A stretch of 64,000 nt of DNA, from assembly GCF_030734285.1 (NCBI RefSeq), contig NZ_CP132294.1, positions 2,418,001 to 2,482,000 on the forward strand, given 5' to 3'. How positions within the stretch are numbered: the stretch's first letter is position 1; each line of letters opens with the position of its first letter. Shown here one piece after another: positions 1-64,000 of this stretch. The notes beneath the pieces are model-generated. The model saw only the letters and a program-made list of their open reading frames with translations, did no database searches and had not been told where the DNA came from. Source of the DNA: Natronococcus sp. AD-5 (GTDB lineage: Archaea; Halobacteriota; Halobacteria; Halobacteriales; Natrialbaceae). The position numbers were made by a program, and so were the translations under genes.

Positions 1-193
1 CGCGGCCGACCGCCGTCGCGGGAACGGCGCCGCCGTGGGACCGATCGACCAGCCGTTCGTCCTCGAGTTCGGAGAGATCTCGCCGAATGGTCGCCTTCGA
101 GACGTCGAGCTCGTCGGCCAACTCCTCGACGGAGCACCCGTCTCGTTCCGAGACGAGTTCCACGACCGTTCGTTTTCGCTGTTCGGGTAGCAT
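1..193 (-). CDS. glpR: DeoR/GlpR-family transcriptional repressor (N-terminal part, cut by window edge)
   Basis: The ATG at 191-193 opens a frame of 64 residues that runs off the left edge. It begins MLPEQRKRTVVELV and contains a DeoR-type helix-turn-helix, SVEELADELDVSKATIRRDL, followed by the family's RSHGGAV turn. This part is the DNA-binding domain; the sugar-phosphate sensing domain lies outside the window. In haloarchaea such GlpR proteins repress ketohexose or KDG kinases; the target here would be the unseen downstream gene. The symbol is by family resemblance only. The 230 bp upstream, to the end of leuB, is AT-rich and probably holds its promoter. Confidence 0.8.
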   Translation of the reverse strand, partial: MLPEQRKRTVVELVSERDGCSVEELADELDVSKATIRRDLSELEDERLVDRSHGGAVPATAVGR

Positions 194-425
194 GATGTTC
201 GAGGGAGTCTTCGCTATTGCCTGTGTTGTGCTCGTTTTTATTTGTTTATGCCACCTACCCTGATTATTTCTGATTGAAAAGATAGTAAATATCCTGCTAT
301 CGATCGCCACCGGAACTACACTACCCGCCCGCGATCGTGCTACCGGAAACGAGAGTCGGGGATCGCAGTCCGAACGGGTTACCAAACCGCGTCGGAGTCG
401 CTCCCGGTTAGAACCAGACGCTCGC

Positions 426-1406
426 CTAGATGCGATCGATGACCGCGTCCGTCGCGTCCTCGGTGCTCGCGTCGCCGCCGAGGTCCGGCGTTCGCGGCCC
501 GTTCTCGAGCGTCGACTCCACCGCCTCGTGGACCGCCTCGGCCTCGTCGTCGTGGCCGAGGTACTCGAGCAGCATCGCGGCCGAGATGATCGTCGCGGCC
601 GGGTTCGCGATTCCCTCGCCGGCGATGTCGGGTGCGGTGCCGTGGACGGGTTCGAACAGGCCGCGCTCGGGGCCGACGTTCGCGGAGGGCAGCAGGCCGA
701 GGCCGCCGACGAGTCCGGCGGCGAGATCCGAGAGGACGTCGCCCGCGAGGTTCGGACAGACGACGACGTCGAACTGCGTCGGATCGAGACAGACCTTCGT
801 CGCGAAGGCGTCCATCAGCACCTCGTCGGCGTCGACGCCGTTCTCGGCGGCGACGTCGGCGATCGTGTCGCGGAAGACGCCGTCCGTCTCGCGCATGACG
901 TTCGCCTTGTGCGCGATGGTGAACCCGCCGCGGTCGCCCTCCTGTACGTACTCGCAGGCGAACTCGCCGAGCCGACGAGAGGCCGACTGCGTGGTCACGC
1001 GCGTCAGCGTCGCGACGTCCCCCGTCAGGCGATCCTCGTGGCCCGCGTAGACGCCCTCGGTGTTCTCCCGGAGGAAGACGAGATCCGTCTCGGGACGAAC
1101 GGCGTCGATGCCGGGGTAGGCCTTCGCCGGGCGAATGTTGACGAACGAGTCGACGGCCTCGCGAAGCGGCAGGATCACGTCCGCGGCCGTCTCGCCGGCC
1201 GCGCCGAACAGCGTCGCGTCCGCCGACGCCGCGAGGTCGTACGTTTCCTGCGGAAGCGCTTCACCGGTCTTTTCCGCGACCGCGTCGCCGGCCTCGGCCT
1301 CGACGAACTCGAAGTCGATCTCGAGCGCGTCCAGGACGTCGACCGCTGCGGGCGTAACCTCTCGTCCGATTCCGTCGCCGGGAACGACGGCGATCTCGTG
1401 AGTCAT
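426..1406 (-). CDS. leuB: 3-isopropylmalate dehydrogenase
   Basis: 326 residues. It oxidises and decarboxylates (2R,3S)-3-isopropylmalate with NAD in leucine synthesis, in the cytoplasm. The start [14 protein letters not shown] carries the family's GDGIG loop; [10 protein letters not shown] near residue 115, a Lys/Asp substrate region near 155-220 and [12 protein letters not shown] near 255 are diagnostic of the isocitrate/isopropylmalate dehydrogenase family. The ATG at 1404-1406 is the first in the conserved region; the frame stays open far upstream only as a shadow of the protease gene. It lies 107 bp downstream of the protease gene that separates it from leuC-leuD, so it may need its own promoter. 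Confidence 0.95.
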
Positions 1407-1513
1407 GCCGGACCTTCGCGTCCCCGAGGAAAAGAGGGTATCGAATACCACGAGTACTGCCCGGCAGCGGGACTCGACCGGCGAGTCCGAGAACGGTTCG
1501 ACGATCCCGGCGA

Positions 1514-3805
1514 TCAGGCTCGGGTAAGGCGCGCGACGCCGACCGCGACCATCGCGAACGCCGCAGCCAGCGCCCCGAGGTGCGGCGGCGAGACGCCGGT
1601 ATCCGAGAGCGACGCGGTGACGACCTGGGAGCCCGCACCGACCGCATCGGACTCGACGACGGTCGTCTCGAAGCCTTCGGCGGACACCTCGAGCGAATAC
1701 GACTCGCCCGTTCCGGCGACGACTACCGCGAGCGCGCCGTTCTCGTCCGTTCGTTCCCCCGGCTCGAGCGCGGCCCCGGACGGCCGCTCGATCGAGACGG
1801 ACGCGTTCTCGACCGGCTCTCCCGACTCTGTTTCGACGGCGATCAGGAGCCTCGCGTCGCCCTGCAACTCGAACGCCTCCGCGAGCCGGTCGCGGGCCGC
1901 GGCCGTGACGACCCGTTCGCGCTCGACGTAGCCCGGAGCGGCGACGCGAAGATCGTACTCGCCGCTGGGCACGTGCTCGATCCGATACGTTCCGTCGCCG
2001 GTGTGCTCGGCCGGATACGACCCACGCGTTCCGTTTGCGACGACCGTCCCCGTCTCGACGCCGACCCCGAACTGTTCGTCGGTGAGAGCGATCTCGACCG
2101 ACGCGTCGCCGGCGAGCGCCACGTCGGCGCCGGTCGTCTCGTCCGCCGGGACGCGCATCGTCTCGGTCCTCGGTTCGTAGCCGTCGCGCTCGACCGTAAC
2201 GTCGTATGTCTGGTTCCCGTAGAGTCCGGTGAATTTGAACGCCCCGTTGTCCGCGGTCGTCATCCCGCGTTCGGTGCCGTCCTCGGCGACGGCCGCGACC
2301 GAGGCGTTCGCGAGCGGCTCCCCGGTTACCGTATCCGTGACCGTCCCCTCGAGGGTCGCGTGTTGGCCGGCCGCGTCGATCGCCGCCGCGGCGTCGACGA
2401 CCCCGTGGCCGTACCGGACGTCTCCTCCCTCGCCGTCCGGGACGGTCGCGGTTTCGGCCAGCGCGGTCTCGAGTTCGTCGGGCCCGAGCTCCGCCGCCGT
2501 CGCCGACTGGACGAGCGCGGCCACGCCGCCGACGTACGGGGCCGCCATGCTGGTCCCGCGCTTCGTCTCGTAGCCGCCGGGGACCGTGCTCTCGACGTCG
2601 GTGCCGGGTGCGACGACGGTCGGAACGGTGTACGACGCGGGCCACCGATCCGGCGCGTCGGTCCCCCAGACGTCGCGCGTCTCGATCGTTTCGCCGCCCG
2701 AGAAGTCGGGAACCGAGCCCGACTCGTCCACCGCGCCGACGCTCACCGCGTCGTGGACGTTCCCCGGCGACGTGGAGTTCCCCTCGCCTCCGTTGCCGCT
2801 CGAGGCGACGACGACCGTTCCGGCGTCGGTCGCGGTCTCGATCGCGTCGACCATAGCGGGGCTGTACCCGTTCCAGCCGAGGCTCATCACGATGACGTCG
2901 GCGTCTTCCGCGACGGCCCACTCGATCCCCGCGAGGATGTGGCGCTCGTAGCCGACGCACCGATCTCGCCGGCAGTCGGTCATGACGGCCCCGTGGTAGA
3001 GGTCGGCGTTGGGTGCGACGCCGAGGTGCGTTCCGCTCTCGCCCCCGCCGGCGACGATCCCCGACACGTGCGTTCCGTGGTCGTCGTACGCGGTCGGTTC
3101 GGCCGAAGGAACGTCGCCGAAATCGTTCCACTTCGCGACCTCTAGGTCGGGATGACTTCCGTCGACGCCCGAATCGAGGACGGCGACCGACGACCCCTCG
3201 CCCCTCGTTTGGTAGGCGTCCCAGGCCGACGGGACGCCTATCTGCTCGAGCCCCGGCGCGTAGGTCTCGTTCGACGACCGATTCTCGTCGCCCTCCGCGT
3301 GCGGCTCACTCGTCGTCGAGACGGCGATCTCGCTGTCCGGGTGTATCGAGGTCACCCCCTCGAGGGCCGCCAGTTCCGCGAGGTCCACCCGGTCGACGTC
3401 GACCGTCGCGAGGGCGGCGTTCGTGATCCAGAACTGTCGCTCGACGTCGACGCCGTCGGTCGCGTTCGCGTACCTCTGGAATCGCCGTTGCGTCGCGTCC
3501 GCGTCTGTCCGCTTCGCCGCGGAGTCGTCGCTCGGCGCGCTCGAATCGCCCTCGAACTGAACGATGACGGAGCGTTCGCCGTCGGCGTCCTCGAGTCTCG
3601 GGTCGATCGTCGGCGAGTCTTCCCGAGCGGTCGTCTCGAATGTCGCCACCGACGTGGAACGATCCCCTATCTCGAGTTCGCCGACCCTCTCGGCGGGTAA
3701 CCCGGCGGCCGCCGTCCCCGCCCCTGCAACGAGGGAGAGAACGAGAACCGTAGCCACCAGAACGATGGCGGCCGCTCGGCGTCCACTCATCAGCGGTAGC
3801 GACAT
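1514..3805 (-). CDS. Secreted subtilisin-like serine protease with carboxypeptidase-regulatory-like repeats
   Basis: 763 residues. The N-terminus (about 1-35) is a hydrophobic signal sequence after MSGRR. A peptidase-inhibitor-like propeptide follows (about 75-165). The S8 domain has Asp211 ([10 protein letters not shown]), His243 ([12 protein letters not shown]), oxyanion Asn338 (SSGNGGEGN) and Ser419 ([11 protein letters not shown]), so the triad is complete. Residues 480-730 hold about three beta-sandwich modules of the carboxypeptidase-regulatory type ([17 protein letters not shown] and similar). A C-terminal hydrophobic stretch followed by RLTRA suggests membrane anchoring. A TATA-like box about 29 bp upstream favours the first ATG over the internal one at 3790. 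It sits between leuD and leuB, an unusual position for a halolysin-like extracellular enzyme. Confidence 0.9.
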
Positions 3806-3825
3806 TACTCTTGTGGTGATGTTCG

Positions 3826-3842
3826 GTATACTAAATATATTC
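3826..3842 (-). promoter_or_regulatory. TATA-like promoter of the protease gene
   Basis: On the minus strand the AT-rich segment reads ATATATTTAGTATAC and is centred about 29 bp before the ATG at 3805. A second ATATATTTAAG lies just upstream, near 3845-3855. The distance fits a leaderless haloarchaeal transcript, which supports transcription of the protease separately from leuC-leuD. Confidence 0.5.
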
Positions 3843-3963
3843 TCTTAAATATATTCGGGTTCGTGAATCCGCTATCATCACGCTAGTAAATCGATGGACG
3901 CGAGATCGGTCGCACCGCTAGCCAGCGGTCGGTGTGAAAACCCTCGGAAAACGGAAAGGAGTT

Positions 3964-4611
3964 CTATTCGGCTTCGGGAATTGCCCCGTCCTCGACGTAC
4001 GGAAGTACCGCCGCCGTCTGCCGAACCGCACCCGCGTTCGACTTCATCAGCGCCGTCGTGTCCCAGACGCCCTCGACGAGCGCCTTGCGCTGGGCCTCGT
4101 CGACGGTGACGTCGATCGTCTCGCCTCCGTAGGTGACGGTCTCGGCCTCGACGTCGATCCCGAGTTCCTCGTCGGGGTGTTCGTCGACCCAGTCCTGCAG
4201 TTCCCGGATCGTCTCGCCGTCCGCCGTCACGGTCGGGATCCCGAGCGCCAGACAGTTACCCGCGAAGATCTCGGCGAAGCTCTCGCCGATCACGGCGTCG
4301 ATCCCCCAGCGCATCAGCGCCTGGGGGGCGTGCTCGCGCGAGGAGCCACAGCCGAAGTTCGAGTTGACGACCATCACCGAGGAGTCCCGGAACCGGTCCT
4401 CGTTCATCGGGTGGTCCTTGGGATCGTCGTTCTCGTCGAACCGGAGATCGAAGAACGCGAACTCGCCGAGGCCGTCGAAGGTGACGACCTTCATGAACCG
4501 CGCGGGGATGATCTGGTCGGTGTCGACGTCGTTACCCCGGATCGGGATACCGGAGCCGGAGACGGAGTCGACTTCGGGGATCTCCACCTCGCCGCTGTCG
4601 TTCGAACTCAC
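3964..4611 (-). CDS. leuD: 3-isopropylmalate dehydratase small subunit
   Basis: 215 residues. With LeuC it isomerises 2- to 3-isopropylmalate in leucine synthesis. The aconitase swivel domain is clear: [15 protein letters not shown] near residue 27 and [15 protein letters not shown] near 93. The start overlaps the leuC stop by 4 bp (ATGA type), indicating translational coupling. It is the last gene of the contiguous ilv-leu operon; the next minus-strand gene is the protease, beyond a 158-bp AT-rich gap. Length is typical of archaeal LeuD proteins. Confidence 0.95.
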
Positions 4612-6029
4612 GCCAGCGTCACCTCCTTCAGGTCGCGTACGTCAGAGACTTCCCCGGTGATCGCCGCCGCGGCGACCATCCGCGGGTTCATTAGGACGGT
4701 GCGACCGTCCTTGCTCCCCTGCCGACCGACGAAGTTCCGGTTCGAGGAGGACGCGCAGGCCTCGTCGCCCTCGAGCTGGTCCTCGTTCATGCCGAGACAC
4801 ATCGAGCAGCCGGCGTTGCGCCAGTCGAAGCCGGCCTCCTCGAAGACGTCCTTCAGGCCTTCCTCCTCGGCGGCATCCTGGACGCGCTGGCTGCCGGGGA
4901 CGACCATCGCGCGGACGTCCGGGTGGACCTCGCGGCCCTCGACGATCCGGGCGGCCCGTCGCAGGTCGGGCAGGCGAGCGTTGGTACAGGAGCCGAGGAA
5001 GGCCACGTCGATGTCGTACCCTTCCATCGTCTCGCCGGGCCCGACCCGCATGTGCTCCTGGGCGCGTCGGGCGGTGTCCCGCTTGTCCTCGGGCAAGTCC
5101 TCGGGCGCCGGAATCGGGTCGGTGATGCCGATCCCCTGACCCGGGGTCGTGCCCCAGGTGACGACCGGCTCGAGTTCGTCGGCGTCGATCGTGACGACGT
5201 CGTCGTACTCCGCGTCCTCGTCCGATTTGATCGACTCCCAGTACGGCTTCAGTTCCTCGAACTTCTCGGGGTTTTCCCGGAAGTAATCGGTCTCCTCGAG
5301 CCACTCGTAGGTGGTCTCGTCGGGGTTGACGTAGCCCGCGCGGGCGCCGCCCTCGATCGACATGTTGCAGATCGACATCCGACCCTCCATCCCCAGCGAC
5401 TCGATGGCCTCGCCGGCGTACTCGTAGACGTAGCCGACGCCGCCCTCGGTGCCGAGACGGCGGATGATCTCGAGGATGACGTCCTTCGCCTCGACGCCGT
5501 CGCCGAGTTCGCCGTCGACCTGAATCTTGCGGACCTGCTGTTTCTCGAACGCGAGGGTCCCCGTCGCCAGCACGTCCCGGATCTGGCTGGTACCGATTCC
5601 GAACGCGAGCGCGCCGAACGCGCCGTGGGTCGACGTGTGGGAGTCGCCGCAGACGATCGTCTTGCCGGGCTGGGTGAGTCCCTGCTCCGGGCCGACGACG
5701 TGGACGATCCCCTGGTCGCCGCTGGTCGGATCCGAGAAGTCGATCCCCGCCTCGCGGACGTTTTCCTCGAGTTCGCTCATCATCTCCTCGGCGGCGTCCT
5801 CCTCGTAGGGTCGGGACTGATCCGCCGTCGGAATGATGTGGTCGACCGTCGCGTGCGTGAGTTCGGGGTAGGCGACCTCGAGGTCGCGCTCGCGGAGCAT
5901 CCCGAACGCCTGCGGGCTGGTCACCTCGTGGATGAGGTGGAGGCCGACGAACAGCTGGTCCTGCCCGGTCGGCAGCGTCGTCACCTTGTGGTGGTCCCAG
6001 ACCTTGTCGTACAGCGTTCCCTCGCTCAT
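4608..6029 (-). CDS. leuC: 3-isopropylmalate dehydratase large subunit
   Basis: 473 residues. It is the [4Fe-4S] cluster-bearing partner of LeuD. The cluster cysteines are visible in [12 protein letters not shown] near residue 347 and in [11 protein letters not shown] near 407-410, and the substrate region [13 protein letters not shown] lies near 131. The N-terminus [16 protein letters not shown] is standard for the aconitase family. It overlaps the small upstream gene by 4 bp and leuD by 4 bp, so the three are probably translated in a coupled way. Confidence 0.95.
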
Positions 6030-6355
6030 ACGTCGGCGTCTCCCCGTTCGCGACCGTGTTCGTGTCCGCGTTCGAAGACCTCGTTCGCGTCCTCGGCGCC
6101 GTCCGGCGGCGTGTGGCTCACGTCCTCCATCGTCCGGTTTCCGGAACGGTCGACCGGATCCGTCGCCGCCGGCTGCCGGTCGGAAGACCGGTGACCGTCC
6201 GACGCTTGGTCCGAGGACCGCGGCCGACCGCCGTCGGCTACGATGGTCGAACCGCGATTGAACAGACGGCCCGCCGTCTCTCCGGTGTAAGGGTTCGTGT
6301 GGCTGACGTCCCCCATCGACTGTTCGTTCGTGTGCTGGTTGTTCGATCGTGTCAT
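6026..6355 (-). CDS. Small conserved-type protein between ilvC and leuC, with an internal duplication
   Basis: 109 residues from the ATG at 6353-6355, one base after the ilvC stop; its end overlaps leuC by 4 bp. Two copies of one motif are visible: [19 protein letters not shown] followed by NRG near residues 14-35, and [19 protein letters not shown] followed by ERG near 76-97. About 12 of 22 positions match. The linker is polar and low in complexity. There is no signal peptide or membrane segment. I do not recognise a family. Its tight spacing inside the branched-chain operon implies co-expression and perhaps a role with IlvC or LeuCD, but that is inference. A longer upstream extension is possible but would overlap ilvC. 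Confidence 0.8.
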
Positions 6356-6356
6356 A

Positions 6357-7415
6357 TTAGTCCGCTTGCACTCGCGTTCGTTCCTCGTCGTCTTCCTCTT
6401 CGGTTTCCTGTTCCGCTTCCCAGGCGAACAGCCCGCGGAGGCGCTCGCCGACCTCCTCGATCTCATGGTTCTTCTCGGCCTGGTTGAGCTGCGTGTAGAC
6501 GGGTCGGTTCGCCTGGTTCTCGGCGATCCACTCGGTGGCGAACTCGCCGTTCTGGACCTGCTCGAGCACCTCCTCCATGTTCTCGCGGGCCTGGTCGTCG
6601 ACGACGGCCTCGCCGCGGGTGAGTCCGCCGTACTCGGCGGTGTCGGAGACCGAATCCCACATCCCGCCGAGTCCGTCTTCGTACATCAGGTCGACGATGA
6701 GCTTCATCTCGTTCAGGCACTCGAAGTAGGCCATCTCGGGACTGTAGCCGGCGTCGACCAGCGTCTCGTAGCCGGCCTTGATCAGTTCCGTGACGCCGCC
6801 ACAGAGGACGGCCTGCTCGCCGAAGAGGTCCGTCTCCGTTTCCTCGCGGAACGTCGTCTCGACGACGCCCGCGCGGGCGCAGCCGATCCCCTTCGCGTAC
6901 GCCAGCGCGCGCTCTTTCGCGTCGCCGGTCGCGTCCTGGTAGACCGCGAGCAGTCCCGGCGTCCCCTCGCCGTTCTCGTAGTTCCGGCGGACGAGGTGAC
7001 CCGGCGACTTCGGCGCGATCATCGTCACGTCGATGTCCTCCGAGGGCTGGATCTGGTTGTAGTGGATGTTGAACCCGTGGGCGAACTGCAGCGTGTCGCC
7101 GGCCTCGAGTTCGTCCTCGATCTGCTCGTAGACGTGGGGCTGGACCGTGTCGGGGACCAGCATCGAGACGACGTCCGCCCGGGCGGCCGCCTCGACCGGC
7201 GTCGCGACCTCGAGCCCGTCGGCTTCGGCCGCGTCCCGCGAGGAGGAGTCCTCGCGCAGGCCGACGACCACGTCGACGCCGCTCTCGTGGAGATTGAGCG
7301 CGTGCGCGTGGCCCTGGCTGCCGTAGCCGAGGACGGCGACGGTTACGTCGCCGAGGTAGGATTCGTCTGCGTCCGATTCGTAGTAGATCTCGGTGGTGAA
7401 TTCGTCTTCAGTCAT
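6357..7415 (-). CDS. ilvC: Ketol-acid reductoisomerase (NADP+)
   Basis: 352 residues, a class I KARI. It isomerises and reduces acetolactate or acetohydroxybutyrate in valine, leucine and isoleucine synthesis. [19 protein letters not shown] near residue 29 is the Rossmann dinucleotide loop. [20 protein letters not shown] near 132, and [19 protein letters not shown] near 190 with its Mg-binding Asp/Glu, are family signatures. The C-terminal acidic tail (about 320-352) is typical of haloarchaea. The start lies 8 bp inside the end of ilvN; the next gene begins within 2 bp of its stop. Confidence 0.96.
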
Positions 7416-8070
7416 CGTCTGTTGGTTGGGTGAATTGCTGCGTCTGGTTCGCCTCGGCGGCGGACGATTCCGTCGGCGGCGCCGCGGTGTCGTCGGTGCC
7501 GCGGGCGAGCGCCGTCGTGCCGGTCCGAGCGATCTCGCGGATGCCGAACTGGCCGAACGTCTCGATCGCGGCCTCGATCTTCTGGCGGGCGCCGGTGATC
7601 TCGAAGGTCGCCGTCTCGGGGCTCGAGTCGACGGTCTTCGCGTCGTACATGTCCGCGACGGCCGCGACCCGGTCGGGGCGCTCGGCGTTGACCTTCACGA
7701 GCGCCAGCTCCCGGCGCATCGCGTCGGGCTCGAGTTCCCGCACGGCGATGACCGGCAGCAACTTCCGCAGCTGCTTTTTGACCTGATCGATGCCGGGATC
7801 GGGCTCCTCGACGACGAGGGTGATCCGGGCGCGTCCGTCCTCGGCGGTCGGCCCGACGGTCAGGCTCTCGATGTTGAACTGCCGCCTCGAGAACAGTCCC
7901 GAGACGTCCGAGAGCACGCCGGGCTCGTGTTCGACCAGCACCGAGATGACGGTGCGCCGGGGCTCGCGTTTCGCTTCGATCTCCGGATCGATGCGGATCC
8001 CCTGCTTGTTGCGCCGCCCGGCCGGCGTCGGTCGCTCCTCGGGGGCCGGTCCGTCGAGCCCGTGAGTCAT
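7408..8070 (-). CDS. ilvN: Acetolactate synthase regulatory (small) subunit
   Basis: 220 residues. An ACT domain begins near residue 38 ([20 protein letters not shown], then [11 protein letters not shown]), followed by the C-terminal small-subunit domain, where [19 protein letters not shown] lies near 127. It confers valine feedback control on the IlvB catalytic subunit. The ATG at 8068-8070 overlaps the ilvB stop by 4 bp. The N-terminal 35 residues and the C-terminal Gln/Thr-rich tail are extra to the bacterial core and look disordered. Confidence 0.93.
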
Positions 8071-9878
8071 AGTTGATCCTCCGTCAGCGCGAACTGCCCG
8101 TTGTCGCCGCCGCTCGGCACCATCGGGTAGACGTTCGCCTGCGGATCGATGTGGACGTCGATCACCGAGGGACCGTCGTACGCCAGCGCGTCGTCGATGG
8201 TGTCGGCGACCTCGTCGTAGTCGTCGATCCGGAAGCCGGCCGCGCCGAACGCCTCGGCGAGCTTGTCGAACTCGGGCATCCAGCCGTAGTCCGACGCGGA
8301 GTGACGGCCGTCGAAGAAGGCGTCCTGCCACTGGCGGACCATCCCGATGTACTCGTTGTTGAGCACGGCGACCGTGATGTCCAGGTTCTCGCGGACGGCC
8401 ACGGACAGCCCCTGCAGCGTCATCAGGAACGAGCCGTCGCCGTCGATGCAGACGACCTCCTGGTCGTCGTCGGCCGCGAAGCGAGCGCCGATCGCCGCCG
8501 GCAGCCCGTAGCCCATCGTCCCGAGCCCGTGACTCGAGACCCAGGTCCGGGGCTCGGTGTAGGTCCAGTACTGGCAGGCCCACATCTGGTGCTGGCCGAC
8601 GCCGGTGGTCACGACGGCGCGGTCGCTCGTGGCCTCGTCCAGCGCCTCGACGACGAACTGCGGTTTGATCGGTTCGTCCTCGGGCGCGTCGTAGGCCATC
8701 GAGTAGTCCGACTTCCACTGCTGGCACTGGGCGCGCCACTTCGTGGCCTTCGGCGAGGCGTCGACCGCCTCGGCCAGCTGGGAGACGACGGTTCCGGCGT
8801 CGCCGACCAGCGGGTAGTCCGCGCGGATGTTCTTCGAGATCTCGGCAGGGTCGATGTCGACGTGGATGATCTCCGCGTCGGGCGCGAACGTCTCGATCCC
8901 GCCGGTCAGGCGGTCGTCGAACCGCGTCCCGACCGCGATCATCGTGTCGCAGTGGGTGATCGCCATGTTGGCGTAGCCGGTGCCGTGCATGCCCGCCATC
9001 TCCATCGACAGCTCGTGATCTTCGGGGAACGATCCGATGCCGGGCATCGTCGTGACGACCGGGATCTCGTGCTCGGTCGCGAACTCGCGGCAGGCCTCGC
9101 TGGCCTCGCCCTTGATGACCCCGCCGCCGAGCAGCATGATGGGACGCTGAGCGTTCTCGATCCGTCCGGCCGCGGCGTCGACGGTCTCCGGATCCGCTCG
9201 CTCCTGCACCTCGTAGGTGCGGGGCACCGCGGGCTCGTCGGGCTCGCGGTCGGTCTCGGCGTTGGTGACGTCCTTCGGCAGGTCGACCAGCGTCGGTCCG
9301 GGTCGACCCTCGCGGGCCAGCGCGAACGCCTCGCTGACGTCGGTGCCGACGCGATCCGGCTCGCTCGAGAACGTGTTGTCTTTCGTCACGGGCGTCGTGA
9401 CGCCGGTGGTGTCGGTCTCCTGGAAGGCGTCGTTGCCGACGAACTCCGTGGGAACTTGCCCGGTCAGCGCGACGACCGGGTCCGAGTCCATGTCGGCGTC
9501 GGCCAAGCCGGTGACGAGATTGGTCGCCCCCGGCCCCGACGTGGCGAGACAGATGCCGGGCTCGCCGGAGACGATGCCGTAGGCGTCGGCCGCGTGCGAG
9601 GCGCCCTGTTCGTGGGCCATCGTTACGTGGTGGATCTCGGAGTCGTACAGCGCGTCGTAGACGGGCATGATCGCGCCGCCCTGCACGCCGAAGGCGTGTT
9701 CGACGCCCGCGTTCTCGAGCGCGCGGACGACCGCCTCGGCACCCGTGGTGACGGGGTGCCGTTCGGGTTCGGACTCCGTTTCGGCGGTGGTGTCGGCCGG
9801 CTCCCGCGCGTCGCGGGCCGGGTCCTGATCGTCGTACTGTTCTTCGGTCGCGGTAACCGGTGCTGCGCGTTCGCTCAT
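8067..9878 (-). CDS. ilvB: Acetolactate synthase large (catalytic) subunit
   Basis: 603 residues. This ThDP-dependent enzyme condenses two pyruvates, or pyruvate and 2-oxobutyrate, at the first common step of branched-chain synthesis. The catalytic Glu is in MAHEQGASHAADAYG near residue 88; the ThDP/Mg motif runs from GDGSFLMTLQG to the paired Asn of AVLNNEY near 480-510. The first 45 residues are an acidic extension. A good Shine-Dalgarno-like GAGGT lies about 6 nt before the ATG, unlike the leaderless genes nearby. This agrees with a roughly 210-nt leader that contains an upstream ORF. Confidence 0.96.
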   Translation of the reverse strand: MSERAAPVTATEEQYDDQDPARDAREPADTTAETESEPERHPVTTGAEAVVRALENAGVEHAFGVQGGAIMPVYDALYDSEIHHVTMAHEQGASHAADAYGIVSGEPGICLATSGPGATNLVTGLADADMDSDPVVALTGQVPTEFVGNDAFQETDTTGVTTPVTKDNTFSSEPDRVGTDVSEAFALAREGRPGPTLVDLPKDVTNAETDREPDEPAVPRTYEVQERADPETVDAAAGRIENAQRPIMLLGGGVIKGEASEACREFATEHEIPVVTTMPGIGSFPEDHELSMEMAGMHGTGYANMAITHCDTMIAVGTRFDDRLTGGIETFAPDAEIIHVDIDPAEISKNIRADYPLVGDAGTVVSQLAEAVDASPKATKWRAQCQQWKSDYSMAYDAPEDEPIKPQFVVEALDEATSDRAVVTTGVGQHQMWACQYWTYTEPRTWVSSHGLGTMGYGLPAAIGARFAADDDQEVVCIDGDGSFLMTLQGLSVAVRENLDITVAVLNNEYIGMVRQWQDAFFDGRHSASDYGWMPEFDKLAEAFGAAGFRIDDYDEVADTIDDALAYDGPSVIDVHIDPQANVYPMVPSGGDNGQFALTEDQL

Positions 9879-9997
9879 CGATTACCTCTTGCCGCGTCGG
9901 GGCGGTCCGTTGCTCTGGGTGGTGTCATCTGGTGGATGGCTGCTCGCTCTGAAGCCGATGCGACGAATACGGGCCGGAATCGAGGGAGGAGTAGGTG

Positions 9998-10012
9998 AGG
10001 GGCTAAGCCCCT
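9998..10012 (-). promoter_or_regulatory. Hairpin spanning the stop codon of the ilvB leader ORF
   Basis: On the minus-strand RNA, AGGGGC-UUA-GCCCCU forms a perfect 6-bp stem with a 3-nt loop. The 5' arm covers the last codons of the upstream ORF, and the stop codon begins in the loop. A competing pairing, GUAGG with CCUAC (10010-10014 with 9991-9995), would exclude part of it. No U-tract follows, so a simple intrinsic terminator is not evident. The arrangement would let ribosome position at the Ile/Val codons decide the folding. Confidence 0.5.
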
Positions 10013-10086
10013 ACAATACGGATGCGAGCGAACGCGCTGCCGTCGGCTGCGCGAGCGCGAGCCGATGGTGAAGCGCGATCCGTCAT
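10003..10086 (-). CDS. Candidate ilvB leader peptide (27-codon leaderless upstream ORF)
   Basis: The ATG at 10084-10086 lies about 31 bp downstream of the centre of a TATA-like box, where transcription should start, so it would be the first codon of the ilvB mRNA. The reading is MTDRASPSARARAADGSAF followed by ARIRIVGA and a TAG stop. Three of the last six residues are Ile or Val, products of this operon. The stop lies in a hairpin 124 nt before ilvB. This resembles bacterial ilv leader-peptide attenuators. It is not acidic, so it is unlikely to be a stable haloarchaeal protein; a regulatory role is inferred from position and content only. Confidence 0.45.
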   Translation of the reverse strand: MTDRASPSARARAADGSAFARIRIVGA

Positions 10087-10112
10087 TACTCACCTCGTAG
10101 GTCCGGCGATCG

Positions 10113-10121
10113 TAATAATAG
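10113..10121 (-). promoter_or_regulatory. TATA-like promoter box of the ilvB operon
   Basis: The minus strand reads CTATTATTA, about 31 bp before the leader ORF's ATG and about 235 bp before ilvB. It places a separate promoter between leuA and ilvB. The 9879-10201 stretch (323 bp) holds this box, the leader ORF and the hairpin; I see no other gene or structural RNA in it. Confidence 0.5.
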
Positions 10122-10201
10122 TTCCGACCAGGGCAATGCTGGCGGGAACGGCGTCGCGATAGCCGGGGCTCCCGGCCGGTAGCAAACTGGGTGGACATCC
10201 C

Positions 10202-11435
10202 TCAGATGCGCACCTCCTCCGGCTCCCGCTGACGTTCGACGCCAGCGTCCTCGGCGAAGCGCTCCAGATCGCTGACCGTGATCCGGCGCTTCTCCGCACC
10301 GTAATCCTTGACTCGGCGGGTGACCGTGCGTACCTGCTCGTCGGTGGGGTCGAACCCGCACTCGCGCAGGCGCTCGCGGACCGAGTGCGTGCCCGTGTGT
10401 TTCCCCATGACCAGTCGGCGTTTCGCGCCGACCATCTCCGGGGTCATGACGCCGGGCTCGAAGGTGTCGGAGTTCTCGATGACGCCGGCGGCGTGAATGC
10501 CGCTCTCGTGGGAGAAGGCGTTGTCGCCGACGACGGGTTTGTTACCCGGCGTCGGGACGTCGCTTTTCTCCTCGACGACCTTCGAGAGCTCGGTGATGCG
10601 GGTCGTGTCGATCCCCGTATCGCACTGGTAGACCGACTCGACGGCCATCACGAACTCCTCGTAGGCGGCGTTGCCGGCGCGCTCGCCGATCGAGTTGACC
10701 GACACCTGGGCCTGGTCGGCCCCCGCTTCGATGCCGGCCAGCGCGTTGGCGGTGGCCAGTCCGAAGTCGTCGTGGGTGTGGACGTCGACCCGCGCGTCGG
10801 TGTGGGCGCAGATCGTCTCGATCAGCGCCTGGAACCGCCCGGGCGTGGCGACGCCGCAAGTGTCCGGAACGTTGATCCAGTCCGTGCCGGCCTCGGTGAC
10901 CGCTTCGACCACCTCGAGCAGGAATTCCTCGTCGGTGCGCGTCGCGTCCATCGGCGAGAACATGCAGGTCGCCCCCGCTTCCGTGATGCGTTCGACCGAT
11001 TCGACGGCGCGCTGGACGACGTCCTCTCGCGTGGCGTGCATCGAATCCTCGATCTGGACGTCGCTGGTGCTGACGAACGTGTGCACCATCTCGACGCCGG
11101 AGTCCAGCGCCGCTTCGATGTCCTCGTCGACGACGCGGGCTAACCCGCAGGTGGTCGTCGACGTCGAGGAAGCGATATCGCGAACGGCCTCGAACTCGGC
11201 CTCGGAGTTGACCGGGAATCCAGCCTCGATGACGTGGGTTCCCATCTCGTCCAGAATCGTTGCGATCTGCCGTTTATCGTCGGCGGAAAACGACGTTCCG
11301 GGCGACTGTTCGCCGTCCCGGAGGGTGGTGTCGAAGACACGTGCTGACTCGATTTCGTCAGTGGAATCTAACGTGCCCTGGAAGAACTCGACCCCCCTGA
11401 CTGGTGTCAGAGGTCGGGTTGCCTTGTGCAGACAT
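10202..11435 (-). CDS. leuA: 2-isopropylmalate/(R)-citramalate synthase, apparently frameshifted near the N-terminus
   Basis: About 410 residues. The enzyme condenses acetyl-CoA with 2-oxoisovalerate (or pyruvate). Signatures are VFDTTLRDGEQSPGTSFS, VHTHDDFGLATANALAG and NSIGERAGNAAYEE, from the catalytic TIM barrel with its metal ligands; the regulatory C-terminal domain is lacking or short. The likely start is the ATG at 11433-11435 (MSAQGNPTSDTSQG), placed about 30 bp after a strong TATA box, but that frame leaves the conserved frame at a run of six C on the plus strand (11392-11397). Removing one base joins it to GVEFFQGTLDSTDEIE. No in-frame ATG or GTG exists in the conserved frame downstream of the promoter. 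Either a real mutation or sequencing slip, or recoding. Confidence 0.88.
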
Positions 11436-11460
11436 TGTATCCGTTCCGACGCCCGAGGAT

Positions 11461-11470
11461 GTATATAAAA
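11461..11470 (-). promoter_or_regulatory. TATA box of leuA
   Basis: TTTTATATAC on the minus strand, about 26-35 bp before the ATG at 11435. Spacing fits a leaderless transcript beginning at or a few bases before that ATG. It argues against starting leuA at the far upstream in-frame ATG near 11545, because the promoter would then lie inside the gene. Confidence 0.7.
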
Positions 11471-11879
11471 CTGGCGCTGGACCCGGTGTGGCGTAACGTG
11501 TCGAGTAGAATAGTAATCGAGTATCACGCGAAAACCGCAAGACATCAACGACCTATTATTGAGGAGTGATCCTATTACCATACGGGACCCCTTCCGGGCC
11601 CCAATTTTATTTCCCGTGTTATAGATATAAAATATATCTTATTTACTATAGAATTATGTCCAGAACGCTGGCGCGCGCCTCACGATGCACACACGGTCAC
11701 TAACAATCGGTATGAATACAACGAATTAGGTGTTCGTCCACTTTCGGGATGATTACGGTACGAACGGTGAGAGATGAACGGCGTCCTGGGAAGACCCGGG
11801 GCTGTAGACGGGGGAAGTACAACGTGTTACAACCGAGCGCGCGTTCGCTCCTCGATCGTTCGAACCGGCGGGACGGCGA
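11471..11879. other. AT-rich intergenic region upstream of leuA
   Basis: About 400 bp without a credible gene. It is much more AT-rich than its surroundings around 11600-11660, with several TATA-like stretches (for example near 11624-11640) on both strands. A GC-rich inverted pair, GGGACCCC and GGGCCCC, lies near 11584-11601, close to an AT-rich ATTTTATTT. I see no acidic ORF and no tRNA-like fold. It probably holds further regulatory sequence for leuA and the end of the Lrp-TRASH gene's transcript. Confidence 0.4.
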
Positions 11880-12473
11880 TCACTCGAGCGCGTCGCGGTG
11901 TGACTCGTACCGGCTCACGTAACGGTCCTCACAGGAGGGACAGCAGAACGTCTTGATCTCCCCGTTCACGGTCGCCGTCACCCCGTCGTTGGTGACCTCC
12001 TTCCCGCAGACCACGCACTCGAGCGCGAAGCCGGTCGCCGCGAGGTCGGTCACCCGATCCGAGCGGTTGCAGAGGGTGACGTCGTAGCCGGTTACCGTTC
12101 CGAGGTCGACCTCGCGCTCGAGCCACGATCGGGCGTCGGCGTTCGGGATCGTCGCGTGGACGATCACGCGGCCGTCCATACCCTCGAAGACGTGTTCGAC
12201 GCCCTCGAGTTCGCCGGCGGCCGCGTAGACGTCGGCGACCGCGTCGGGGGTCGGCTCCAGTTCGACCAGCACCGGCACGTCGCCGCGGAGTTTTCCGCGG
12301 TCGATGTCGATCGTGAACCCCTGGATGATCTCCTGCTCTTCGAGTCGCGAGATGCGATCGGAGACGGCCGGCGGCGTCAGTCCGACGTGCTCGGCGATCT
12401 CCTTGTACGGGCGGCGGGCGTCGGCCGCGAGGAGTTCGAGAATCTCGAGATCGGTCTCGTCGAGGTCGCGCAT
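11880..12473 (-). CDS. Lrp/AsnC-family regulator with C-terminal TRASH metal-binding domain
   Basis: 197 residues. An AsnC-type helix-turn-helix occupies residues 1-55 (MRDLDETDLEILELLAADAR, PPAVSDRISRLEEQEII). The RAM/ligand domain is at about 65-140. A TRASH domain near 150-190 has Cys residues in CVVCGKEV and FCCPSCEDRYV. TRASH domains are predicted metal sensors, so a metal-responsive (perhaps copper) regulator is likely. The ATG at 12471-12473 is 124 bp from the divergent ferritin-like gene, which could be its target. The specific metal cannot be read from the sequence. Confidence 0.88.
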   Translation of the reverse strand: MRDLDETDLEILELLAADARRPYKEIAEHVGLTPPAVSDRISRLEEQEIIQGFTIDIDRGKLRGDVPVLVELEPTPDAVADVYAAAGELEGVEHVFEGMDGRVIVHATIPNADARSWLEREVDLGTVTGYDVTLCNRSDRVTDLAATGFALECVVCGKEVTNDGVTATVNGEIKTFCCPSCEDRYVSRYESHRDALE

Positions 12474-12597
12474 AGGTGTCGATTGGAACGCTCGCGCCAA
12501 GAGTGTGCCGTGCGGCCGGCGGAGCGCCCGCGCGAACGGACTGGTCACGAAACCGCGTGTGAGGATTATACCTTCGTTCGTGGAAGGACGGGACGCA

Positions 12598-13053
12598 ATG
12601 ACGTCCGACGAAGTTACAGACCTCCTGACGGAGGCGTACATCGACGAACTCGAGACCGTGATGAACTACCTGACGAACGGCATCGTGCTGGACGGCGTCC
12701 ACGCCGAGGAGGTCAAAGAGAGCCTCGAGGCCGACGTCGAGGAGGAACTCGAGCACGCCCGCCTGCTGGGCCACCGGCTGAAGCAACTCGACCAGTCCCC
12801 GCCCGGATCGGAGTCGTTCGAGGCGCGCCAGTCCAGCCTACAGCCGCCCGAAGATACCACGGACGTTCAGTCGGTCATCGACGGCGTCCTCGAGGCCGAG
12901 GAGGAGGCGAAGGAGACCTACCGGTCGCTGCTCGAGGCGGCCGAGGAGGCGAATGATCCTGTCACCGAGGACGTCGCGGTGACGATCCTCGCGGACGAGG
13001 AGGCTCATCACACCGAGTTCCGGGGGTTCAAAAAAGAATTTCCCCAGGATTGA
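12598..13053 (+). CDS. Ferritin-like diiron-domain protein
   Basis: 151 residues, nearly all helical. Glu/His pairs in the expected four-helix spacing are visible: ELETVMNYL near residue 18, EEELEHARLLGHR near 49, EAEEEAKETYRSLLEAAEE near 101 and DEEAHHTEFRG near 134. This matches the ferritin/rubrerythrin-like fold with an EExH site but has no rubredoxin domain. A role in iron handling or oxidative defence is likely; storage versus peroxidase activity is unclear. It is divergent from the Lrp-TRASH regulator. Confidence 0.8.
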   Translation: MTSDEVTDLLTEAYIDELETVMNYLTNGIVLDGVHAEEVKESLEADVEEELEHARLLGHRLKQLDQSPPGSESFEARQSSLQPPEDTTDVQSVIDGVLEAEEEAKETYRSLLEAAEEANDPVTEDVAVTILADEEAHHTEFRGFKKEFPQD

Positions 13054-13115
13054 TACCGCCGGTGACAGGTCTCTCGAAGCGAACGTTTTTCTCGTCGCGC
13101 TTCGAGGGTGCCACT

Positions 13116-13400
13116 ATGAGCGATTTCGACCTCGACTTGCGAGCCGTCGAGGAACACATCGAGGAGGAGTTCGAGGGTGAAATCGCCCTCGGCGTCCTCG
13201 ACGGGACGACCCCCGCAGACGAGTGGCTCGAGGCGGTCTCGAACGGCAACGTGCTCGTCCTCTGCGTCGACGGCGAAGTCAACGACCTGGCGTCCGGATT
13301 CGCCCGCGACGTCAAGGAATCCGGCGGCAGCCTCGTCCACTTCCGGGGCTTTCTGATCGTCGCGCCGCCGGGTGTCGACGTGAACACGGACCGACTCTGA
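13116..13400 (+). CDS. Small conserved haloarchaeal protein (DUF5779-like)
   Basis: 94 residues, strongly acidic: MSDFDLDLRAVEEHIEEEF, then FEGEIALGVLDGTTPADEW, an alternating strand segment NVLVLCVDGEVNDLASGF, and HFRGFLIVAPPGVDVNTDRL at the end. No signal peptide, membrane segment or catalytic motif. I associate it with the haloarchaeal DUF5779 group from memory. Function unknown. It follows the ferritin-like gene by 62 bp on the same strand and may be co-transcribed. Confidence 0.75.
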   Translation: MSDFDLDLRAVEEHIEEEFEGEIALGVLDGTTPADEWLEAVSNGNVLVLCVDGEVNDLASGFARDVKESGGSLVHFRGFLIVAPPGVDVNTDRL

Positions 13401-13486
13401 TCGACGACCGGCGACCGGAAGTCGGCTGGTGAACCGGCACAAAAAAGCGCTGGATATCGCGGGATCGACGGAGTTGATTCCCGGTT

Positions 13487-13978
13487 TCAGGCTTCGAGTT
13501 CGTCGTAGTCGAACTGCTCGCCGTACTCCGAGAGCGTATCGAGTTCGTCCTGTTCTTCGCGCAGCGTCTCTTCGAGGGTGTCGGCGGCGTCGTCCACTCC
13601 GATCTGGTCGGCCATCGGAATGAGGTTGCCGTAGGTGGCGATCTCGTAGTGTTCGGCCTTCTGTCCGGCGGCGATGTTGAACCGGTTGATCGCCTCGTCG
13701 CTCGGCTCCTTGCTCATGAACTCCTCGTGAGCCTCGATCATCCCCTCGATGACGGGGTCTTCCTCCGCTTCGGCCTCTGTATCGAGCCGGTCGAACACCT
13801 GCTCGATGCGATCGATGTGCGTCCGGGTCTCCTCGCGGTGCTCGGCGAATCCGTCCTGTAACTCCTCGCTCGAGGAGGTCCCCTCGAGTCCCTCGAGGGC
13901 GTCGACGAGGCGCTGTTCGGTGTAATACGCGCGCTTCAGCCCGGCCACGAAGAGGTCTTCGGTTGTATCGATAGTCAT
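13487..13978 (-). CDS. DUF892 (YciE-like) ferritin-fold protein
   Basis: 163 residues. The start MTIDTTEDLFVAGLKRAYYT and the pattern TEQRLVDALEGL, FAEHREETRTHIDRIEQVF, KAEHYEIATYGNLIPMAD and EEQDELDTLSEYG are characteristic of the DUF892/YciE family, four-helix proteins with a diiron-type site induced by stress in bacteria. Its role in archaea is not established. It is convergent with the DUF5779-like gene; with the ferritin-like gene nearby it makes a small metal/stress cluster. Confidence 0.88.
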   Translation of the reverse strand: MTIDTTEDLFVAGLKRAYYTEQRLVDALEGLEGTSSSEELQDGFAEHREETRTHIDRIEQVFDRLDTEAEAEEDPVIEGMIEAHEEFMSKEPSDEAINRFNIAAGQKAEHYEIATYGNLIPMADQIGVDDAADTLEETLREEQDELDTLSEYGEQFDYDELEA

Positions 13979-14079
13979 GGGCGATCCGCCCGAGTGGACG
14001 CTCCTGTCTTCGGTAAACAGTCGGCTTACACGTAGCAGGTTCGGCTGGAGGGTGACGACAGCGCCCGTAGAGCGGCGTT

Positions 14080-14763
14080 TCAGGTCGTGAACGTGAGGAA
14101 ATGGCCGTCCGGATCGCGGACGACGACCCGCTCGTCGTCGACGGCGTCGACGTGGCGAACGCGATCCGAGACCGCCTCGAGCGCCGCGGTCGGTTCGCTG
14201 GTCTCGAATCCCAGGTCGACGTGCACCCCGCCGCGAGCGTCCGCGATTCCGAGGTGCGGTTCCCACAACTCGAGCGCCATCGGTCCGTTCATCCGGACCC
14301 GTTTGCGGTCGTCGCCGACGTCGACCGTCTCGAATCCGAGGTCCTCGTAGAACGGCCGGGCGCGCTCGAGCGACTCGACTTCGAGAACGACCTCGAAGAC
14401 GCCGTCGATCCCCGGACCGTCGACGTCCCGCTGCCCGAGTTCGACGCAGTTGCCGTCGGGATCGTACAGGTACAGCGATTTCGCGGAACCGAACTGGACC
14501 TCCTCGAGGTCGTACTCGTCGCTCAGGCGATCCCACCAGTCGTCGTACTCGGCCGCCGGGATGGAGAAGGCGTAGTGAGTGTGGAGCCCGCCTCGCGGGA
14601 GGCCGTCGGGGCGTCGCAGGACGAGATCGGTCTCGCCCGCGGCCAGGACGCACTCGTTCTCGCGCTCGTCGCGGACGGGAAGCGACAGCGTCTCCGCGTA
14701 GAACCGCCGTGCCGGCTCGAGGTACTTGACCTCGAGTGCGAGCCAGGAGAGCCCGGTGAGCAT
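14080..14763 (-). CDS. VOC-superfamily (glyoxalase/extradiol dioxygenase-like) protein, two modules
   Basis: 227 residues with two paired beta-alpha-beta modules: residues 1-115 (LSWLALEVKYLEPARRFYAE to LYLYDPDGNCVEL) and 120-227 (VFEVVLEVESLERARPFYED to VVVRDPDGHFLTF). The DPDGxxxE/F ends and the His of the middle strands resemble catechol-2,3-dioxygenase-type domains. Only some metal ligands are evident (for example Glu in NCVEL). The substrate cannot be predicted. It is divergent from the 14845 gene, with 81 bp between the two starts. Confidence 0.85.
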   Translation of the reverse strand: MLTGLSWLALEVKYLEPARRFYAETLSLPVRDERENECVLAAGETDLVLRRPDGLPRGGLHTHYAFSIPAAEYDDWWDRLSDEYDLEEVQFGSAKSLYLYDPDGNCVELGQRDVDGPGIDGVFEVVLEVESLERARPFYEDLGFETVDVGDDRKRVRMNGPMALELWEPHLGIADARGGVHVDLGFETSEPTAALEAVSDRVRHVDAVDDERVVVRDPDGHFLTFTT

Positions 14764-14844
14764 GGTCCCTCGTACTTCGGGCGGGAACATAGAAGCGTCG
14801 GCGCCCCGTCCACGTTTATGGGCGGAGCGGGCGTAGTAACCGGC

Positions 14845-15528
14845 ATGCCCTTCCGCGTCGACGAGCGCGCGACCGAGTTCGCGGAGATCGATCGCTTCGA
14901 CGGCGGCGTCGGCTGGATCGCCCACCCAGAAGAGGAGCTGCAGCGGGCCAGCCACGCCCTCGAGCGAGGCGGCGAGGTGTGGGTGTTCGACCCCGTCGAC
15001 GCCGCCGGGCTCGACGAGCTTCTCGCCGAGTTCGGCGACGTGACCGGCGTCGTGGTCACGCTCGGTCGACACGCGCGCGACGCCGAAGCCGTCGCGAACC
15101 GCCACGACGTTCCGGTCTACCTCCCGGCGTTCTTTGAGGGCGTCTCCGAAGGGGTCGACGCGCCGGTCGTCCGGTTCGGCGACGAACTCGCGGATACCGG
15201 ATTCAAGACCCGAACGCTCGTCAACAACCGGTTCTGGCAGGAGGTCGCCGTCTACGATCCCGACGGGAAGACGCTCGTCGTCCCGGAATCGCTCGGGACG
15301 GCCGACTACTACCTCGCGAGGGGCGAACGCCTCGGCGTCCACCCGGTGCGGCGGGCGATCCCGCCGCGCGACGCCCTCGGCGACCTCGTCCCCGACCGGG
15401 TGCTCGTCGGCCACGGCGCCGGCGTGACGAGCGACGCCACGACCGCGCTCGAGACCGCGCTGGCCGGGTCGCGAAAGCGAGCCCCGCTGCTGTACGCCAA
15501 GACGGGGCGAAAGCTCCTCCCGATCTGA
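14845..15528 (+). CDS. Haloarchaeal protein with a degenerate metallo-beta-lactamase-like fold
   Basis: 227 residues. The order of strands and turns resembles metallo-beta-lactamase proteins: GGEVWVFDPVDAAGLDELL, then VTGVVVTLGRHARDAEAVAN where HxHxDH would be expected, then VPVYLPAFFEGV, and VLVGHGAGVTSDATTALETA near the end. The metal ligands are largely missing (LGRHARDA in place of HxHxDH), so hydrolase activity is doubtful. The assignment is a fold-level inference; function unknown. ATG at 14845, shortly after a TTTATGGG stretch. Confidence 0.7.
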   Translation: MPFRVDERATEFAEIDRFDGGVGWIAHPEEELQRASHALERGGEVWVFDPVDAAGLDELLAEFGDVTGVVVTLGRHARDAEAVANRHDVPVYLPAFFEGVSEGVDAPVVRFGDELADTGFKTRTLVNNRFWQEVAVYDPDGKTLVVPESLGTADYYLARGERLGVHPVRRAIPPRDALGDLVPDRVLVGHGAGVTSDATTALETALAGSRKRAPLLYAKTGRKLLPI

Positions 15529-15559
15529 GGGACACAGCTAACTTCGCTCCCCTCGTACG

Positions 15560-15988
15560 ATGGTCGTGGTCTACGTTATCCGCGCGCTGGTCGACGTGCT
15601 GCTCGAGTTGGCCAGCGACGCCGATCCGAATCGCGTGAAGACGGGCGTCTCCGTCACGACGGCCGGCGAACTCGAGGGGGCCGGCGGTATCCCACCCGAG
15701 ACGCCCGTCTTCACGGATTTCTTCCTACCGGACCCCGGGAACGCGGTCAACGCGGTCTTCGGCGTCGATCTCTCGACGCCCGCCCGCCAGACCCAGGGGC
15801 AGTTCGTCTCCCATCCCGTCAGCGAACTCGAGGTGACGAAACGGGACGACCTCGCCGAAGTGATCTTCGTCGCCGTTCCGCCGTGGGAGATCGACGACGC
15901 GTCGTTCGCCGCCTTCGATCGCGCCGGCGAACGTCAACCGCTCGAGATCGTCGACGCCCGCGCGCCGGAGGGATCCCTCCGGGGGTGA
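15560..15988 (+). CDS. Conserved-type haloarchaeal protein, unknown function (possibly JAMM-like)
   Basis: 142 residues, 31 bp after the previous gene on the same strand. The N-terminus VVVYVIRALVDVLLELASDA is an amphipathic or hydrophobic helix; further on are ETPVFTDFFLP, NAVNAVFGVDLSTPA and GQFVSHPVSELEVTKRDD. The placement of a SHP motif after a strand-helix core recalls JAMM/MPN metalloproteases, but the full EXnHxHx10D set is not evident. This is a weak analogy; I do not assign a function. Confidence 0.65.
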   Translation: MVVVYVIRALVDVLLELASDADPNRVKTGVSVTTAGELEGAGGIPPETPVFTDFFLPDPGNAVNAVFGVDLSTPARQTQGQFVSHPVSELEVTKRDDLAEVIFVAVPPWEIDDASFAAFDRAGERQPLEIVDARAPEGSLRG

Positions 15989-16038
15989 GCGCAGTCGGGC
16001 GCGCGACGGGAAAGAAAACGAAGTACTGCGCGGCGGGA

Positions 16039-16158
16039 TCAACTGCCGGCCGGCGACGGCCAGTCTCCGTCGTCGATGATTCGGTCGATGATGCTACCGG
16101 AAGGCTGTTCTCCGTCTTCGGAGTCGTCGGACGTCGGGAAGTTGGGTACGTGTGGCAT
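16039..16158 (-). CDS. Candidate 39-residue acidic microprotein
   Basis: An ATG at 16156-16158 opens MPHVPNFPTSDDSEDGEQPS, then GSIIDRIIDDGDWPSPAGS and a TGA stop. Twelve of 39 residues are Asp or Glu against one Arg and no Lys, the composition expected of a real haloarchaeal protein and not of a random GC-rich frame. SGSIIDRIIDDGDW could form a short amphipathic helix. It lies alone in a 291-bp gap. Function unknown; expression is unproven. Confidence 0.5.
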   Translation of the reverse strand: MPHVPNFPTSDDSEDGEQPSGSIIDRIIDDGDWPSPAGS

Positions 16159-16279
16159 GCATCTCGACCTCCGTGATCGATTACCGTCTCGAGACGGATA
16201 ACGGCTGGGCTCGGCACGCGACGGAGCGAGGAGTCGCTCCGATCGGCGAACGGATTCGAGGCGGTGACGACCGCTTGCT

Positions 16280-16489
16280 TCACTCGAGGTAGCCGAGCCC
16301 GCGGAGCTGTTCGGCGATCTCCTCGAACTCCGCCTCGGTGAGCTCGCCCTGCTGCTGGTGCTGGATGACGATGCTCCGGAGCAGAAACCGAACCAGATCG
16401 CTGGTGCTCTGAAAGCTCGTCCCCTCGATCGTTTCGTCGACGCGGTCGGCGAGGTCTTTCGGAATCGAAACCGTGGTGTACTCGGTCAT
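16280..16489 (-). CDS. Ribbon-helix-helix (CopG-type) DNA-binding protein
   Basis: 69 residues. The RHH domain is clear: strand TTVSIPKDLADRVDETIEG followed by STSDLVRFLLRSIVIQHQQQ. The tail ELTEAEFEEIAEQLRGLGYLE ends in the same LxxLGYLE peptide as the AlkP-superfamily enzymes of the 25-36 kb island. RHH proteins of this size act as dimeric repressors, often autoregulatory or part of toxin-antitoxin pairs; no toxin gene is adjacent. It is divergent from the DUF5789-like gene. Confidence 0.88.
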   Translation of the reverse strand: MTEYTTVSIPKDLADRVDETIEGTSFQSTSDLVRFLLRSIVIQHQQQGELTEAEFEEIAEQLRGLGYLE

Positions 16490-16598
16490 ACGCGATACTC
16501 CGTCCCGGCCCTCAAAGACGTGTCGGCATTCGGAAAGAGGGACGGGAATGGCGAAGTCTCCGCAGCGGTTTTGAGACGTGCCGCCCTACCCACGACGT

Positions 16599-16928
16599 AT
16601 GGGAGTCCGGCCACCATCGAACGGAGACGACGACAAACCCGACAGCATCGATTTCGGCATCGCCGCCGTCGACGCGCACCTCCGGAACAGCGACCTCGCG
16701 TTTCCGGCGACGAAAGACGACGTCGCGGCCGAAATCGGCCACGAACAGATCCCCTACGACGTCCACGGCAACGACGTCCCCCTCGGCGAGATGCTCGAGG
16801 AGGCCGACCGAAACCGGTTCCGGTCGCGCCAGGAGTTGCTGAACGCGCTTCACGAACCCTTCGAGGAGTACCGACAGCAGCACTCCAACGGCGTCGTCCA
16901 GCAGGTGCGGTCGATGCTGCCGTTCTAG
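16599..16928 (+). CDS. Small haloarchaeal protein (DUF5789-like)
   Basis: 109 residues from the ATG at 16599 (MGVRPPSNGDDDKPDSI). It contains AVDAHLRNSDLAFPATKDDV, AAEIGHEQIPYDVHGNDVPL and SRQELLNALHEPFEEYRQ, which I associate with the DUF5789 group of small haloarchaeal proteins from memory. Soluble, helical, no catalytic motif. Its stop overlaps by 4 bp the end of the convergent aglJ gene. Confidence 0.75.
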   Translation: MGVRPPSNGDDDKPDSIDFGIAAVDAHLRNSDLAFPATKDDVAAEIGHEQIPYDVHGNDVPLGEMLEEADRNRFRSRQELLNALHEPFEEYRQQHSNGVVQQVRSMLPF

Positions 16929-17935
16929 TCGTCGTCCCGCTCGCGCGCGTTTCGCGTAATCTGTTCGAGACGTCGTCGCTGCTCGCGGTGGAGCGTCACG
17001 AGCATGTCCGAGAGCACGCCGAACATGAGTAACTGGACGCCGAGCAGGATCGCGGCCGCCGAGACGAGCGCGATGATCTCGTGGCCCTGCTGGTACTGGA
17101 TCCACCGCCAGAGAACGTACATCGCGATGACGCCGCCGGAGGCGATGCCGGCCACGCCGAGGCTCCCGAAGTAAAACAACGGATTGTTCGTCTTCGCGAG
17201 GGAGTAAAGCGCCAGAATGATCGTTCCGCCGTCTTTGAGCGGGTGGAGGTTCGTCTCCGACTCCTCGGGCCGGGCGCTGTAGCTGATCGGCACGACGGTC
17301 GTGTCGACCCCGTGTTTGACGCACTCGACCGCGAGTTCGGTCTCGATCGTAAAGCCGTCCGAATCCAGCGAGAGTCGCTCGACCGAGTCGGTGGTGAACG
17401 CCCGGTACCCCGAGAGGACGTCGTCGTACGTCGCGCCGTGAATGAACCCGAACGAGCGGTTGATCAATCGGTTGCCGAACCCGTTCAGCGCGGCCATCGC
17501 GTCGTCGTCCATGTCGGCGAACCGGTTGCCGATCACGTGCTCGTACCCTCGCGAGAGGGGCTCGAGCATCGCGTCCGCGTCGGCCGGATCGTAGGTTCCG
17601 TCGCCGTCGACCATCAGGACGTACGGGGCGGCGACGTACTCGAGCGCCTCGCGGACGGCCTGACCCTTTCCGTGGCCGGACTGGACGATCACCTGCGCGC
17701 CGCGCTCGCGCGCGATCTCCCGCGTCCCGTCGTCGGAGCCGCCGTCGACCACGACGACGTTCGCGTAGCCCTGCTCGAGGAACCCATCGATCACGTCGCC
17801 GATCGTCGCCGCCTCCTCGAGCGTCGGGATGAGGATGCAAACCTCGTCGGGCGAAATCTCGCCAGCCTCCTCGGTCATCGCGAGGACCTCCGTGCCGCGA
17901 TCGGGCGCGTCCGCGCGGGCCCCGTCATTCTCCAT
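16925..17935 (-). CDS. aglJ: Dolichyl-phosphate hexosyltransferase AglJ-like (GT2)
   Basis: 336 residues. In haloarchaea AglJ adds the first sugar to dolichol phosphate for S-layer N-glycosylation. The GT2 domain begins ILIPTLEEAATIGDVIDGF (near residue 35); VVVDGGSDDGT follows, the DxD is VLMVDGDGTYDP near 107, and VLSGYRAFTTDSVERLSL, FTIETELAVECVKHGVDTTV and ARPEESETNLHPLKDGG are very close to known AglJ proteins. Two membrane segments near 250-275 and 283-305 anchor it. An alternative start, MTEEAGEISPDE at 17878, is equally plausible. It lies 20 kb from aglB. Confidence 0.85.
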   Translation of the reverse strand: MENDGARADAPDRGTEVLAMTEEAGEISPDEVCILIPTLEEAATIGDVIDGFLEQGYANVVVVDGGSDDGTREIARERGAQVIVQSGHGKGQAVREALEYVAAPYVLMVDGDGTYDPADADAMLEPLSRGYEHVIGNRFADMDDDAMAALNGFGNRLINRSFGFIHGATYDDVLSGYRAFTTDSVERLSLDSDGFTIETELAVECVKHGVDTTVVPISYSARPEESETNLHPLKDGGTIILALYSLAKTNNPLFYFGSLGVAGIASGGVIAMYVLWRWIQYQQGHEIIALVSAAAILLGVQLLMFGVLSDMLVTLHREQRRRLEQITRNARERDDD

Positions 17936-18200
17936 CGCCCACCACTCATTTGGCGGACTGCAAAAGCGTACTGGTCGCAGACGCTGACAATCTCTGACGC
18001 CGACGGTTCGATCGGTTCGAGATCACCGGGTCGATCCCGTGGAGACCACGAGGCCGTCCCCCGTCGACGGCGATCGTCGTGCCGACGTCGCCGCTTCCCG
18101 TGATAGCGATGTGCATGCGATTCGAGTCGTACGGACGGCGGGAGTCGTTTTTGGATTCGGTCTCGCGGTCGCCGATCGCTCGAGCCTCGAGGAACCGGAG

Positions 18201-19580
18201 TCATGCGTCGACGATAGAGAGGACGTGCTGGCGCATGCGGCCGTCGATCGGGATGTTCGCACACCGGTCGTCGAGGCCGATCGTCTGGAGGAGCAGACTC
18301 GAGTCGTCGAGCAGGGAGAGTTGGAGGTAGGTTCCCTCCCGGTAGCCGTCGCTGGTCCGGGTCATGTCGATGATTTTCAGCGTCTCGTACTCGCGAAGCT
18401 GGTCGGTGATCCGCTTTTTCCCGAGGACGTTCGCGTCGATCGCCTCGGCGAACGCGCGGTAGACGCGGTACATCTCCGTGGCCTTGAACGCCGAGCGGTC
18501 GGTGAACTCGTCCATCGTCGCGAGCGCGGCGATCGCGATTTTCGCCTGCGTGGGACAGCCCCGGATCAGATCCTGAATTCGGGTGACCTCCGCGTCGTCG
18601 TTGGCGACCCGGACGTGGTTCTCGGTGACGCTCGCGGCGTCGTTGTCGCGGGCGACCTCGCCGGCGAGCCGGAAGAGGTCGATCGCTCGGCGCGCGTCGC
18701 CGTGTTCCTGGGCGGAGAACGCGGAACAGAGCGGAATCACGTCGCCCGTGAGCACGTCGTCGTGGTAGGCGTCGCGTCGCCGGTTCAGGATGTCGCCGAG
18801 CTGGTTCGCGTCGTAGGCCGGAAAGACGATCTCGTCCGGCGAGAACGAACTCTCGACGCGGGTGTCCAGCCGGTCCCCGTACTTGAGGTCGTTGCTGATG
18901 CCGACGACCGTGATGCTCGCGTCGACGTCGTTCTCCTCGCCCGCCCGCGAGAGCTGCATGAGGAGTTTGCTGTCGTCGGCCTCCTCCGGCGGGACGTTCT
19001 GGACGTCGTCGGGCGGCGCGAGGCGGTCGATCTCGTCGAGCACGACGATGATCGCGTCGTACAGCTCGTCGATGACCGCCCACAGTCGGTCGTAGTACGC
19101 CCCGGTCGCGATGCCGGAGTGGGGGATGGAGATCCCGGTCTCCTCGGGATCGTTCAGACTCTTCGCGAGGTGGATGACGGTCTGGACCTCCGACCGGCGC
19201 TGGGCGCAGTCGATGACCGCCCGTCCAATGCGGATCCCGTTCTCCTCGCCTCGCTCGACGACCTCGCGGCTGACGTACCGGGTAACGAGGGTCTTTCCCG
19301 ACCCCGACTTGCCGAGCAGGAGGGTCCCCTTACCCGTCCCGCCGGAGATCGTCGGCTTGAGGCGTCGAGCGACGGTCTCGATCTGGTTGTTTCGCCCCAC
19401 GATCTTGTTCTGGTCGGGGACGTGGTCGATCCGGAGCAGGTCCTCGTTGGCGAAGATGCGGTCTTCCTCGTCCAGGACCGACAGCGGATCGTCTCGGGAC
19501 TCGGAGCGGGAGTGGGCGACGGCACCGTGCTCGGCGGCGTACTCGCCGAGCGTCGCTGTCCCCTCCGTTCGTAACGACAT
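18201..19580 (-). CDS. orc1: Orc1/Cdc6-family replication initiator
   Basis: 459 residues. AAA+ domain with Walker A GKSGSGKT at 90-97, Walker B LDEID at 181-185, sensor 1 VVGISNDLKYGDRLDTRVES near 232-250 and sensor 2 ARRAIDLFRLAGEVA near 312. A C-terminal winged helix (about 360-450) binds origin DNA. The ATG at 19578-19580 directly abuts an ORB-like repeat, and further repeats follow over 1 kb, the standard layout of a haloarchaeal origin beside its own initiator gene. The first 40 residues are variable. The repeat beside the start suggests autoregulation. Confidence 0.96.
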   Translation of the reverse strand: MSLRTEGTATLGEYAAEHGAVAHSRSESRDDPLSVLDEEDRIFANEDLLRIDHVPDQNKIVGRNNQIETVARRLKPTISGGTGKGTLLLGKSGSGKTLVTRYVSREVVERGEENGIRIGRAVIDCAQRRSEVQTVIHLAKSLNDPEETGISIPHSGIATGAYYDRLWAVIDELYDAIIVVLDEIDRLAPPDDVQNVPPEEADDSKLLMQLSRAGEENDVDASITVVGISNDLKYGDRLDTRVESSFSPDEIVFPAYDANQLGDILNRRRDAYHDDVLTGDVIPLCSAFSAQEHGDARRAIDLFRLAGEVARDNDAASVTENHVRVANDDAEVTRIQDLIRGCPTQAKIAIAALATMDEFTDRSAFKATEMYRVYRAFAEAIDANVLGKKRITDQLREYETLKIIDMTRTSDGYREGTYLQLSLLDDSSLLLQTIGLDDRCANIPIDGRMRQHVLSIVDA

Positions 19581-19600
19581 ACACCGCGTTTCAGATGAAT
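19581..19600 (+). repeat. ORB-like element 1
   Basis: ACACCGCGTTTCAGATGAAT, directly abutting the orc1 start codon on the opposite strand. Binding here could occlude the orc1 promoter. Confidence 0.85.
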
Positions 19601-19738
19601 TCGCCTTAGTTCTTTTCGTCTCGCACCGTCCGCCCGTCGTCGCGGGACTGGCCCTTCGGTCCGGTGGTTTCACTCGAGCGCGATCGCGGTTTCGGCCGCG
19701 AGAGCGCTCGAGCACACTCGCGGTCGAAACGCGGAGAG

Positions 19739-19758
19739 ACACCGCGTTTCAGATGATT
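19739..19758 (+). repeat. ORB-like element 2
   Basis: ACACCGCGTTTCAGATGATT; differs from element 1 at one base near its 3' end. Confidence 0.85.
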
Positions 19759-19816
19759 TTCCGTACGCCGTCGTGGATCTTCCCCCGAAGGCGACGTCAG
19801 ATATCCGGTCGGGCCC

Positions 19817-19836
19817 ACACCGGATTTCAGATGAAT
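19817..19836 (+). repeat. ORB-like element 3
   Basis: ACACCGGATTTCAGATGAAT, 58 bp after element 2. Confidence 0.85.
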
Positions 19837-19879
19837 TCTGGAGCGAGTGGGTGGGGCCGTCGACGAGGCGCTCCCACCC

Positions 19880-19899
19880 ACACCGGATTTCAGATGAAA
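19880..19899 (+). repeat. ORB-like element 4
   Basis: ACACCGGATTTCAGATGAAA, 43 bp after element 3. Elements 3 and 4 are both preceded by CC. Confidence 0.85.
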
Positions 19900-20081
19900 T
19901 CCGGACGGGTGCGAGGGAGCCTCGCGCTTCGGGTACGGAGAGAGCTAGAGGAGCGATCCGCTCGCGAGACCGGCTTCGGTCGAGAAACCGCCCCGATCGA
20001 CGAGCAAACGACGACGGTGGATCGGCGTCCGAATCGTCGCGGGGTTCCTGCAGGGTCGTACGAGGAAGGTCCTACCGTGAA

Positions 20082-20101
20082 AATCATCTGAAATGTGGTG
20101 T
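20082..20101 (-). repeat. ORB-like element 5 (inverted)
   Basis: On the minus strand ACACCACATTTCAGATGATT, the most diverged copy (CACA in place of CGGA or CGCG). It faces elements 1-4. Confidence 0.8.
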
Positions 20102-20308
20102 CGATACCGGTCGACGGTTCGGCGTCCGCGTCGCCGGCGGCGAGTCAGCGTTCCCCGTTCGAGCGAGTGTCCGCGCCGTTCGAGCCGGTATTTGTTCCCG
20201 ACCGCGTGCTCTGTTCGCGTTCTCGGTCGCGCGTTCGATTCGTACTCCTGACCGCACGTTCGTTTGTCACGGCCCGAGAGAACAAGTCGCACGTCGCTCG
20301 ATGAACGG

Positions 20309-20440
20309 TGCACTTTAATAAACCATATTTTACCTATCACTTTCGGAGGTAGCCCGAATCGACGCCTCGAGCGTCTTTTTCACGGTCGCGTACTACTACT
20401 AGCTTGCCGGAATAGTAATAGTTATAATACCACTCTAAGA
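20309..20440. other. AT-rich segment, candidate DNA-unwinding element of the origin
   Basis: Contains CTTTAATAAACCATATTTT near 20313-20331 and GGAATAGTAATAGTTATAAT near 20409-20428, in a region otherwise above 60% G+C. It lies between the inverted ORB copies 5 and 6. Position and composition fit an unwinding element; AT-rich promoters are an alternative reading. Confidence 0.5.
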
Positions 20441-20592
20441 CGACCGGACCGCCATCCGAAACGAAGATCCGGGATCGTGGGAGGCGAATACCTTCCAGGA
20501 CGTCTCTCAGCACCTCGCCGTCGTTTTTCGGCTCACGGGTTCGCCCCGCCGTTCGGTTCCGCTTGAAGACCCCTTCCCTGCCGCCGAGTCGA

Positions 20593-20612
20593 ATTCATCT
20601 GAAATCCGGTGT
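20593..20612 (-). repeat. ORB-like element 6 (inverted)
   Basis: On the minus strand ACACCGGATTTCAGATGAAT, identical to element 3 although 776 bp away and inverted. It closes the origin region 102 bp before the epimerase gene. Confidence 0.85.
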
Positions 20613-20714
20613 GAGGGGGCTCGAGGAGCGACCGGATCCGTCCGACTCGCTCTCCCTGACCCTCGATCCTCGCCGATCGGAACGCACTTTTCACTGTGTC
20701 GCCACGTACGCCCC

Positions 20715-21698
20715 ATGGAACTCACGGATGCGCGAGTGCTCGTCACCGGCGGCGGCGGCTTCGTCGGCTCTCGCCTCGCCGATCGATTGGTCGCCGACGG
20801 GAACGACGTGGTCGTCGTCGACGACTTCTCGAACGGACGACGCGAGTGGATCCCCGAGGGGGTCGAGCTGGTGGACGCGGACCTCTCCGAGTCCGGCGTC
20901 GCCGACTCGGTCGTCGACCCGTCGTTCGACGCGATCGCCCACCTCGCGGCGCGCAAGGATCCGAACGACGACGACCCGCGCGGGCAGTTCGTCGAGAACA
21001 CGACGATGACGCACGAACTGCTCCGGGCGGCGCGCGACGCGGGCGTGACGAACGTCGCCTACACCTCCTCGTCGACGGTCTACGGCGAGGCGCCGCGGCC
21101 GACGCCCGAGGATTACGCCCCGCTCGAGCCGATCAGCGTCTACGGCGCGGCGAAACTGGCCGACGAGGGACTGCTCTCGACGTACGCCCACTCCCACGGC
21201 TTTACGGTCTGGAACTTCCGGTTCGCGAACGTCGTCGGCCCTCGACTCCGCGGCGCCGTAATCCCGGACTTCATCGAGAAGCTTCGGGACGATCCCGAGA
21301 CGCTCACGATCCTCGGCGACGGCCGCCAGGAGAAGTCCTACCTGCACGTCGACGACTGCGTCGACGCGATGTGTCACGTCGTCGAGAGCGCCGGCACCGT
21401 CTCCGCCGGCGACGAGGCACCACGAGACGAGGCGTCGAACGGCGAGAGCGCGATGTACACGTACAATCTCGGGTCGCGAACGACGACCTCGGTCGACCGC
21501 ATCGCCGACATCGTCAGCGACGTCCTGGACCTGACGCCCGAGTACGAGCACACCGGCGGCGACCGCGGCTGGACGGGCGACGTCCCGCGGATGCGGCTCT
21601 CGATCGAGAAGTTATCGTCGCTCGGATGGGACCCGACGCTCGAGAGCGACGACGCCGTGCGACGAGCGGCGGAGGAACTCCGCGAAGAGATCCGATGA
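20715..21698 (+). CDS. NAD-dependent sugar epimerase/dehydratase (extended SDR)
   Basis: 327 residues. Rossmann motif VLVTGGGGFVGSRLADRL at 8-25, TSSSTVYGEAPRP near 115, catalytic Tyr/Lys in SVYGAAKLADE near 141-145, RFANVVGPRLRGAV near 168 and QEKSYLHVDDCVDAM near 204. This is the UDP-glucose/GDP-mannose epimerase-dehydratase group; the exact sugar is not readable. It opens the glycan island on the plus strand just after the origin. Part of residues 225-245 (SAGDEAPRDEASNGESA) is an acidic insertion unlike the family core. Confidence 0.88.
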   Translation: MELTDARVLVTGGGGFVGSRLADRLVADGNDVVVVDDFSNGRREWIPEGVELVDADLSESGVADSVVDPSFDAIAHLAARKDPNDDDPRGQFVENTTMTHELLRAARDAGVTNVAYTSSSTVYGEAPRPTPEDYAPLEPISVYGAAKLADEGLLSTYAHSHGFTVWNFRFANVVGPRLRGAVIPDFIEKLRDDPETLTILGDGRQEKSYLHVDDCVDAMCHVVESAGTVSAGDEAPRDEASNGESAMYTYNLGSRTTTSVDRIADIVSDVLDLTPEYEHTGGDRGWTGDVPRMRLSIEKLSSLGWDPTLESDDAVRRAAEELREEIR

Positions 21699-21911
21699 GC
21701 TGCCGTCGAGAGGGTCGGGAGTGGCAGGCGTCCCGAACTGACGGCCGTCACCTCGACTGAATCGCGATAGCCGCGGCGACGCCGGCGCACCCTCGATTTC
21801 AGCGGTTCCCGAGTAGCGGAGCGGTAACTACCGTATCGGTGGTCGGGGGGCCTCGGTACGACGATCCGTCGGGTCGAATACTTTTTGACGCGGCTTGGTA
21901 GAGACGTACCC

Positions 21912-22829
21912 ATGCGCAATCAACGCGTCCTCGTGACCGGCGGCGCAGGGTTCATCGGCTCGAACCTCGCCGCCGAACTCGCCGAGCGTAACGACGTCGT
22001 CGCGCTCGACGACTGCTATCTCGGAACGCCGGAAAACCTTCCCGAAAACGTGGAGTTCGTCGAGGCGAGCGTCCTCGAGGAGGACCTTCCCACGGACGTG
22101 GACGCCGTGTTTCACCTGGCTGCGCTCTCCTCGTACGCGATGCACGAAGAGGAGCCGCGCCGCGGAGTGCGGGTGAACGTCGAAGGGTTCGTGAACGTCG
22201 TCGAACAGGCGCGACGGGACGGCTGCGACACCGTCGTCTACGCCTCGACGTCGTCGATCTACGGGACGCGAACGGAGCCGTCGCCGGAGGACGCGGACGT
22301 AACCGTGAACACCGGCTACGAAGCGTCGAAGCTGGCTCGAGAGCGGTACGGAGAGTACTTCTCGAACCACTACGGGATGTCGGCGTGCGGACTGCGCTTC
22401 TTCTCGGTGTATCAGGGATACGACGGCGCCGAAGCGCACAAGGGCGAATTCGCGAACGTGATCGCGCAGTTCGCCGACGACGTCGCGCGCGGCGAGTCGC
22501 CGAAACTCTACGGCGACGGGACGCAGACGCGGGATTTCACGCACGTCTCGGACGTCGTACGGGCGCTCGAACTGGCCGCCGACCGCGAACTCGACGGCGT
22601 CTACAACGTCGGGACCGGCGACCGGCACTCGTTCAATACGCTCGTCGAGCTGCTCAACGAAGAACTGGGGACGGACGTAGCACCCGAGTACGTCGAGAAC
22701 CCGATTCCGGAGGAGGTCTACGTCCACGATACGTGCGCCGACTCCTCGAAGCTGCGGAAAGCGACGGGGTGGGAACCCGAGATCGGGTTCGAGGAGGGGA
22801 TCGAACGGGTGTGTGAACCCTATCGGTAA
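21912..22829 (+). CDS. NAD-dependent UDP-sugar epimerase (GalE/WbpP-like SDR)
   Basis: 305 residues from the ATG at 21912; an in-frame ATG nine codons upstream lacks the conserved context. Motifs: VLVTGGAGFIGSNLAAELAE at 6-25, ASTSSIYGTRTEP near 112, catalytic Tyr/Lys in TGYEASKLARERYGE near 133-137, RFFSVYQGYDGAEAHKG near 158 and DGTQTRDFTHVSDVVRALEL near 196. It is related to but distinct from the preceding SDR gene. It probably supplies an epimerised nucleotide sugar to the glycosyltransferases downstream. Confidence 0.88.
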   Translation: MRNQRVLVTGGAGFIGSNLAAELAERNDVVALDDCYLGTPENLPENVEFVEASVLEEDLPTDVDAVFHLAALSSYAMHEEEPRRGVRVNVEGFVNVVEQARRDGCDTVVYASTSSIYGTRTEPSPEDADVTVNTGYEASKLARERYGEYFSNHYGMSACGLRFFSVYQGYDGAEAHKGEFANVIAQFADDVARGESPKLYGDGTQTRDFTHVSDVVRALELAADRELDGVYNVGTGDRHSFNTLVELLNEELGTDVAPEYVENPIPEEVYVHDTCADSSKLRKATGWEPEIGFEEGIERVCEPYR

Positions 22830-22910
22830 CGCGCCGGGCGCGGCGCGGCCCCGCCGTCGTATCGTTCCGATGCCAAAGAGGCTTTTATCGAACATCGTCA
22901 ACGTCGTTAC

Positions 22911-24053
22911 ATGGACCTGCTCGCGGTGGCTGCCGCTTCGCTTCTTCTGGTGACGGCCGTACCCTATCTCTGTTACCTCGCGCTTTACGCGTGGATCCGG
23001 CCGCAGGGGTCGCCAGCTGACAAACGGCCCGCAGAACCGACGGTGAGTATCGTGCTTCCGACGTACAACGAAGAGCGGATCGTCGAGACGAAACTCGACG
23101 ACCTGCTCGAACTCGACTACCCGATGGAGAAGGTCGAACTCGTCGTCGTCGATTCTTCGACCGACGATACGCGGACGATCGTTCGCGAGTACTTCGCGGA
23201 TCTGACTGCTCCGGAGCTGGTGATGCTCGAGGAGGACGAGCGCCGCGGTCTCGCGCCGGCGCTCAACGACGCGTACGACGCCGCGTCGAACGAGGTGGTC
23301 GTCAAGACCGATTGCGACTCCAAGCTCTCGCCGGACGTTCTCCGAGAGGCGGTCGCGAACCTCGCGGACGACGACGTCGCGGCCGTGACGGGACGAAACG
23401 CCGAAGTGCTCGGGGGCAGCGAGGTCGAGTCCGGCTACCGGGGCGTTCAGAGCCACATCCAGCAACTCGAGTCCCACCTCGATTCGACGCTCATCTTCCA
23501 CGGGCCGTTCTGCGCGTTCGAAAACGACGCGTTGCTCCCCATCGACCCGAACTCGCTGGCCGACGACACCGAACTCGCCCTGAAGATTCGCCGGCAGGGT
23601 GAACGGGTGGTCTTCGATCCTGCCGTGACGTACATGGAAGCGAGCCACTCCGAGTTCGTGAAACGACGCAAGCAGAAGGACCGCCGCGGGATGGGTCTGA
23701 TCCGCCTGCTGGTCCAGCACCGCGACGCGCTCGGCAAGTACGGCAACTACGGACGCGTCGTCCTGCCGTTCAACTGGTGGTTCATGATCGTCTCGCCGTG
23801 GCTACTCGTGGCGACGCTCGCGGTCGGAACCGCCGCGGCCGTCTCGCTGTTCGGCGGCGGCGGACTGGCGGCGCCCGTCGCCGTCGGCGGGTTCGTCTAC
23901 CTCGGCCAGAAGGATCTGCTCGGCCCGGTACAGGCGCTGTACTCGATCTTCGATACGCAGGTATCCCTGCTGCGGGCGAGCATCGCGCTGGTGGTGGGCG
24001 ACGCCGACGGAACGTGGGACGTCGACGCCGAGTTGCGGGAGGCGTTCAAGTGA
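22911..24053 (+). CDS. Membrane glycosyltransferase family 2
   Basis: 380 residues. One N-terminal membrane segment (about 3-30), then a GT2 catalytic domain: VSIVLPTYNEERIVETKLDD near 46, VVVDSSTDDT near 80, DxD-like KTDCDSKLS near 130, acceptor-site DDTELALKIRRQGERV near 220 and KRRKQKDRRGMG in place of the QxxRW box near 248. About two to three C-terminal hydrophobic segments follow (about 283-345). It resembles processive hyaluronan/cellulose-synthase-like GT2 enzymes. The next gene starts inside its last codon (GTGA overlap). Confidence 0.9.
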   Translation: MDLLAVAAASLLLVTAVPYLCYLALYAWIRPQGSPADKRPAEPTVSIVLPTYNEERIVETKLDDLLELDYPMEKVELVVVDSSTDDTRTIVREYFADLTAPELVMLEEDERRGLAPALNDAYDAASNEVVVKTDCDSKLSPDVLREAVANLADDDVAAVTGRNAEVLGGSEVESGYRGVQSHIQQLESHLDSTLIFHGPFCAFENDALLPIDPNSLADDTELALKIRRQGERVVFDPAVTYMEASHSEFVKRRKQKDRRGMGLIRLLVQHRDALGKYGNYGRVVLPFNWWFMIVSPWLLVATLAVGTAAAVSLFGGGGLAAPVAVGGFVYLGQKDLLGPVQALYSIFDTQVSLLRASIALVVGDADGTWDVDAELREAFK

Positions 24054-25111
24054 AGGTCCTGTTCGTCACGCACCGATACCCGCCGCGCGCGGGGGGCGTC
24101 GAGACTCACGTTCGCGAACTCGCCACTCGTCTCGTCGACCGGGGACACGACGTGACTGTGTTCAGCGCGGACGCCGAATCGGGCGTCGAAAGGCGCCGCG
24201 TCGAGAACGGCGTGCGAATCCGTCGATTCGCGTCCGCGAGTCCGGGCGACGCGTTCTACGCATCGCCGCAGCTGGCCCTCGCGGTCCGCCGTTTCGGCGC
24301 CGACGTCGTTCACGCGCACAACTACCACGCGTTTCCCCTGTTTTTCGCCGCCCTCGGAATCACGGACGAGCGATTCGTCGTCACGACCCACTATCACGGC
24401 GGCAGCGCCGACGGCGTCCGCGACGCGTTGCTGTCGCTCTATCAGCCGTTCGGCCGATGGGCCGTTCGTCGGGCGGACGACGTGATCGCCGTCAGCGACT
24501 GGGAGCGCGAGCGACTGCGCGCGGATTTCGGAATCGACGCGACGGTAGTCCCGAACGGCCTGCGCGTCGACCGCTTCGCGACTGCAAACCCCGAGCGGCG
24601 GGACGGCCCGTATCTGCTTTCGGTCGGTCGCCTCGAGGAGTACAAGGGCGTCCAGCACGCGATCCGGGCGCTCCCCGAACTCCCCGAGTACGAACTGCTG
24701 GTGGCCGGACGGGGGCCGTACCGGACCGAGTTAAAGCGACTCGCTCGTGAAACGGGCGTCGCGGATCGAGTGACGTTCCTCGGGTTCGTCGACGACGATC
24801 GATTACCGCAACTGTACGCCGGGGCGGACGCGTACGTGACGCTGTCGGCGTTCGAGGCGTACGGAATGACGGTCGCGGAGGCCCTGGCGGCGGGGACGCC
24901 GTGCGTCGTCAGGCTGGCCGGGGCGCTGACGGACTGGGCCGACCGAGAGGGGTGCGTCGGCGTTTCCGACCCGTCCCCGACGTCGGTCGCGACGCGGATT
25001 CGCGACGCGGTCGACCGCGACGCCGGCACGGCCGAACTCGCGGACTGGGACGCCGTCGTCGACAGCCTCGTCGCGCGATACGGAGACGCGGGGAGCGACG
25101 ACCGAAGGTAA
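24050..25111 (+). CDS. Glycosyltransferase family 4 (GT-B fold)
   Basis: 353 residues starting at a GTG (24050) that overlaps the previous stop by 4 bp. The N-terminal acceptor domain begins VLFVTHRYPPRAGGVETHVR; the donor-binding half has LLSVGRLEEYKGVQHAIRAL near 192, GRGPYRTELKRLARETGVAD near 221 and the EX7E motif FEAYGMTVAEALAAGTPCVV near 270. No membrane segment. A retaining transferase acting on a lipid-linked or nucleotide-sugar substrate in the cytoplasm is expected; the sugar is unknown. Confidence 0.92.
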   Translation: MKVLFVTHRYPPRAGGVETHVRELATRLVDRGHDVTVFSADAESGVERRRVENGVRIRRFASASPGDAFYASPQLALAVRRFGADVVHAHNYHAFPLFFAALGITDERFVVTTHYHGGSADGVRDALLSLYQPFGRWAVRRADDVIAVSDWERERLRADFGIDATVVPNGLRVDRFATANPERRDGPYLLSVGRLEEYKGVQHAIRALPELPEYELLVAGRGPYRTELKRLARETGVADRVTFLGFVDDDRLPQLYAGADAYVTLSAFEAYGMTVAEALAAGTPCVVRLAGALTDWADREGCVGVSDPSPTSVATRIRDAVDRDAGTAELADWDAVVDSLVARYGDAGSDDRR

Positions 25112-25146
25112 GTACCGTTTTGAGGGTCGCCGGACTTCGAGTTCAC

Positions 25147-26511
25147 ATGAACGTCCTCCTGGTAACCGTCGATTCGTTGCGCGCCGACCGGGTGAATTCG
25201 CGCGTGATGCCCGCGACCCGGTCGTTCGCCGACGGCGCGCTGGAGTTCACCGAGTGTATCGCCAACGGTCCCTCGACCCCCGCATCCTTTCCCGCCATCC
25301 ACGCGAGTCGGTACTTCGCGAGCATCGAGGGGCTGGGGATCCCTCCTGCGGAGGGCGACGACGACGTCCGGACGCTGGCCGAGACGCTCTCCGAGGCGGG
25401 ATACGCGACCGCCGGCTACACGGACAACCACTTCGCCAGCGGATCGTACCACTACGATCGCGGGTTCGAGACGATGTACGACGCCGGCGGCAGGGCCGAA
25501 GCGGGACGGCTCAAACAGTTCGTCCAGTCGAACCTCGAGAAGGACGGCGCGCTGTTCAAAACCATCGAGGCGGCGTACAACCGCGCCGACGCGCTCCTCG
25601 CCGGCGCGACCGGCACCGACAGCGAGTACGAACGCGCGGCGTCGCTGAACGACCGCGCGCTCGAGTGGATCGACGAGCGATCGGGCGAGTGGTTCGCGTG
25701 GCTCCACTACATGGACGTTCACCACCCCTACGAGGCTCCCGACGCGTATCAGCGCCGGTTCCTCGACGAACCGCTCTCGCTGGCGCGCTGTCGCGAACTC
25801 TCCCGGAAGGGGACACACCACCCGGAGGACGTAACGGACGAGGAGTGGGACCTGATCCGCGGGCTCTACGACGCCGAGTGCGCGTACGCGGACGACCAGT
25901 TCGAGGCGCTGCTCGGCGCGCTTCGCGAGCGCGACCTCCTCGAGGAGACGGTGATCCTGTTCACCGCCGACCACGGCGAACTCGTGGGCGAACACGGCCA
26001 CGCCGGCCATCCGCCGGAGTTCTGGGAGAGCATCGTCCGCGTCCCGTTCGTCCTCCACCATCCCGACCGGGACGCCGCCGTCGTGGACGGCCAGATTCGC
26101 CTCCTCGACGCGGCGCCGACGATCGCCGACGCCGTTGGCCGCGCTCCGTTCGACGGCTGGCAGGGCGCGTCGGCGCTTGCGGTCGCCGACGGCGACGTCG
26201 ACGCCCGCGAGTACGCCTTCGGCGACGTGGGCCGGCGGGTCGAGTACGGTCGGTGTTGCGCGCGCCGCGCCGACGGCTGGAAACTGTTGCGCCACGACGA
26301 CGGCGAGTTCTGCTTCGACGTGACCGAGTCGCCGGCGGAGGAGCCCGCGGACGATCGGTCCGGCGACGTTCCCGAGTGCGACGAACTGTCGCGAGCGCTC
26401 GACGACCACCAGGAACGGATGCGACGGCTTCGGGAGGGCGGCTCGATCGGCGTCGCGGAGGACGACCGGATGGTCGAGGAGCACCTGCGCGACCTCGGCT
26501 ACATGGAATAG
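25147..26511 (+). CDS. AlkP-superfamily (sulfatase-like) enzyme 1, Thr nucleophile
   Basis: 454 residues, cytosolic by absence of a signal. N-terminal metal Asp9 in VLLVTVDSLRADR; the nucleophile position is Thr44 (PSTPASFPAIHASRYF) where FGly sulfatases have Cys or Ser in CxPSR. A substrate loop HYMDVHHPYEAPDAYQRRF lies near 193; metal ligands are TADHGELVGEHGHAGHP near 277. The C-terminus is HLRDLGYME. The phosphodiesterase, phosphotransferase or sulfatase activity cannot be fixed, but formylglycine chemistry looks excluded. It ends at 26511, immediately abutting the stop of the convergent next gene. Confidence 0.85.
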   Translation: MNVLLVTVDSLRADRVNSRVMPATRSFADGALEFTECIANGPSTPASFPAIHASRYFASIEGLGIPPAEGDDDVRTLAETLSEAGYATAGYTDNHFASGSYHYDRGFETMYDAGGRAEAGRLKQFVQSNLEKDGALFKTIEAAYNRADALLAGATGTDSEYERAASLNDRALEWIDERSGEWFAWLHYMDVHHPYEAPDAYQRRFLDEPLSLARCRELSRKGTHHPEDVTDEEWDLIRGLYDAECAYADDQFEALLGALRERDLLEETVILFTADHGELVGEHGHAGHPPEFWESIVRVPFVLHHPDRDAAVVDGQIRLLDAAPTIADAVGRAPFDGWQGASALAVADGDVDAREYAFGDVGRRVEYGRCCARRADGWKLLRHDDGEFCFDVTESPAEEPADDRSGDVPECDELSRALDDHQERMRRLREGGSIGVAEDDRMVEEHLRDLGYME

Positions 26512-27429
26512 TTACAGATATCCCAGGGCGCCGAGTTTCTCCTCGAGGTCTCCCCGTTCCGTCCTCGATTCTCGTTCGGGGACGTAGCGTTCGGTATCGG
26601 TCGCGCTCGTCTCGTACCACGGGACGTTCCGTATCGGCTCGAGCGGGACCTTCGGATGACCGTATACGCCCCACTCGCCCGCCGTGTTTCCGTGATCGGC
26701 GCTGATAACGACTCGGTCTGCGTCGAGGTTCTCGAGCAACAGGGCCACGTCCCGAAGGACGTAGCGGAGGTTCTCGCGGTACGACGACCAGAGCGCGTCG
26801 CGGTCGAGTTCGCCGCGCCGGAGGCGGTGCCACGGCGAGTCCCACCCTTCGCCGTCGCCGAGCGTCTCGGCGTTCATTCCGTCGGTGAGCGGATCGGGAA
26901 CCGACGGGAAGTGCGGTTGCATGTAGTGGACGACGAGCCGTCCGTAGTCGTGCTCCCGGCCCGCGGCGATGGCCCGATCGGTGACCGGCCGCGCCGGGAT
27001 CGTTCCCGCCTCCTCGTCCCAGCCGTAGCGCCACACTTCGTCGAGCGCGAGCAGGTCGTCGTCGGAGAGGACGCGTTTGCTGAACGGGTTTCCGGTGACG
27101 TACGCCGTCTCTCGCATCTCGTCGGCGTACTCGTCGGTGAACGTGCGCTCGAGCCACTGGATCGAGGAACTGCCGACGGAGGTCAGCGTCCCCGGATCGT
27201 CGAGAAACGAGTACTCGTCTGCGACCTCCTCGAGCAGGTCGACCCGACACGCGTCCAGGAGGATCAGCGCGTCCCAGTTTCGTCCGTAGACGTGTTCGCC
27301 GCCCGAATAGAGGGCGTTCGTCCGGCGCAATCCGCCGAGATAGAGTTCGTACAGGCTCTCGGAGGTGCCGTTGACCGGATCATTTCGGATCCGCTCGGCC
27401 GTGTCCGCGGCCCAATCCGCGATCGTCAT
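26512..27429 (-). CDS. AlkP-superfamily enzyme 2 (short)
   Basis: 305 residues. The core begins late: NWDALILLDACRVDLLEEVA gives metal Asp59. The likely nucleophile region is SVGSSSIQWLERTF near 84-97 with Ser rather than Cys. Further motifs are VVHYMQPHFPSVPDP near 168 and ISADHGNTAGEWGVYGHP near 243-260. It ends LGALGYL. The first 45 residues are a helical extension not shared with the other six. No signal peptide. It is the only minus-strand gene between the enzymes at 25.1 and 27.6 kb. Confidence 0.82.
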   Translation of the reverse strand: MTIADWAADTAERIRNDPVNGTSESLYELYLGGLRRTNALYSGGEHVYGRNWDALILLDACRVDLLEEVADEYSFLDDPGTLTSVGSSSIQWLERTFTDEYADEMRETAYVTGNPFSKRVLSDDDLLALDEVWRYGWDEEAGTIPARPVTDRAIAAGREHDYGRLVVHYMQPHFPSVPDPLTDGMNAETLGDGEGWDSPWHRLRRGELDRDALWSSYRENLRYVLRDVALLLENLDADRVVISADHGNTAGEWGVYGHPKVPLEPIRNVPWYETSATDTERYVPERESRTERGDLEEKLGALGYL

Positions 27430-27635
27430 CGGTGTCCAGTCGTTGTGGTAAGCATCCGATCGTCGAGTCCCCTTGCGGTGTCGTCCTTGTTCTCGCGCAC
27501 CTAATAATGCTCCTGTTATCGACGCTACAGGTCCGGGGCGCGATCGAACTCGGCCTCGCTTCGGTGGCTCGCTGCTGGCCGCGCCGGGTCGCCTACCCGA
27601 CTATTATTAGGCCGATGCGTAGATTGTGTCTACTA

Positions 27636-28529
27636 ATGATCGTTCTCGGAATCGACGCCGCCGATTACAGGCTCGCCAAACGGTGGGATCTCGAGAATCT
27701 ACTTCTGGATAACCACGCCTCGCTCGAGACGTTCTCGCACTCGCTGGACACGCCGTCGACGATCGAGGTGTGGCCCTCCATCGCGACCGGGCTCTCGCCC
27801 GAGGAACACGGCCTCTCCGTCGGGAGCGGTGACAGACTCGAGTGGGAGAACCCGGTGTTGAAACTCGGAAGTCGAATCACGAGCCACCTCCCCACCGAAG
27901 TGAGATACCAGCTCGGCCGACCGTTCCGTCGCGCGTCCGCTCTCGAGTCCGCACGGATCGACGAGTCCGTCTCGCACCTGTTCGAGACCGGATACGTCCG
28001 GAACTGGCCGGGGATAACGCCCGCCCGCGAGTGGGGGCGAGCCAGCGAGTGGTTCGGACAGGTCTCGCGGGGCGAACTCACCGACGACGAGTACGTCCGA
28101 CGGGAGATGGGCAACGACGGCCAGATCATCGGGTGGCTCGAGGCGCAGGCGCTCAGCGACGTGTCGCTCGCCGGCGCGCACATCCACGGGCTCGATCACC
28201 TCGGCCACGTGTACGCGAAACGTCCCGAAAAACTCCGGAACGGGTACGAAATCGTCGACACGCTGGTCGGCCAGCTCCGGGAGCTCGCCGACGAACTCGT
28301 GATCGTCTCCGATCACGGAATGCAACAGACGCTGACGGACGATCCGGAACCCGGAGTGCACTCGTGGCACGCGATGGTTTCGACGACGATCGACGGCGAG
28401 TTGCCGGATTCGGTGTTCGACGTCCGGTCGTGGATCGAGGCGCGCCTCGAGGGTGAAACCCGCGCGGAGAACGGTGCGGCGACGATCGACGCGCCGACGG
28501 AGCACCTGGAAGATCTCGGGTACCTGTAA
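27636..28529 (+). CDS. AlkP-superfamily enzyme 3 (short, phosphodiesterase-like)
   Basis: 297 residues from the ATG at 27636 (MIVLGIDAADYRLAKRWD). The metal Asp is Asp7; the nucleophile is probably Thr42 in STIEVWPSIATGLSPEEHG. Other ligands are in HIHGLDHLGHVYAKRP near 177 and VIVSDHGMQQTLTD near 220. It ends HLEDLGYL. A CTATTATTAGG box about 27-35 bp before the ATG gives a promoter and supports this start over upstream ATGs. A matching inverted ATTATTAGG lies at 27500-27508 on the other side of the intergenic region. Confidence 0.82.
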   Translation: MIVLGIDAADYRLAKRWDLENLLLDNHASLETFSHSLDTPSTIEVWPSIATGLSPEEHGLSVGSGDRLEWENPVLKLGSRITSHLPTEVRYQLGRPFRRASALESARIDESVSHLFETGYVRNWPGITPAREWGRASEWFGQVSRGELTDDEYVRREMGNDGQIIGWLEAQALSDVSLAGAHIHGLDHLGHVYAKRPEKLRNGYEIVDTLVGQLRELADELVIVSDHGMQQTLTDDPEPGVHSWHAMVSTTIDGELPDSVFDVRSWIEARLEGETRAENGAATIDAPTEHLEDLGYL

Positions 28530-28619
28530 CGCGAGTGCGCTAGTTATCGGCCGGAACGGCGTGGGCGCGGGCGATACGTGGTGACTACGGGGTGGGCGGC
28601 TTCCCTCCGACGATTCCTC

Positions 28620-30182
28620 TCACTCCAGATACCCCAGGTCCCGGAGGGTCTCCTCGACCTCCGGACCCGCATCCCGCCCGTCCGTCTCGGTCGCGGTCGG
28701 CGGGCCGCGCTCGACCGATTGGTTCGCGGGGGCGCCCGCCAGCACGTCGAACCGAACGTCGCCGTCGACGTCTTTCGGAACGGGCGCGCCGAGGTAGTGA
28801 AGCAGCGTCGGCGCGAGATCGTACAGGTCGAGATCGGCGGTCCCGTCGGCGACGTCGTCGCCCCACGCGGCGAACACGCCGGTCCGACGGTGGGTCGCCA
28901 GCCACTCGGTCGTCTCGCCGAACACGTCGCCGCCGATCGACTCGGGAGCGTCGACGCCCGGCGCGTACTCCACGAGGAGGTCGGGACCGCGAGGCAGGTC
29001 GCCGGTGTACACGTCCGCCGGATCGTGGACGGCGGTCGCCACGGGATCGCCGGCGGGCGTCTCGAGCGCCTCGAGGTCCGCGGCGAGGTCCGCCGCGTAG
29101 CGCGCCGCGTCGTCGCCGTTCGAGAAGGCGTCGCGGTTGACGTAGATCGGCCCGCGACCGAGCGAGACGGCCTTCGTTCGCTCCCAGTCGATGGCGGCGT
29201 CCTGGATCGAAACGCGTCCGCTCTCGCTCGGGAAGAACCGCTGGACCGACTCGGGAACCAGCGACTGGGCGAGGTTGACGAGCCCCAGCCTGTCGACGAG
29301 ACGCTTGAGCCGTTCCTCGGTGAGGCCGACGGTCGACAGCAGGTCCCGCGTCTCCGACTCTTCGATCGCGAGGTCGCCGCGCTCGAGCAGCCACTGGTTG
29401 ACGAGGAAGACCTCGTCGATCCCGACGAACCCGTGGTCGCTCAGCAGGACGACTGCCTCCGCGTCGTCGCGCTCGAGCAGCTCCGCGAGCAGGTCGTCGA
29501 TTCGCTCGTAGATCGTCCGCAGGTTCTCGGGGCGGTCCCAGAGCCGGTGCTGGAGCGTGTCGGTCGCGAACAGCGTGGTGTGGACGAGATCGCAGTCCTT
29601 CTCGTCGGCGAGCCACGTCGCGGCGCGGAACCGCTGTTCGAACAGCGCCGTCGCCTCGTCGACCAGTTCGTCGGGCGTCGCCTCGCCGAGCACGAGGTCC
29701 GGTTTGACCCGGTAGTCGGGAATCGCCTCGAGCAGATCGTCCTTCAGCGATTCGGGCGCGGTAAATCGCGTCCGCTCGCTGGCGGGACTGCCGGCGACGA
29801 CGAACGCGCCGTCGCCGTCCGCGCTCCGTTCGCCGGCGGCGGGCGGGTGGGTCGTCGGCATGTTGATCGCGCCGGCGCGGAACCCCCGGTCGACCAGCAC
29901 GTCCCAGTACTCCGCCGACCGGAAGTCGCCGGCGTCGTTGGCGGAGATGTCGCCGGTCTCTCGATCGTACGCGAACCACTCGTAGACGCCGAGCTTTCCC
30001 GGCGTCTTCCCGGTCGAGTAACACTTCCACGCCGGAAAGGTCACTGGCGGGAGGGTGCTCTCGAGGTCGCCGGCGACGCCCTCCTCGACGATCCGTGCGA
30101 ACGTCGGCAGGTCGCCCTCCTCGATCCACGGACGGAGGAGCGACCAGTCGGCCCCGTCCAGACCGAGGACGTAGACGGTCAT
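28620..30182 (-). CDS. AlkP-superfamily enzyme 4 (type I phosphodiesterase-like)
   Basis: 520 residues. VYVLGLDGADWSLLRPWIEE gives metal Asp9; Thr48 in PPVTFPAWKCYSTGKTPGK is the nucleophile. Then FATDTLQHRLWD near 206 (Asp/His), LSDHGFVGIDEVFLVNQWL near 247 and a last metal His in THRRTGVFAAWG near 437 complete the two-metal site. It ends TLRDLGYLE. Overall arrangement matches nucleotide pyrophosphatase/phosphodiesterase-type proteins. No signal peptide or membrane segment. It is transcribed with the adjacent GT4 gene (24-bp gap). Confidence 0.87.
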   Translation of the reverse strand: MTVYVLGLDGADWSLLRPWIEEGDLPTFARIVEEGVAGDLESTLPPVTFPAWKCYSTGKTPGKLGVYEWFAYDRETGDISANDAGDFRSAEYWDVLVDRGFRAGAINMPTTHPPAAGERSADGDGAFVVAGSPASERTRFTAPESLKDDLLEAIPDYRVKPDLVLGEATPDELVDEATALFEQRFRAATWLADEKDCDLVHTTLFATDTLQHRLWDRPENLRTIYERIDDLLAELLERDDAEAVVLLSDHGFVGIDEVFLVNQWLLERGDLAIEESETRDLLSTVGLTEERLKRLVDRLGLVNLAQSLVPESVQRFFPSESGRVSIQDAAIDWERTKAVSLGRGPIYVNRDAFSNGDDAARYAADLAADLEALETPAGDPVATAVHDPADVYTGDLPRGPDLLVEYAPGVDAPESIGGDVFGETTEWLATHRRTGVFAAWGDDVADGTADLDLYDLAPTLLHYLGAPVPKDVDGDVRFDVLAGAPANQSVERGPPTATETDGRDAGPEVEETLRDLGYLE

Positions 30183-30206
30183 ACGCGGCTACTCGACCCC
30201 GCGTCG

Positions 30207-31241
30207 CTAAAGTGCTTTGAGAACGCCGCGGAACGCGCTTCGAAACGCGGCCTTTCTGGAGTCGGGATCGAACCGAGCGCCGCGATCCCGAGCGCGGTCG
30301 GCGAGCTTCCGCCTATCGGCGCCGCTCCGCTCGAAGTACGCCGAGACGCCGCGAGCGAGCGCGCGCTCGTACGGCGCCACGACGAGCGACGGGTCGATCT
30401 CCCTCGCCTCGGAGCGCGTCCCCGCAGTCCGCGTGACGAGCGGGACGAGTCCGGCGCGCATCGCCTCGAGCGTGCTGACCGGGAACGTGTCCATCCGCGA
30501 GGGCTGGACGAACAGCGACGCGGGCGCGAACGCGTCGGCGAGGTCCTCGACGTACCCCCGGACGCGAACGCCTGGCGTTTCGGCGTACTCCGCGGGGTGA
30601 CCCCCTCCGACGACGTGGAGTTCGGCGTCCGGAATCGACTCGCGGACCCGCGGCCACGCGTCGACGAGCACGTCGACGCCCTTGTACTCCCACGGGCGCG
30701 CGACCGTCACCGCGACGTTCGCCTCGAGGTCGGGGCGCACGTCGCCGAGCGCGTTGTACGTCTCCGGCTGGATGAACGGATGGGCGACTTCGATCGGCGT
30801 GTTCGGCCCGACGACGGGCCGCGTGAACTCCGCGGCGAACTCAGAGACAGCGACGACGCCGTCGATTCCGCGCCGACCCGCGATTCGCGCCGCGGGCGAT
30901 CCGAAGGTTCCGATCAGCGACTTCAGCGCCGACTCCCCCTCGAATCCCGAACTCCCGAGCTGATAGAGGCCGTGGTCGGCACAGAGGTAGACCAGCGTTC
31001 CGCCGCGAGCGACCCGACGGGCGAGCGCGGCGTACAGCGGTCGCGACCCTTCCACGAGGTAGACGTCGTAGTCGGGAAACGCGAGCCCGTTGAGTCCGTC
31101 TTCGAGGATCGTTCCCTCGAGCGGGCCGAGCGATAGGCGGTGATAGTCGACGAGATCGGCGCCGATCGCTTCCGCGAACCCGCGGTGCGCCGGATGCGGG
31201 TCCTGATGGAGCATCGCCACGCGGACGGCGTCGGGATCCAT
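30207..31241 (-). CDS. Glycosyltransferase family 4
   Basis: 344 residues. The acceptor domain starts VRVAMLHQDPHPAHRGFAEA; the donor domain has VAVTVARPWEYKGVDVLVDA near 185, HVVGGGHPAEYAETPGVRVR near 214 and the EX7E region PSRMDTFPVSTLEAMRAGLV near 257. GT-B fold, cytosolic. It is upstream of and probably co-transcribed with AlkP enzyme 4; its start is 90 bp from the divergent AlkP enzyme 5, sharing a short AT-rich promoter region (near 31260-31310). Confidence 0.88.
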   Translation of the reverse strand: MDPDAVRVAMLHQDPHPAHRGFAEAIGADLVDYHRLSLGPLEGTILEDGLNGLAFPDYDVYLVEGSRPLYAALARRVARGGTLVYLCADHGLYQLGSSGFEGESALKSLIGTFGSPAARIAGRRGIDGVVAVSEFAAEFTRPVVGPNTPIEVAHPFIQPETYNALGDVRPDLEANVAVTVARPWEYKGVDVLVDAWPRVRESIPDAELHVVGGGHPAEYAETPGVRVRGYVEDLADAFAPASLFVQPSRMDTFPVSTLEAMRAGLVPLVTRTAGTRSEAREIDPSLVVAPYERALARGVSAYFERSGADRRKLADRARDRGARFDPDSRKAAFRSAFRGVLKAL

Positions 31242-31331
31242 GGGTAAGACGGCGTACGGCGGGTGTATAAATATCGCCCTCTCGACGAGAGAAGCTGGTA
31301 GATTTAACCCATCCGAACCGCCACAGTGAGT

Positions 31332-32795
31332 ATGGCCGACCGTCCGAACGTCCTCGTGCTCGTGTTCGATACGCTCCGGGCCGACGCGCTCTCGTGCGAC
31401 GACGCCGCGTTTCCCGTCGAGACGAGAGCCTTCGACGAGGTAGCGGCGCGAGGGACGGTCTTCGAGAACGCGTTCGCGGTCGGGCCGTGGACCCCGGCGT
31501 CCCACGGCGCGATGTTCTCCGGAAAGTATCCGGCTGCAACCGGCTTCGACGGCTCGTGGCCGACCATGCCCGAGTCGGTCCCCCTGCTCGCGGAGTGGTT
31601 CGCCGACCGCGGCTACCGAACCTACGGCATCCCCGGCCCCGCCAAGATGGGGTCCGCGACCGGCCTCGACCGCGGGTTCGAGTCGTACTACGAAGTGTAC
31701 GAGCGAATCGCGGAGCGGCCGTCGCTCGAATACCTCCGGCAGGTCGCGACCGACCCGCTCGTCCGCAGGGACTTCCTGCGCCTCGTCGGCCGCGGGAACG
31801 ACTACTACACCGAGATCAAGTTCGAGAAACTCCGGGAGTGGCTCGCCGACGCGCCCGAGCCGTTCTTCGCTGTGGCGAACCTGACGACGGTTCACGCGCC
31901 GTACGATCCGCCCCGGCCGTACAAACGAGACCTGACGCCCGACCTCTCGCGACCGCGACTCGGACTGCTCGAGGAACTGCTCGACTCGCCCTGTTCGTAC
32001 GACGACCCCGCCGTCGACGACGAGCGACTGTTCGCCGCCGCGGACGGCGCGGGCGCACAGCGCATCGCGTTGCGGTACCGCGACGATCCGAACTACCTCT
32101 CGGCGGCCGAACTCGACGTCCTCCGGCGGTGGTACGCCGCGTCCCTGCGGTACCTCGACGACCGCCTCGGAGCGTTTCTCGACTGGTTCGAACGGGCGGG
32201 GCTCGGCGAGAACACCGTCGTCGTGCTCACCTCCGACCACGGCGAACTGTTCGGCGAGCACGACGCGCTGTATCACGGCAACTTCCTCTACGACGAAGTG
32301 ACTCGAGTTCCGCTCGTGTTCGCCGGGCCGGGCGTCCCGCGAGGCGAGCGCCGAACCGACCTCGCGTCGCACATCGACCTCTTCGCCACGCTCTGCGATC
32401 GCTGCGGGCTGGACGAACCGGAGACCGAGGGGAGCTCGCTGTTCGGCGATCGCCGGCGTCGCGCCGTCTTCGCCGCCGAAGCGCCCTCCGATCTGGGCGA
32501 CGTCGACGCCGCGAGCGAGGTGGCCGCGGACACCGTACGGGAGTTCGAGCTCGGCCGGCGATCGGTGCGCACCGAGGAGTACCGCTTCGAGCGCCGATCG
32601 GACGGGACCGAACGCCTCTACGAACTCCCCGGCGAGGAGGTCGTCGACGATCCCGACGAGTCGATCGTCGCGGAGCTTCGAGAGCGGGTGGACGACGCGC
32701 TCGGGGCGACGTTCGACGACGCCGGAACCGAGGCCGACGCCGACCTGAGCCCCGGGATCGAACGCAACCTTCGCGAACTCGGCTACCTCGAGTAG
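31332..32795 (+). CDS. AlkP-superfamily (sulfatase-like) enzyme 5, Thr nucleophile
   Basis: 487 residues from the ATG at 31332; a GTG two codons earlier is an alternative. PNVLVLVFDTLRADALS gives metal Asp13. The sulfatase signature region reads GPWTPASHGAMFSGKYP, with Thr54 where CxPSR sulfatases have the FGly Cys. LTTVHAPYDPPRPYKRDL lies near 182 and LTSDHGELFGEHDALYHGNF near 298, with the metal Asp/His pair. It ends NLRELGYLE. No signal peptide. It starts a plus-strand run of two more AlkP genes and the flippase. Confidence 0.87.
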   Translation: MADRPNVLVLVFDTLRADALSCDDAAFPVETRAFDEVAARGTVFENAFAVGPWTPASHGAMFSGKYPAATGFDGSWPTMPESVPLLAEWFADRGYRTYGIPGPAKMGSATGLDRGFESYYEVYERIAERPSLEYLRQVATDPLVRRDFLRLVGRGNDYYTEIKFEKLREWLADAPEPFFAVANLTTVHAPYDPPRPYKRDLTPDLSRPRLGLLEELLDSPCSYDDPAVDDERLFAAADGAGAQRIALRYRDDPNYLSAAELDVLRRWYAASLRYLDDRLGAFLDWFERAGLGENTVVVLTSDHGELFGEHDALYHGNFLYDEVTRVPLVFAGPGVPRGERRTDLASHIDLFATLCDRCGLDEPETEGSSLFGDRRRRAVFAAEAPSDLGDVDAASEVAADTVREFELGRRSVRTEEYRFERRSDGTERLYELPGEEVVDDPDESIVAELRERVDDALGATFDDAGTEADADLSPGIERNLRELGYLE

Positions 32796-32842
32796 CACCG
32801 GAGAGAAGCAGTTTTAAGCCGTCTCGTCCGGACGGTCGATGT

Positions 32843-34444
32843 ATGCAGACCCTCCTAGTCGGGCTCGACGCCGCCTGCGTTTCGGTGCTCCGACCGCTCT
32901 TCGCCGAGGGCGAGTTGCCGCACCTCGAGGCGCTGTTCGAGGACGGGGCCGCGGGTCGACTCGAGTCCCAGATCCCGCCCTGGACCGCGAGCGCGTGGCC
33001 CTCGCTGTACACCGGCGTCAACCCCGGCAAGCACGGCGTTTTCGATTTCCTGCGCTTCGAGGGTTACGACTGGGACATCGTCAACGCGACCGACGTGCGA
33101 CGACGCAGCCTCTGGGAGTACGCCGACGAGGCCGGACTGACGAGCGTGGTCGTCAACGTTCCGGTGACGAGCCCGCCCCCCGAGATCGACGGCGCCGTCG
33201 TCCCGGGCTACCTGGCCTCCGAAGAGCCCCGGTGTCACCCCGACGGCGTCCTCGACGATATCCGCGACGCGATCGGGGACTACCGCGTGTACGCCCGCCG
33301 GGAGACGGACGAGCGCGCCGGGGCGGAGAAGTTCGACGACTACCTCGCCCTCACTCGAATGCGCGGCGAGGCGTTTCGCTACCTCGCCGACCGGTTCGAC
33401 CCCGAGTTCGGCTTCGTCCAGTTCCAGAAGACCGACGCGGTGTTCCACGACTTTCCGGGCGACCGCGAGAAGGTCGGGCGAATCTACCGCGCCGTCGACG
33501 AGCAGGTGGGTGCGATCCTCGACGCGTGCGATCCCGACGCCGTCGTCGTCGCCAGCGACCACGGAATGGGCGAGTACGACGGGTACGAGTTCCGGGTCAA
33601 CCAGTACCTTCGGGAGGCCGGCGTCGTCGAGACCACGACGGAGGGACAGGGAGTTCCGTCGTGGTTCCAGATCAAGGACGAGCGGCTGACCGAGGGCGAC
33701 GACGGCGGTGGCACCGGCCACCCGGTGCTCGAGCGACTCGCCGCCGCGGCGGCGAGCGCCGGCCTGACTTACCAGCGCAGCAAGGCGATTCTCGAACGGC
33801 TCGGCCTCGCCGAGTTCGTCGGGAGACGCGTGCCCGTCGGGGCCGTGTTCGCGGCCAGCGACGCCGTGGATTTCGCGGCGTCGCGAGCATACTTGCGCTC
33901 GCCCTCGGAGCTCGGCGTCCGGGTGAACCTCGAGGGACGCGACCCCGATGGCACCGTCCCCGCCGACGAGTACGAATCCGTTCGCGACGAGCTCATCGAG
34001 CTCCTGTCGAACGCCGCGACGCCGGACGGAGAGCCCGTGTTCGAGGAGGTCGTCCGGCGCGAGCGGTACGTCAGCGGCCCCTACGCCGACGAAGCGGTCG
34101 ACGTGCTCGCGATTCCGAACGACTTTCGGCACTCCCTCTCCGCGGTCGTCGGGAGACGGTTCGGCGATCCCGAGCCGTACGATCACAAGCGAGACGGCGT
34201 CGTCGCGGTCGCCGGAGCGGACGTCGACGAAGACGCCGACATCGCGGACGCGCACCTGTTTGACGTCGCGCCCACCGTGCTGGCGACGCTCGGAATCGCC
34301 CCCGACGAGACGATGGACGGCGACGCCCTCCCGGCGATCGACGCGCCGGATCCGCGGGCGTATCCGGCGTACGCACCCGACGACCAGACCGCGACCGAGG
34401 ACGAGGAAGTCGCACAGCGGCTCTCGGACCTCGGATACCTGTAG
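32843..34444 (+). CDS. AlkP-superfamily enzyme 6 (type I phosphodiesterase-like)
   Basis: 533 residues, 47 bp after the previous gene. The start is the ATG at 32843; the open frame continues far upstream only as a shadow. LLVGLDAACVSVLRPLFAEG gives Asp9; Thr48 in PPWTASAWPSLYTGVNPGK is the nucleophile. Then FQKTDAVFHDFPGDREK near 194, VASDHGMGEYDGYEFRVNQY near 235, and a last His in YDHKRDGVVAVAG near 447. It ends RLSDLGYL. Closely parallel in plan to enzymes 4 and 7. Confidence 0.87.
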   Translation: MQTLLVGLDAACVSVLRPLFAEGELPHLEALFEDGAAGRLESQIPPWTASAWPSLYTGVNPGKHGVFDFLRFEGYDWDIVNATDVRRRSLWEYADEAGLTSVVVNVPVTSPPPEIDGAVVPGYLASEEPRCHPDGVLDDIRDAIGDYRVYARRETDERAGAEKFDDYLALTRMRGEAFRYLADRFDPEFGFVQFQKTDAVFHDFPGDREKVGRIYRAVDEQVGAILDACDPDAVVVASDHGMGEYDGYEFRVNQYLREAGVVETTTEGQGVPSWFQIKDERLTEGDDGGGTGHPVLERLAAAAASAGLTYQRSKAILERLGLAEFVGRRVPVGAVFAASDAVDFAASRAYLRSPSELGVRVNLEGRDPDGTVPADEYESVRDELIELLSNAATPDGEPVFEEVVRRERYVSGPYADEAVDVLAIPNDFRHSLSAVVGRRFGDPEPYDHKRDGVVAVAGADVDEDADIADAHLFDVAPTVLATLGIAPDETMDGDALPAIDAPDPRAYPAYAPDDQTATEDEEVAQRLSDLGYL

Positions 34445-34494
34445 CGGCGGATCGTACCACACCCCTTTTGCCGGTCGCCGTCGTCACGACGCAC

Positions 34495-36051
34495 ATGATA
34501 GTTCTCGGACTCGACGGGGCGACCTTCTCGCTTGTGGAGCCCTGGGTCGAAGCCGGCCACCTCCCGACTTTCGAGCGACTCCTCGACGAAAGCGTCCACG
34601 GGGGTCTCGAGAGCACGGTTCCCGAGATCACGGTTCCGGCGTGGCCCGCGTTCGCGACGGGGCGGAACCCGCCGGAACTCGACATGTACGGATTCACGCA
34701 CTTCAACCGCGAAACCCGCGAGAACGACCTGAGCCACGACGAGTTCGTCCCCGGAAAGATGTGGGACGTCGTCGACGACCAGGGCGGATCGGCGGTCGTG
34801 TTCAATATTCCCGGCTCGTACCCGTGGCAGGCCATCGACGGCACGATCATCGCCGCGGCTCCCGAGTACAAAGAGGCGTACGCGCACCCGCCCGAGCGAT
34901 GGGACGAACTGATCGACCTGATCGGCGACTACAAGCTCCGCAACGACGAACGGCCCGGGTCGCGCGCCTACGTCGATCTGAGCCTCGACCTGGTCGACAA
35001 GCGCTTCGAGGCGTTCGAACACCTCGTTCGCACGGAAGAGCCCGACCTGGCCGTCGGGCTGATCAGGGCGACCGACCGCGTGGCTCACCACTACTGGGGA
35101 TCGGACGGCGTTCCGCCGGCGACGCCGGACAATCCGGTGTTCGAGGTGTACCGTCACGTCGACGACCGGCTCGGGGAGTTCCTCGACGCCCACGAGGACG
35201 ACGACGTCGTCGTGATCAGCGACCACGGCTTCGAGAAGGTCCGCGAGAACTTCGCGGTCAACGTCGTCCTCGAGCGCGCCGGCCTCGTCTCCGTACGAGA
35301 CTCCGGTGACGCGGCCAGGGCCGCGCTGGGATCTGCCCGCGACGTCGCCAGCGACGCCCTCGCCCGGGCCGGACTCCTGACGCTCGCTCGACGGATCGTC
35401 CCCGAGAGCGCCCTGACTGGCGTGCCCTCCGGCGATACGCTCGGGCTCGACAACGCCCTCAGCACCGGCCGGATCGACTGGGCGGAGACGCGAGCGCTCG
35501 CGGACGTCGGCCAGAAGACCGCCATGATCTACGCCCTTCAGGACGACCCCGACGAGGTGGCCCGGACCTGCGACGACGCCGAAACCGCGCTTCGCGAATC
35601 GGCCGAGCGCGAGGGGGTGTCGGTGCGGTTCCTCCGACTCGAGAGAGGCGGGCCGCACACGCCGGATCTCTGCGCGGTGATCGAAACGCCCGAAGTTCAC
35701 GCGTCCTCCCGGTTCGACGTCGACGACGCGCTGTTCAAGGTCGACACCAGCGGCCACGCCCGCGAGGGGATCTTCCTCGCCCGCGGCCCGTCGTTTCGCG
35801 AGGGAACCGTCGACGGCGCCGCGCTGACCGACGTCGCGCCGACGGTCTTGCACGCGCTGGGCTACCGGGTGCCGGAATCGATGTCCGGCGACGTTCTCGA
35901 CGTCTTTGCGGCCGACACCGACCTCGCCGAACGGGATCCCGAATACTACGACTTCGTCGGTGCGGACGCCGTCACCGCCGGCGGCGTCTCCGACGACGAG
36001 GAAGAAGCCGAAGTAAAGAACAGGCTCCGCGAACTGGGGTATCTCGAGTAA
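34495..36051 (+). CDS. AlkP-superfamily enzyme 7 (type I phosphodiesterase-like)
   Basis: 518 residues from the ATG at 34495, nine codons after a weaker ATG. IVLGLDGATFSLVEPWVEAG gives Asp7; Thr46 in PEITVPAWPAFATGRNPPE is the nucleophile. Then IRATDRVAHHYWGSDG near 193, VISDHGFEKVRENFAVNVVL near 240, and SGHAREGIFLARGP near 421 supplies the last His. It ends RLRELGYLE. The stop and the flippase start overlap (TAATG), so the enzyme and the flippase are translationally coupled, which ties it to glycan export. Confidence 0.88.
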   Translation: MIVLGLDGATFSLVEPWVEAGHLPTFERLLDESVHGGLESTVPEITVPAWPAFATGRNPPELDMYGFTHFNRETRENDLSHDEFVPGKMWDVVDDQGGSAVVFNIPGSYPWQAIDGTIIAAAPEYKEAYAHPPERWDELIDLIGDYKLRNDERPGSRAYVDLSLDLVDKRFEAFEHLVRTEEPDLAVGLIRATDRVAHHYWGSDGVPPATPDNPVFEVYRHVDDRLGEFLDAHEDDDVVVISDHGFEKVRENFAVNVVLERAGLVSVRDSGDAARAALGSARDVASDALARAGLLTLARRIVPESALTGVPSGDTLGLDNALSTGRIDWAETRALADVGQKTAMIYALQDDPDEVARTCDDAETALRESAEREGVSVRFLRLERGGPHTPDLCAVIETPEVHASSRFDVDDALFKVDTSGHAREGIFLARGPSFREGTVDGAALTDVAPTVLHALGYRVPESMSGDVLDVFAADTDLAERDPEYYDFVGADAVTAGGVSDDEEEAEVKNRLRELGYLE

Positions 36052-37517
36052 TGAAAGTCGGCGCGGAAATCTCGAAGCGGTTCGTCACGAACGTTTTCGG
36101 GACGATCGCGGGGTTTCTGGGAACGATCATTTTCACGCGCGAACTCGGCTTCGAGGGGATCGGTGCGTACGGGATCTTCTTCAGCATCCAGATGGTGGCG
36201 GCGAATCTCGTCAGCTTCGGACTCTATCCGACCGTCGTCAAACGGGTAAGCGAGAAGGACCGCGAGGCGCGCCAGTTCACCAGCGGCGGTCTGATCCTCC
36301 TCGCCGGCGTCGCTCTGATCGCAGTCGTGTCGGTCGCGCTTCGGGACCCGATCAACCAGTTGGTGGGCGTCGATGCTGCGGTACTCGTTCCCCTCAGCGT
36401 GCTCTCGTGGGGGCTGTTTCGGCTGTCGGGTTCGTTCCTGGAAGGCAAACACCGGGTCGCCCTGGTCGGCGCGATAGAGAACGGGCGATACGTGCTCATC
36501 GTGCCCATCCAAGCCGCGCTGATCGGCGTGGGATTCGGGGTCGTCGGCCTCATCTGGGGACTGATCGCCGGGCAGTTTCTCGTGTTCGTGATCTCGTACG
36601 TCGGATTCGCACGCGTCGTTCCGGCGTGGCCGTCGGTGGACCTGTTCCGGGACTTCGTCCACTACTCGAAGTACGCGTACGTTCAGAACGTCTCGAGCCA
36701 GCTGTTCAAACAGGCCGATTACCTCCTGCTCGGGTACTTCGTCGGCCCCGGCGCCACCGGCGTCTATCTGAACGTGTTTCGAATCACCGAGGCGTCGATG
36801 CTGTTCTCCTCGGCGCTGGCGCAGGTGGCGTTCCCACAGTTCTCCGCGCTGACGGAGCGGGGAGCCGACGAACAGGTCTCCCGCCTGCTGGCCAACGTGT
36901 TCACGTACGCCGGACTGATCGCGATTCCGATGATCGGCGGCGGCGCCGCCATCGGGAACGCGCTTATAGTAACGATCTACGCGAACAGCGTGGGCACCCT
37001 CTCGCTTCCCGTCGTGGGCGCCGTCGGAATGGCGAACGCGTTGCTCCCGGTACTCGCGGTGGCAAACTTGCTCAACGGGTACCGCGAGGGGTTGGAAATA
37101 TTCTTCCTCGGAACGGGCAAGCCGCGGATCTACGCGGTCAGCGGACTCCTGCTCATCGTCGTCTACGCGCTGCTATCGGTACCCCTCACGATGCTGTTCG
37201 GTCCGTGGGGCGTCGCGTGGGCGACCGTTCTCGCGTTCGGGGCGAGCGTCGCCTGTTTGCTCGTCTTTCTCGACGAGCGGATTCCGGAATCGGCGTCGAT
37301 CGACGTCGGGATACAGCTCGTTTCGATGGCGGTTATGTCCGTCGTCGTGTACGCACTCAAACTGCAACTGGGCGGAGCCCTCGGGTGGGCGCGAATCGCG
37401 TTACTCCTCTGCGTGGGCGCGGGGACCTACTTCGCCGGGCTCTTGCTGCTAAGCGAGCGGATTCGCGTCGACGCTATCGGCGTCGTCCGGGACCTCCGCG
37501 ACGAGGGACTTCCGTAG
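36051..37517 (+). CDS. Lipid-linked glycan flippase (polysaccharide/MATE-type, AglR-like)
   Basis: 488 residues with about 12-14 hydrophobic segments across the length, first near residues 14-30 (VFGTIAGFLGTIIFTRELGF). The pattern, including FVHYSKYAYVQNVSSQLFKQ near 203 and DYLLLGYFVGPGATGVYLN near 225, is that of Wzx/RfbX-type flippases; AglR has this role in Haloferax N-glycosylation. It probably moves a dolichol-linked oligosaccharide outward for AglB, encoded next. It overlaps AlkP enzyme 7 by one base. Confidence 0.88.
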   Translation: MKVGAEISKRFVTNVFGTIAGFLGTIIFTRELGFEGIGAYGIFFSIQMVAANLVSFGLYPTVVKRVSEKDREARQFTSGGLILLAGVALIAVVSVALRDPINQLVGVDAAVLVPLSVLSWGLFRLSGSFLEGKHRVALVGAIENGRYVLIVPIQAALIGVGFGVVGLIWGLIAGQFLVFVISYVGFARVVPAWPSVDLFRDFVHYSKYAYVQNVSSQLFKQADYLLLGYFVGPGATGVYLNVFRITEASMLFSSALAQVAFPQFSALTERGADEQVSRLLANVFTYAGLIAIPMIGGGAAIGNALIVTIYANSVGTLSLPVVGAVGMANALLPVLAVANLLNGYREGLEIFFLGTGKPRIYAVSGLLLIVVYALLSVPLTMLFGPWGVAWATVLAFGASVACLLVFLDERIPESASIDVGIQLVSMAVMSVVVYALKLQLGGALGWARIALLLCVGAGTYFAGLLLLSERIRVDAIGVVRDLRDEGLP

Positions 37518-37696
37518 TTCTTTCCCCTCCGCGATACGATATATAAGATAGTAATTATGTGCGGCGCCGAACTGATAACCGCACGAAGTGATTCGGTATA
37601 TCGAATCTCCGCGCGGTTTTGCGCCGGAGTCGCGTCTCCGAACGTGTCGGGAGGATATGACAAGGCTTATTCTTGGGTTAGGTCTGGTGAAAGCTA

Positions 37697-40645
37697 ATGA
37701 GTACCGACACCGAACATGTCGAGGGAGGGAGCGAGACGTCCGCCCTCGAGGCGTGGCAGGACTGGTATCACCTCCCCGTCATCGGGGCCGTGATGCTGTT
37801 TATGATCTGGGTGCGCACCCAGTCGTACGACCGGTTCGTCACCGACGACGGAACGCCCGCCCTCGCAGGCGTCGACTCGTGGTACCACTGGCGGACGATC
37901 CGGTGGACCGCGGAGAACTATCCGCGGACGATGCCGTACGAGATCTGGACGGAGTTCCCGACGGGAACCCACGTCGGGCAGTTCGGCACGCTGTTCGACC
38001 AGCTCATCGTCACCGCCGCGATGATCGTCGGCCTCGGCGACCCGTCGACCGAAACGCTCTACACGGTCTCGCTGCTCGCCGTTCCGGTTATGGCCGCGCT
38101 CGTCGCGATCCCCGTCTTCTACGCCGGTCGCCGGCTCGGGGGTACCGTCGGCGGCATCGTCTCCGTGATCGTCCTCGCACTCGCGCCAGGACAGTTCCTC
38201 GCCCGTTCGAGCGTCGGTCAACTCGACCACCACGTCGGCGAGGTTCTCTTCATGGCGATCGCGATCGTCGCGATGATGGTCGCGCTTCGCGCGGCCGAAC
38301 GCGAGAAACCGATCTACGAGCTGGTCGCCGAGAACGACTGGGACGCCCTCCGTACGCCGGCGCTCTACAGCGGTCTCGCCGGCCTCGCGCTCACGCTTTA
38401 CGTCTGGGTGTGGCCGTCAGCGGTCCTGCTAATCGGTATCTTCGGCGTGTTTTTCGCCGTCCAGCTATGTCTCGACTATCTCCGCGGCGTCTCGCCGGAC
38501 CACGTCGCCTTCGTGGGCGCGGTGAGTCTCGGCGTCACGACGATCCTGACGACGCTACTGATCGAACGATCGGGTATCGGCGTGACGACCTTCAGTTATC
38601 TCCAGCCGCTCGTCGCGCTGCTCGTCGCGGTCGGCTGCGTCTTCATGGCCTGGCTCGCCCGCGAGTGGAGCAGTCGCGACCTCGAGCGGCGATACTATCC
38701 GGCCGCAGTTGCCGGTCTCATCGTCGTCGCGTTCGGGATCATGTGGCTCGCCCTCCCGTCCCTGTACAGTACCGTCGTCGGCAACCTCACGAGCAGACTG
38801 ATCCCGCTCGATCCGGGAACGGGAACGCTGACCATCGTGGAGGCTCAACCCCCGGATAACTTCTTCTCGGAGTACACGTTCGACGAATTCGGCGCGACTT
38901 TTTACACGATGCTCGCCGGGCTCGTCTTGCTCGTCGCCCGGCCGTTCCTCGGACGGGAGTACCGCGCGGAGTACACGCTGATCCTCGTCTGGTCGCTGTT
39001 CCTGATCAGCATGGCGGCGACGCAGATCCGCTTCGCGTACTACCTCGTGCTCGCGGTCGCCGTCGTCAACGCCGTCTTCGTCGCGGACGTCGTGCGGCTG
39101 TTCAACCTCGACCTGCAGCGCGGCGCCCGGTCGCTCCGGGAGATCGAAACCTACCAGGTCATCGTCGTACTCATGGTCGTGTTGCTCCTGTTCGCTCCGC
39201 TACTTCCGCCTATCGCCCAGGACAATACGGCGATGGAACGCGGCGAGGCGGCGTCCCCGCACTCCGACGCGATGGTCTGGGAAGACTCGACCCACTGGCT
39301 CGAGTCGAACACCCCCGTCCCCGGCGCCTACGGCGGCAACGATAACGCGGACAAGCTCGACTACTACGGCACCTACGAGTACCCTGACGACGGGGACTAC
39401 GACTATCCCGACGGAACCTACGGCGTGATGTCCTGGTGGGACTACGGCCACCTGATCACGACCCAGGGAGAACGGATCCCTCACTCGAACCCGTTCCAGC
39501 AGAACGCGCGCACCTCCTCGGCGTTCTTCACGGCCGAGTCCGAGGAACAGTCCGAACTGATCCTCGAGGCGATCGCCGCGGGCGAGAATCCGCTCGACGA
39601 CGACAACAACGTGCGCTCGACGGAGGACCTCGAGGCGATGGCCGACGAGGACGCCCACGAGCAGATGCGCTACGTGATGATCGACGACCAGATGGCCGGC
39701 GGGAAGTTCAGCGCGATAACGGCCTGGTCCGGCCCGGGCTACGGCCACTACGTCACGCCGGAGGACTACGAGCCGAACGAACAGATCGAGCGCGACGAGA
39801 TCGACGAGCGCTTCGGCGACGCGCCGTACCACGACACCACGCTCTCCCGGCTCTACTTCGACGACGCGAGCGGGATGGAGCACTACCGGCTCGTCCACGA
39901 GAACGACGAGCGCACGGTGGGGTTCGTCAGCTACGCGCTCGTCGACCCGAGTACCGACCAGGTGCTTCACGGCGAGAACGGAGAGCCGCAGGTTGCGATC
40001 AACCAGATGGTCGACGAGCGGACGCAGATCCAGATCGCCCGGCTCCAGCAGAACCCGAACGTCGACGTCGAAATCTTCGACGAGCGCCAGGGTTCCGCGG
40101 TCAAAACCTACGAGCGCGTCGAGGGCGCGACGATCACCGGCACCGTCGATCAACCCGTCGGAGACGACGCGACGGTGACCGCCGAGATCGAACTCGACTC
40201 CGGTACCGAACGCGGTACGTTCAACTACACCCAGGAGGCCGAACTCGAGGACGACGGCTCCTTCGAACTGACCGTCCCGTACGCGACCGACGACGAACTC
40301 GGCGTCGAGGACGGCTACACGAACAGCAGCGTCGAAGCGGTCGACTCCTACACCGTGACCGTCGACGGCGACGAGACCTACCAGGCCGAAACCGAGGTCC
40401 CCGAAACTGCCGTCGTCGAGGGCGAGACCGTCGAAGTCGAGGGCTTCGAGGCGACCGGCGTCGAGGAGCCGGCGGGTGAAAACGCCGACGAAAACGAGGA
40501 CGCCGCCGGGAACGAAACCGGGGAGGACGCCGAATCCGACGGCGGTGGAGGCGCCGACGGTGGCGGCGAGGCGACCGGCAACGAGAACACGACCGACGGC
40601 GCGGCCGGTTCGGCCGCCCCGGTCCCCGTCCGGACCGCGGGGTAA
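37697..40645 (+). CDS. aglB: Oligosaccharyltransferase AglB (STT3 family)
   Basis: 982 residues. About 12-13 membrane segments cover residues 28-505; the catalytic first-loop Asp is in ALAGVDSWYHWRTIRW near 56. The WWDYG motif, in GVMSWWDYGHLITTQGERIP, lies near 580. The soluble extracellular domain follows, with a beta-sandwich module near 810-920. The last 60 residues are a low-complexity Glu/Asp/Gly/Asn tail (ENADENEDAAGNETGEDA). It transfers the finished glycan to Asn of S-layer and other surface proteins. A CTTATTC box about 29 bp before the ATG fits an independent leaderless promoter. Confidence 0.96.
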   Translation: MSTDTEHVEGGSETSALEAWQDWYHLPVIGAVMLFMIWVRTQSYDRFVTDDGTPALAGVDSWYHWRTIRWTAENYPRTMPYEIWTEFPTGTHVGQFGTLFDQLIVTAAMIVGLGDPSTETLYTVSLLAVPVMAALVAIPVFYAGRRLGGTVGGIVSVIVLALAPGQFLARSSVGQLDHHVGEVLFMAIAIVAMMVALRAAEREKPIYELVAENDWDALRTPALYSGLAGLALTLYVWVWPSAVLLIGIFGVFFAVQLCLDYLRGVSPDHVAFVGAVSLGVTTILTTLLIERSGIGVTTFSYLQPLVALLVAVGCVFMAWLAREWSSRDLERRYYPAAVAGLIVVAFGIMWLALPSLYSTVVGNLTSRLIPLDPGTGTLTIVEAQPPDNFFSEYTFDEFGATFYTMLAGLVLLVARPFLGREYRAEYTLILVWSLFLISMAATQIRFAYYLVLAVAVVNAVFVADVVRLFNLDLQRGARSLREIETYQVIVVLMVVLLLFAPLLPPIAQDNTAMERGEAASPHSDAMVWEDSTHWLESNTPVPGAYGGNDNADKLDYYGTYEYPDDGDYDYPDGTYGVMSWWDYGHLITTQGERIPHSNPFQQNARTSSAFFTAESEEQSELILEAIAAGENPLDDDNNVRSTEDLEAMADEDAHEQMRYVMIDDQMAGGKFSAITAWSGPGYGHYVTPEDYEPNEQIERDEIDERFGDAPYHDTTLSRLYFDDASGMEHYRLVHENDERTVGFVSYALVDPSTDQVLHGENGEPQVAINQMVDERTQIQIARLQQNPNVDVEIFDERQGSAVKTYERVEGATITGTVDQPVGDDATVTAEIELDSGTERGTFNYTQEAELEDDGSFELTVPYATDDELGVEDGYTNSSVEAVDSYTVTVDGDETYQAETEVPETAVVEGETVEVEGFEATGVEEPAGENADENEDAAGNETGEDAESDGGGGADGGGEATGNENTTDGAAGSAAPVPVRTAG

Positions 40646-40861
40646 CTTCCGGACGCGCGGCTCTCGAGCCGAGCGGAATTGCGAGCGCCGAGACGAAATC
40701 GCCCCCGTCGCGGTGCTCCGATCGCACGCGGACGATCGTACGACGCTTCTACCTCGCAGCCACCGGTTCAGCGCGCTCGAGTCTCGTTCTGGAATCGCTC
40801 GAGTATCCACTCGCCGTCTACTCCGCCTTCCGCTCGAAACGAGCGCTGGCACCCCCGTCGC

Positions 40862-42022
40862 TTACGACGGATCGCTCCCGGACGGACTGAGCGCCCGAAA
40901 CGCGATCGTCGGAAACCGGGCGACGACCGTGCTGGGACGACGGCCGCTCCCGTTGGCGGGCAGCGGCACGCGTTCGATGACGCCCCGATCCGCGAGTTCG
41001 TACAGAAAGCGTTTGACCGTGCCGGCGGTCAGCGACGACCGGTCGGCGATCTCCGCCGCGACGTCGCGGATCGGGCGGTCGGCGGAATCGACGGCGATGA
41101 GATCGCGAAGGACCTGCTGGCGCGTCTCGGAGAGCGCGAGCACGCGATCGATGTGGACGCCGTTCTCGGGGACGCCCGCCGTGGCCGCCTCGAGGTGGGA
41201 CCGTTCGATTCGATCCGCGTCGTCCTCGCCGGCGAGCACCGCCGCGCCGAACAGCGCGGCGAGCGCGTCGTGTGCGTTCCCGTCGGCCCAGATAGCGACC
41301 TCGCGGACGTTCTCGTGGTCGAGGGCGCCCGGGGAGAGTCCGGTCGACGTCCGGTCGGTGACGACGTCGACGAGTTCGTGATGCCGGTAGGCCGGAACGG
41401 TCACCGTCGGTCCGTCCCAGCCGTCGGGTTCGGTCTGGCCGACGGCGATCGTCGAGACGTTCTCGCTCGTCGGTTCGACGAGTTCGCGAACGCGCTCGTA
41501 GGAGAGCGTCTCGGGCTCGTCGTGGTGATCGACCGCGACGACCGCGCGCCGGTCGGGTCGCGCGAGCCGCGAACAGAGGCGGTCGCGCAGGTCGTCGGTG
41601 CCGACGCCGCTCTCGGGAACGGAATCCGCGGAGATCCGCGAGAGGACGGTCCGGTAGAACGCGAAGGCGCTCTCGACGCGGCGCGCGTCGACGTAGACGA
41701 ACCACGTCACCGGGCCGGTAGCGCCGGCCCGCGTCGTCGTTCCTATCGTCCGGGTGGTTTCGCCGAGTCGCTCGTTCAGCGCCGCGAACAGCGCCGTCAC
41801 GATCGCGGACGTGCCGGCGCCCGCGGGGCCGACGACCGCGACCGGTTGCGGGAGCCCCTCGTCGAACACCGGCTCGAGCGCGTCGAGTAACTGCTCGAGC
41901 ACGGGACCTCGACCCACCGGTTCCGATCGGTGAACCACCGGGCTGAGGTGTTCGCGATTGACGACGATCCCGTCGTCGCGCCGCGCGGATCGTCGCCGGG
42001 CGATACGCTCCTGGAGGTTCAT
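40862..42022 (-). CDS. Degenerate Cdc6/Orc1-like AAA protein coupled to glpC
   Basis: 386 residues from an ATG that overlaps the glpC stop (TAATG). The P-loop position reads GPAGAGTS at 65-72, with Thr where the catalytic Lys belongs, and the Walker B position is VVAVDHHDE near 161-169 rather than hhhhDE. The rest follows the Cdc6 plan, ending in a winged helix near 320-386 (TAGTVKRFLYELADRGVIER). No ORB-like repeats lie beside it. It is probably an ATPase-dead Orc-like DNA-binding protein; a regulatory role is inferred. Confidence 0.78.
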   Translation of the reverse strand: MNLQERIARRRSARRDDGIVVNREHLSPVVHRSEPVGRGPVLEQLLDALEPVFDEGLPQPVAVVGPAGAGTSAIVTALFAALNERLGETTRTIGTTTRAGATGPVTWFVYVDARRVESAFAFYRTVLSRISADSVPESGVGTDDLRDRLCSRLARPDRRAVVAVDHHDEPETLSYERVRELVEPTSENVSTIAVGQTEPDGWDGPTVTVPAYRHHELVDVVTDRTSTGLSPGALDHENVREVAIWADGNAHDALAALFGAAVLAGEDDADRIERSHLEAATAGVPENGVHIDRVLALSETRQQVLRDLIAVDSADRPIRDVAAEIADRSSLTAGTVKRFLYELADRGVIERVPLPANGSGRRPSTVVARFPTIAFRALSPSGSDPS

Positions 42023-43347
42023 TACGTCGCCTCCAGCTCCGTTCCGAGGAGCGCGGCCTCGAGGACCTGCAGCGTGTGCCGGATCTCGTAGCCGGTCCCG
42101 TGTTCCATCTGCATCGAGCACGTCGGACACTCGGTCAACCCGGTCGTCGCGTCTGCCTCCTCCATGTGTTCGAACATTTCTTCACCAATCTTCATGGAGG
42201 TTTCGTAGTTCTCTTCCTTCCAGCCGTAGGTCCCGGAAATTCCGGAACAGGACTTGCCGACGTCTTCGGCCTCGATGCCGTCGATCGCGCTCATCACTTC
42301 GATCGTCTGCCCGTCCAGGCCCTGGTTTCGCGAGTGGCACGGGGCGTGGTAGGCGAAGTTGGCGTCCTCGACCTCGGTGCCCTCGAGTGCGCCCTCGAGG
42401 TCCTCGTTGACCCGCAGGTACTCGACGGCGTCCCAGGTGTTCTCGGCGACCTCCTCGGTCCCCTCGAAGTCGAACAGTTCGGGATACTCCTGACGGATGG
42501 ACATCGAACACGAGCTGCAGGAGGCGACGATATCGGCGCCGTCCTCGATCGCCGCGGCGAGTTCGCGGACGTTCGTCTCCGCGGCCCGTCGGGCGTCGTC
42601 TAACATTCCGTTGGCGAACATCGGCGTCCCGGAACAGGCCTGTTCGGGGACCATGACCTCGTAGCCGAAGTGTTCGTAGACGCGCACGAGCGCCTTCGCG
42701 ACCTCCGTCGTGTTGTAGTTCGAGTAGCAGCCGTGGAAGTAGGCGATGCGCTTGTCCTCGTTTTCGACTTTCGCACCGCCGCGGTCGGACCACCATTCAC
42801 GAAAGGTCGTCTTCGCGAACTCGGGGAACTCCCGCTCGCTCGTGATGCCGAGCACCTTCTCACCCATCCACTTCGTGACGGAGAGTCCCATCACGAAGTT
42901 CGCCGTCCGAGGGAACGTCGCGGCCAGAGGGGCGAGCGTCCGGTAGTTCGAGAGCATCCGGTTGCGCAGGTACTCGCGGGAGAACGTGCTCATGTTCTCC
43001 TCGACGTACTCGGCCCGCGCCGTGTTGTGCATCTGGGAGAGCGGCACTTCGGAGGGACAGGCGCTGTCACAGCGCATGCAGTTCGAGCACTTCATCACTG
43101 AGTCGTCGATGTCGTGGTCCTCCTGGCGCTTGAGCCGCCACTGTTCGGGCCCCTGGAACTTCGGCCCGGGGAACTCGTCGTCGACCTCGGCGACCGGGCA
43201 GTTCGTGTCGCAGGTCGAGCACTTGTAACAGTTGTCGGCGCCCGGCCGGAGGTCCATCTCCTCGGCCTCGGGGAACACCTGGATCGGTTCGAATCCCTCT
43301 TCCTCGCCCGGTACGTGATCGTCCATCGGTCGTTCTGCGTCGCTCAT
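42022..43347 (-). CDS. glpC: Anaerobic glycerol-3-phosphate dehydrogenase subunit C
   Basis: 441 residues. Two [4Fe-4S] ferredoxin motifs, CYKCSTCDTNCP near 40 and CSNCMRCDSACP near 87, are followed by two CCG-type heterodisulfide-reductase-like domains (ACSGTPMFANGM near 230, SCSSCSMSIRQEYPEL near 270, HAPCHSRNQGLDG near 330, ECPTCSMQMEHGTG near 413). It transfers electrons from GlpAB to the membrane quinone pool. It lies 40 bp after glpB; its stop is coupled to the Cdc6-like gene. Confidence 0.94.
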   Translation of the reverse strand: MSDAERPMDDHVPGEEEGFEPIQVFPEAEEMDLRPGADNCYKCSTCDTNCPVAEVDDEFPGPKFQGPEQWRLKRQEDHDIDDSVMKCSNCMRCDSACPSEVPLSQMHNTARAEYVEENMSTFSREYLRNRMLSNYRTLAPLAATFPRTANFVMGLSVTKWMGEKVLGITSEREFPEFAKTTFREWWSDRGGAKVENEDKRIAYFHGCYSNYNTTEVAKALVRVYEHFGYEVMVPEQACSGTPMFANGMLDDARRAAETNVRELAAAIEDGADIVASCSSCSMSIRQEYPELFDFEGTEEVAENTWDAVEYLRVNEDLEGALEGTEVEDANFAYHAPCHSRNQGLDGQTIEVMSAIDGIEAEDVGKSCSGISGTYGWKEENYETSMKIGEEMFEHMEEADATTGLTECPTCSMQMEHGTGYEIRHTLQVLEAALLGTELEAT

Positions 43348-43387
43348 CGAATCACCTGAGTAGATCGCTCGCTCGAGTCGGTTTGCA

Positions 43388-44671
43388 TCATCCGCTCGCC
43401 TCCGCGCCGGCCCGTCCGCCAGCGACGTAGCCCGTCGCGAGCGAGACGCCGGCGCCGGATTTCTCCGCCGCGTAGTCGTAGCCGCCGAGCACCGCGCCCA
43501 CCGCGCGCAGGTTCGAGAACTCCGGTTCGTCGTCGGCGTCGAGCGGCCGCAGTTCGCGGTCCGGAACGAGCCCGAACCGGGCGTAGGGCTGCTCGCCGAA
43601 GACGTCCTCGACGAACCAGTCGTAGCGGTCCGCGGCGTGTGGCACGTAACAGTCGAAGATCGGTTCGAACACCCGCTCGCGCTCGCTTCGGACGCCTTTT
43701 CCGACGAGGCCGCCGGTCGCGAGCACGTACTGGTCGGCGCGATGGGGGATCTCCTGGCCGTGGCGGTCGACGAGCACGTGATCGATCGCGCCGCCGTCGC
43801 GCTCGTAGTCGACCACGGGGACGCCCGACGTGATTCGCACGCCGGCGTCCTTGAGCGCGTCGTACATCAAGTCCTCGAGGCGCATGCCCGGCAGGCTCGG
43901 CGGTCCCATCGGCACCTCGAAGACGTCGACGCCCAGCGCGTCCTCGAGGTCGGCCCGGACCTCCGCCGGGTGTTCGTCGCCCATGATCGCCGGAAAGCCG
44001 ACCCGGGGTTCGCCCTCGAGGTGCGGTTCGACGGTCGCCGCGAGCGCGTCGCGGGCCGACGTTTCGCCCGCGCCCGTCTGGACGGTCTCCTCCCGGTCGA
44101 GCAGGTGGGCGTAGCGGTTGATCTTCGCGTCGTCGCGGACGATCCCGGGGAACGGGACCGTGACGCCGCGGGCCGTAAAGGGCGCGCCCGCCGCCTCGAG
44201 GTGAGACGCCGCCAGCGGCGCGTCGAAGTCGGAGAGCGTCTCGAATCCCACGAGGAGCGTATCTTCCGGAAGGCTCGCCAGCCCGGCGGCCGTCGAGGAG
44301 GGATAGCGCGCGGTCGGCTTGACGGTGCCGCCGTGGGTCGGCACGAGCGCGTTCGCTTCCGTGTGGCTCCCCGCGTACTCGTCGCCGGCGATCTCGTCGA
44401 AGAAAGAGAGCGCGTCGCGCACCGCATCGGTGCCGACGCGCTCGTAGGGATGGCCCTCGGGGAGGGCCGCGAGCGCCTCGTACGGATCGACGATCGGCCC
44501 GTCCCCCTCGGGCGTGTAGCCGAGGATATCGATCAGGCCGCTGGCGTGTCGGAGGGTGCTCTGCTTGTGCGTGACCAGCCGGACCTGGGCGCCTTCCGCC
44601 GCCGCGGCGAGCGCCGCGGTCGTACCGGCCAGCCCGCCGCCGATGACGAGGACGTCGTCCTCGATCGCCAT
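43388..44671 (-). CDS. glpB: Anaerobic glycerol-3-phosphate dehydrogenase subunit B
   Basis: 427 residues. FAD/NAD-binding VLVIGGGLAGTTAALAAAAE at 7-26; YVLATGGLVGKGVRSERERV near 327 is the second FAD signature. The ATG at 44669-44671 follows the glpA TGA by one base; a GTG four codons upstream (44683) would overlap glpA instead. It is the second flavoprotein subunit of the GlpABC complex that oxidises glycerol 3-phosphate. Length fits bacterial GlpB. Confidence 0.93.
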   Translation of the reverse strand: MAIEDDVLVIGGGLAGTTAALAAAAEGAQVRLVTHKQSTLRHASGLIDILGYTPEGDGPIVDPYEALAALPEGHPYERVGTDAVRDALSFFDEIAGDEYAGSHTEANALVPTHGGTVKPTARYPSSTAAGLASLPEDTLLVGFETLSDFDAPLAASHLEAAGAPFTARGVTVPFPGIVRDDAKINRYAHLLDREETVQTGAGETSARDALAATVEPHLEGEPRVGFPAIMGDEHPAEVRADLEDALGVDVFEVPMGPPSLPGMRLEDLMYDALKDAGVRITSGVPVVDYERDGGAIDHVLVDRHGQEIPHRADQYVLATGGLVGKGVRSERERVFEPIFDCYVPHAADRYDWFVEDVFGEQPYARFGLVPDRELRPLDADDEPEFSNLRAVGAVLGGYDYAAEKSGAGVSLATGYVAGGRAGAEASG

Positions 44672-44672
44672 C

Positions 44673-46382
44673 TCACCGCTCACCCCCGTCGGACCGCGGG
44701 GGCGACGCCGTCCGCGCGCCGCCGTCGAACGCCTCGTAATCGACGGGCCCCTCGGCGCTCGCGGGGTCGTTGTCGCGGTTCATCGTCGTCGCGTGCAGCG
44801 CGTAGTTGAGCATCGCCTGCGAGAGCTGTTCGCCCCAGAGGGCGTGGCGCTCGCCCTTCCAGCGCTCCTGGAACAGTTCGTCCAGGGCCTCCCGAGTGGT
44901 CCCCTCGTCGTACTCGGGGTGGAGCTCGTTGGCCATGTTCTGACAGCAGAAGCCGCCCTGGCAGTTCCCCATCGACGCCCGCGTCCGGATGCGGACCGCG
45001 TTGAGGTCCGAGCCCGACTGGGAGATCGCGTCCTGGATCTCCGCACGGGTGACGCCCTCGCACTGACAGACGACGGGGTTTGCATCGTCGGTGTCGAGCA
45101 CCTCGGCCGAGCGGCTGCCGAGTCGCTGCTTGCTCCGGCGCGCGATCGGCGAGCGCAGCCCGAAGTCGTCCATCCCCTCGTCGAGCACCGCGAGGTTCTC
45201 GCTGCCCGGGAGCGGTTCGTCGGCGGTGGCACACGAGGCGGTCACGCCGAGCTGTTCGCAGACGTGATCGGAGATCTGCTCGGCCATGGCCCGGTAGGTG
45301 GTGAACTTGCCGCCGACGATGCTCGACATGCCGGAAACGCCGTCGCGATCCTCGTGGTCGAGCAGGAAGAAGTCGCGCGTGATGTCCGTCGGATCCTTCG
45401 TGCCGCGTCCCGGGGGCTCGTACAGCGGTCGGACGCCCCAGAACGAGCGGATCGTCCGGGCTTCCTCGAGGATCGGGACGAGTTCCGAGAGCGTGTCGAT
45501 CATCATGTCGACCTCCCAGCGCTCCTCGGGGTAGTCGTCCGGATCCTCGACCTCTTCGTCGGTCGTCCCGAGGATGGCGGTCGTCTCGTGGGGGACGACG
45601 ATGTCGGCGTCGCCCTTCGGACGGCAGCGGTTGATGACGGTGTCGACCTGCCGGACGTTCATGATCGTCATCACGCCCTTGGAGGGGCGCACTTCGACGT
45701 CGAGGTCGGCCATCGCGCCGATCCGGCCGGCCCACGCGCCCGTCGCGTTGACGACGTAGTCGGCGGTGATTTCCTCGGTCGTGCCCGGCGTCTCGTGCGC
45801 GCGCTTGCCCGGTCCGGAGTCGTGGCGCACCTTCACGCCGTAGATGTCGTCGCCCTCGCGCAGCAGGTCGATCACCTCGGCGTGAGTCTCGATCCGCGCC
45901 CCGTGGCGCTCGGCGTCCATCGCGTTCGCGACGCAGAGCCGGAACGGATCGATCGCGCCGTCCGGGACCTGGATCGCGCGCTTGACGTCCTTCGCGAGGT
46001 AGGGTTCGACCTCGCGGGCTTCCCTGCCGGAGAGGACCCGCGCGGGAATGTTACACTCGCGACAGCCCTCGAGTTTCTCCCGGAAGTAGTCGTCGGGGTC
46101 CTCGGGCCGTTGCACGAACAGCCCGCCGGTCATCTCGACGCAGTGGCCGGCGATATCCCGGAGGATCTTATTTTCCTCGATACACTCGACCGCGCTGGGC
46201 TGGTCGGAGACGGCGTACCGCCCGCCGCTGTGTAAGAGGCCGTGCATTCGGCCCGTCGTTCCGTCCGTTAGATTGCCTCGTTCGACGAGGGTGACCTCGA
46301 GGCCGCGCATCGCCAGGTCTCTAGCGATGCCACAGCCCGTCGAGCCACCGCCGAGGACGAGGACCTCCGTATCGTGTGCCAT
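44673..46382 (-). CDS. glpA: Anaerobic glycerol-3-phosphate dehydrogenase subunit A
   Basis: 569 residues. The FAD-binding start [20 protein letters not shown] at 7-26 and [19 protein letters not shown] near 41 are typical of GlpA/GlpD. A C-terminal BFD-type [2Fe-2S] domain has [17 protein letters not shown] near 437 and [19 protein letters not shown] near 480. It oxidises sn-glycerol 3-phosphate to dihydroxyacetone phosphate. It is first in the minus-strand glpABC operon and is divergent from glpK. Confidence 0.95.
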
Positions 46383-46691
46383 CCCTTCGTTCGCACCTAG
46401 CGGGCCCCGGTCTTTATTTTATCGACGCTCCGCGACCGCCCATAACAAATGGATAGAAAGCCTATCAGTACGTCGTAACCGAATCTCAACGATACGCACA
46501 CGATAGTCGGGGAGCTGGACGCTCGACCGTATATCGAGTATATTTCGTCAGGTATCGAACCACCACTCGCGAATAGTAGTGACAGAAAACCTATGCCTTC
46601 GGTAACGTTTATAATGATCGTAGGAAATGTTTATCAGTAGAATGCGATCGTCAGTAAAGACGGCGCACGGGACAGTCCGGGGTGACTACCA
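46383..46691. promoter_or_regulatory. Divergent glpA-glpK control region
   Basis: 309 bp with no gene. For glpA, an AT-rich box (about 46412-46424; minus strand CGATAAAATAAAG) lies about 35 bp before its ATG. For glpK, GTTTATCAG (46629-46637) and CGTTTATAATG (46607-46617) are candidates, with GGTGA (46681-46685) as ribosome site. An inverted pair, GATAG-AAAGC-CTATC, lies at 46452-46466, and a related AGAAAACCTAT at about 46582-46592; the two share AGAAARCCTAT, a possible operator for a common regulator. Confidence 0.5.
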
Positions 46692-48230
46692 ATGACAGAA
46701 AACACGTACGTCGGCGCAGTCGATCAGGGGACGACCGGAACTCGCTTCATGGTCTTCGACCACGGCGGACAGGTCATCGCCAACGCCTACGAGAAGCACG
46801 AACAGATCTATCCGGAACCCGGCTGGGTCGAACACGATCCGATGGAGATCTGGGAGAACACGAAGAGCGTCATCACGACGGCGCTCGGGAAGGCGGGGAT
46901 CGGCCCCGAGCAACTCGAGGCCATCGGCGTCACCAACCAGCGCGAGACGACGCTCCTGTGGGACGCGGAGTCCGGACGGCCGGTCCACAACGCCATCGTC
47001 TGGCAGGACCGACGGACGACCGACCGCGTCGAACAACTCGAGGAGGACGGGCTGGTCGACACCATCCGCGCGAAGACCGGCCTCGAGGCCGACGCCTACT
47101 TCTCGGCGACGAAGGCTGAGTGGCTCCTCGACAACGCCGACCCGATCAAGATGGAGCGGGCCCGTCCGGCGGACATCCGCGACCGGGCGGAGCAGGGCGA
47201 GGTCCTCTTCGGGACGATCGACACCTGGCTGATCTACAATCTCACCGGGAACCACATCACCGAGGTCACGAACGCCTCGCGGACGATGCTGTACAACATC
47301 CACGACCTCGAGTGGGATGGCGAACTCCTCGAGGAGTTCGGCATCCCCGAAGCGATGTTGCCCGAAGTCCGGCCGTCGAGCGACGACGACACGTACGGAG
47401 CGACCGACCCCGAGGGCTTCCTCGAGGCCGAGGTCCCGGTCGCCGGCGCGCTGGGCGACCAGCAGGCGGCGCTGTTCGGCCAGACCTGCTTCGACGCCGG
47501 CGAGGCGAAGAACACCTACGGCACGGGGTCGTTCTTCCTGATGAACACCGGCGACGAGGCCGTCGAGTCCGATCACGGCCTGCTGACGACGATCGGCTTC
47601 CAGCGCTCGGGCGAACCCGTCCAGTACGCCCTCGAGGGGGCGATCTTCGTCACCGGCGCGGCCATCGAGTGGCTCGAGGACATGTCGCTGATCGAGAACC
47701 CGGCCCAGACGGCGGAGCTCGCGCGCAGCGTCGACTCGACCGACGGCGTCTACGTCGTCCCCGCCTTCACCGGGCTGGGGGCGCCCCACTGGGACCAGCG
47801 CGCCCGCGGCACCATCGTCGGGATGACCCGCGGCACCCGCAGGGAGCACGTCGTCCGCGCGACGCTCGAGTCCGTCGCCTACCAGACCCGCGACGTCGCG
47901 GAGGCGATGGAGGCCGACTCGGGGATCGAGATGGCGGACCTCAAGGTCGACGGCGGGGCGGTCAAGAACAACTACCTCTGTCAGCTCCAGTCCGACATCA
48001 TCGGCTCGGAGATCGTCCGCCCGGAGGTCGACGAGACGACGGCGCTCGGCTCGGCCTACGCGGCGGGTCTGGCCGTCGACTACTGGGAAGACATCGAGGG
48101 ACTGCGCGACAACTGGCAGGTCGACCGCGAGTTCGAACCGGAGATGGACCGCGACGAGGCGAACAAAAAGTACGATCGCTGGAGCGACGCCGTCGACCGC
48201 TCGCTCGACTGGGCACGGGACGGTGACTGA
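46692..48230 (+). CDS. glpK: Glycerol kinase
   Basis: 512 residues. FGGY-kinase family: YVGAVDQGTTGTRFMVFDHG at the start holds the phosphate-binding loop; GVTNQRETTLLWDAESGRPV lies near 78, ALGDQQAALFGQTCFDAG near 252, NTYGTGSFFLMNTG near 274 and DLKVDGGAVKNNYLCQLQSD near 416. It phosphorylates glycerol for the GlpABC complex divergent from it. Glycerol is a main carbon source in hypersaline brines, made by Dunaliella. A membrane protein gene follows 2 bp after its stop. Confidence 0.97.
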   Translation: MTENTYVGAVDQGTTGTRFMVFDHGGQVIANAYEKHEQIYPEPGWVEHDPMEIWENTKSVITTALGKAGIGPEQLEAIGVTNQRETTLLWDAESGRPVHNAIVWQDRRTTDRVEQLEEDGLVDTIRAKTGLEADAYFSATKAEWLLDNADPIKMERARPADIRDRAEQGEVLFGTIDTWLIYNLTGNHITEVTNASRTMLYNIHDLEWDGELLEEFGIPEAMLPEVRPSSDDDTYGATDPEGFLEAEVPVAGALGDQQAALFGQTCFDAGEAKNTYGTGSFFLMNTGDEAVESDHGLLTTIGFQRSGEPVQYALEGAIFVTGAAIEWLEDMSLIENPAQTAELARSVDSTDGVYVVPAFTGLGAPHWDQRARGTIVGMTRGTRREHVVRATLESVAYQTRDVAEAMEADSGIEMADLKVDGGAVKNNYLCQLQSDIIGSEIVRPEVDETTALGSAYAAGLAVDYWEDIEGLRDNWQVDREFEPEMDRDEANKKYDRWSDAVDRSLDWARDGD

Positions 48231-48232
48231 GA

Positions 48233-49336
48233 ATGCTCGACGCCTTACTCGACCTGGCGGAGCTCATCGCCGCCTTCGGCGGCGGCGCCTTCGGTGCCGC
48301 GCTCGGACCGCTGCCGGCGTTCATCTTCACCGGCTTCATGGTGATCGCGGGCGAGTCGGCGACGCTCGTCGACCCCGAGGCCGCCGCGATCACCGGCCAG
48401 GTCGCCTTCGGGCCGCCGTTCTCCCCGGCGATCAGCTTCGCCGGCGGCGTGGCGGCGACGGCCTACGCCGCCCGTCGAGGATACATGGATACCGGCTTCG
48501 ACTACCACGAGGCGAAAAACATCACCTTCGCGCTCGGGACGAAGCCCGACGTGCTCGCCGTCGGCGGCGCGTTCGGGATCCTCGGTTACTGGCTGACCGT
48601 GCTCTCGGCGGAACTCGGCATGCCGTACGACCCCATCGCGATGGGCGTCGTGCTCTCGGCGTTCGCCCACCGATTGATCCTCGGCTACAGCATTATCGGG
48701 AAGGTTCGGGGAGCAAATATTCTCGACATGGGCCCATTCGAGCGGGATGAGATGCGCGTCATGGGCGAATCCGCTACTAACGGCGGCGAAACGCAGGCGG
48801 CCGCTCCCACCGCGGACGCCCAGAAAGAACGGCTCAAGGTCGAGCCGTGGCTCCCCCACCAGTACAAGTGGAGCCACGTCGCGATGATCGGTCTCGCGGC
48901 GGGAATCCTGGGCGCGTACGTCGGGGTCAGGACCGGCAGCGCGTTCCTCGGCTTCGGGATCAGTGCAGCCTCGCTCGTCTTCCTCAACTGCGGCGTCGAG
49001 AAAATCCCGGTGACGCACCACATGACCTTACCCGCCGCGACCGCCGCGCTGGCGGTCTACGTCCCGGCCGACGGCGTCGTCGCGCAGGGCGCGCCGGTCG
49101 CCTACGACAGCGGCGCACTCCTCGCCGGCACCGGCGTCGAGGTCGCGTTGATCGTCGGCCTCGTCTTCGGCGTCGTCTCCGCGCTCTTCGGCGAACTGTT
49201 CCAGCGGATCTTCTACGCCCACGGCGACACGCACGTCGACCCGCCGGCTGCGGCGATCGTGTTCGGAATTTTCCTGGTCGCGGTCATGTACGCCCTCGGC
49301 GTCTTCCCGACGACGGTCTACGTGCCGTTCTTCTGA
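48233..49336 (+). CDS. Polytopic membrane protein linked to glpK (candidate glycerol transporter)
   Basis: 367 residues with about 8 hydrophobic segments in two halves, split by a cytosolic-type acidic loop near 170-205 (RDEMRVMGESATNGGETQAA). There are no NPA boxes, so it is not an aquaporin-type glycerol facilitator, and I see no MFS signature. It starts 2 bp after glpK. Haloarchaeal glpK operons commonly carry such a gene, for which I recall a glycerol-facilitator proposal; biochemical proof is not known to me. Role inferred from position only. Confidence 0.8.
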   Translation: MLDALLDLAELIAAFGGGAFGAALGPLPAFIFTGFMVIAGESATLVDPEAAAITGQVAFGPPFSPAISFAGGVAATAYAARRGYMDTGFDYHEAKNITFALGTKPDVLAVGGAFGILGYWLTVLSAELGMPYDPIAMGVVLSAFAHRLILGYSIIGKVRGANILDMGPFERDEMRVMGESATNGGETQAAAPTADAQKERLKVEPWLPHQYKWSHVAMIGLAAGILGAYVGVRTGSAFLGFGISAASLVFLNCGVEKIPVTHHMTLPAATAALAVYVPADGVVAQGAPVAYDSGALLAGTGVEVALIVGLVFGVVSALFGELFQRIFYAHGDTHVDPPAAAIVFGIFLVAVMYALGVFPTTVYVPFF

Positions 49337-49422
49337 GCGGCGACCGCCGTCCCGTTTTGCCGCGCTTCACATCCTCGTCGACGAACCGACGGCTTTAGGC
49401 CACAGGTCACGGATCCGCAGGT

Positions 49423-50106
49423 ATGCCGACCGACCCACCGCTCGTGCTCGACATCGACGGCACGCTCACCCGTCCCGAAGGCTGGGGGATCGATCCGCGC
49501 GTCTTCGACCCGATCCGCGACTGGGACGCTCCCGTCGTGATCGCCACCGGGAAGGCCTTTCCGTACCCGGTCGCCCTCTGTCACTTCGTCGGCGTGCCGG
49601 AGCTCGTCGTCGCCGAAAACGGCGGCGTCGTCTACACCGGCGACGACGTCTTCTTCACGGCCGACCGCGAGGCAGCCCAGGCCGTCACCGAGGAGTACCG
49701 CGCCGCGGGCTACTCGCCGGGCTGGGGCGAGGAGGACACCGTCAACCGCTGGCGCGAGACCGAGGTCGCGATCAACTTGGAGCAGCCGATCGCACCGCTG
49801 CGCGAGATCGCCGCCGAACGCGGTCTCGAGGTCGTCGACACCGGCTACGCCTACCACGTCAAGGATACGACCCCGAACAAGGGCGAGGGCGTCGAGACCA
49901 TCGCGGAGCACGTCGGCTTCGACCTCGCCGACGCCGTCGCCGTCGGCGACTCGGTCAACGACGTCTCGACGTTCGAAGTCGCGGGTCGGAGCTTCGCCGT
50001 CGCGAACGCCGACCGCTCCGCGAGGGAGGCCGCCGACGAGGTGCTCGAGGGGGTCCACGCCGACGGGACGCTGGCGGTGCTCGAACGCGTTCGGGGTTCG
50101 TCGTAG
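49423..50106 (+). CDS. Phosphoglycolate phosphatase (archaeal HAD type)
   Basis: 227 residues. HAD motif I is VLDIDGTLTRPEGWG near 8 (nucleophile and acid Asp), motif II VVIATGKAFPYPVAL near 38, the Lys motif HVKDTTPNKGEGVETIAEHV near 145 and motif IV AVAVGDSVNDVSTFEVAG near 169. The Cof-type cap resembles archaeal phosphoglycolate phosphatases. It dephosphorylates 2-phosphoglycolate or a similar small phosphate ester. It is separated from the glpK pair by 86 bp. Confidence 0.88.
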   Translation: MPTDPPLVLDIDGTLTRPEGWGIDPRVFDPIRDWDAPVVIATGKAFPYPVALCHFVGVPELVVAENGGVVYTGDDVFFTADREAAQAVTEEYRAAGYSPGWGEEDTVNRWRETEVAINLEQPIAPLREIAAERGLEVVDTGYAYHVKDTTPNKGEGVETIAEHVGFDLADAVAVGDSVNDVSTFEVAGRSFAVANADRSAREAADEVLEGVHADGTLAVLERVRGSS

Positions 50107-50159
50107 TTCGGCGAATCGCTACGCAGAACGCTTTTGCGTATCCCGGCTAACTCCGCCGT

Positions 50160-50453
50160 ATGGACGGATCGGAAGTCGCGATCGCTCTCTTCGGCGTTCT
50201 CGGGACGGCCGCTATCTTCGGGCTCACGTACCGAGATGCGACCGAGCAGGGCATCGCGCGGGCGCGGCTGTGGGCTGCGATCGCTGCGGCCCCGTTCCTC
50301 GTCGGCGCCGGCCTGTACCTGTTCGCTCCGGCGCCGATGACGGGCGTGATCATGACCGCCAACACCGGGCTGGTGCTGTACACGTTCGAGCGCGAGATCG
50401 CGAACGAGGACGACGAACCGGCCGAACCCGGCACGCTGCCACACAAGAAGTAG
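50160..50453 (+). CDS. Small membrane protein, unknown function
   Basis: 97 residues. Three hydrophobic stretches are visible: VAIALFGVLGTAAIFGLTY (6-24), RLWAAIAAAPFLVGAGLYLF (36-55) and TGVIMTANTGLVLYTF (61-76), then an acidic tail (EREIANEDDEPAEPG). I do not recognise a family. It follows the phosphatase by 53 bp on the same strand. Confidence 0.72.
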   Translation: MDGSEVAIALFGVLGTAAIFGLTYRDATEQGIARARLWAAIAAAPFLVGAGLYLFAPAPMTGVIMTANTGLVLYTFEREIANEDDEPAEPGTLPHKK

Positions 50454-50518
50454 CGCGTCCGTCCCGAACGTGACGGGATCACAGAAGGGTTATTTTACCC
50501 ACATGTGTGCGCAATCGT

Positions 50519-51727
50519 ATGCCCTCCATCCACCGTCGAGCAGCGCTCGGTCTCGTCGCAGCGGGCGGCGTCGCCAGCTGTGCGGATCGGCTCTCGCTCG
50601 GCAACGACGAGAACACCTCGCCCGCAGACCGACGCGTTTCGCCCTCCGAACCCGATGCCGGCGAAGCCACTCGCCGGACGCGGTCGTTCGCCAACGACCC
50701 GGTGACGGCGACCGCGACGCCGCCGCGAGACGACCCCGAGGACCGGTGGCGTGCGACGGATCTGGACCCGATTTCGAGCGTCGTGGTCACTAACGGCGTC
50801 GTTTTGGCCGGTAGTCACGAGGGATGCGAAGCGCCGCCGTCTCGACGACGGAGAGCGAGTCTGGAGCGGTGACGAAGGGAGACCCGTCGGGATCATCGAG
50901 GGACGTTGTTACACCTTCGAGTCGAACGCAATCGTCGCGCGGGACGCCGAAACGGGCGACGAGAGCTGGCGATACGAATCCGACGATCATCTCCGCACTC
51001 AGGATCTCGTCGAGATCGACGGCACCGTCTACTGCACCGTCGACGGCGACCTGCACGGACTGCACGCCGACACGGGCGCTCGCCGGTGGACGCTCGAAAG
51101 CGATGATCTCGGCGGTTTCCTCGCCGCCGTCGACGATGAGCTTCACTGGGTGACAGGGCGGACACACCGCATCCTCGCACCGAACGGTCCGGATCGGCCC
51201 GACGAACGAACCGCTCTCGAACTCGGGAACTACGTCCGCATGTACCCGGCACCCCCCGCCGTCGTCGACGGAACGATCGGGCTCGGCGGGTGGATCGGCG
51301 GGAGGGACGACTCGGCGCCGATCCGAACGCTCTCGACTCGCGGAATGATCTGGCAGCGGCCGTTCGAACCGTACGTCTTGACGCCGGCCGTCCTCGCCTC
51401 CTCGTCGTCGGCTACGACAACAGTTCGAGCGGACTCGACGAGGCCACGGTAGCGGCGCTCGACCGCGACACCGGCGACCCCATCTGGGAGGAGACGCTCC
51501 CGCAGCCGGTCGGCCCGCCCGCGGTCGCCGACGGCGTCTGTTACGCGGGTGGCGGGCAGACGGGATACTCGGAAGCCGAGCCCGGCGGACTGTTCGCGCT
51601 CGAGGTCGAGACTGGAGACCTGCTCTGGGAGCGGGACACCGCCGGCTCGATCAGCGGACACGCGCTCGCGCTCGTCGACGACGCGATCGTTTTCGGAACG
51701 GACGAGGGCGTGGTCGTCCTCGAGTGA
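50519..51727 (+). pseudogene. Broken Tat-exported lipoprotein with PQQ-like beta-propeller (two frameshifts)
   Basis: The start MPSIHRRAALGLVAAGGVAS, then C, has twin Arg and a lipobox. The propeller text then runs through three frames: frame one to about 50825 (VVVTNGVVLAGSHEG), frame two from about 50835 to 51390 (LDDGERVWSGDEG, DAETGDESWRYESDD, HADTGARRWTLES), and frame three from about 51395 to the stop (LLVVGYDNSSSGLDEATVAA, DRDTGDPIWEETLPQP). PQQ blade motifs (DxxTGxxxW) occur in frames two and three, so two indels break one gene. Either decayed or carrying sequencing errors. Confidence 0.8.
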
Positions 51728-51774
51728 CGAGACACCACACGGCTTTTGCCCGCGCCGGCCCAACGGGTGCCAAC

Positions 51775-52794
51775 ATGAGCGACTCCGCGGATTCCGGCGC
51801 GAACGCCGACGGCGGGGGCAGCGGGGACGACGCCCCCGCCCAGGTCTCGAGTCCGGACTACCACAGCGAGAACCACACCGCGGCCCAGACCTGCGGCTGG
51901 ACGGCGAACGCCCTGCGCGGCGAGGGGAAGTGCTACAAGTACATCTACTACGGGATCGAGTCCCATCGCTGCATCCAGATGACGCCCGTGGTCAAGTGCA
52001 ACGAGCGCTGCGTCTTCTGCTGGCGCGACCACAAGGGCCACGCCTACGAACTCGGCGACGTCGAGTGGGACGATCCCGAGGCGGTGGTCGACGCCTCCAT
52101 CGAGCTCCAGAAGAAGCTGCTGTCGGGATTCGGCGGCAACGACGAGGTCCCTCGCGAGGTCTTCGACCAGGCGATGGAGCCCCGCCACGTCGCCATCTCG
52201 CTCGACGGCGAGCCGACGCTGTACCCCTACCTGCCGGAGCTCATCGAGGCCTTCCGCGACCGCGACATCACCACCTTCCTCGTTTCGAACGGCACCCGCC
52301 CCGAGGTGCTCCGGGAGTGCGATCCGACCCAGCTGTACGTCAGCGTCGACGCACCCGAGCGCCACACCTTCGATCAGGTCGTCGGCGCGATGGAGGACGA
52401 CGCCTGGGAGAAGCTGCTCGAGACGATGGAGGTTCTCGCCGACAAGGACGAGACCCGCACCGTCCTGCGGACGACGCTCGTCGAAGGCGAGAACATGCGC
52501 AATCCCGACTGGTACGCCGGCTTTTACCAGCAGGCCGACCCCGACTTCATCGAGTTGAAGGCGTACATGCACGTCGGCCACTCCCAGGGTCGACTCGACC
52601 GATCCTCGATGCCCGACCACGAGCGGGTCGTCGAGTTCGCCGAAGAGATCCGGGAGTACATGCCCGAATTCACCGAACTGCGGGACGTTCCGGCTTCGCG
52701 CGTCGCGCTCCTCGCGAAGCAGAAAGACACCTGGGTGCCGAAGCTGAAGAAGGGCAGCGAGTTCTGGGAGCGCGATCCGGTCGTCGGCGACTAG
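51775..52794 (+). CDS. taw1: tRNA 4-demethylwyosine synthase (radical SAM)
   Basis: 339 residues from the ATG at 51775. Radical-SAM cysteines CNERCVFCWRD lie near 77-84; an extra upstream pair (CGWTANALRGEGKC near 39-52) agrees with the second cluster of TYW1/Taw1. ISLDGEPTLYPYLPELIEAF near 142 and KAYMHVGHSQGRLDRSSMP near 262 are family signatures. It makes 4-demethylwyosine at G37 of tRNA-Phe. The first 30 residues are an acidic low-complexity extension. Confidence 0.94.
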   Translation: MSDSADSGANADGGGSGDDAPAQVSSPDYHSENHTAAQTCGWTANALRGEGKCYKYIYYGIESHRCIQMTPVVKCNERCVFCWRDHKGHAYELGDVEWDDPEAVVDASIELQKKLLSGFGGNDEVPREVFDQAMEPRHVAISLDGEPTLYPYLPELIEAFRDRDITTFLVSNGTRPEVLRECDPTQLYVSVDAPERHTFDQVVGAMEDDAWEKLLETMEVLADKDETRTVLRTTLVEGENMRNPDWYAGFYQQADPDFIELKAYMHVGHSQGRLDRSSMPDHERVVEFAEEIREYMPEFTELRDVPASRVALLAKQKDTWVPKLKKGSEFWERDPVVGD

Positions 52795-52946
52795 TTCGTT
52801 TCGCGGACCGTCCCGAATACCGGTGGCTTTTTCCACGGAGTCGCCGATGAACGATCACCGACGGAAACCGCGGTGAACTCCATCACAGTTTTGTTACGCA
52901 TGCCACATTCGGTATGCTTTTATCTCGCTGCGTCGAAGCCACTGCC

Positions 52947-53654
52947 ATGTCAGTGACAGCGGAGTCCACCGTCGGCCACGACGAACTCGCCGTCCTCAAG
53001 CTGCTCGCCCTCGAGGGCGGACTCGAAGGCGACGTCAAGATCTCCTGTTCTCACCTCGCGGATCGGCTCGACGCGTCGAACCAGACCGCCTCGAGACGGC
53101 TCCAGCGACTCGAGAGCGCGAATTTCCTCGAACGCGATACGGTCAGCGACGGCCAGTGGGTCGCGATCACCGACGCGGGCGAGCGCGCGCTCCACACCGA
53201 GTACGAAGACTACCGTCGCATCTTCGAGACGGACTCGGAGGTCGAACTCGACGGCACCATCACGAGCGGGATGGGAGAGGGTCGCCACTACATCTCGCTA
53301 TCCGGGTACAAACGCCAGTTCGACGACCGCCTGGGCTACGAGCCGTTCCCCGGCACGCTGAACGTCAACCTCCGCGAGGACAGCGTCCGCCGGCGCAGCG
53401 CCCTCGCCTCGCTCGAGCCGGTCCCGATCGACGGCTGGGAGGACGACGAGCGCACCTACGGCCCGGCGGTCTGCCACCCCGCGACCGTCGAGACGGCCGA
53501 CGGCGAGCGCTACGAGGAAGCGCACATCATCGCCCCCGAGCGCACCCACCACGACGAGGATCAGCTCGAAGTTATCGCCCCCGACAAGCTCCGGGAGGCG
53601 CTCGGTCTCGAGGACGGCGACCACGTCGCGATCTCCGTGGGTGATGGCCGATGA
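52947..53654 (+). CDS. ribK: CTP-dependent riboflavin kinase with N-terminal winged helix
   Basis: 235 residues. An N-terminal winged-helix DNA-binding domain (about 10-85: [20 protein letters not shown]) is fused to the archaeal RibK domain: [20 protein letters not shown] near 111, [19 protein letters not shown] near 135 and [20 protein letters not shown] near 210. It makes FMN from riboflavin using CTP. The fusion suggests it may also regulate the riboflavin genes. It overlaps ribB by 4 bp. Confidence 0.93.
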
Positions 53655-54352
53655 CCGGCCGCCACGCCAGCGCGAACGCCGACGCGAGCGCGGGCAGCGG
53701 CGCGTCCGCCACCGCGTTCGAGCGCGCGCTCGAGTCGCTGCGAGCGGGCGAGCCGGTACTCGTCCACGACGCGGCCGACCGCGAGGGCGAGACGGACCTC
53801 ATCTACCACGCCGACGCGGTGACGCCCGAAGCCGTCGCCCGGCTGCGCAACGACGCCGGCGGGCTGGTCTGCGTCGCGCTGAGCCACGGGATCGCGGAGT
53901 CGTTCGACCTCCCGTTCTACACCGAAGAGGTCGATCACCCCGCCGCGGCCGACCACGAACTCGGCTACGACGAGCGCTCCTCGTTCTCGCTGACGGTCAA
54001 TCACCGGGACACCTACACCGGGATCACGGACGCCGACCGCTCGAGGACGATTCGGGCGCTCGGCGAGGCCGCCGCCGCACCCGAGGAGACGGAGTTCGCC
54101 GCCGAGTTCCGCGTCCCCGGTCACGTCCACCTGCTGAAAGCCGCCCCCGACCTGCTCGCCCAGCGCGAGGGCCACACCGAACTCGGCCTCGCGCTCGCCG
54201 GCGCCGCCGACCTCCCGCCCGCGGTCGTCGTCTGCGAGATGCTCGACGACGAGACCAGCGAGGCGCTCACGCCGGTCGACGCTCGCATGTACGCCGACCG
54301 ACGAAACCTCGTCTACCTCGAGGGACGGGACGTCCTCGAACGACTCGGCTGA
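53651..54352 (+). CDS. ribB: 3,4-dihydroxy-2-butanone-4-phosphate synthase
   Basis: 233 residues. It converts ribulose 5-phosphate to the 4-carbon precursor of riboflavin. The metal/active-site motif [20 protein letters not shown] is near 41, [16 protein letters not shown] near 117, [20 protein letters not shown] near 157 and [16 protein letters not shown] near 197. The N-terminal 22 residues are Ala/Ser-rich. Translationally coupled to ribK, giving a two-gene riboflavin unit. Confidence 0.94.
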
Positions 54353-54368
54353 TCGCCCGCGTTTCTCC

Positions 54369-54719
54369 TCAGTCGCCGTCGGCCTCGAGCGACGTCCGCT
54401 CGGCGCCCGGACCGCTTCGATACACCGCGTAAAGGATGAGAACGGCGATCGTGAAATCGGCACCGTGCTCGACGAGGTGGTGGATCGTCATCGGCAACAG
54501 CCCGAAGACGGTCGCGAGTCCGGTGAGCGATCTGGCCACGAGCAAGCTGAGAGCCACCGTGATTAACAGGTACCGCGTCGATTGCCGCCGGGAATACGCG
54601 ACGACCCCGATACAGAACAGCACCGTCGTACCCGCGGCTGCCAGGACGATCACGGCGAGGAGGACGGGGGTCAACTGGGGATCCACCCACCCGACGTCGA
54701 ACGGATTCGTGTGCTGCAT
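54369..54719 (-). CDS. Small four-helix-type membrane protein, unknown function
   Basis: 116 residues. Hydrophobic segments at about 17-42 (TPVLLAVIVLAAAGTTVLFC), 49-72 (RYLLITVALSLLVARSLTGL) and 88-104 (DFTIAVLILYAVYRS), with a His pair HHLVEH near 80 that could bind heme or metal. It is divergent from the winged-helix regulator at 54876 (156 bp apart), a pairing that suggests a regulated membrane protein. I do not recognise the family. Confidence 0.75.
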   Translation of the reverse strand: MQHTNPFDVGWVDPQLTPVLLAVIVLAAAGTTVLFCIGVVAYSRRQSTRYLLITVALSLLVARSLTGLATVFGLLPMTIHHLVEHGADFTIAVLILYAVYRSGPGAERTSLEADGD

Positions 54720-54875
54720 CTCCGCGATTCTACCTCGGAGTGAGCGTCACCTATGTGCTTCGATCACGAGCGCGGACGAACCTCGTTCTCAGTCGGTGGG
54801 AACGAACGGAAGCCGTTATCAGAACGACGGTGCTAGCCGTCGGTAGCGCCCGCTTCGGATCCCACGACGATTCAA

Positions 54876-55403
54876 ATGACCGATACGAGACGCCAGATCA
54901 GAGCGCACGTTCACGCCAACGCCGGCATCCACTTCAACGAACTCGTCAGAGAGTCCGCGTTCGCGCCCGGACAGATTCAGTACCACGTCCGTCGGCTGAT
55001 CGCCGACGAGGAACTCGTCCGCGGCGAGTTCTACGGCCGGACCCACTACTACCCACCCGAGTACGACGAGCGAGAGCAGGCCATGCTGGCGTTGTTCCGG
55101 CGCGAAACCGCCCGCGAGATCGTCGTCTACCTGATCGAGCACGAACCGACCGGGCCCGGCGAGGTCGCCGACGCGCTGGGGATCGCCCGGAGTACGCTCG
55201 AGTACCACCTCGACCGACTGGTCGACCGGGATATCGTCGAGAAGGGATACGACGACCGAAACCGCGTCACGCTTCGCCTGGCGAATCCTGAACAGACGGG
55301 CGAGTTGCTGTCGACGATCGAACCCACGGTCCCCGACCGGCTGCTCGATCGGTTCACCCGCCTCGTCGACGGCCTGCTCGAGAGCGCTCCCGAGTCGCGG
55401 TGA
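54876..55403 (+). CDS. Double winged-helix transcriptional regulator
   Basis: 175 residues. Two wHTH units: residues 5-60 (IRAHVHANAGIHFNELVRES, FAPGQIQYHVRRLIADEEL) and 75-130 (ETAREIVVYLIEHEPTGPGE, ARSTLEYHLDRLVDRDIVEK). The arrangement is common among haloarchaeal regulators placed beside membrane-protein genes. No ligand-binding cysteines. Likely target: the divergent membrane protein gene or the downstream metal locus. Confidence 0.87.
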   Translation: MTDTRRQIRAHVHANAGIHFNELVRESAFAPGQIQYHVRRLIADEELVRGEFYGRTHYYPPEYDEREQAMLALFRRETAREIVVYLIEHEPTGPGEVADALGIARSTLEYHLDRLVDRDIVEKGYDDRNRVTLRLANPEQTGELLSTIEPTVPDRLLDRFTRLVDGLLESAPESR

Positions 55404-55582
55404 CAGCTCTCGAGCGCCGACCCGAGTGTGACGACGCGCCCCTCGACCGATCCGTCAGCGATCAGACGGAGCATTGTCCGACCGGAAACGGCCCTCTCCG
55501 CGACGGCTCGTTTCGACGTTCGAACCATAATTTCGACGCTCGTACCAGAAGCAAGAATAGCCCTCCGTGAAGAGGTCGGCGC

Positions 55583-56785
55583 ATGGATCGACCCGTCAAA
55601 CGACGGCGCTTCGTACAGGTTCTGGGTGGCGGTCTTACGGTCGGCGTCGCCGGCTGCATCGGTAACGACGGTGATGACGACGGTGAGGCCGACGATCACG
55701 ACGACCACGATCACGACGACGGGAGCGGCGAGGGAAGCCAGGGACTCGCCTACGCCTTCGGTCCGGACACGATCGCGCTCATCGATCCGTCCGCGGGCGA
55801 AGTCGTCGACGAGATCACCGACGGGATCGACGGCTACGAGTACGGCGACGCGGTCGTGACGAACGACGGAAGCCAGCTGTTCGTCATCGAGGAGACGCTC
55901 GGACAGGTGCTCGTAATCGACACCGAAGCGCGCGAGATCGCGGCCGAAGTGGCGATGGGTCCCGACGGGACCCACATGTACTACCCCAACGACGACGAAA
56001 TGTGGGCGCACTCGGACGCGGAGGGGACGTTCTACGTGATCGACACCGAGGAGCACGAGGTCGTCGAGACCGTCGACGCCGGACTCGAAGGCGAGGGGCA
56101 CGGCAAACTCCTGTACCACGAGGACTTCGGCGACGTCGGGTACGGAACGAACATCAACGATCCCGCCGCGCACGTCATCGACCTGAACGAGTACGAGCGA
56201 ACCGACTCCATCGAACTCGGCGAAGAAGGCGGGACGCACTACAAGGCTTACAGTCCGCAGAACGGACTCGCCTACTTCGAGTACGAGGACGTGACGGCCG
56301 TCGTCGACACCGAGACCGACGAGGTCGTCGACGAACTCGACGTCGCCGGCGGAATGTACCTCACGCCCGACGAGGAACTGCTCGGCATCATCGGCGAGGA
56401 CGAGATCCGCTTCTTCGACGCGACGAGCGAGAGCACCGACGAGATCGGCTCCGTCGCGGTCGAGGGCGGTCCGGACGCCCTCGAGTACTACGAGGCCGAC
56501 GACGGTATCTACGGGTTCACGGCGAACACGATGGACTCGGACGCCGCGGTCATCGACGTCGACGAACTCGAGGAGGTCGACCGGATCGACGCCGGCGACA
56601 TCGAACGGCCCGAGGACGCCCAGCACCTCCACCGCGAGGGCGTCTCCGGCGACGGCTACTTCTTCACGCCCGCGGAAGCCGACGGGACCGTCGCGGTGAT
56701 CGACATGGAAGCGCGGGAACTGATCGCCCACGTCCCCGTCGAAGACGGCGTCGCCACCGTCCAGTACGTTCCCGAGTCGGTATGA
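55583..56785 (+). CDS. Tat-exported lipoprotein, His/Asp-rich linker and beta-propeller (putative metal-binding)
   Basis: 400 residues. The signal has KRRRFVQVLGGGLTVGVAGC, a twin-Arg motif with lipobox Cys27. A metal-binding-type linker, DDHDDHDHDD, follows near 37-46. The rest is a YVTN-like seven-bladed propeller with repeats such as QVLVIDTEAREIAAEV and TFYVIDTEEHEVVETV, and many His (GPDGTHMYY, EGHGKLLYHED, GGTHYKAYS, AQHLHREG). The plan recalls AztD-type zinc chaperones. It overlaps the CopC-CopD gene by 4 bp, so a copper or zinc role is likely; the metal is inferred. Confidence 0.85.
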   Translation: MDRPVKRRRFVQVLGGGLTVGVAGCIGNDGDDDGEADDHDDHDHDDGSGEGSQGLAYAFGPDTIALIDPSAGEVVDEITDGIDGYEYGDAVVTNDGSQLFVIEETLGQVLVIDTEAREIAAEVAMGPDGTHMYYPNDDEMWAHSDAEGTFYVIDTEEHEVVETVDAGLEGEGHGKLLYHEDFGDVGYGTNINDPAAHVIDLNEYERTDSIELGEEGGTHYKAYSPQNGLAYFEYEDVTAVVDTETDEVVDELDVAGGMYLTPDEELLGIIGEDEIRFFDATSESTDEIGSVAVEGGPDALEYYEADDGIYGFTANTMDSDAAVIDVDELEEVDRIDAGDIERPEDAQHLHREGVSGDGYFFTPAEADGTVAVIDMEARELIAHVPVEDGVATVQYVPESV

Positions 56786-58821
56786 GCCCGGACGGATCGC
56801 TCGAGCGCGGCAACCGACCGGCGCGATACTGGACGCTCGCCGTCCTCGCCGTCGCCCTGCTCGTCCTCGCGAGCGTCGCGACGCCGGTCGCGGCCCACGC
56901 CTACTTGAGCGATTCCGATCCGGCGAACGGCGAACAGCTCGAATCGCTGCCCGACGAGATCACCCTGCAGTTCTCGGGTGACGGCGTTCAGGTCGCCGAC
57001 GTCGCGGTGATCGGTCCCGACGGCGAGGACGTCAGCGGCGACGCCGGCGTCGATCCCGACGACTCACAGACCGTTCGCGCCCCGCTCGAGGAGGACGCCG
57101 GCGACGGGATGTACACCGTCGAGTGGGAAATCCTGGCCGACGACGGCCACACGGTCACCGGCTCGTTCTTCTTCAGCGTCGGCGACGAGCCGCTCGACCG
57201 CGACGCGGTACTCGAGGCCTACGAGGACGACGAGAGCGCCGACGAGTCGGTCTCTCCGATCGAAACCGCGTCGAAGGGGCTGCTGCTGATCGCGCTCGTC
57301 GGGCTGGTCGGCGTTCCCGCGACCGCCGCGATCGCCGTCTACCCGGTCGTCGATCGGTTCGGATCGTCGGGTCGGACGGTCGATCGCCGACTCGCGCAAT
57401 TGCTCGCCGGCTTCGGCGCACTCCTGTTCGCGGCGGCGCTCGCGCTCGGCCTGGCTCGCGCCGCGTCGCTCGGCCCGCTCTCCGCCGGCACCGTCGCGGA
57501 GTTCGTCGGGACGCCGCTCGGACGGGCGTGGCTCGTCCAGCTCGGCCTCGCCGCGCTGCTCGCGGTCGTCCTCGCCGGCGCCGCGTTCGGACGCCTCGGT
57601 CGGCGCGTCTGGCTCGGCGCCGCGCTGGTCGGTGCGCTCTGCGTCGGCGCGACGGTCAGCTGGACGAGTCACTCGGCTACGGCGATCGATCGGCTCCAGG
57701 GAACGGCGATAGACTTCGCGCACGTCGCGGGCGCGGGCCTGTGGATCGGCGGGCTGGTCGTCCTCTCGCTCGCGGTTCCGCCGCTGCTCCGCGATTCGGC
57801 GCCGGACGATCGCGCGGCGATCGCCGCCGGAACGATCCGGCGGTACTCCCTGCTCGCGCTCGCCGGGGTGACCCTCGCGGGCGCGTCGGGGCTCGTCCTC
57901 GCCGCGTGGCACGTCCCCGGACTCGAGGCGCTGGGCTCGACGCTGTACGGCGTCGCGCTCTCGACGAAGACGCTGTTGGTCCTGCTGGCGCTCGGCCTGG
58001 GTGGGTTCACCCGGGTCGCCCTCCTCCGGCACCTCGAGTCGCCCGCCGAATCCGGACCCCGAGGGCTCCTCGGTCGATTGCTCGGCGGGCGCGCCGAATC
58101 CGACGTGCGCGAGGACGGCGGTCGTGCGACGGGATCGATCGCCGCGTTCGTCCGCGCCGTCCGCTTCGAGGTCGGCGTGCTCGTCCTCGTGCTCCTCCTC
58201 TCGGGGCTGCTCACCTCGGTTCCGACGGCCGCGGTCGTCGGCGGAGACGACGGCCCCGAGATCGCGACGATCGAGCGCGAGGGTGACGTCGACGTCGAAC
58301 TGACCGCCGTCCCGGCGAGTGTCGACGACGGCGGAGACGGCACCGGGGACGGAGGTGACGACCGACTGGTGCTTCAGGAGGGCGAGCCGGTTGTGCTCGA
58401 GGTCGCGTTCTCCGACGGGAGCGACGAACCCCTGGAATCCGATCGAACGGTTCGGCTGCTCGCGAACTCCGACGCGGGAGAGACGTTCGAGGTCGACCTC
58501 GAAGAGACCGAGGATGGAACCTACGCGACCGTGCGGACGCTGCCGGCCGACGGGGACTGGGAACTGCGCGTCACCGGCGAACCCGACGGGGAGTTCGTCA
58601 GCGAGTGGTTCGACGCGCACGTCGCTTCCGACGATAGCGGTCACGACCGCGGCGACGGAGACCACGAGCACGGTGAGCACGACGGCGACGACCGCGAAGC
58701 CGGGGCGAACGCCGATTCCCCGTTCGCGACCGTGCTCCGCCTGGGATCCGTCGTCGTCGCGGTGATCGGCTCCGTCGCCGTCGCGCTCGAGGCGGTTCGC
58801 TTCCGCGACCGCGAGCGGTGA
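56782..58821 (+). CDS. CopC-CopD fusion copper-handling membrane protein
   Basis: 679 residues. A signal segment (about 17-36) precedes a CopC domain starting AHAYLSDSDPANGEQLESLP, in which the first His after cleavage and DDGHTVTGSFFFSVG near 124 form the copper site. The CopD part (about 160-480) has eight or so membrane segments. A C-terminal extracytoplasmic domain (about 490-640) includes HDRGDGDHEHGEHDGDD, a His/Asp-rich segment near 625, then a last membrane helix. The fusion resembles bacterial YcnJ-type copper import proteins. Coupled to the preceding propeller lipoprotein. Confidence 0.88.
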   Translation: MSPDGSLERGNRPARYWTLAVLAVALLVLASVATPVAAHAYLSDSDPANGEQLESLPDEITLQFSGDGVQVADVAVIGPDGEDVSGDAGVDPDDSQTVRAPLEEDAGDGMYTVEWEILADDGHTVTGSFFFSVGDEPLDRDAVLEAYEDDESADESVSPIETASKGLLLIALVGLVGVPATAAIAVYPVVDRFGSSGRTVDRRLAQLLAGFGALLFAAALALGLARAASLGPLSAGTVAEFVGTPLGRAWLVQLGLAALLAVVLAGAAFGRLGRRVWLGAALVGALCVGATVSWTSHSATAIDRLQGTAIDFAHVAGAGLWIGGLVVLSLAVPPLLRDSAPDDRAAIAAGTIRRYSLLALAGVTLAGASGLVLAAWHVPGLEALGSTLYGVALSTKTLLVLLALGLGGFTRVALLRHLESPAESGPRGLLGRLLGGRAESDVREDGGRATGSIAAFVRAVRFEVGVLVLVLLLSGLLTSVPTAAVVGGDDGPEIATIEREGDVDVELTAVPASVDDGGDGTGDGGDDRLVLQEGEPVVLEVAFSDGSDEPLESDRTVRLLANSDAGETFEVDLEETEDGTYATVRTLPADGDWELRVTGEPDGEFVSEWFDAHVASDDSGHDRGDGDHEHGEHDGDDREAGANADSPFATVLRLGSVVVAVIGSVAVALEAVRFRDRER

Positions 58822-58916
58822 CGAACGCGGCCGGGTTCTCGACTCGCGACGGCGCGGCGGCCGTCCGGTCCATCCAATCGCGAACGTTCATTACGGAGGG
58901 GTTCGTCCCCCCGTCC

Positions 58917-59846
58917 ATGGGCTTCGACGAGATGGACGTCGACACGATCTGGATGGACGGGGAGTTCGTTGACTGGGACGACGCGCAGATCCACGTGCTC
59001 ACCCACGGGCTCCACTACGGCAGCGGCATCTTCGAAGGTGCGCGCTGCTACGAAACCGAAGAGGGCCCCGCGATCTTCCGCTGGGAGGAGCACTTAGAGC
59101 GGTTCTACCAGTCCGCGAAGCCGTACGAGATGGAGATCGACCACACGGCGGCGGAGCTCACCGACGCGACGCTCGATCTCATCCACCGCCAGGATCTCTC
59201 TTCCTGCTACATTCGTCCGATCGCCTTCTACGGCTACAACAGCCTCGGCGTGAGTCCCGGCGACTGTCCGACCCGCACCGCCATCGCCGCCTGGCCGTGG
59301 GGCACCTACCTCGGCGAGGACGCCCTCGAGAACGGCATCGACGTGATGGTCTCCTCGTGGCGCAAGCACTCCTCGAGTCAGATCCCGACGAACGCGAAGA
59401 CGACCGGCCTCTACGTCAACAGCATGCTCGCCGGCGAGGAGGCGCGCCGCAACGGGTACGCCGAGGCGATCGTGCTGAACAAGGAGGGCCACGTCGCCGA
59501 AGGCCCCGGCGAGAACATCTTCCTCGTGCGCGACGGCGAGATCTACACGCCCGGCCTCTCCGAGTCGATCCTCGACGGCATCACCCGCGATTCCGTGATC
59601 ACGCTCGCCGAAGACCTGGGCTACACGGTCCACGACAACGTCTCGATCTCCCGCGGCGAACTCAACACCGCCGACGAACTGTTCTTTACCGGTTCCGCGG
59701 CCGAGGTCACCCCCATTCGGAGAGTCGACAACGTCGTCATCGACGACGGCTCGCGCGGCCCCGTCACCGAGGAGATCCAAGCCAGGTTCTTCGAGGTCGT
59801 CGAGCGCCGCACCGACGAGTACGACGAGTGGTTCACTTACATATAG
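58917..59846 (+). CDS. ilvE: Branched-chain amino acid aminotransferase
   Basis: 309 residues from the ATG at 58917 (MGFDEMDVDTIWMDGEFVDW). Class IV aminotransferase: THGLHYGSGIFEGARCYETE near 30, the PLP Lys in NAKTTGLYVNSMLAGEEARR near 161, EAIVLNKEGHVAEGPGENIF near 185 and FFTGSAAEVTPIRRVD near 263. It performs the last step for valine, leucine and isoleucine, far from the main ilv-leu operon. An ATG 33 codons upstream lacks conserved sequence. A 99-bp palindromic element begins 2 bp after its stop. Confidence 0.94.
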   Translation: MGFDEMDVDTIWMDGEFVDWDDAQIHVLTHGLHYGSGIFEGARCYETEEGPAIFRWEEHLERFYQSAKPYEMEIDHTAAELTDATLDLIHRQDLSSCYIRPIAFYGYNSLGVSPGDCPTRTAIAAWPWGTYLGEDALENGIDVMVSSWRKHSSSQIPTNAKTTGLYVNSMLAGEEARRNGYAEAIVLNKEGHVAEGPGENIFLVRDGEIYTPGLSESILDGITRDSVITLAEDLGYTVHDNVSISRGELNTADELFFTGSAAEVTPIRRVDNVVIDDGSRGPVTEEIQARFFEVVERRTDEYDEWFTYI

Positions 59847-59848
59847 AC

Positions 59849-59947
59849 CACCAACCTTTTACTCTGCGCTCTGGCACGGCGGGCGGCAGCGTCGCTGCCG
59901 CCCGCCGAGCCGTCGCTCGGTAAAAGGTTGCTCAAAAGCGCTCCTCC
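59849..59947 (+). repeat. 99-bp compound palindromic element, copy A
   Basis: Outer arms CAACCTTTTAC (59852-59862) and GTAAAAGGTTG (59920-59930) enclose a 31-nt near-perfect palindrome (59877-59907) with 15-bp arms CGGCGGGCGGCAGCG and its complement. It matches copy B at 98 of 99 positions in inverted orientation. It begins 2 bp after the ilvE stop. More diverged similarity to copy B continues for about 70 bp (shared GTCGTCGGCCCGCTCGC). A 3'-end/terminator element or an inserted MITE-like sequence. Confidence 0.85.
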
Positions 59948-60120
59948 TTCCGTTCCGGCCCCTTCGGGGCCTCCACGTCAGTCGTCGGCCCGCTCGCAGC
60001 CGCCGGCTGCTCGCGGCGAATTTCGGTGGACAGCCTTCCCTCCTCCGGGTCGTGCGCTCGCCGCATTGCGGCGAGCGCACGCCCAGTCACTGCACCTTTT
60101 GTCTCGAGTGCGTTGCCGCG

Positions 60121-60558
60121 TCAGTCGTCAGTCGTGACCTCGAGTCGCATCTCGTCTCCGTCACGAAGCGCGTATTCGGTCGGTTCGACGCCATCGCCGT
60201 TGACGATAAACGCTATTTCGGTGCTGGCGTCGCCCTCGTCGTAGGTCGCTCCGTCGTGCTCGAGAACGTGATCACCGTCGTCGGTCGCGAACGCGAAGTA
60301 CGGCAGCAGATCGATCGCCTCGGCGAACGTGACTCGCTCCTCGCCTTCCATGTACCACTCGTCGCTTCCCCCGTGGAGGTGAAAGTCGATCGAGTGATTC
60401 TCGGCGTGCTCGGCTTGGTACCGGTCTTCGGAGAGGTCGACCGCCGAGTCGTCGATGACGATCTCGATATCGCCGCGCGCGTCGATTTCGTCGTCGGAGA
60501 GGCAGCCGCCGAGAAGCGCGAAACTCGAGACGCCGATGATGACCGCCCGTCGTTTCAT
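60121..60558 (-). CDS. Small lipoprotein, unknown function
   Basis: 145 residues. MKRRAVIIGVSSFALLGGC is a lipoprotein signal with lipobox Cys19; KRR is a weak twin-arginine motif. The mature part is acidic with a beta-rich look: DIEIVIDDSAVDLSEDRYQA, HSIDFHLHGGSDEWYMEGEE, and a C-terminal ALRDGDEMRLEVTTDD. The domain resembles ubiquitin/MoaD-like or sensor folds only vaguely; I do not assign it. It lies between the two inverted 99-bp palindromic elements. Confidence 0.82.
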   Translation of the reverse strand: MKRRAVIIGVSSFALLGGCLSDDEIDARGDIEIVIDDSAVDLSEDRYQAEHAENHSIDFHLHGGSDEWYMEGEERVTFAEAIDLLPYFAFATDDGDHVLEHDGATYDEGDASTEIAFIVNGDGVEPTEYALRDGDEMRLEVTTDD

Positions 60559-60718
60559 ACGCGACTGCAGGAAGGTATCGGCTCAAAAGCTTCTGGTTCC
60601 CTTATCGAAAGCGGGAACGGACACGTCGCGGCTCCCGCCGAACGCGGCCGAGTTCCTTTCAATTGTACCGCGAGCGACCGCAGGGAGCGAGCGGGCCGAC
60701 GACCGACCCGCAGGGGAG

Positions 60719-60817
60719 GGAGGAGCGCTTTTGAGCAACCTTTTACCGAGCGACGGCTCGGCGGGCGGCAGCGTCGCTGCCGCCCGCCGTGCCAGAGCGC
60801 AGAGTAAAAGGTTGGTG
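60719..60817 (-). repeat. 99-bp compound palindromic element, copy B (inverted)
   Basis: Reverse complement of copy A with a single mismatch at the centre of the inner palindrome. It begins immediately after the stop codon of the DUF502 gene (tta at 60818-60820) and has the same orientation relative to that gene as copy A has to ilvE. This gene-end placement favours a terminator or mRNA-end function. Confidence 0.85.
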
Positions 60818-61543
60818 TTAGTCGTCGTCCGCGTCCGCCTTTCCTCTGCCCGCGTCTTGCTTGCCGCCGTCGGTCGTCGCCTCGTCGACGACGTCGATGG
60901 AGACGCCCGCGTCCATGCCGCGGCTGCGGCTCGAGTCGCCGAATCCCGCGCTCAACACGCGCGTGAGGGCGTCTTCGACGTCTTCGTCGAGTTCGGTGAT
61001 CCGGTCGGACTCGACCTCGACGACGAACCCCGTCGTGATGTTCGGCGAGGTCGGCAGAAAGAGCACCTCGCGGCCGTCCTCGGTCGTTTTGCCCGTTTTG
61101 AACGCGGTCATCCGGAGCCCGTCCCAGGTCTCGATTTTGACCGGCGTCTGGAGGGAGTCCTGTTCGCCGAACGCGGTTTCGGCGGCCATCTTCGAGGCGT
61201 TGTAGACGACTCGAATCACCGGAACGCGGTTGGCGACGTTGTCGACGAGCCGTTCGACCAGGCCGCCGACGGTCGTTCGCATGAGATAGCCCACCGAGAA
61301 CGTGAGGATGACGAACACGGTCAGCGCGACGACGACCCGGAGGAACTGCGCGATCTGTTCGCGGCTCTGCTGGGCCTGCGCGCCGTCACCCGGGATGAGC
61401 GGCCGGAGGGCCGCCTCGTCGAGAATGAGACCGGGCGTGATCCCGGCGATGAGTCCATAGAGCCAGTAGATGACGTAAAGCGTCACGAGGATGGGCCCGA
61501 GGACGATCAGCCCGCTCGCGAAATCCCGCTTCCACGAAGCCAT
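60818..61543 (-). CDS. DUF502 family membrane protein
   Basis: 241 residues from the ATG at 61541-61543 (MASWKRDFASGLIVLGPILV). Two membrane segments: about 8-35 and 72-95 (VVVALTVFVILTFSVGYLM). Family motifs: IPVIR-like NRVPVIRVVYNASKMAAETA near 107 and EVLFLPTSPNITTGFVVEVE near 155. A Gly/Asp-rich tail ends it. DUF502 proteins are widespread with no settled function. Its stop abuts palindromic element copy B. Confidence 0.9.
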   Translation of the reverse strand: MASWKRDFASGLIVLGPILVTLYVIYWLYGLIAGITPGLILDEAALRPLIPGDGAQAQQSREQIAQFLRVVVALTVFVILTFSVGYLMRTTVGGLVERLVDNVANRVPVIRVVYNASKMAAETAFGEQDSLQTPVKIETWDGLRMTAFKTGKTTEDGREVLFLPTSPNITTGFVVEVESDRITELDEDVEDALTRVLSAGFGDSSRSRGMDAGVSIDVVDEATTDGGKQDAGRGKADADDD

Positions 61544-61582
61544 GTACTCCAACTCACACTAGTGGCTAATGAGCCCTTTCCT

Positions 61583-62419
61583 TTAGCGGCCGATAATCGC
61601 CCGAACCGCGAACCAGAGGTTCTCCTTGCGTTCCATCGCACGCCGGTAGAAGTACGACTTCCAGCGACCGCCGTAGGGGACGTACTGCCAGACCTCGTAC
61701 TCCTCGGCGAGTTCGTACTGCGCGTCGTCGCGCACGCCCATGAGCATCTGAATCTCGAAGTCGGTGCCGTGCTCCTCGTGGAGGGAAATCGCGCGATCGA
61801 TCATCGCCGGATCGTGGCTGCCGACCGCGATCCCGTCCTCGAAGTGCTCGAAGGCGAACTCGAGCAGCGCCTCGTACTCCTTGTTGACGGTCTCTTTCTC
61901 TTTGTAGGCGATATCGGACGGTTCGTCGTACGCGCCCTTGACGAATCGGACCTTTCCGGGCACGTCGGCGAGCCGTTTGACGTCCTCGCGGGTGCGTTTG
62001 AGGTTCGCCTGGACGCAGACCCCGACCCCACCGTCGTGCTCCCGCGACAGATCCTCGAAGGCGTCGAGGGTCGCGTCCGTCGTCGTGTGGTCTTCCATGT
62101 CGATCCAGACGAAGACGCCGCGGTCGGCGGCCGCGTCGACGATCTCGGAGAGTTCCTCCCGGAAGACGTCCTTGCCCAGGTCGAGACCGATCTGGGAGGG
62201 TTTGACGGAGATACAGGCCTCGAGATCCGATCGCGCGATGGCTTCGACGAGGTCCCGGTACTCCGCGGCGTCGGCGCGGACGGGCTCGCGGTCGTCGTAG
62301 TGCTCGCCGAGCAGGTTCACGATCGCATTGACGTCGCGATCGTTCAGCTGTCGAACGTGCTCGAGCGCTTCCGCCGGTTTCTCCCCCGCGACGAACCGGC
62401 TCGCGATTGGCGGAATCAT
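61583..62419 (-). CDS. Proline dehydrogenase (monofunctional PutA-type)
   Basis: 278 residues from the ATG at 62417-62419 (MIPPIASRFVAGEKPAEALE). FAD-dependent TIM barrel: ISVKPSQIGLDLGKDV near 89, VFVWIDMEDHTTTDATLDAF near 117, VQANLKRTREDVKRLADVPG near 148, RFVKGAYDEPSDIAYKEKE near 171 and YVPYGGRWKSYFYRRAMER near 245. It oxidises proline to pyrroline-5-carboxylate. A TTATAA box about 25 bp upstream supports a leaderless start. Confidence 0.92.
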   Translation of the reverse strand: MIPPIASRFVAGEKPAEALEHVRQLNDRDVNAIVNLLGEHYDDREPVRADAAEYRDLVEAIARSDLEACISVKPSQIGLDLGKDVFREELSEIVDAAADRGVFVWIDMEDHTTTDATLDAFEDLSREHDGGVGVCVQANLKRTREDVKRLADVPGKVRFVKGAYDEPSDIAYKEKETVNKEYEALLEFAFEHFEDGIAVGSHDPAMIDRAISLHEEHGTDFEIQMLMGVRDDAQYELAEEYEVWQYVPYGGRWKSYFYRRAMERKENLWFAVRAIIGR

Positions 62420-62439
62420 ACCCAAGTGATATATCCCTT

Positions 62440-62448
62440 CTTATAAGG
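62440..62448 (-). promoter_or_regulatory. TATA box of the proline dehydrogenase gene
   Basis: On the minus strand CCTTATAAG, centred about 25 bp before the ATG at 62419. The spacing implies a leaderless mRNA. Confidence 0.6.
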
Positions 62449-62537
62449 AAGTAGTGCTCTGGCCGGGAGACGACGGCCGTCGACTCGACGACCGCGAACC
62501 ACCGCAGGTTAAGACACGCCAGTTCATCCCGCCGCAT

Positions 62538-63083
62538 ATGGCAGTACTCGAGACGATCGTCGTCGCCTTCTGGGCGATGTTGCCCGCCTACGTCCCCAAT
62601 AACGCCGCGGTCCTGGCCGGCGGCGGCCGACCGATCGACGCCGGCCGGACGTGGGGAACGAAGCGAGTACTCGGCGACGGAAAGACCTGGCGCGGGACGG
62701 CCGCGGGGATCCTCGCGGGGATGGGCCTCGCCGGCGTCCTCAACGTCCTCGCGGACGACGTAAGCGCAGCGCTCGGATTCGACGTGCCGACGTTCGTGCT
62801 GCCGGCGGCGATCGGACTCGCGGCCGGGGCGATGCTCGGCGACATCCTGGCCTCGTTCCTCAAACGTCGGAGCGGCCGCCAGCGCGGCGCGATGTTCCCC
62901 GGTCTCGACCAGCTCGACTTCGTCGTCGTCTCGCTCCCGCTGACGGCGCTGCTCGCGACCGAGTGGTTCGTCGAGGTCTTCACGTGGGGCGTCATCGCAG
63001 TCGTCGTCGTCCTCACGCCGATCCTCCACGTGACGACCAACGTGATCGCCTACCAGCTGGGACTGAAAAACGAGCCCTGGTAA
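62538..63083 (+). CDS. carS: CDP-archaeol synthase
   Basis: 181 residues. It activates 2,3-di-O-geranylgeranylglycerol phosphate with CTP for archaeal phospholipid synthesis. About five membrane segments; motifs AYVPNNAAVLAGGGRPIDAG near 19, LGDGKTWRGTAAGILAGMGL near 45, GAMLGDILASFLKRRSGRQR near 95 and PGLDQLDFVVVSLPLTAL near 119 are the CarS/CdsA-like signatures. The ATG at 62538 starts at the first membrane helix; an upstream in-frame ATG adds a non-conserved basic stretch. Confidence 0.93.
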   Translation: MAVLETIVVAFWAMLPAYVPNNAAVLAGGGRPIDAGRTWGTKRVLGDGKTWRGTAAGILAGMGLAGVLNVLADDVSAALGFDVPTFVLPAAIGLAAGAMLGDILASFLKRRSGRQRGAMFPGLDQLDFVVVSLPLTALLATEWFVEVFTWGVIAVVVVLTPILHVTTNVIAYQLGLKNEPW

Positions 63084-63095
63084 GGGCCGTCAGTA

Positions 63096-63328
63096 TCAGA
63101 CCGGAAGCCGATTCTCGGGAACGATCACGTCGTCGGTCCAGCGGCGTTCGTTGCACTCGTCGAGCGCGTCCTCGAGTCTTCGAGTCCGTCGAGTTCGAAC
63201 GGAAGCGGGTCGACGCTCCGATCGAACCCGCGCCGACCGTTGAAGCCGCGCTCGAGCGTGACGATCCGATCGCCGACCTCGAGGTTCGTCTCGTCGATCT
63301 GTTCTACCTCCACCTTTAGCTCCGACAT
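63096..63328 (-). pseudogene. Small acidic protein gene with an apparent frameshift
   Basis: The ATG at 63326-63328 reads MSELKVEVEQIDETNLEVGD, RIVTLERGFNGRRGFDRSVD, PLPFELDGLED and then turns basic; the next frame carries acidic, protein-like LEDALDECNERRW and TDDVIVPENRLPV to a stop at 63096. The switch lies near 63170-63190. The total, 233 bp, is one base short of a whole number of codons. The start is an OB/beta-barrel-like strand pattern. Function unknown. A lost base or a sequencing slip is the simplest reading. Confidence 0.6.
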
Positions 63329-63522
63329 CGAGGGTGAGGGGCTTTCCTTTCACGCGCAGAATGGGTCGTGTGAACTCGTGACGCCCCGCAATATTGTTAC
63401 GATTTCTGTATCTGGTGTCATCTATATACGGTCAGTATCCCGCGTTCGGAATCAGTTTCTGTATACGTTCTATATGCTTATTGTGGATAAACTATTTATT
63501 ACTGTTTCACCTGGCCTTACGT

Positions 63523-64000
63523 ATGACGGCAGGCCCACCGATCGACGACCTACACTACGAGGAGGCACCGAACGTGGACACCGTCCCCGGTCCGCGGTCG
63601 CGGGAACTGCTCGAGAAGCAACGCGAGATCGACAGCAGCGCGGTCGCCTACCCCGAGGACATTCCGGTCGCGTTCGAGGAGGGGTCGGGAGCGACGGTCC
63701 GCGACGTCGACGGAAACACGTACATCGACATGTTCGCCGGAATCGGCGTGCTCAACGTCGGCCACGCGAATCCGTACGTCCTCGAGGCCGTCCACGAGCA
63801 GGCCGACAAGCTCGTCCACACGGTCGACTTCCCGACGGAAGCCCGACTCGAGCTGATCGAAAAGCTCGACGAGATCGCACCCGCGGGCCTGCAGGGGAAC
63901 AACAAGGTCGTCTTCGGCGGCCCCACCGGCAGCGACGCGATCGAGGCCTCGATCAAGCTCGCCAAGTACAACACCGGCGGCGACGGCCTGATCGCGTTTC
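63523..64000 (+). CDS. Class III aminotransferase (N-terminal part, cut by window edge)
   Basis: 159 residues visible from the ATG at 63523. PLP-dependent class III start: [20 protein letters not shown] near 57, [19 protein letters not shown] near 79, [18 protein letters not shown] near 103 and [20 protein letters not shown] near 128. The family includes 4-aminobutyrate and acetylornithine/ornithine aminotransferases; the visible part does not decide. The PLP Lys lies beyond the window. The 194 bp upstream are AT-rich (63385-63515), with several promoter-like boxes. Confidence 0.88.

Follow-up and report, generated by a model that had tools for sequence, protein, structure and literature searches.

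Upstream of ilvB, the acetolactate synthase gene of Natronococcus sp. AD-5, lies a leader conserved across the class Halobacteria, which is best explained, and in our judgement probably so, as a leader-peptide attenuator that would sense charged Ile and Val tRNA and act mainly on translation. The region was analyzed within a window of 64,000 nucleotides, where the pathway genes follow one another on the minus strand in the order leuA, ilvB and further ilv and leu genes, with about 320 nt separating the first two. This gap contains a predicted internal promoter, a leader ORF (ORF1) with an Ile-Val codon pair near its end, a hairpin, and a second ORF (ORF2) overlapping the ilvB start, together with two segments, S1 and S2, which are able to pair (Table 1). 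These elements, their conservation and the complementarity of S1 can be read directly in the sequences. The original prediction, made from this window, was that the logic of bacterial ilv attenuators may operate in an archaeon with translation as the sensor. It is supported by the class-wide conservation of ORF1, the Ile-Val codons and the hairpin; the regulation itself is what we infer from them. ORF2, the pairings of S1 and a second open frame (frame X) were not part of that prediction.

Table 1. Features of the leuA-ilvB region (positions in the window)
Feature	Position	Strand	Basis or remark
TATA box TATTATTA of internal ilvB promoter (predicted)	10113..10120	-	sequence; conservation of spacing
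ORF1, leaderless leader ORF (predicted), MTDRASPSARARAADGSAFARIRIVGA then stop	10003..10086	-	27 codons, end RIRIVGA
Ile-Val codons ATT (10017-10015) GTA (10014-10012)	10012..10017	-	conservation; rare codons
Hairpin AGGGGC-TTA-GCCCCT, with ORF1 stop TAG (10005-10003) inside	9998..10012	-	GGGG/CCCC conservation
S1, ORF1 segment directly upstream of the Ile-Val codons, GCGCGTTCGCTCG	10025..10037	-	13-nt complementarity to ilvB start
S2, stretch upstream of the ORF2 start, able to pair with S1	9941..9950	-	6 bp GCGAGC/GCTCGC
ORF2, MTPPRATDRPDAARGNR then stop, TGA overlapping the ilvB start (ATGA)	9875..9928	-	frame bias, I/L/V depletion
Shine-Dalgarno-like AGAGGT within ORF2, before ilvB	9884..9889	-	GGAGG in most relatives
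ilvB start region complementary to S1, TGAGCGAACGCGC	9865..9877	-	pairing scores, predicted fold
Frame X, 107-codon open frame from leuA stop to ilvB start	9875..10198	-	-1 relative to ORF1; 3' end is ORF2
ilvB, acetolactate synthase large subunit, target gene	8067..9878	-	homology
leuA, 2-isopropylmalate synthase, upstream gene	10202..11437	-	out-of-frame leaderless-type start
Lrp/AsnC-like regulator gene, cysteine-rich C-terminal region, adjoining leuA	11880-12641	-	candidate DNA-level pathway regulator

Conservation of the leader in Halobacteria

The ilvB gene was located by tblastn in the genomes of the family and of the class (IlvB homologues in 119 of 121 and 116 of 116 genomes, respectively), and the upstream regions were then inspected. 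A locus was considered positive when it contained GTAGGGG, an in-frame ORF initiated by ATG (GTG in one case) and a C-rich right arm. Among 150 distinct loci from 60 genera of the class, 147 carry upstream of ilvB an ORF1 with in-frame Ile-Val codons before GGGG...CCCC. The same leader was present in 51 of 54 further named loci, for some of which the species may overlap with the first set, and in 9 of 9 genomes of the same genus. Named carriers are Haloferax massiliensis (MTSHDAHAVRSTPDAGASDAAVGAIRSLIIVGA), Halorubrum, Natrinema, Haladaptatus and Halobacterium sp. Inspection of the ilvB upstream regions of the deepest lineages (G138 and Halorutilus) showed the leader to be absent there.

The pattern ATYGTAGGGGYN(1-10)CCCC has a single match in the Natronococcus genome and about one per haloarchaeal genome, at ilvB; the reversed pattern, used as a control, gave almost no matches in haloarchaeal genomes. 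It is a single-copy element linked to ilvB, and the pattern is rare in other parts of the phylum. Judged by these counts, the leader before ilvB is not a chance occurrence. The prediction stood or fell with conservation of the ORF in close relatives. This conservation turns out to extend to the whole class: the ORF, with its TATA spacing, terminal Ile/Val codons, adjacent stop and hairpin, is constant, whereas the body and length of ORF1 vary. As for co-variation, which had been proposed as a check, hairpin pairs do change jointly in several lineages.

Promoter, sensor codons and hairpin of ORF1

In the window the first base of the TTAT of the TATA-like box (10118) is located exactly 32 nt upstream of the ORF1 ATG (10086), in agreement with the promoter proposed there. 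In 145 of the 147 positive loci a TATA-like box lies 29-35 nt before an in-frame ORF1 start, and in 113 of them the distance is 32 nt. Conversely, an ATG located exactly 32 nt past the box falls in frame 0 in 106 of 147 loci and in either other frame in none. Leaderless transcripts represent 72% of the mapped protein-coding transcripts in Haloferax (PMC4983044), and the fixed TATA spacing supports the leaderless start that had been suggested for ORF1. Between the TATA box and the ORF1 ATG (10110-10090, minus strand), an element CTCGAG...CTAC, a possible regulator site, is kept in many Natrialbaceae; CTAC alone is present in the window.

ORF1 itself was found as described, with 27 codons (10086-10003), Ile/Val near its RIRIVGA end, and 124 nt from its stop to the ilvB ATG (9878). 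All 147 loci have a stop in the ORF1 frame 3, 4 or 8 codons past the Val codon. The identity of this stop varies (TAG in 110 loci, TAA in 25, TGA in 12), and the other two frames have a stop at the same positions in 1 and 0 loci. The residue preceding Val is Ile in 143 of 147 loci (Val in 2, Leu in 1 and Phe in 1). The Val codon GTA is invariant (147/147), though many hairpins do not need it. In the window genes, GTA is the rarest Val codon (2.3%) and ATT represents 8.9% of Ile codons; because both are rare, ORF1 probably uses slow codons, and the candidate sensor ATT GTA is probably read slowly. Three other loci depart from the usual arrangement. The second ilvB copy of genome G148 (L122) reads ATT ATT GGG GCT, i.e. 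Ile-Ile-Gly without GTA, and its hairpin is kept; L212 reads ATT ATT GGG GTT, again Ile-Ile without GTA, with a hairpin re-formed as GGGGTTC/GAACCCC; L101 has Ile-Arg-Val with GGGCC/GGCCC arms. A sensing role is favoured because the codon-level exceptions (II, VV, LV) keep branched-chain residues.

The GGGG/CCCC arms are found in essentially all loci, while the inner hairpin pairs and the loop length vary by lineage. The location of the stop codon inside a perfect hairpin, as first described, holds in the window and usually elsewhere, but it is not essential: 9 loci have their stop beyond the hairpin, 8 codons past the Val codon. About 14 nt directly 3' of the hairpin (9997-9980 in the window, minus strand) are nearly devoid of G in all loci. 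The body of ORF1 shows almost no codon-position signal and little amino-acid selection; leader peptide bodies usually evolve without codon-position signal. ORF1 appears to be translated on other grounds, namely TATA spacing, in-frame stop and Ile-Val codons.

Two other explanations of the conserved ORF1 end were considered. The nascent Ile-Val-Gly-Ala chain could be an arrest peptide, stalling the ribosome on a branched-chain metabolite and not on uncharged tRNA. The C-terminal I-V-G-(A/V) is indeed far better conserved than the body, in sequence and in position, and the retention of GTA where the hairpin can dispense with it points the same way. However, loci with I-I-G, V-V-G and L-V-G exist, and only about 4 residues are constant, known arrest peptides having more; we regard an arrest peptide as quite improbable. 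It is also conceivable that the palindrome GTAGGGG...CCCCTAC serves as a DNA operator or as a protein-binding RNA element, for instance for an Lrp/AsnC-type regulator like that encoded at 11880-12641, translation of ORF1 being incidental. In favour of such a role, GTAGGGG is invariant at the nucleotide level and an AsnC-like gene adjoins leuA, but the fixed TATA-ATG spacing and the frame-conserved stop with its changing stop codons speak for translation. In addition, the loop length is variable, the arms change together, two lineages lack GTA, and an operator would be oddly placed inside a transcript, where an ORF ends. This makes an operator very improbable. Sensing by the Ile-Val codons is retained below as the preferred reading.

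A second open frame between leuA and ilvB

Frame X is open in 119 of 141 loci and starts at most 7 nt from the leuA stop in 113. Compared with codon shuffling, its stops are strongly avoided, both within ORF1 (0 observed vs 83 expected) and within the spacer (1 observed vs about 60 expected). Because frame X is kept open, the frame between the hairpin and ilvB is constant. Given the codons of X, the ORF1 frame is expected to contain 1.7 stops; since X codons already predict an open frame 0, the openness of ORF1 says little by itself. One may therefore ask whether frame X is the real gene, or a bridge between leuA and ilvB, and ORF1 a by-product of its codons. The avoidance of stops, the start at the leuA stop and the expected openness of frame 0 all accord with this proposal. 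But 19 loci have lost the relation to X and retain ORF1 and the core, and frame X accounts neither for the TATA-ATG spacing and the in-frame stop nor for the drop in Ile, Leu and Val at the ORF2 ATG described below, so that we give it hardly any credence. We regard frame X as an additional input to ilvB and do not use it to explain ORF1. A frameshift from ORF1 to frame X on the GGGG run was rejected, X being at -1 whereas the G run permits +1.

ORF2 and its coupling to ilvB

ATG triplets between the hairpin and ilvB are mainly in the ORF2 frame (101/107), and the ORF2 stop ends at +4 of ilvB, forming the ATGA overlap, in 88 of 107 loci. The ORF2 frame contains only 35 Ile, Leu or Val in 2118 codons (1.7%), compared to 236 and 145 per 2002 codons (11.8% and 7.2%) when the same DNA is read in the two other frames. 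This depletion is significant at the genus level (Wilcoxon, p < 1e-6). It begins at the ORF2 ATG, where the proportion falls from 12.3% to 1.7%, values upstream in the same frame being 7-12%. No such decrease relative to the other frames is seen for Phe and Met, whose codons likewise carry U at the second position.

A Shine-Dalgarno motif precedes ilvB in 81 of 91 loci and ORF2 in 3 of 91; in the window AGAGG is found before ilvB, which indeed has its own motif, as had been noted. In H. volcanii, ATGA gene pairs are strictly coupled and Shine-Dalgarno motifs serve reinitiation, not de novo initiation (PMC6728339). Feeding of ilvB by ORF2 fits these data, because the motif sits inside ORF2 while ORF2 has none. 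The arrangement, with an upstream stop overlapping the downstream start and a Shine-Dalgarno within the upstream ORF, is that of the Haloferax termination-reinitiation pairs (PMC6728339). It differs in its upstream partner, which here is a small ORF of mostly 15-30 codons, almost devoid of branched-chain residues, whereas in those pairs it is a functional gene. ORF2, like ORF1, is predicted to be translated.

Complementarity of S1 to downstream start regions

For comparison across the class, S1 was defined as the 21-30 nt that precede GTA and S2 as the 40 nt before the ORF2 ATG. The two are complementary with sequences that differ by genus, for example GTGGCTGTCGG/CCGACAGCCAC, GTCGAGCGCGTG/CGCGCGCTCGAC and GCGTCGCTCG/CGAGCGACGC. 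Native S1 x S2 pairs score above genus-swapped pairs (z 3.9-4.3, 0 of 1000 swaps) and above dinucleotide shuffles (z 6.1), values which are somewhat overstated, as genus averaging limits the effect of kinship but related species are not independent. Control segments showed no excess complementarity in the swap and shuffle tests. Clear helices between S1 and S2 are seen in roughly one third of the genera, and the one in the window has 6 bp only. In Natrialbaceae, to which the window belongs, it is the ilvB start that is complementary to S1 (z 8.6 vs shuffles). In the window this pairing reaches 13 bp and is present in both the MFE and the centroid folds; it gives no covariation evidence, because the ilvB side is invariant, being fixed by coding. 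Strong pairing of S1 of either kind, with S2 or with the ilvB start, was found in 36 of 57 genera.

In stability, the predicted fold of the window leader does not exceed those of shuffled sequences (z -0.92). When a stalled ribosome was simulated by a mask, accessibility of the ilvB start rose modestly, in 29 genera against a fall in 6, a mask placed upstream having a nearly equal effect; the window leader itself showed no rise. Several other candidates were tried and rejected: pairing of CCCC/CUCCU with the ilvB Shine-Dalgarno as a general switch, which is not kept between lineages; unrestricted RNAduplex scoring, too permissive as a test since native and swapped partners scored the same; and a long-range helix given by RNAalifold in Natrialbaceae as covariation support, its ilvB side showing no variation. 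A T-box or riboswitch was also rejected for want of an Rfam match: covariance models, those of known leader motifs included, gave no gathering-level match in the window, and only chance matches (E up to 10) in 9800-11700.

Termination or ilvB translation had both been named as possible outputs. Translation has since gained ground through the ORF2-ilvB ATGA overlap and the covarying complementarity of S1 to the ORF2 and ilvB start regions. With termination as the output, ORF1 would still be the sensor, and transcription would end in the spacer, at the conserved YGYAYCG followed by TTTTC, once ribosomes have completed ORF1 and left, unless prevented by an Ile-Val stall. About 100 of 141 loci have a YGYAYCG element 42-55 nt past the core, a run of at least 4 T is present in the spacer of 32 of 60 genera, and the almost G-free stretch after the hairpin is compatible with this output. 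Intergenic terminators of Haloferax consist of a T stretch ending in TC (PMC7237163). However, no U-tract follows the hairpin, as noted from the start and confirmed both in the window and in the alignment of relatives; the window genus has no T run (GGCTTC in the window), and archaeal FttA favours U-rich RNA (PMC11616081). Termination would moreover leave ORF2, its Ile, Leu and Val depletion and the S1 complementarity to start regions unexplained, and we consider it unlikely. Loading of FttA at the C-rich stretch, in the style of Rho-dependent attenuation, was rejected given the preference of FttA for U-rich RNA (PMC11616081) and is kept only as part of the termination scheme. The YGYAYCG element is often followed by TTTTCAG (e.g. 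L022 and L094; around 9961-9945 in the window) and then resembles the T-stretch terminator of Haloferax.

Proposed mechanism

The proposed attenuator acting on translation can be described as follows, stalling, RNA switching and direction of regulation all being deduced from sequence. Transcripts from the internal promoter would start at the ORF1 AUG itself or only a few nt away. With ample Ile and Val, ribosomes would pass the rare ATT GTA, terminate at the hairpin stop and leave. Once ORF1 is completed, S1 would pair with S2 (with the start of ilvB in Natrialbaceae), and initiation at ORF2 or ilvB would be poor. Under a shortage of Ile or Val, the ribosome would wait on ATT GTA. Its 5' part would then cover S1 and its 3' part the left arm of the hairpin, freeing the start of ORF2 or ilvB. 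A ribosome footprint extends about 15 nt from the P site in both directions. If ATT or GTA occupies the A site, the footprint would lie over much of S1 and the left arm and end just before the right arm, with the sensor codons placed between the anti-start segment and the hairpin. ORF2 could be translated during starvation because it has almost no Ile, Leu or Val, and the ATGA overlap would hand its ribosomes to ilvB. On read-through transcripts, ribosomes coming from leuA would reach ilvB via frame X. The hairpin may serve to delay the ribosome, to clear it, or to keep GGGG from other pairings.

The wider proposal is an ancient, class-wide attenuation of ilvB, with a leaderless Ile-Val sensor ORF, an RNA switch and a relay ORF from which Ile, Leu and Val have been purged, all inside a second open frame bridging leuA and ilvB; we advance it tentatively, as somewhat short of probable. 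Against an attenuator speaks the dRNA-seq study of Haloferax, in which structured 5' leaders were judged untypical and ilvB does not figure in the table of uORFs (PMC4983044).

Relation to known attenuators

Leader-peptide attenuation is a textbook mode of bacterial regulation, and requires ribosomes on fresh mRNA. The haloarchaeal leader shares with the transcription attenuators of bacterial ilv/leu operons (ilvBN, ilvGMEDA and Corynebacterium ilvBNC) a short ORF before ilvB with codons for products of the pathway, a hairpin near the leader end, and an upstream segment that can base-pair further on in the RNA. Cognate codons are found in an ORF directly upstream in the 147 of 150 loci reported above. 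Unlike these systems, it has a leaderless ORF, a single Ile-Val pair, an ORF2 relay to ilvB and an archaeal host, and the window contains no intrinsic terminator with a U-tract. A terminator hairpin with U-tract was not found before ilvB in the window or the alignment, T4 runs occurring only further down in 32 of 60 genera, and because a U-tract terminator is absent in the window the leader does not belong to the transcription-attenuator class.

It has more in common with translation attenuators of the ermC and cat type. In these, as here, the stall site is beside a segment complementary to a downstream initiation region, which stalling would expose; in haloarchaea this complementarity is present, though not clear in every genus. 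The differences are that the proposed signal is amino-acid supply and not an antibiotic, that the start is leaderless, and that the sequestered start is that of the relay ORF or of ilvB, depending on the lineage.

No description of leader-peptide attenuation in archaea was found in the literature searched, which covers subscription papers thinly, so that an earlier mention in a table may exist. As the leader is conserved in nearly all haloarchaea, including the genetically tractable Haloferax, archaeal attenuation becomes directly testable, and the leader offers a handle on translation coupling in archaea. It also shows how attenuation could work on leaderless mRNAs, where the sensor ORF must start at the first base.

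The start of leuA

The neighbouring leuA has a start problem of its own. Its leaderless-type ATG is out of frame, a +1 shift being needed, in 9 of 9 Natronococcus and in 30 of 30 loci sampled class-wide (L246-L275). A start-codon problem has been published for HVO_1510 (leuA2), for which ribosomal slippage and leucine dependence were suggested; ilvB is absent from the main text of that paper (PMC8305020). The two cases are similar in that HVO_1510 concerns a neighbouring gene of the same pathway, with a leaderless ATG and an oddity at the level of translation suspected to depend on leucine (PMC8305020). They differ in that leuA needs a +1 shift or an atypical start, whereas ilvB has a separate leader ORF. 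The oddity of the leuA start strengthens the view that the haloarchaeal pathway is sensed at the ribosome; if the ilvB attenuator is real, the two together would mean that a whole archaeal pathway is sensed by the ribosome itself. At the leuA start (11437-11340 in the window, minus strand) the 9 and 30 loci share a GTTCTTC junction, and their leader frame soon meets a stop. The same region contains the conserved CGAGTTCTTCCAGGG, which reads RVLPGH in the leader frame and includes the rare Leu codon CTT.
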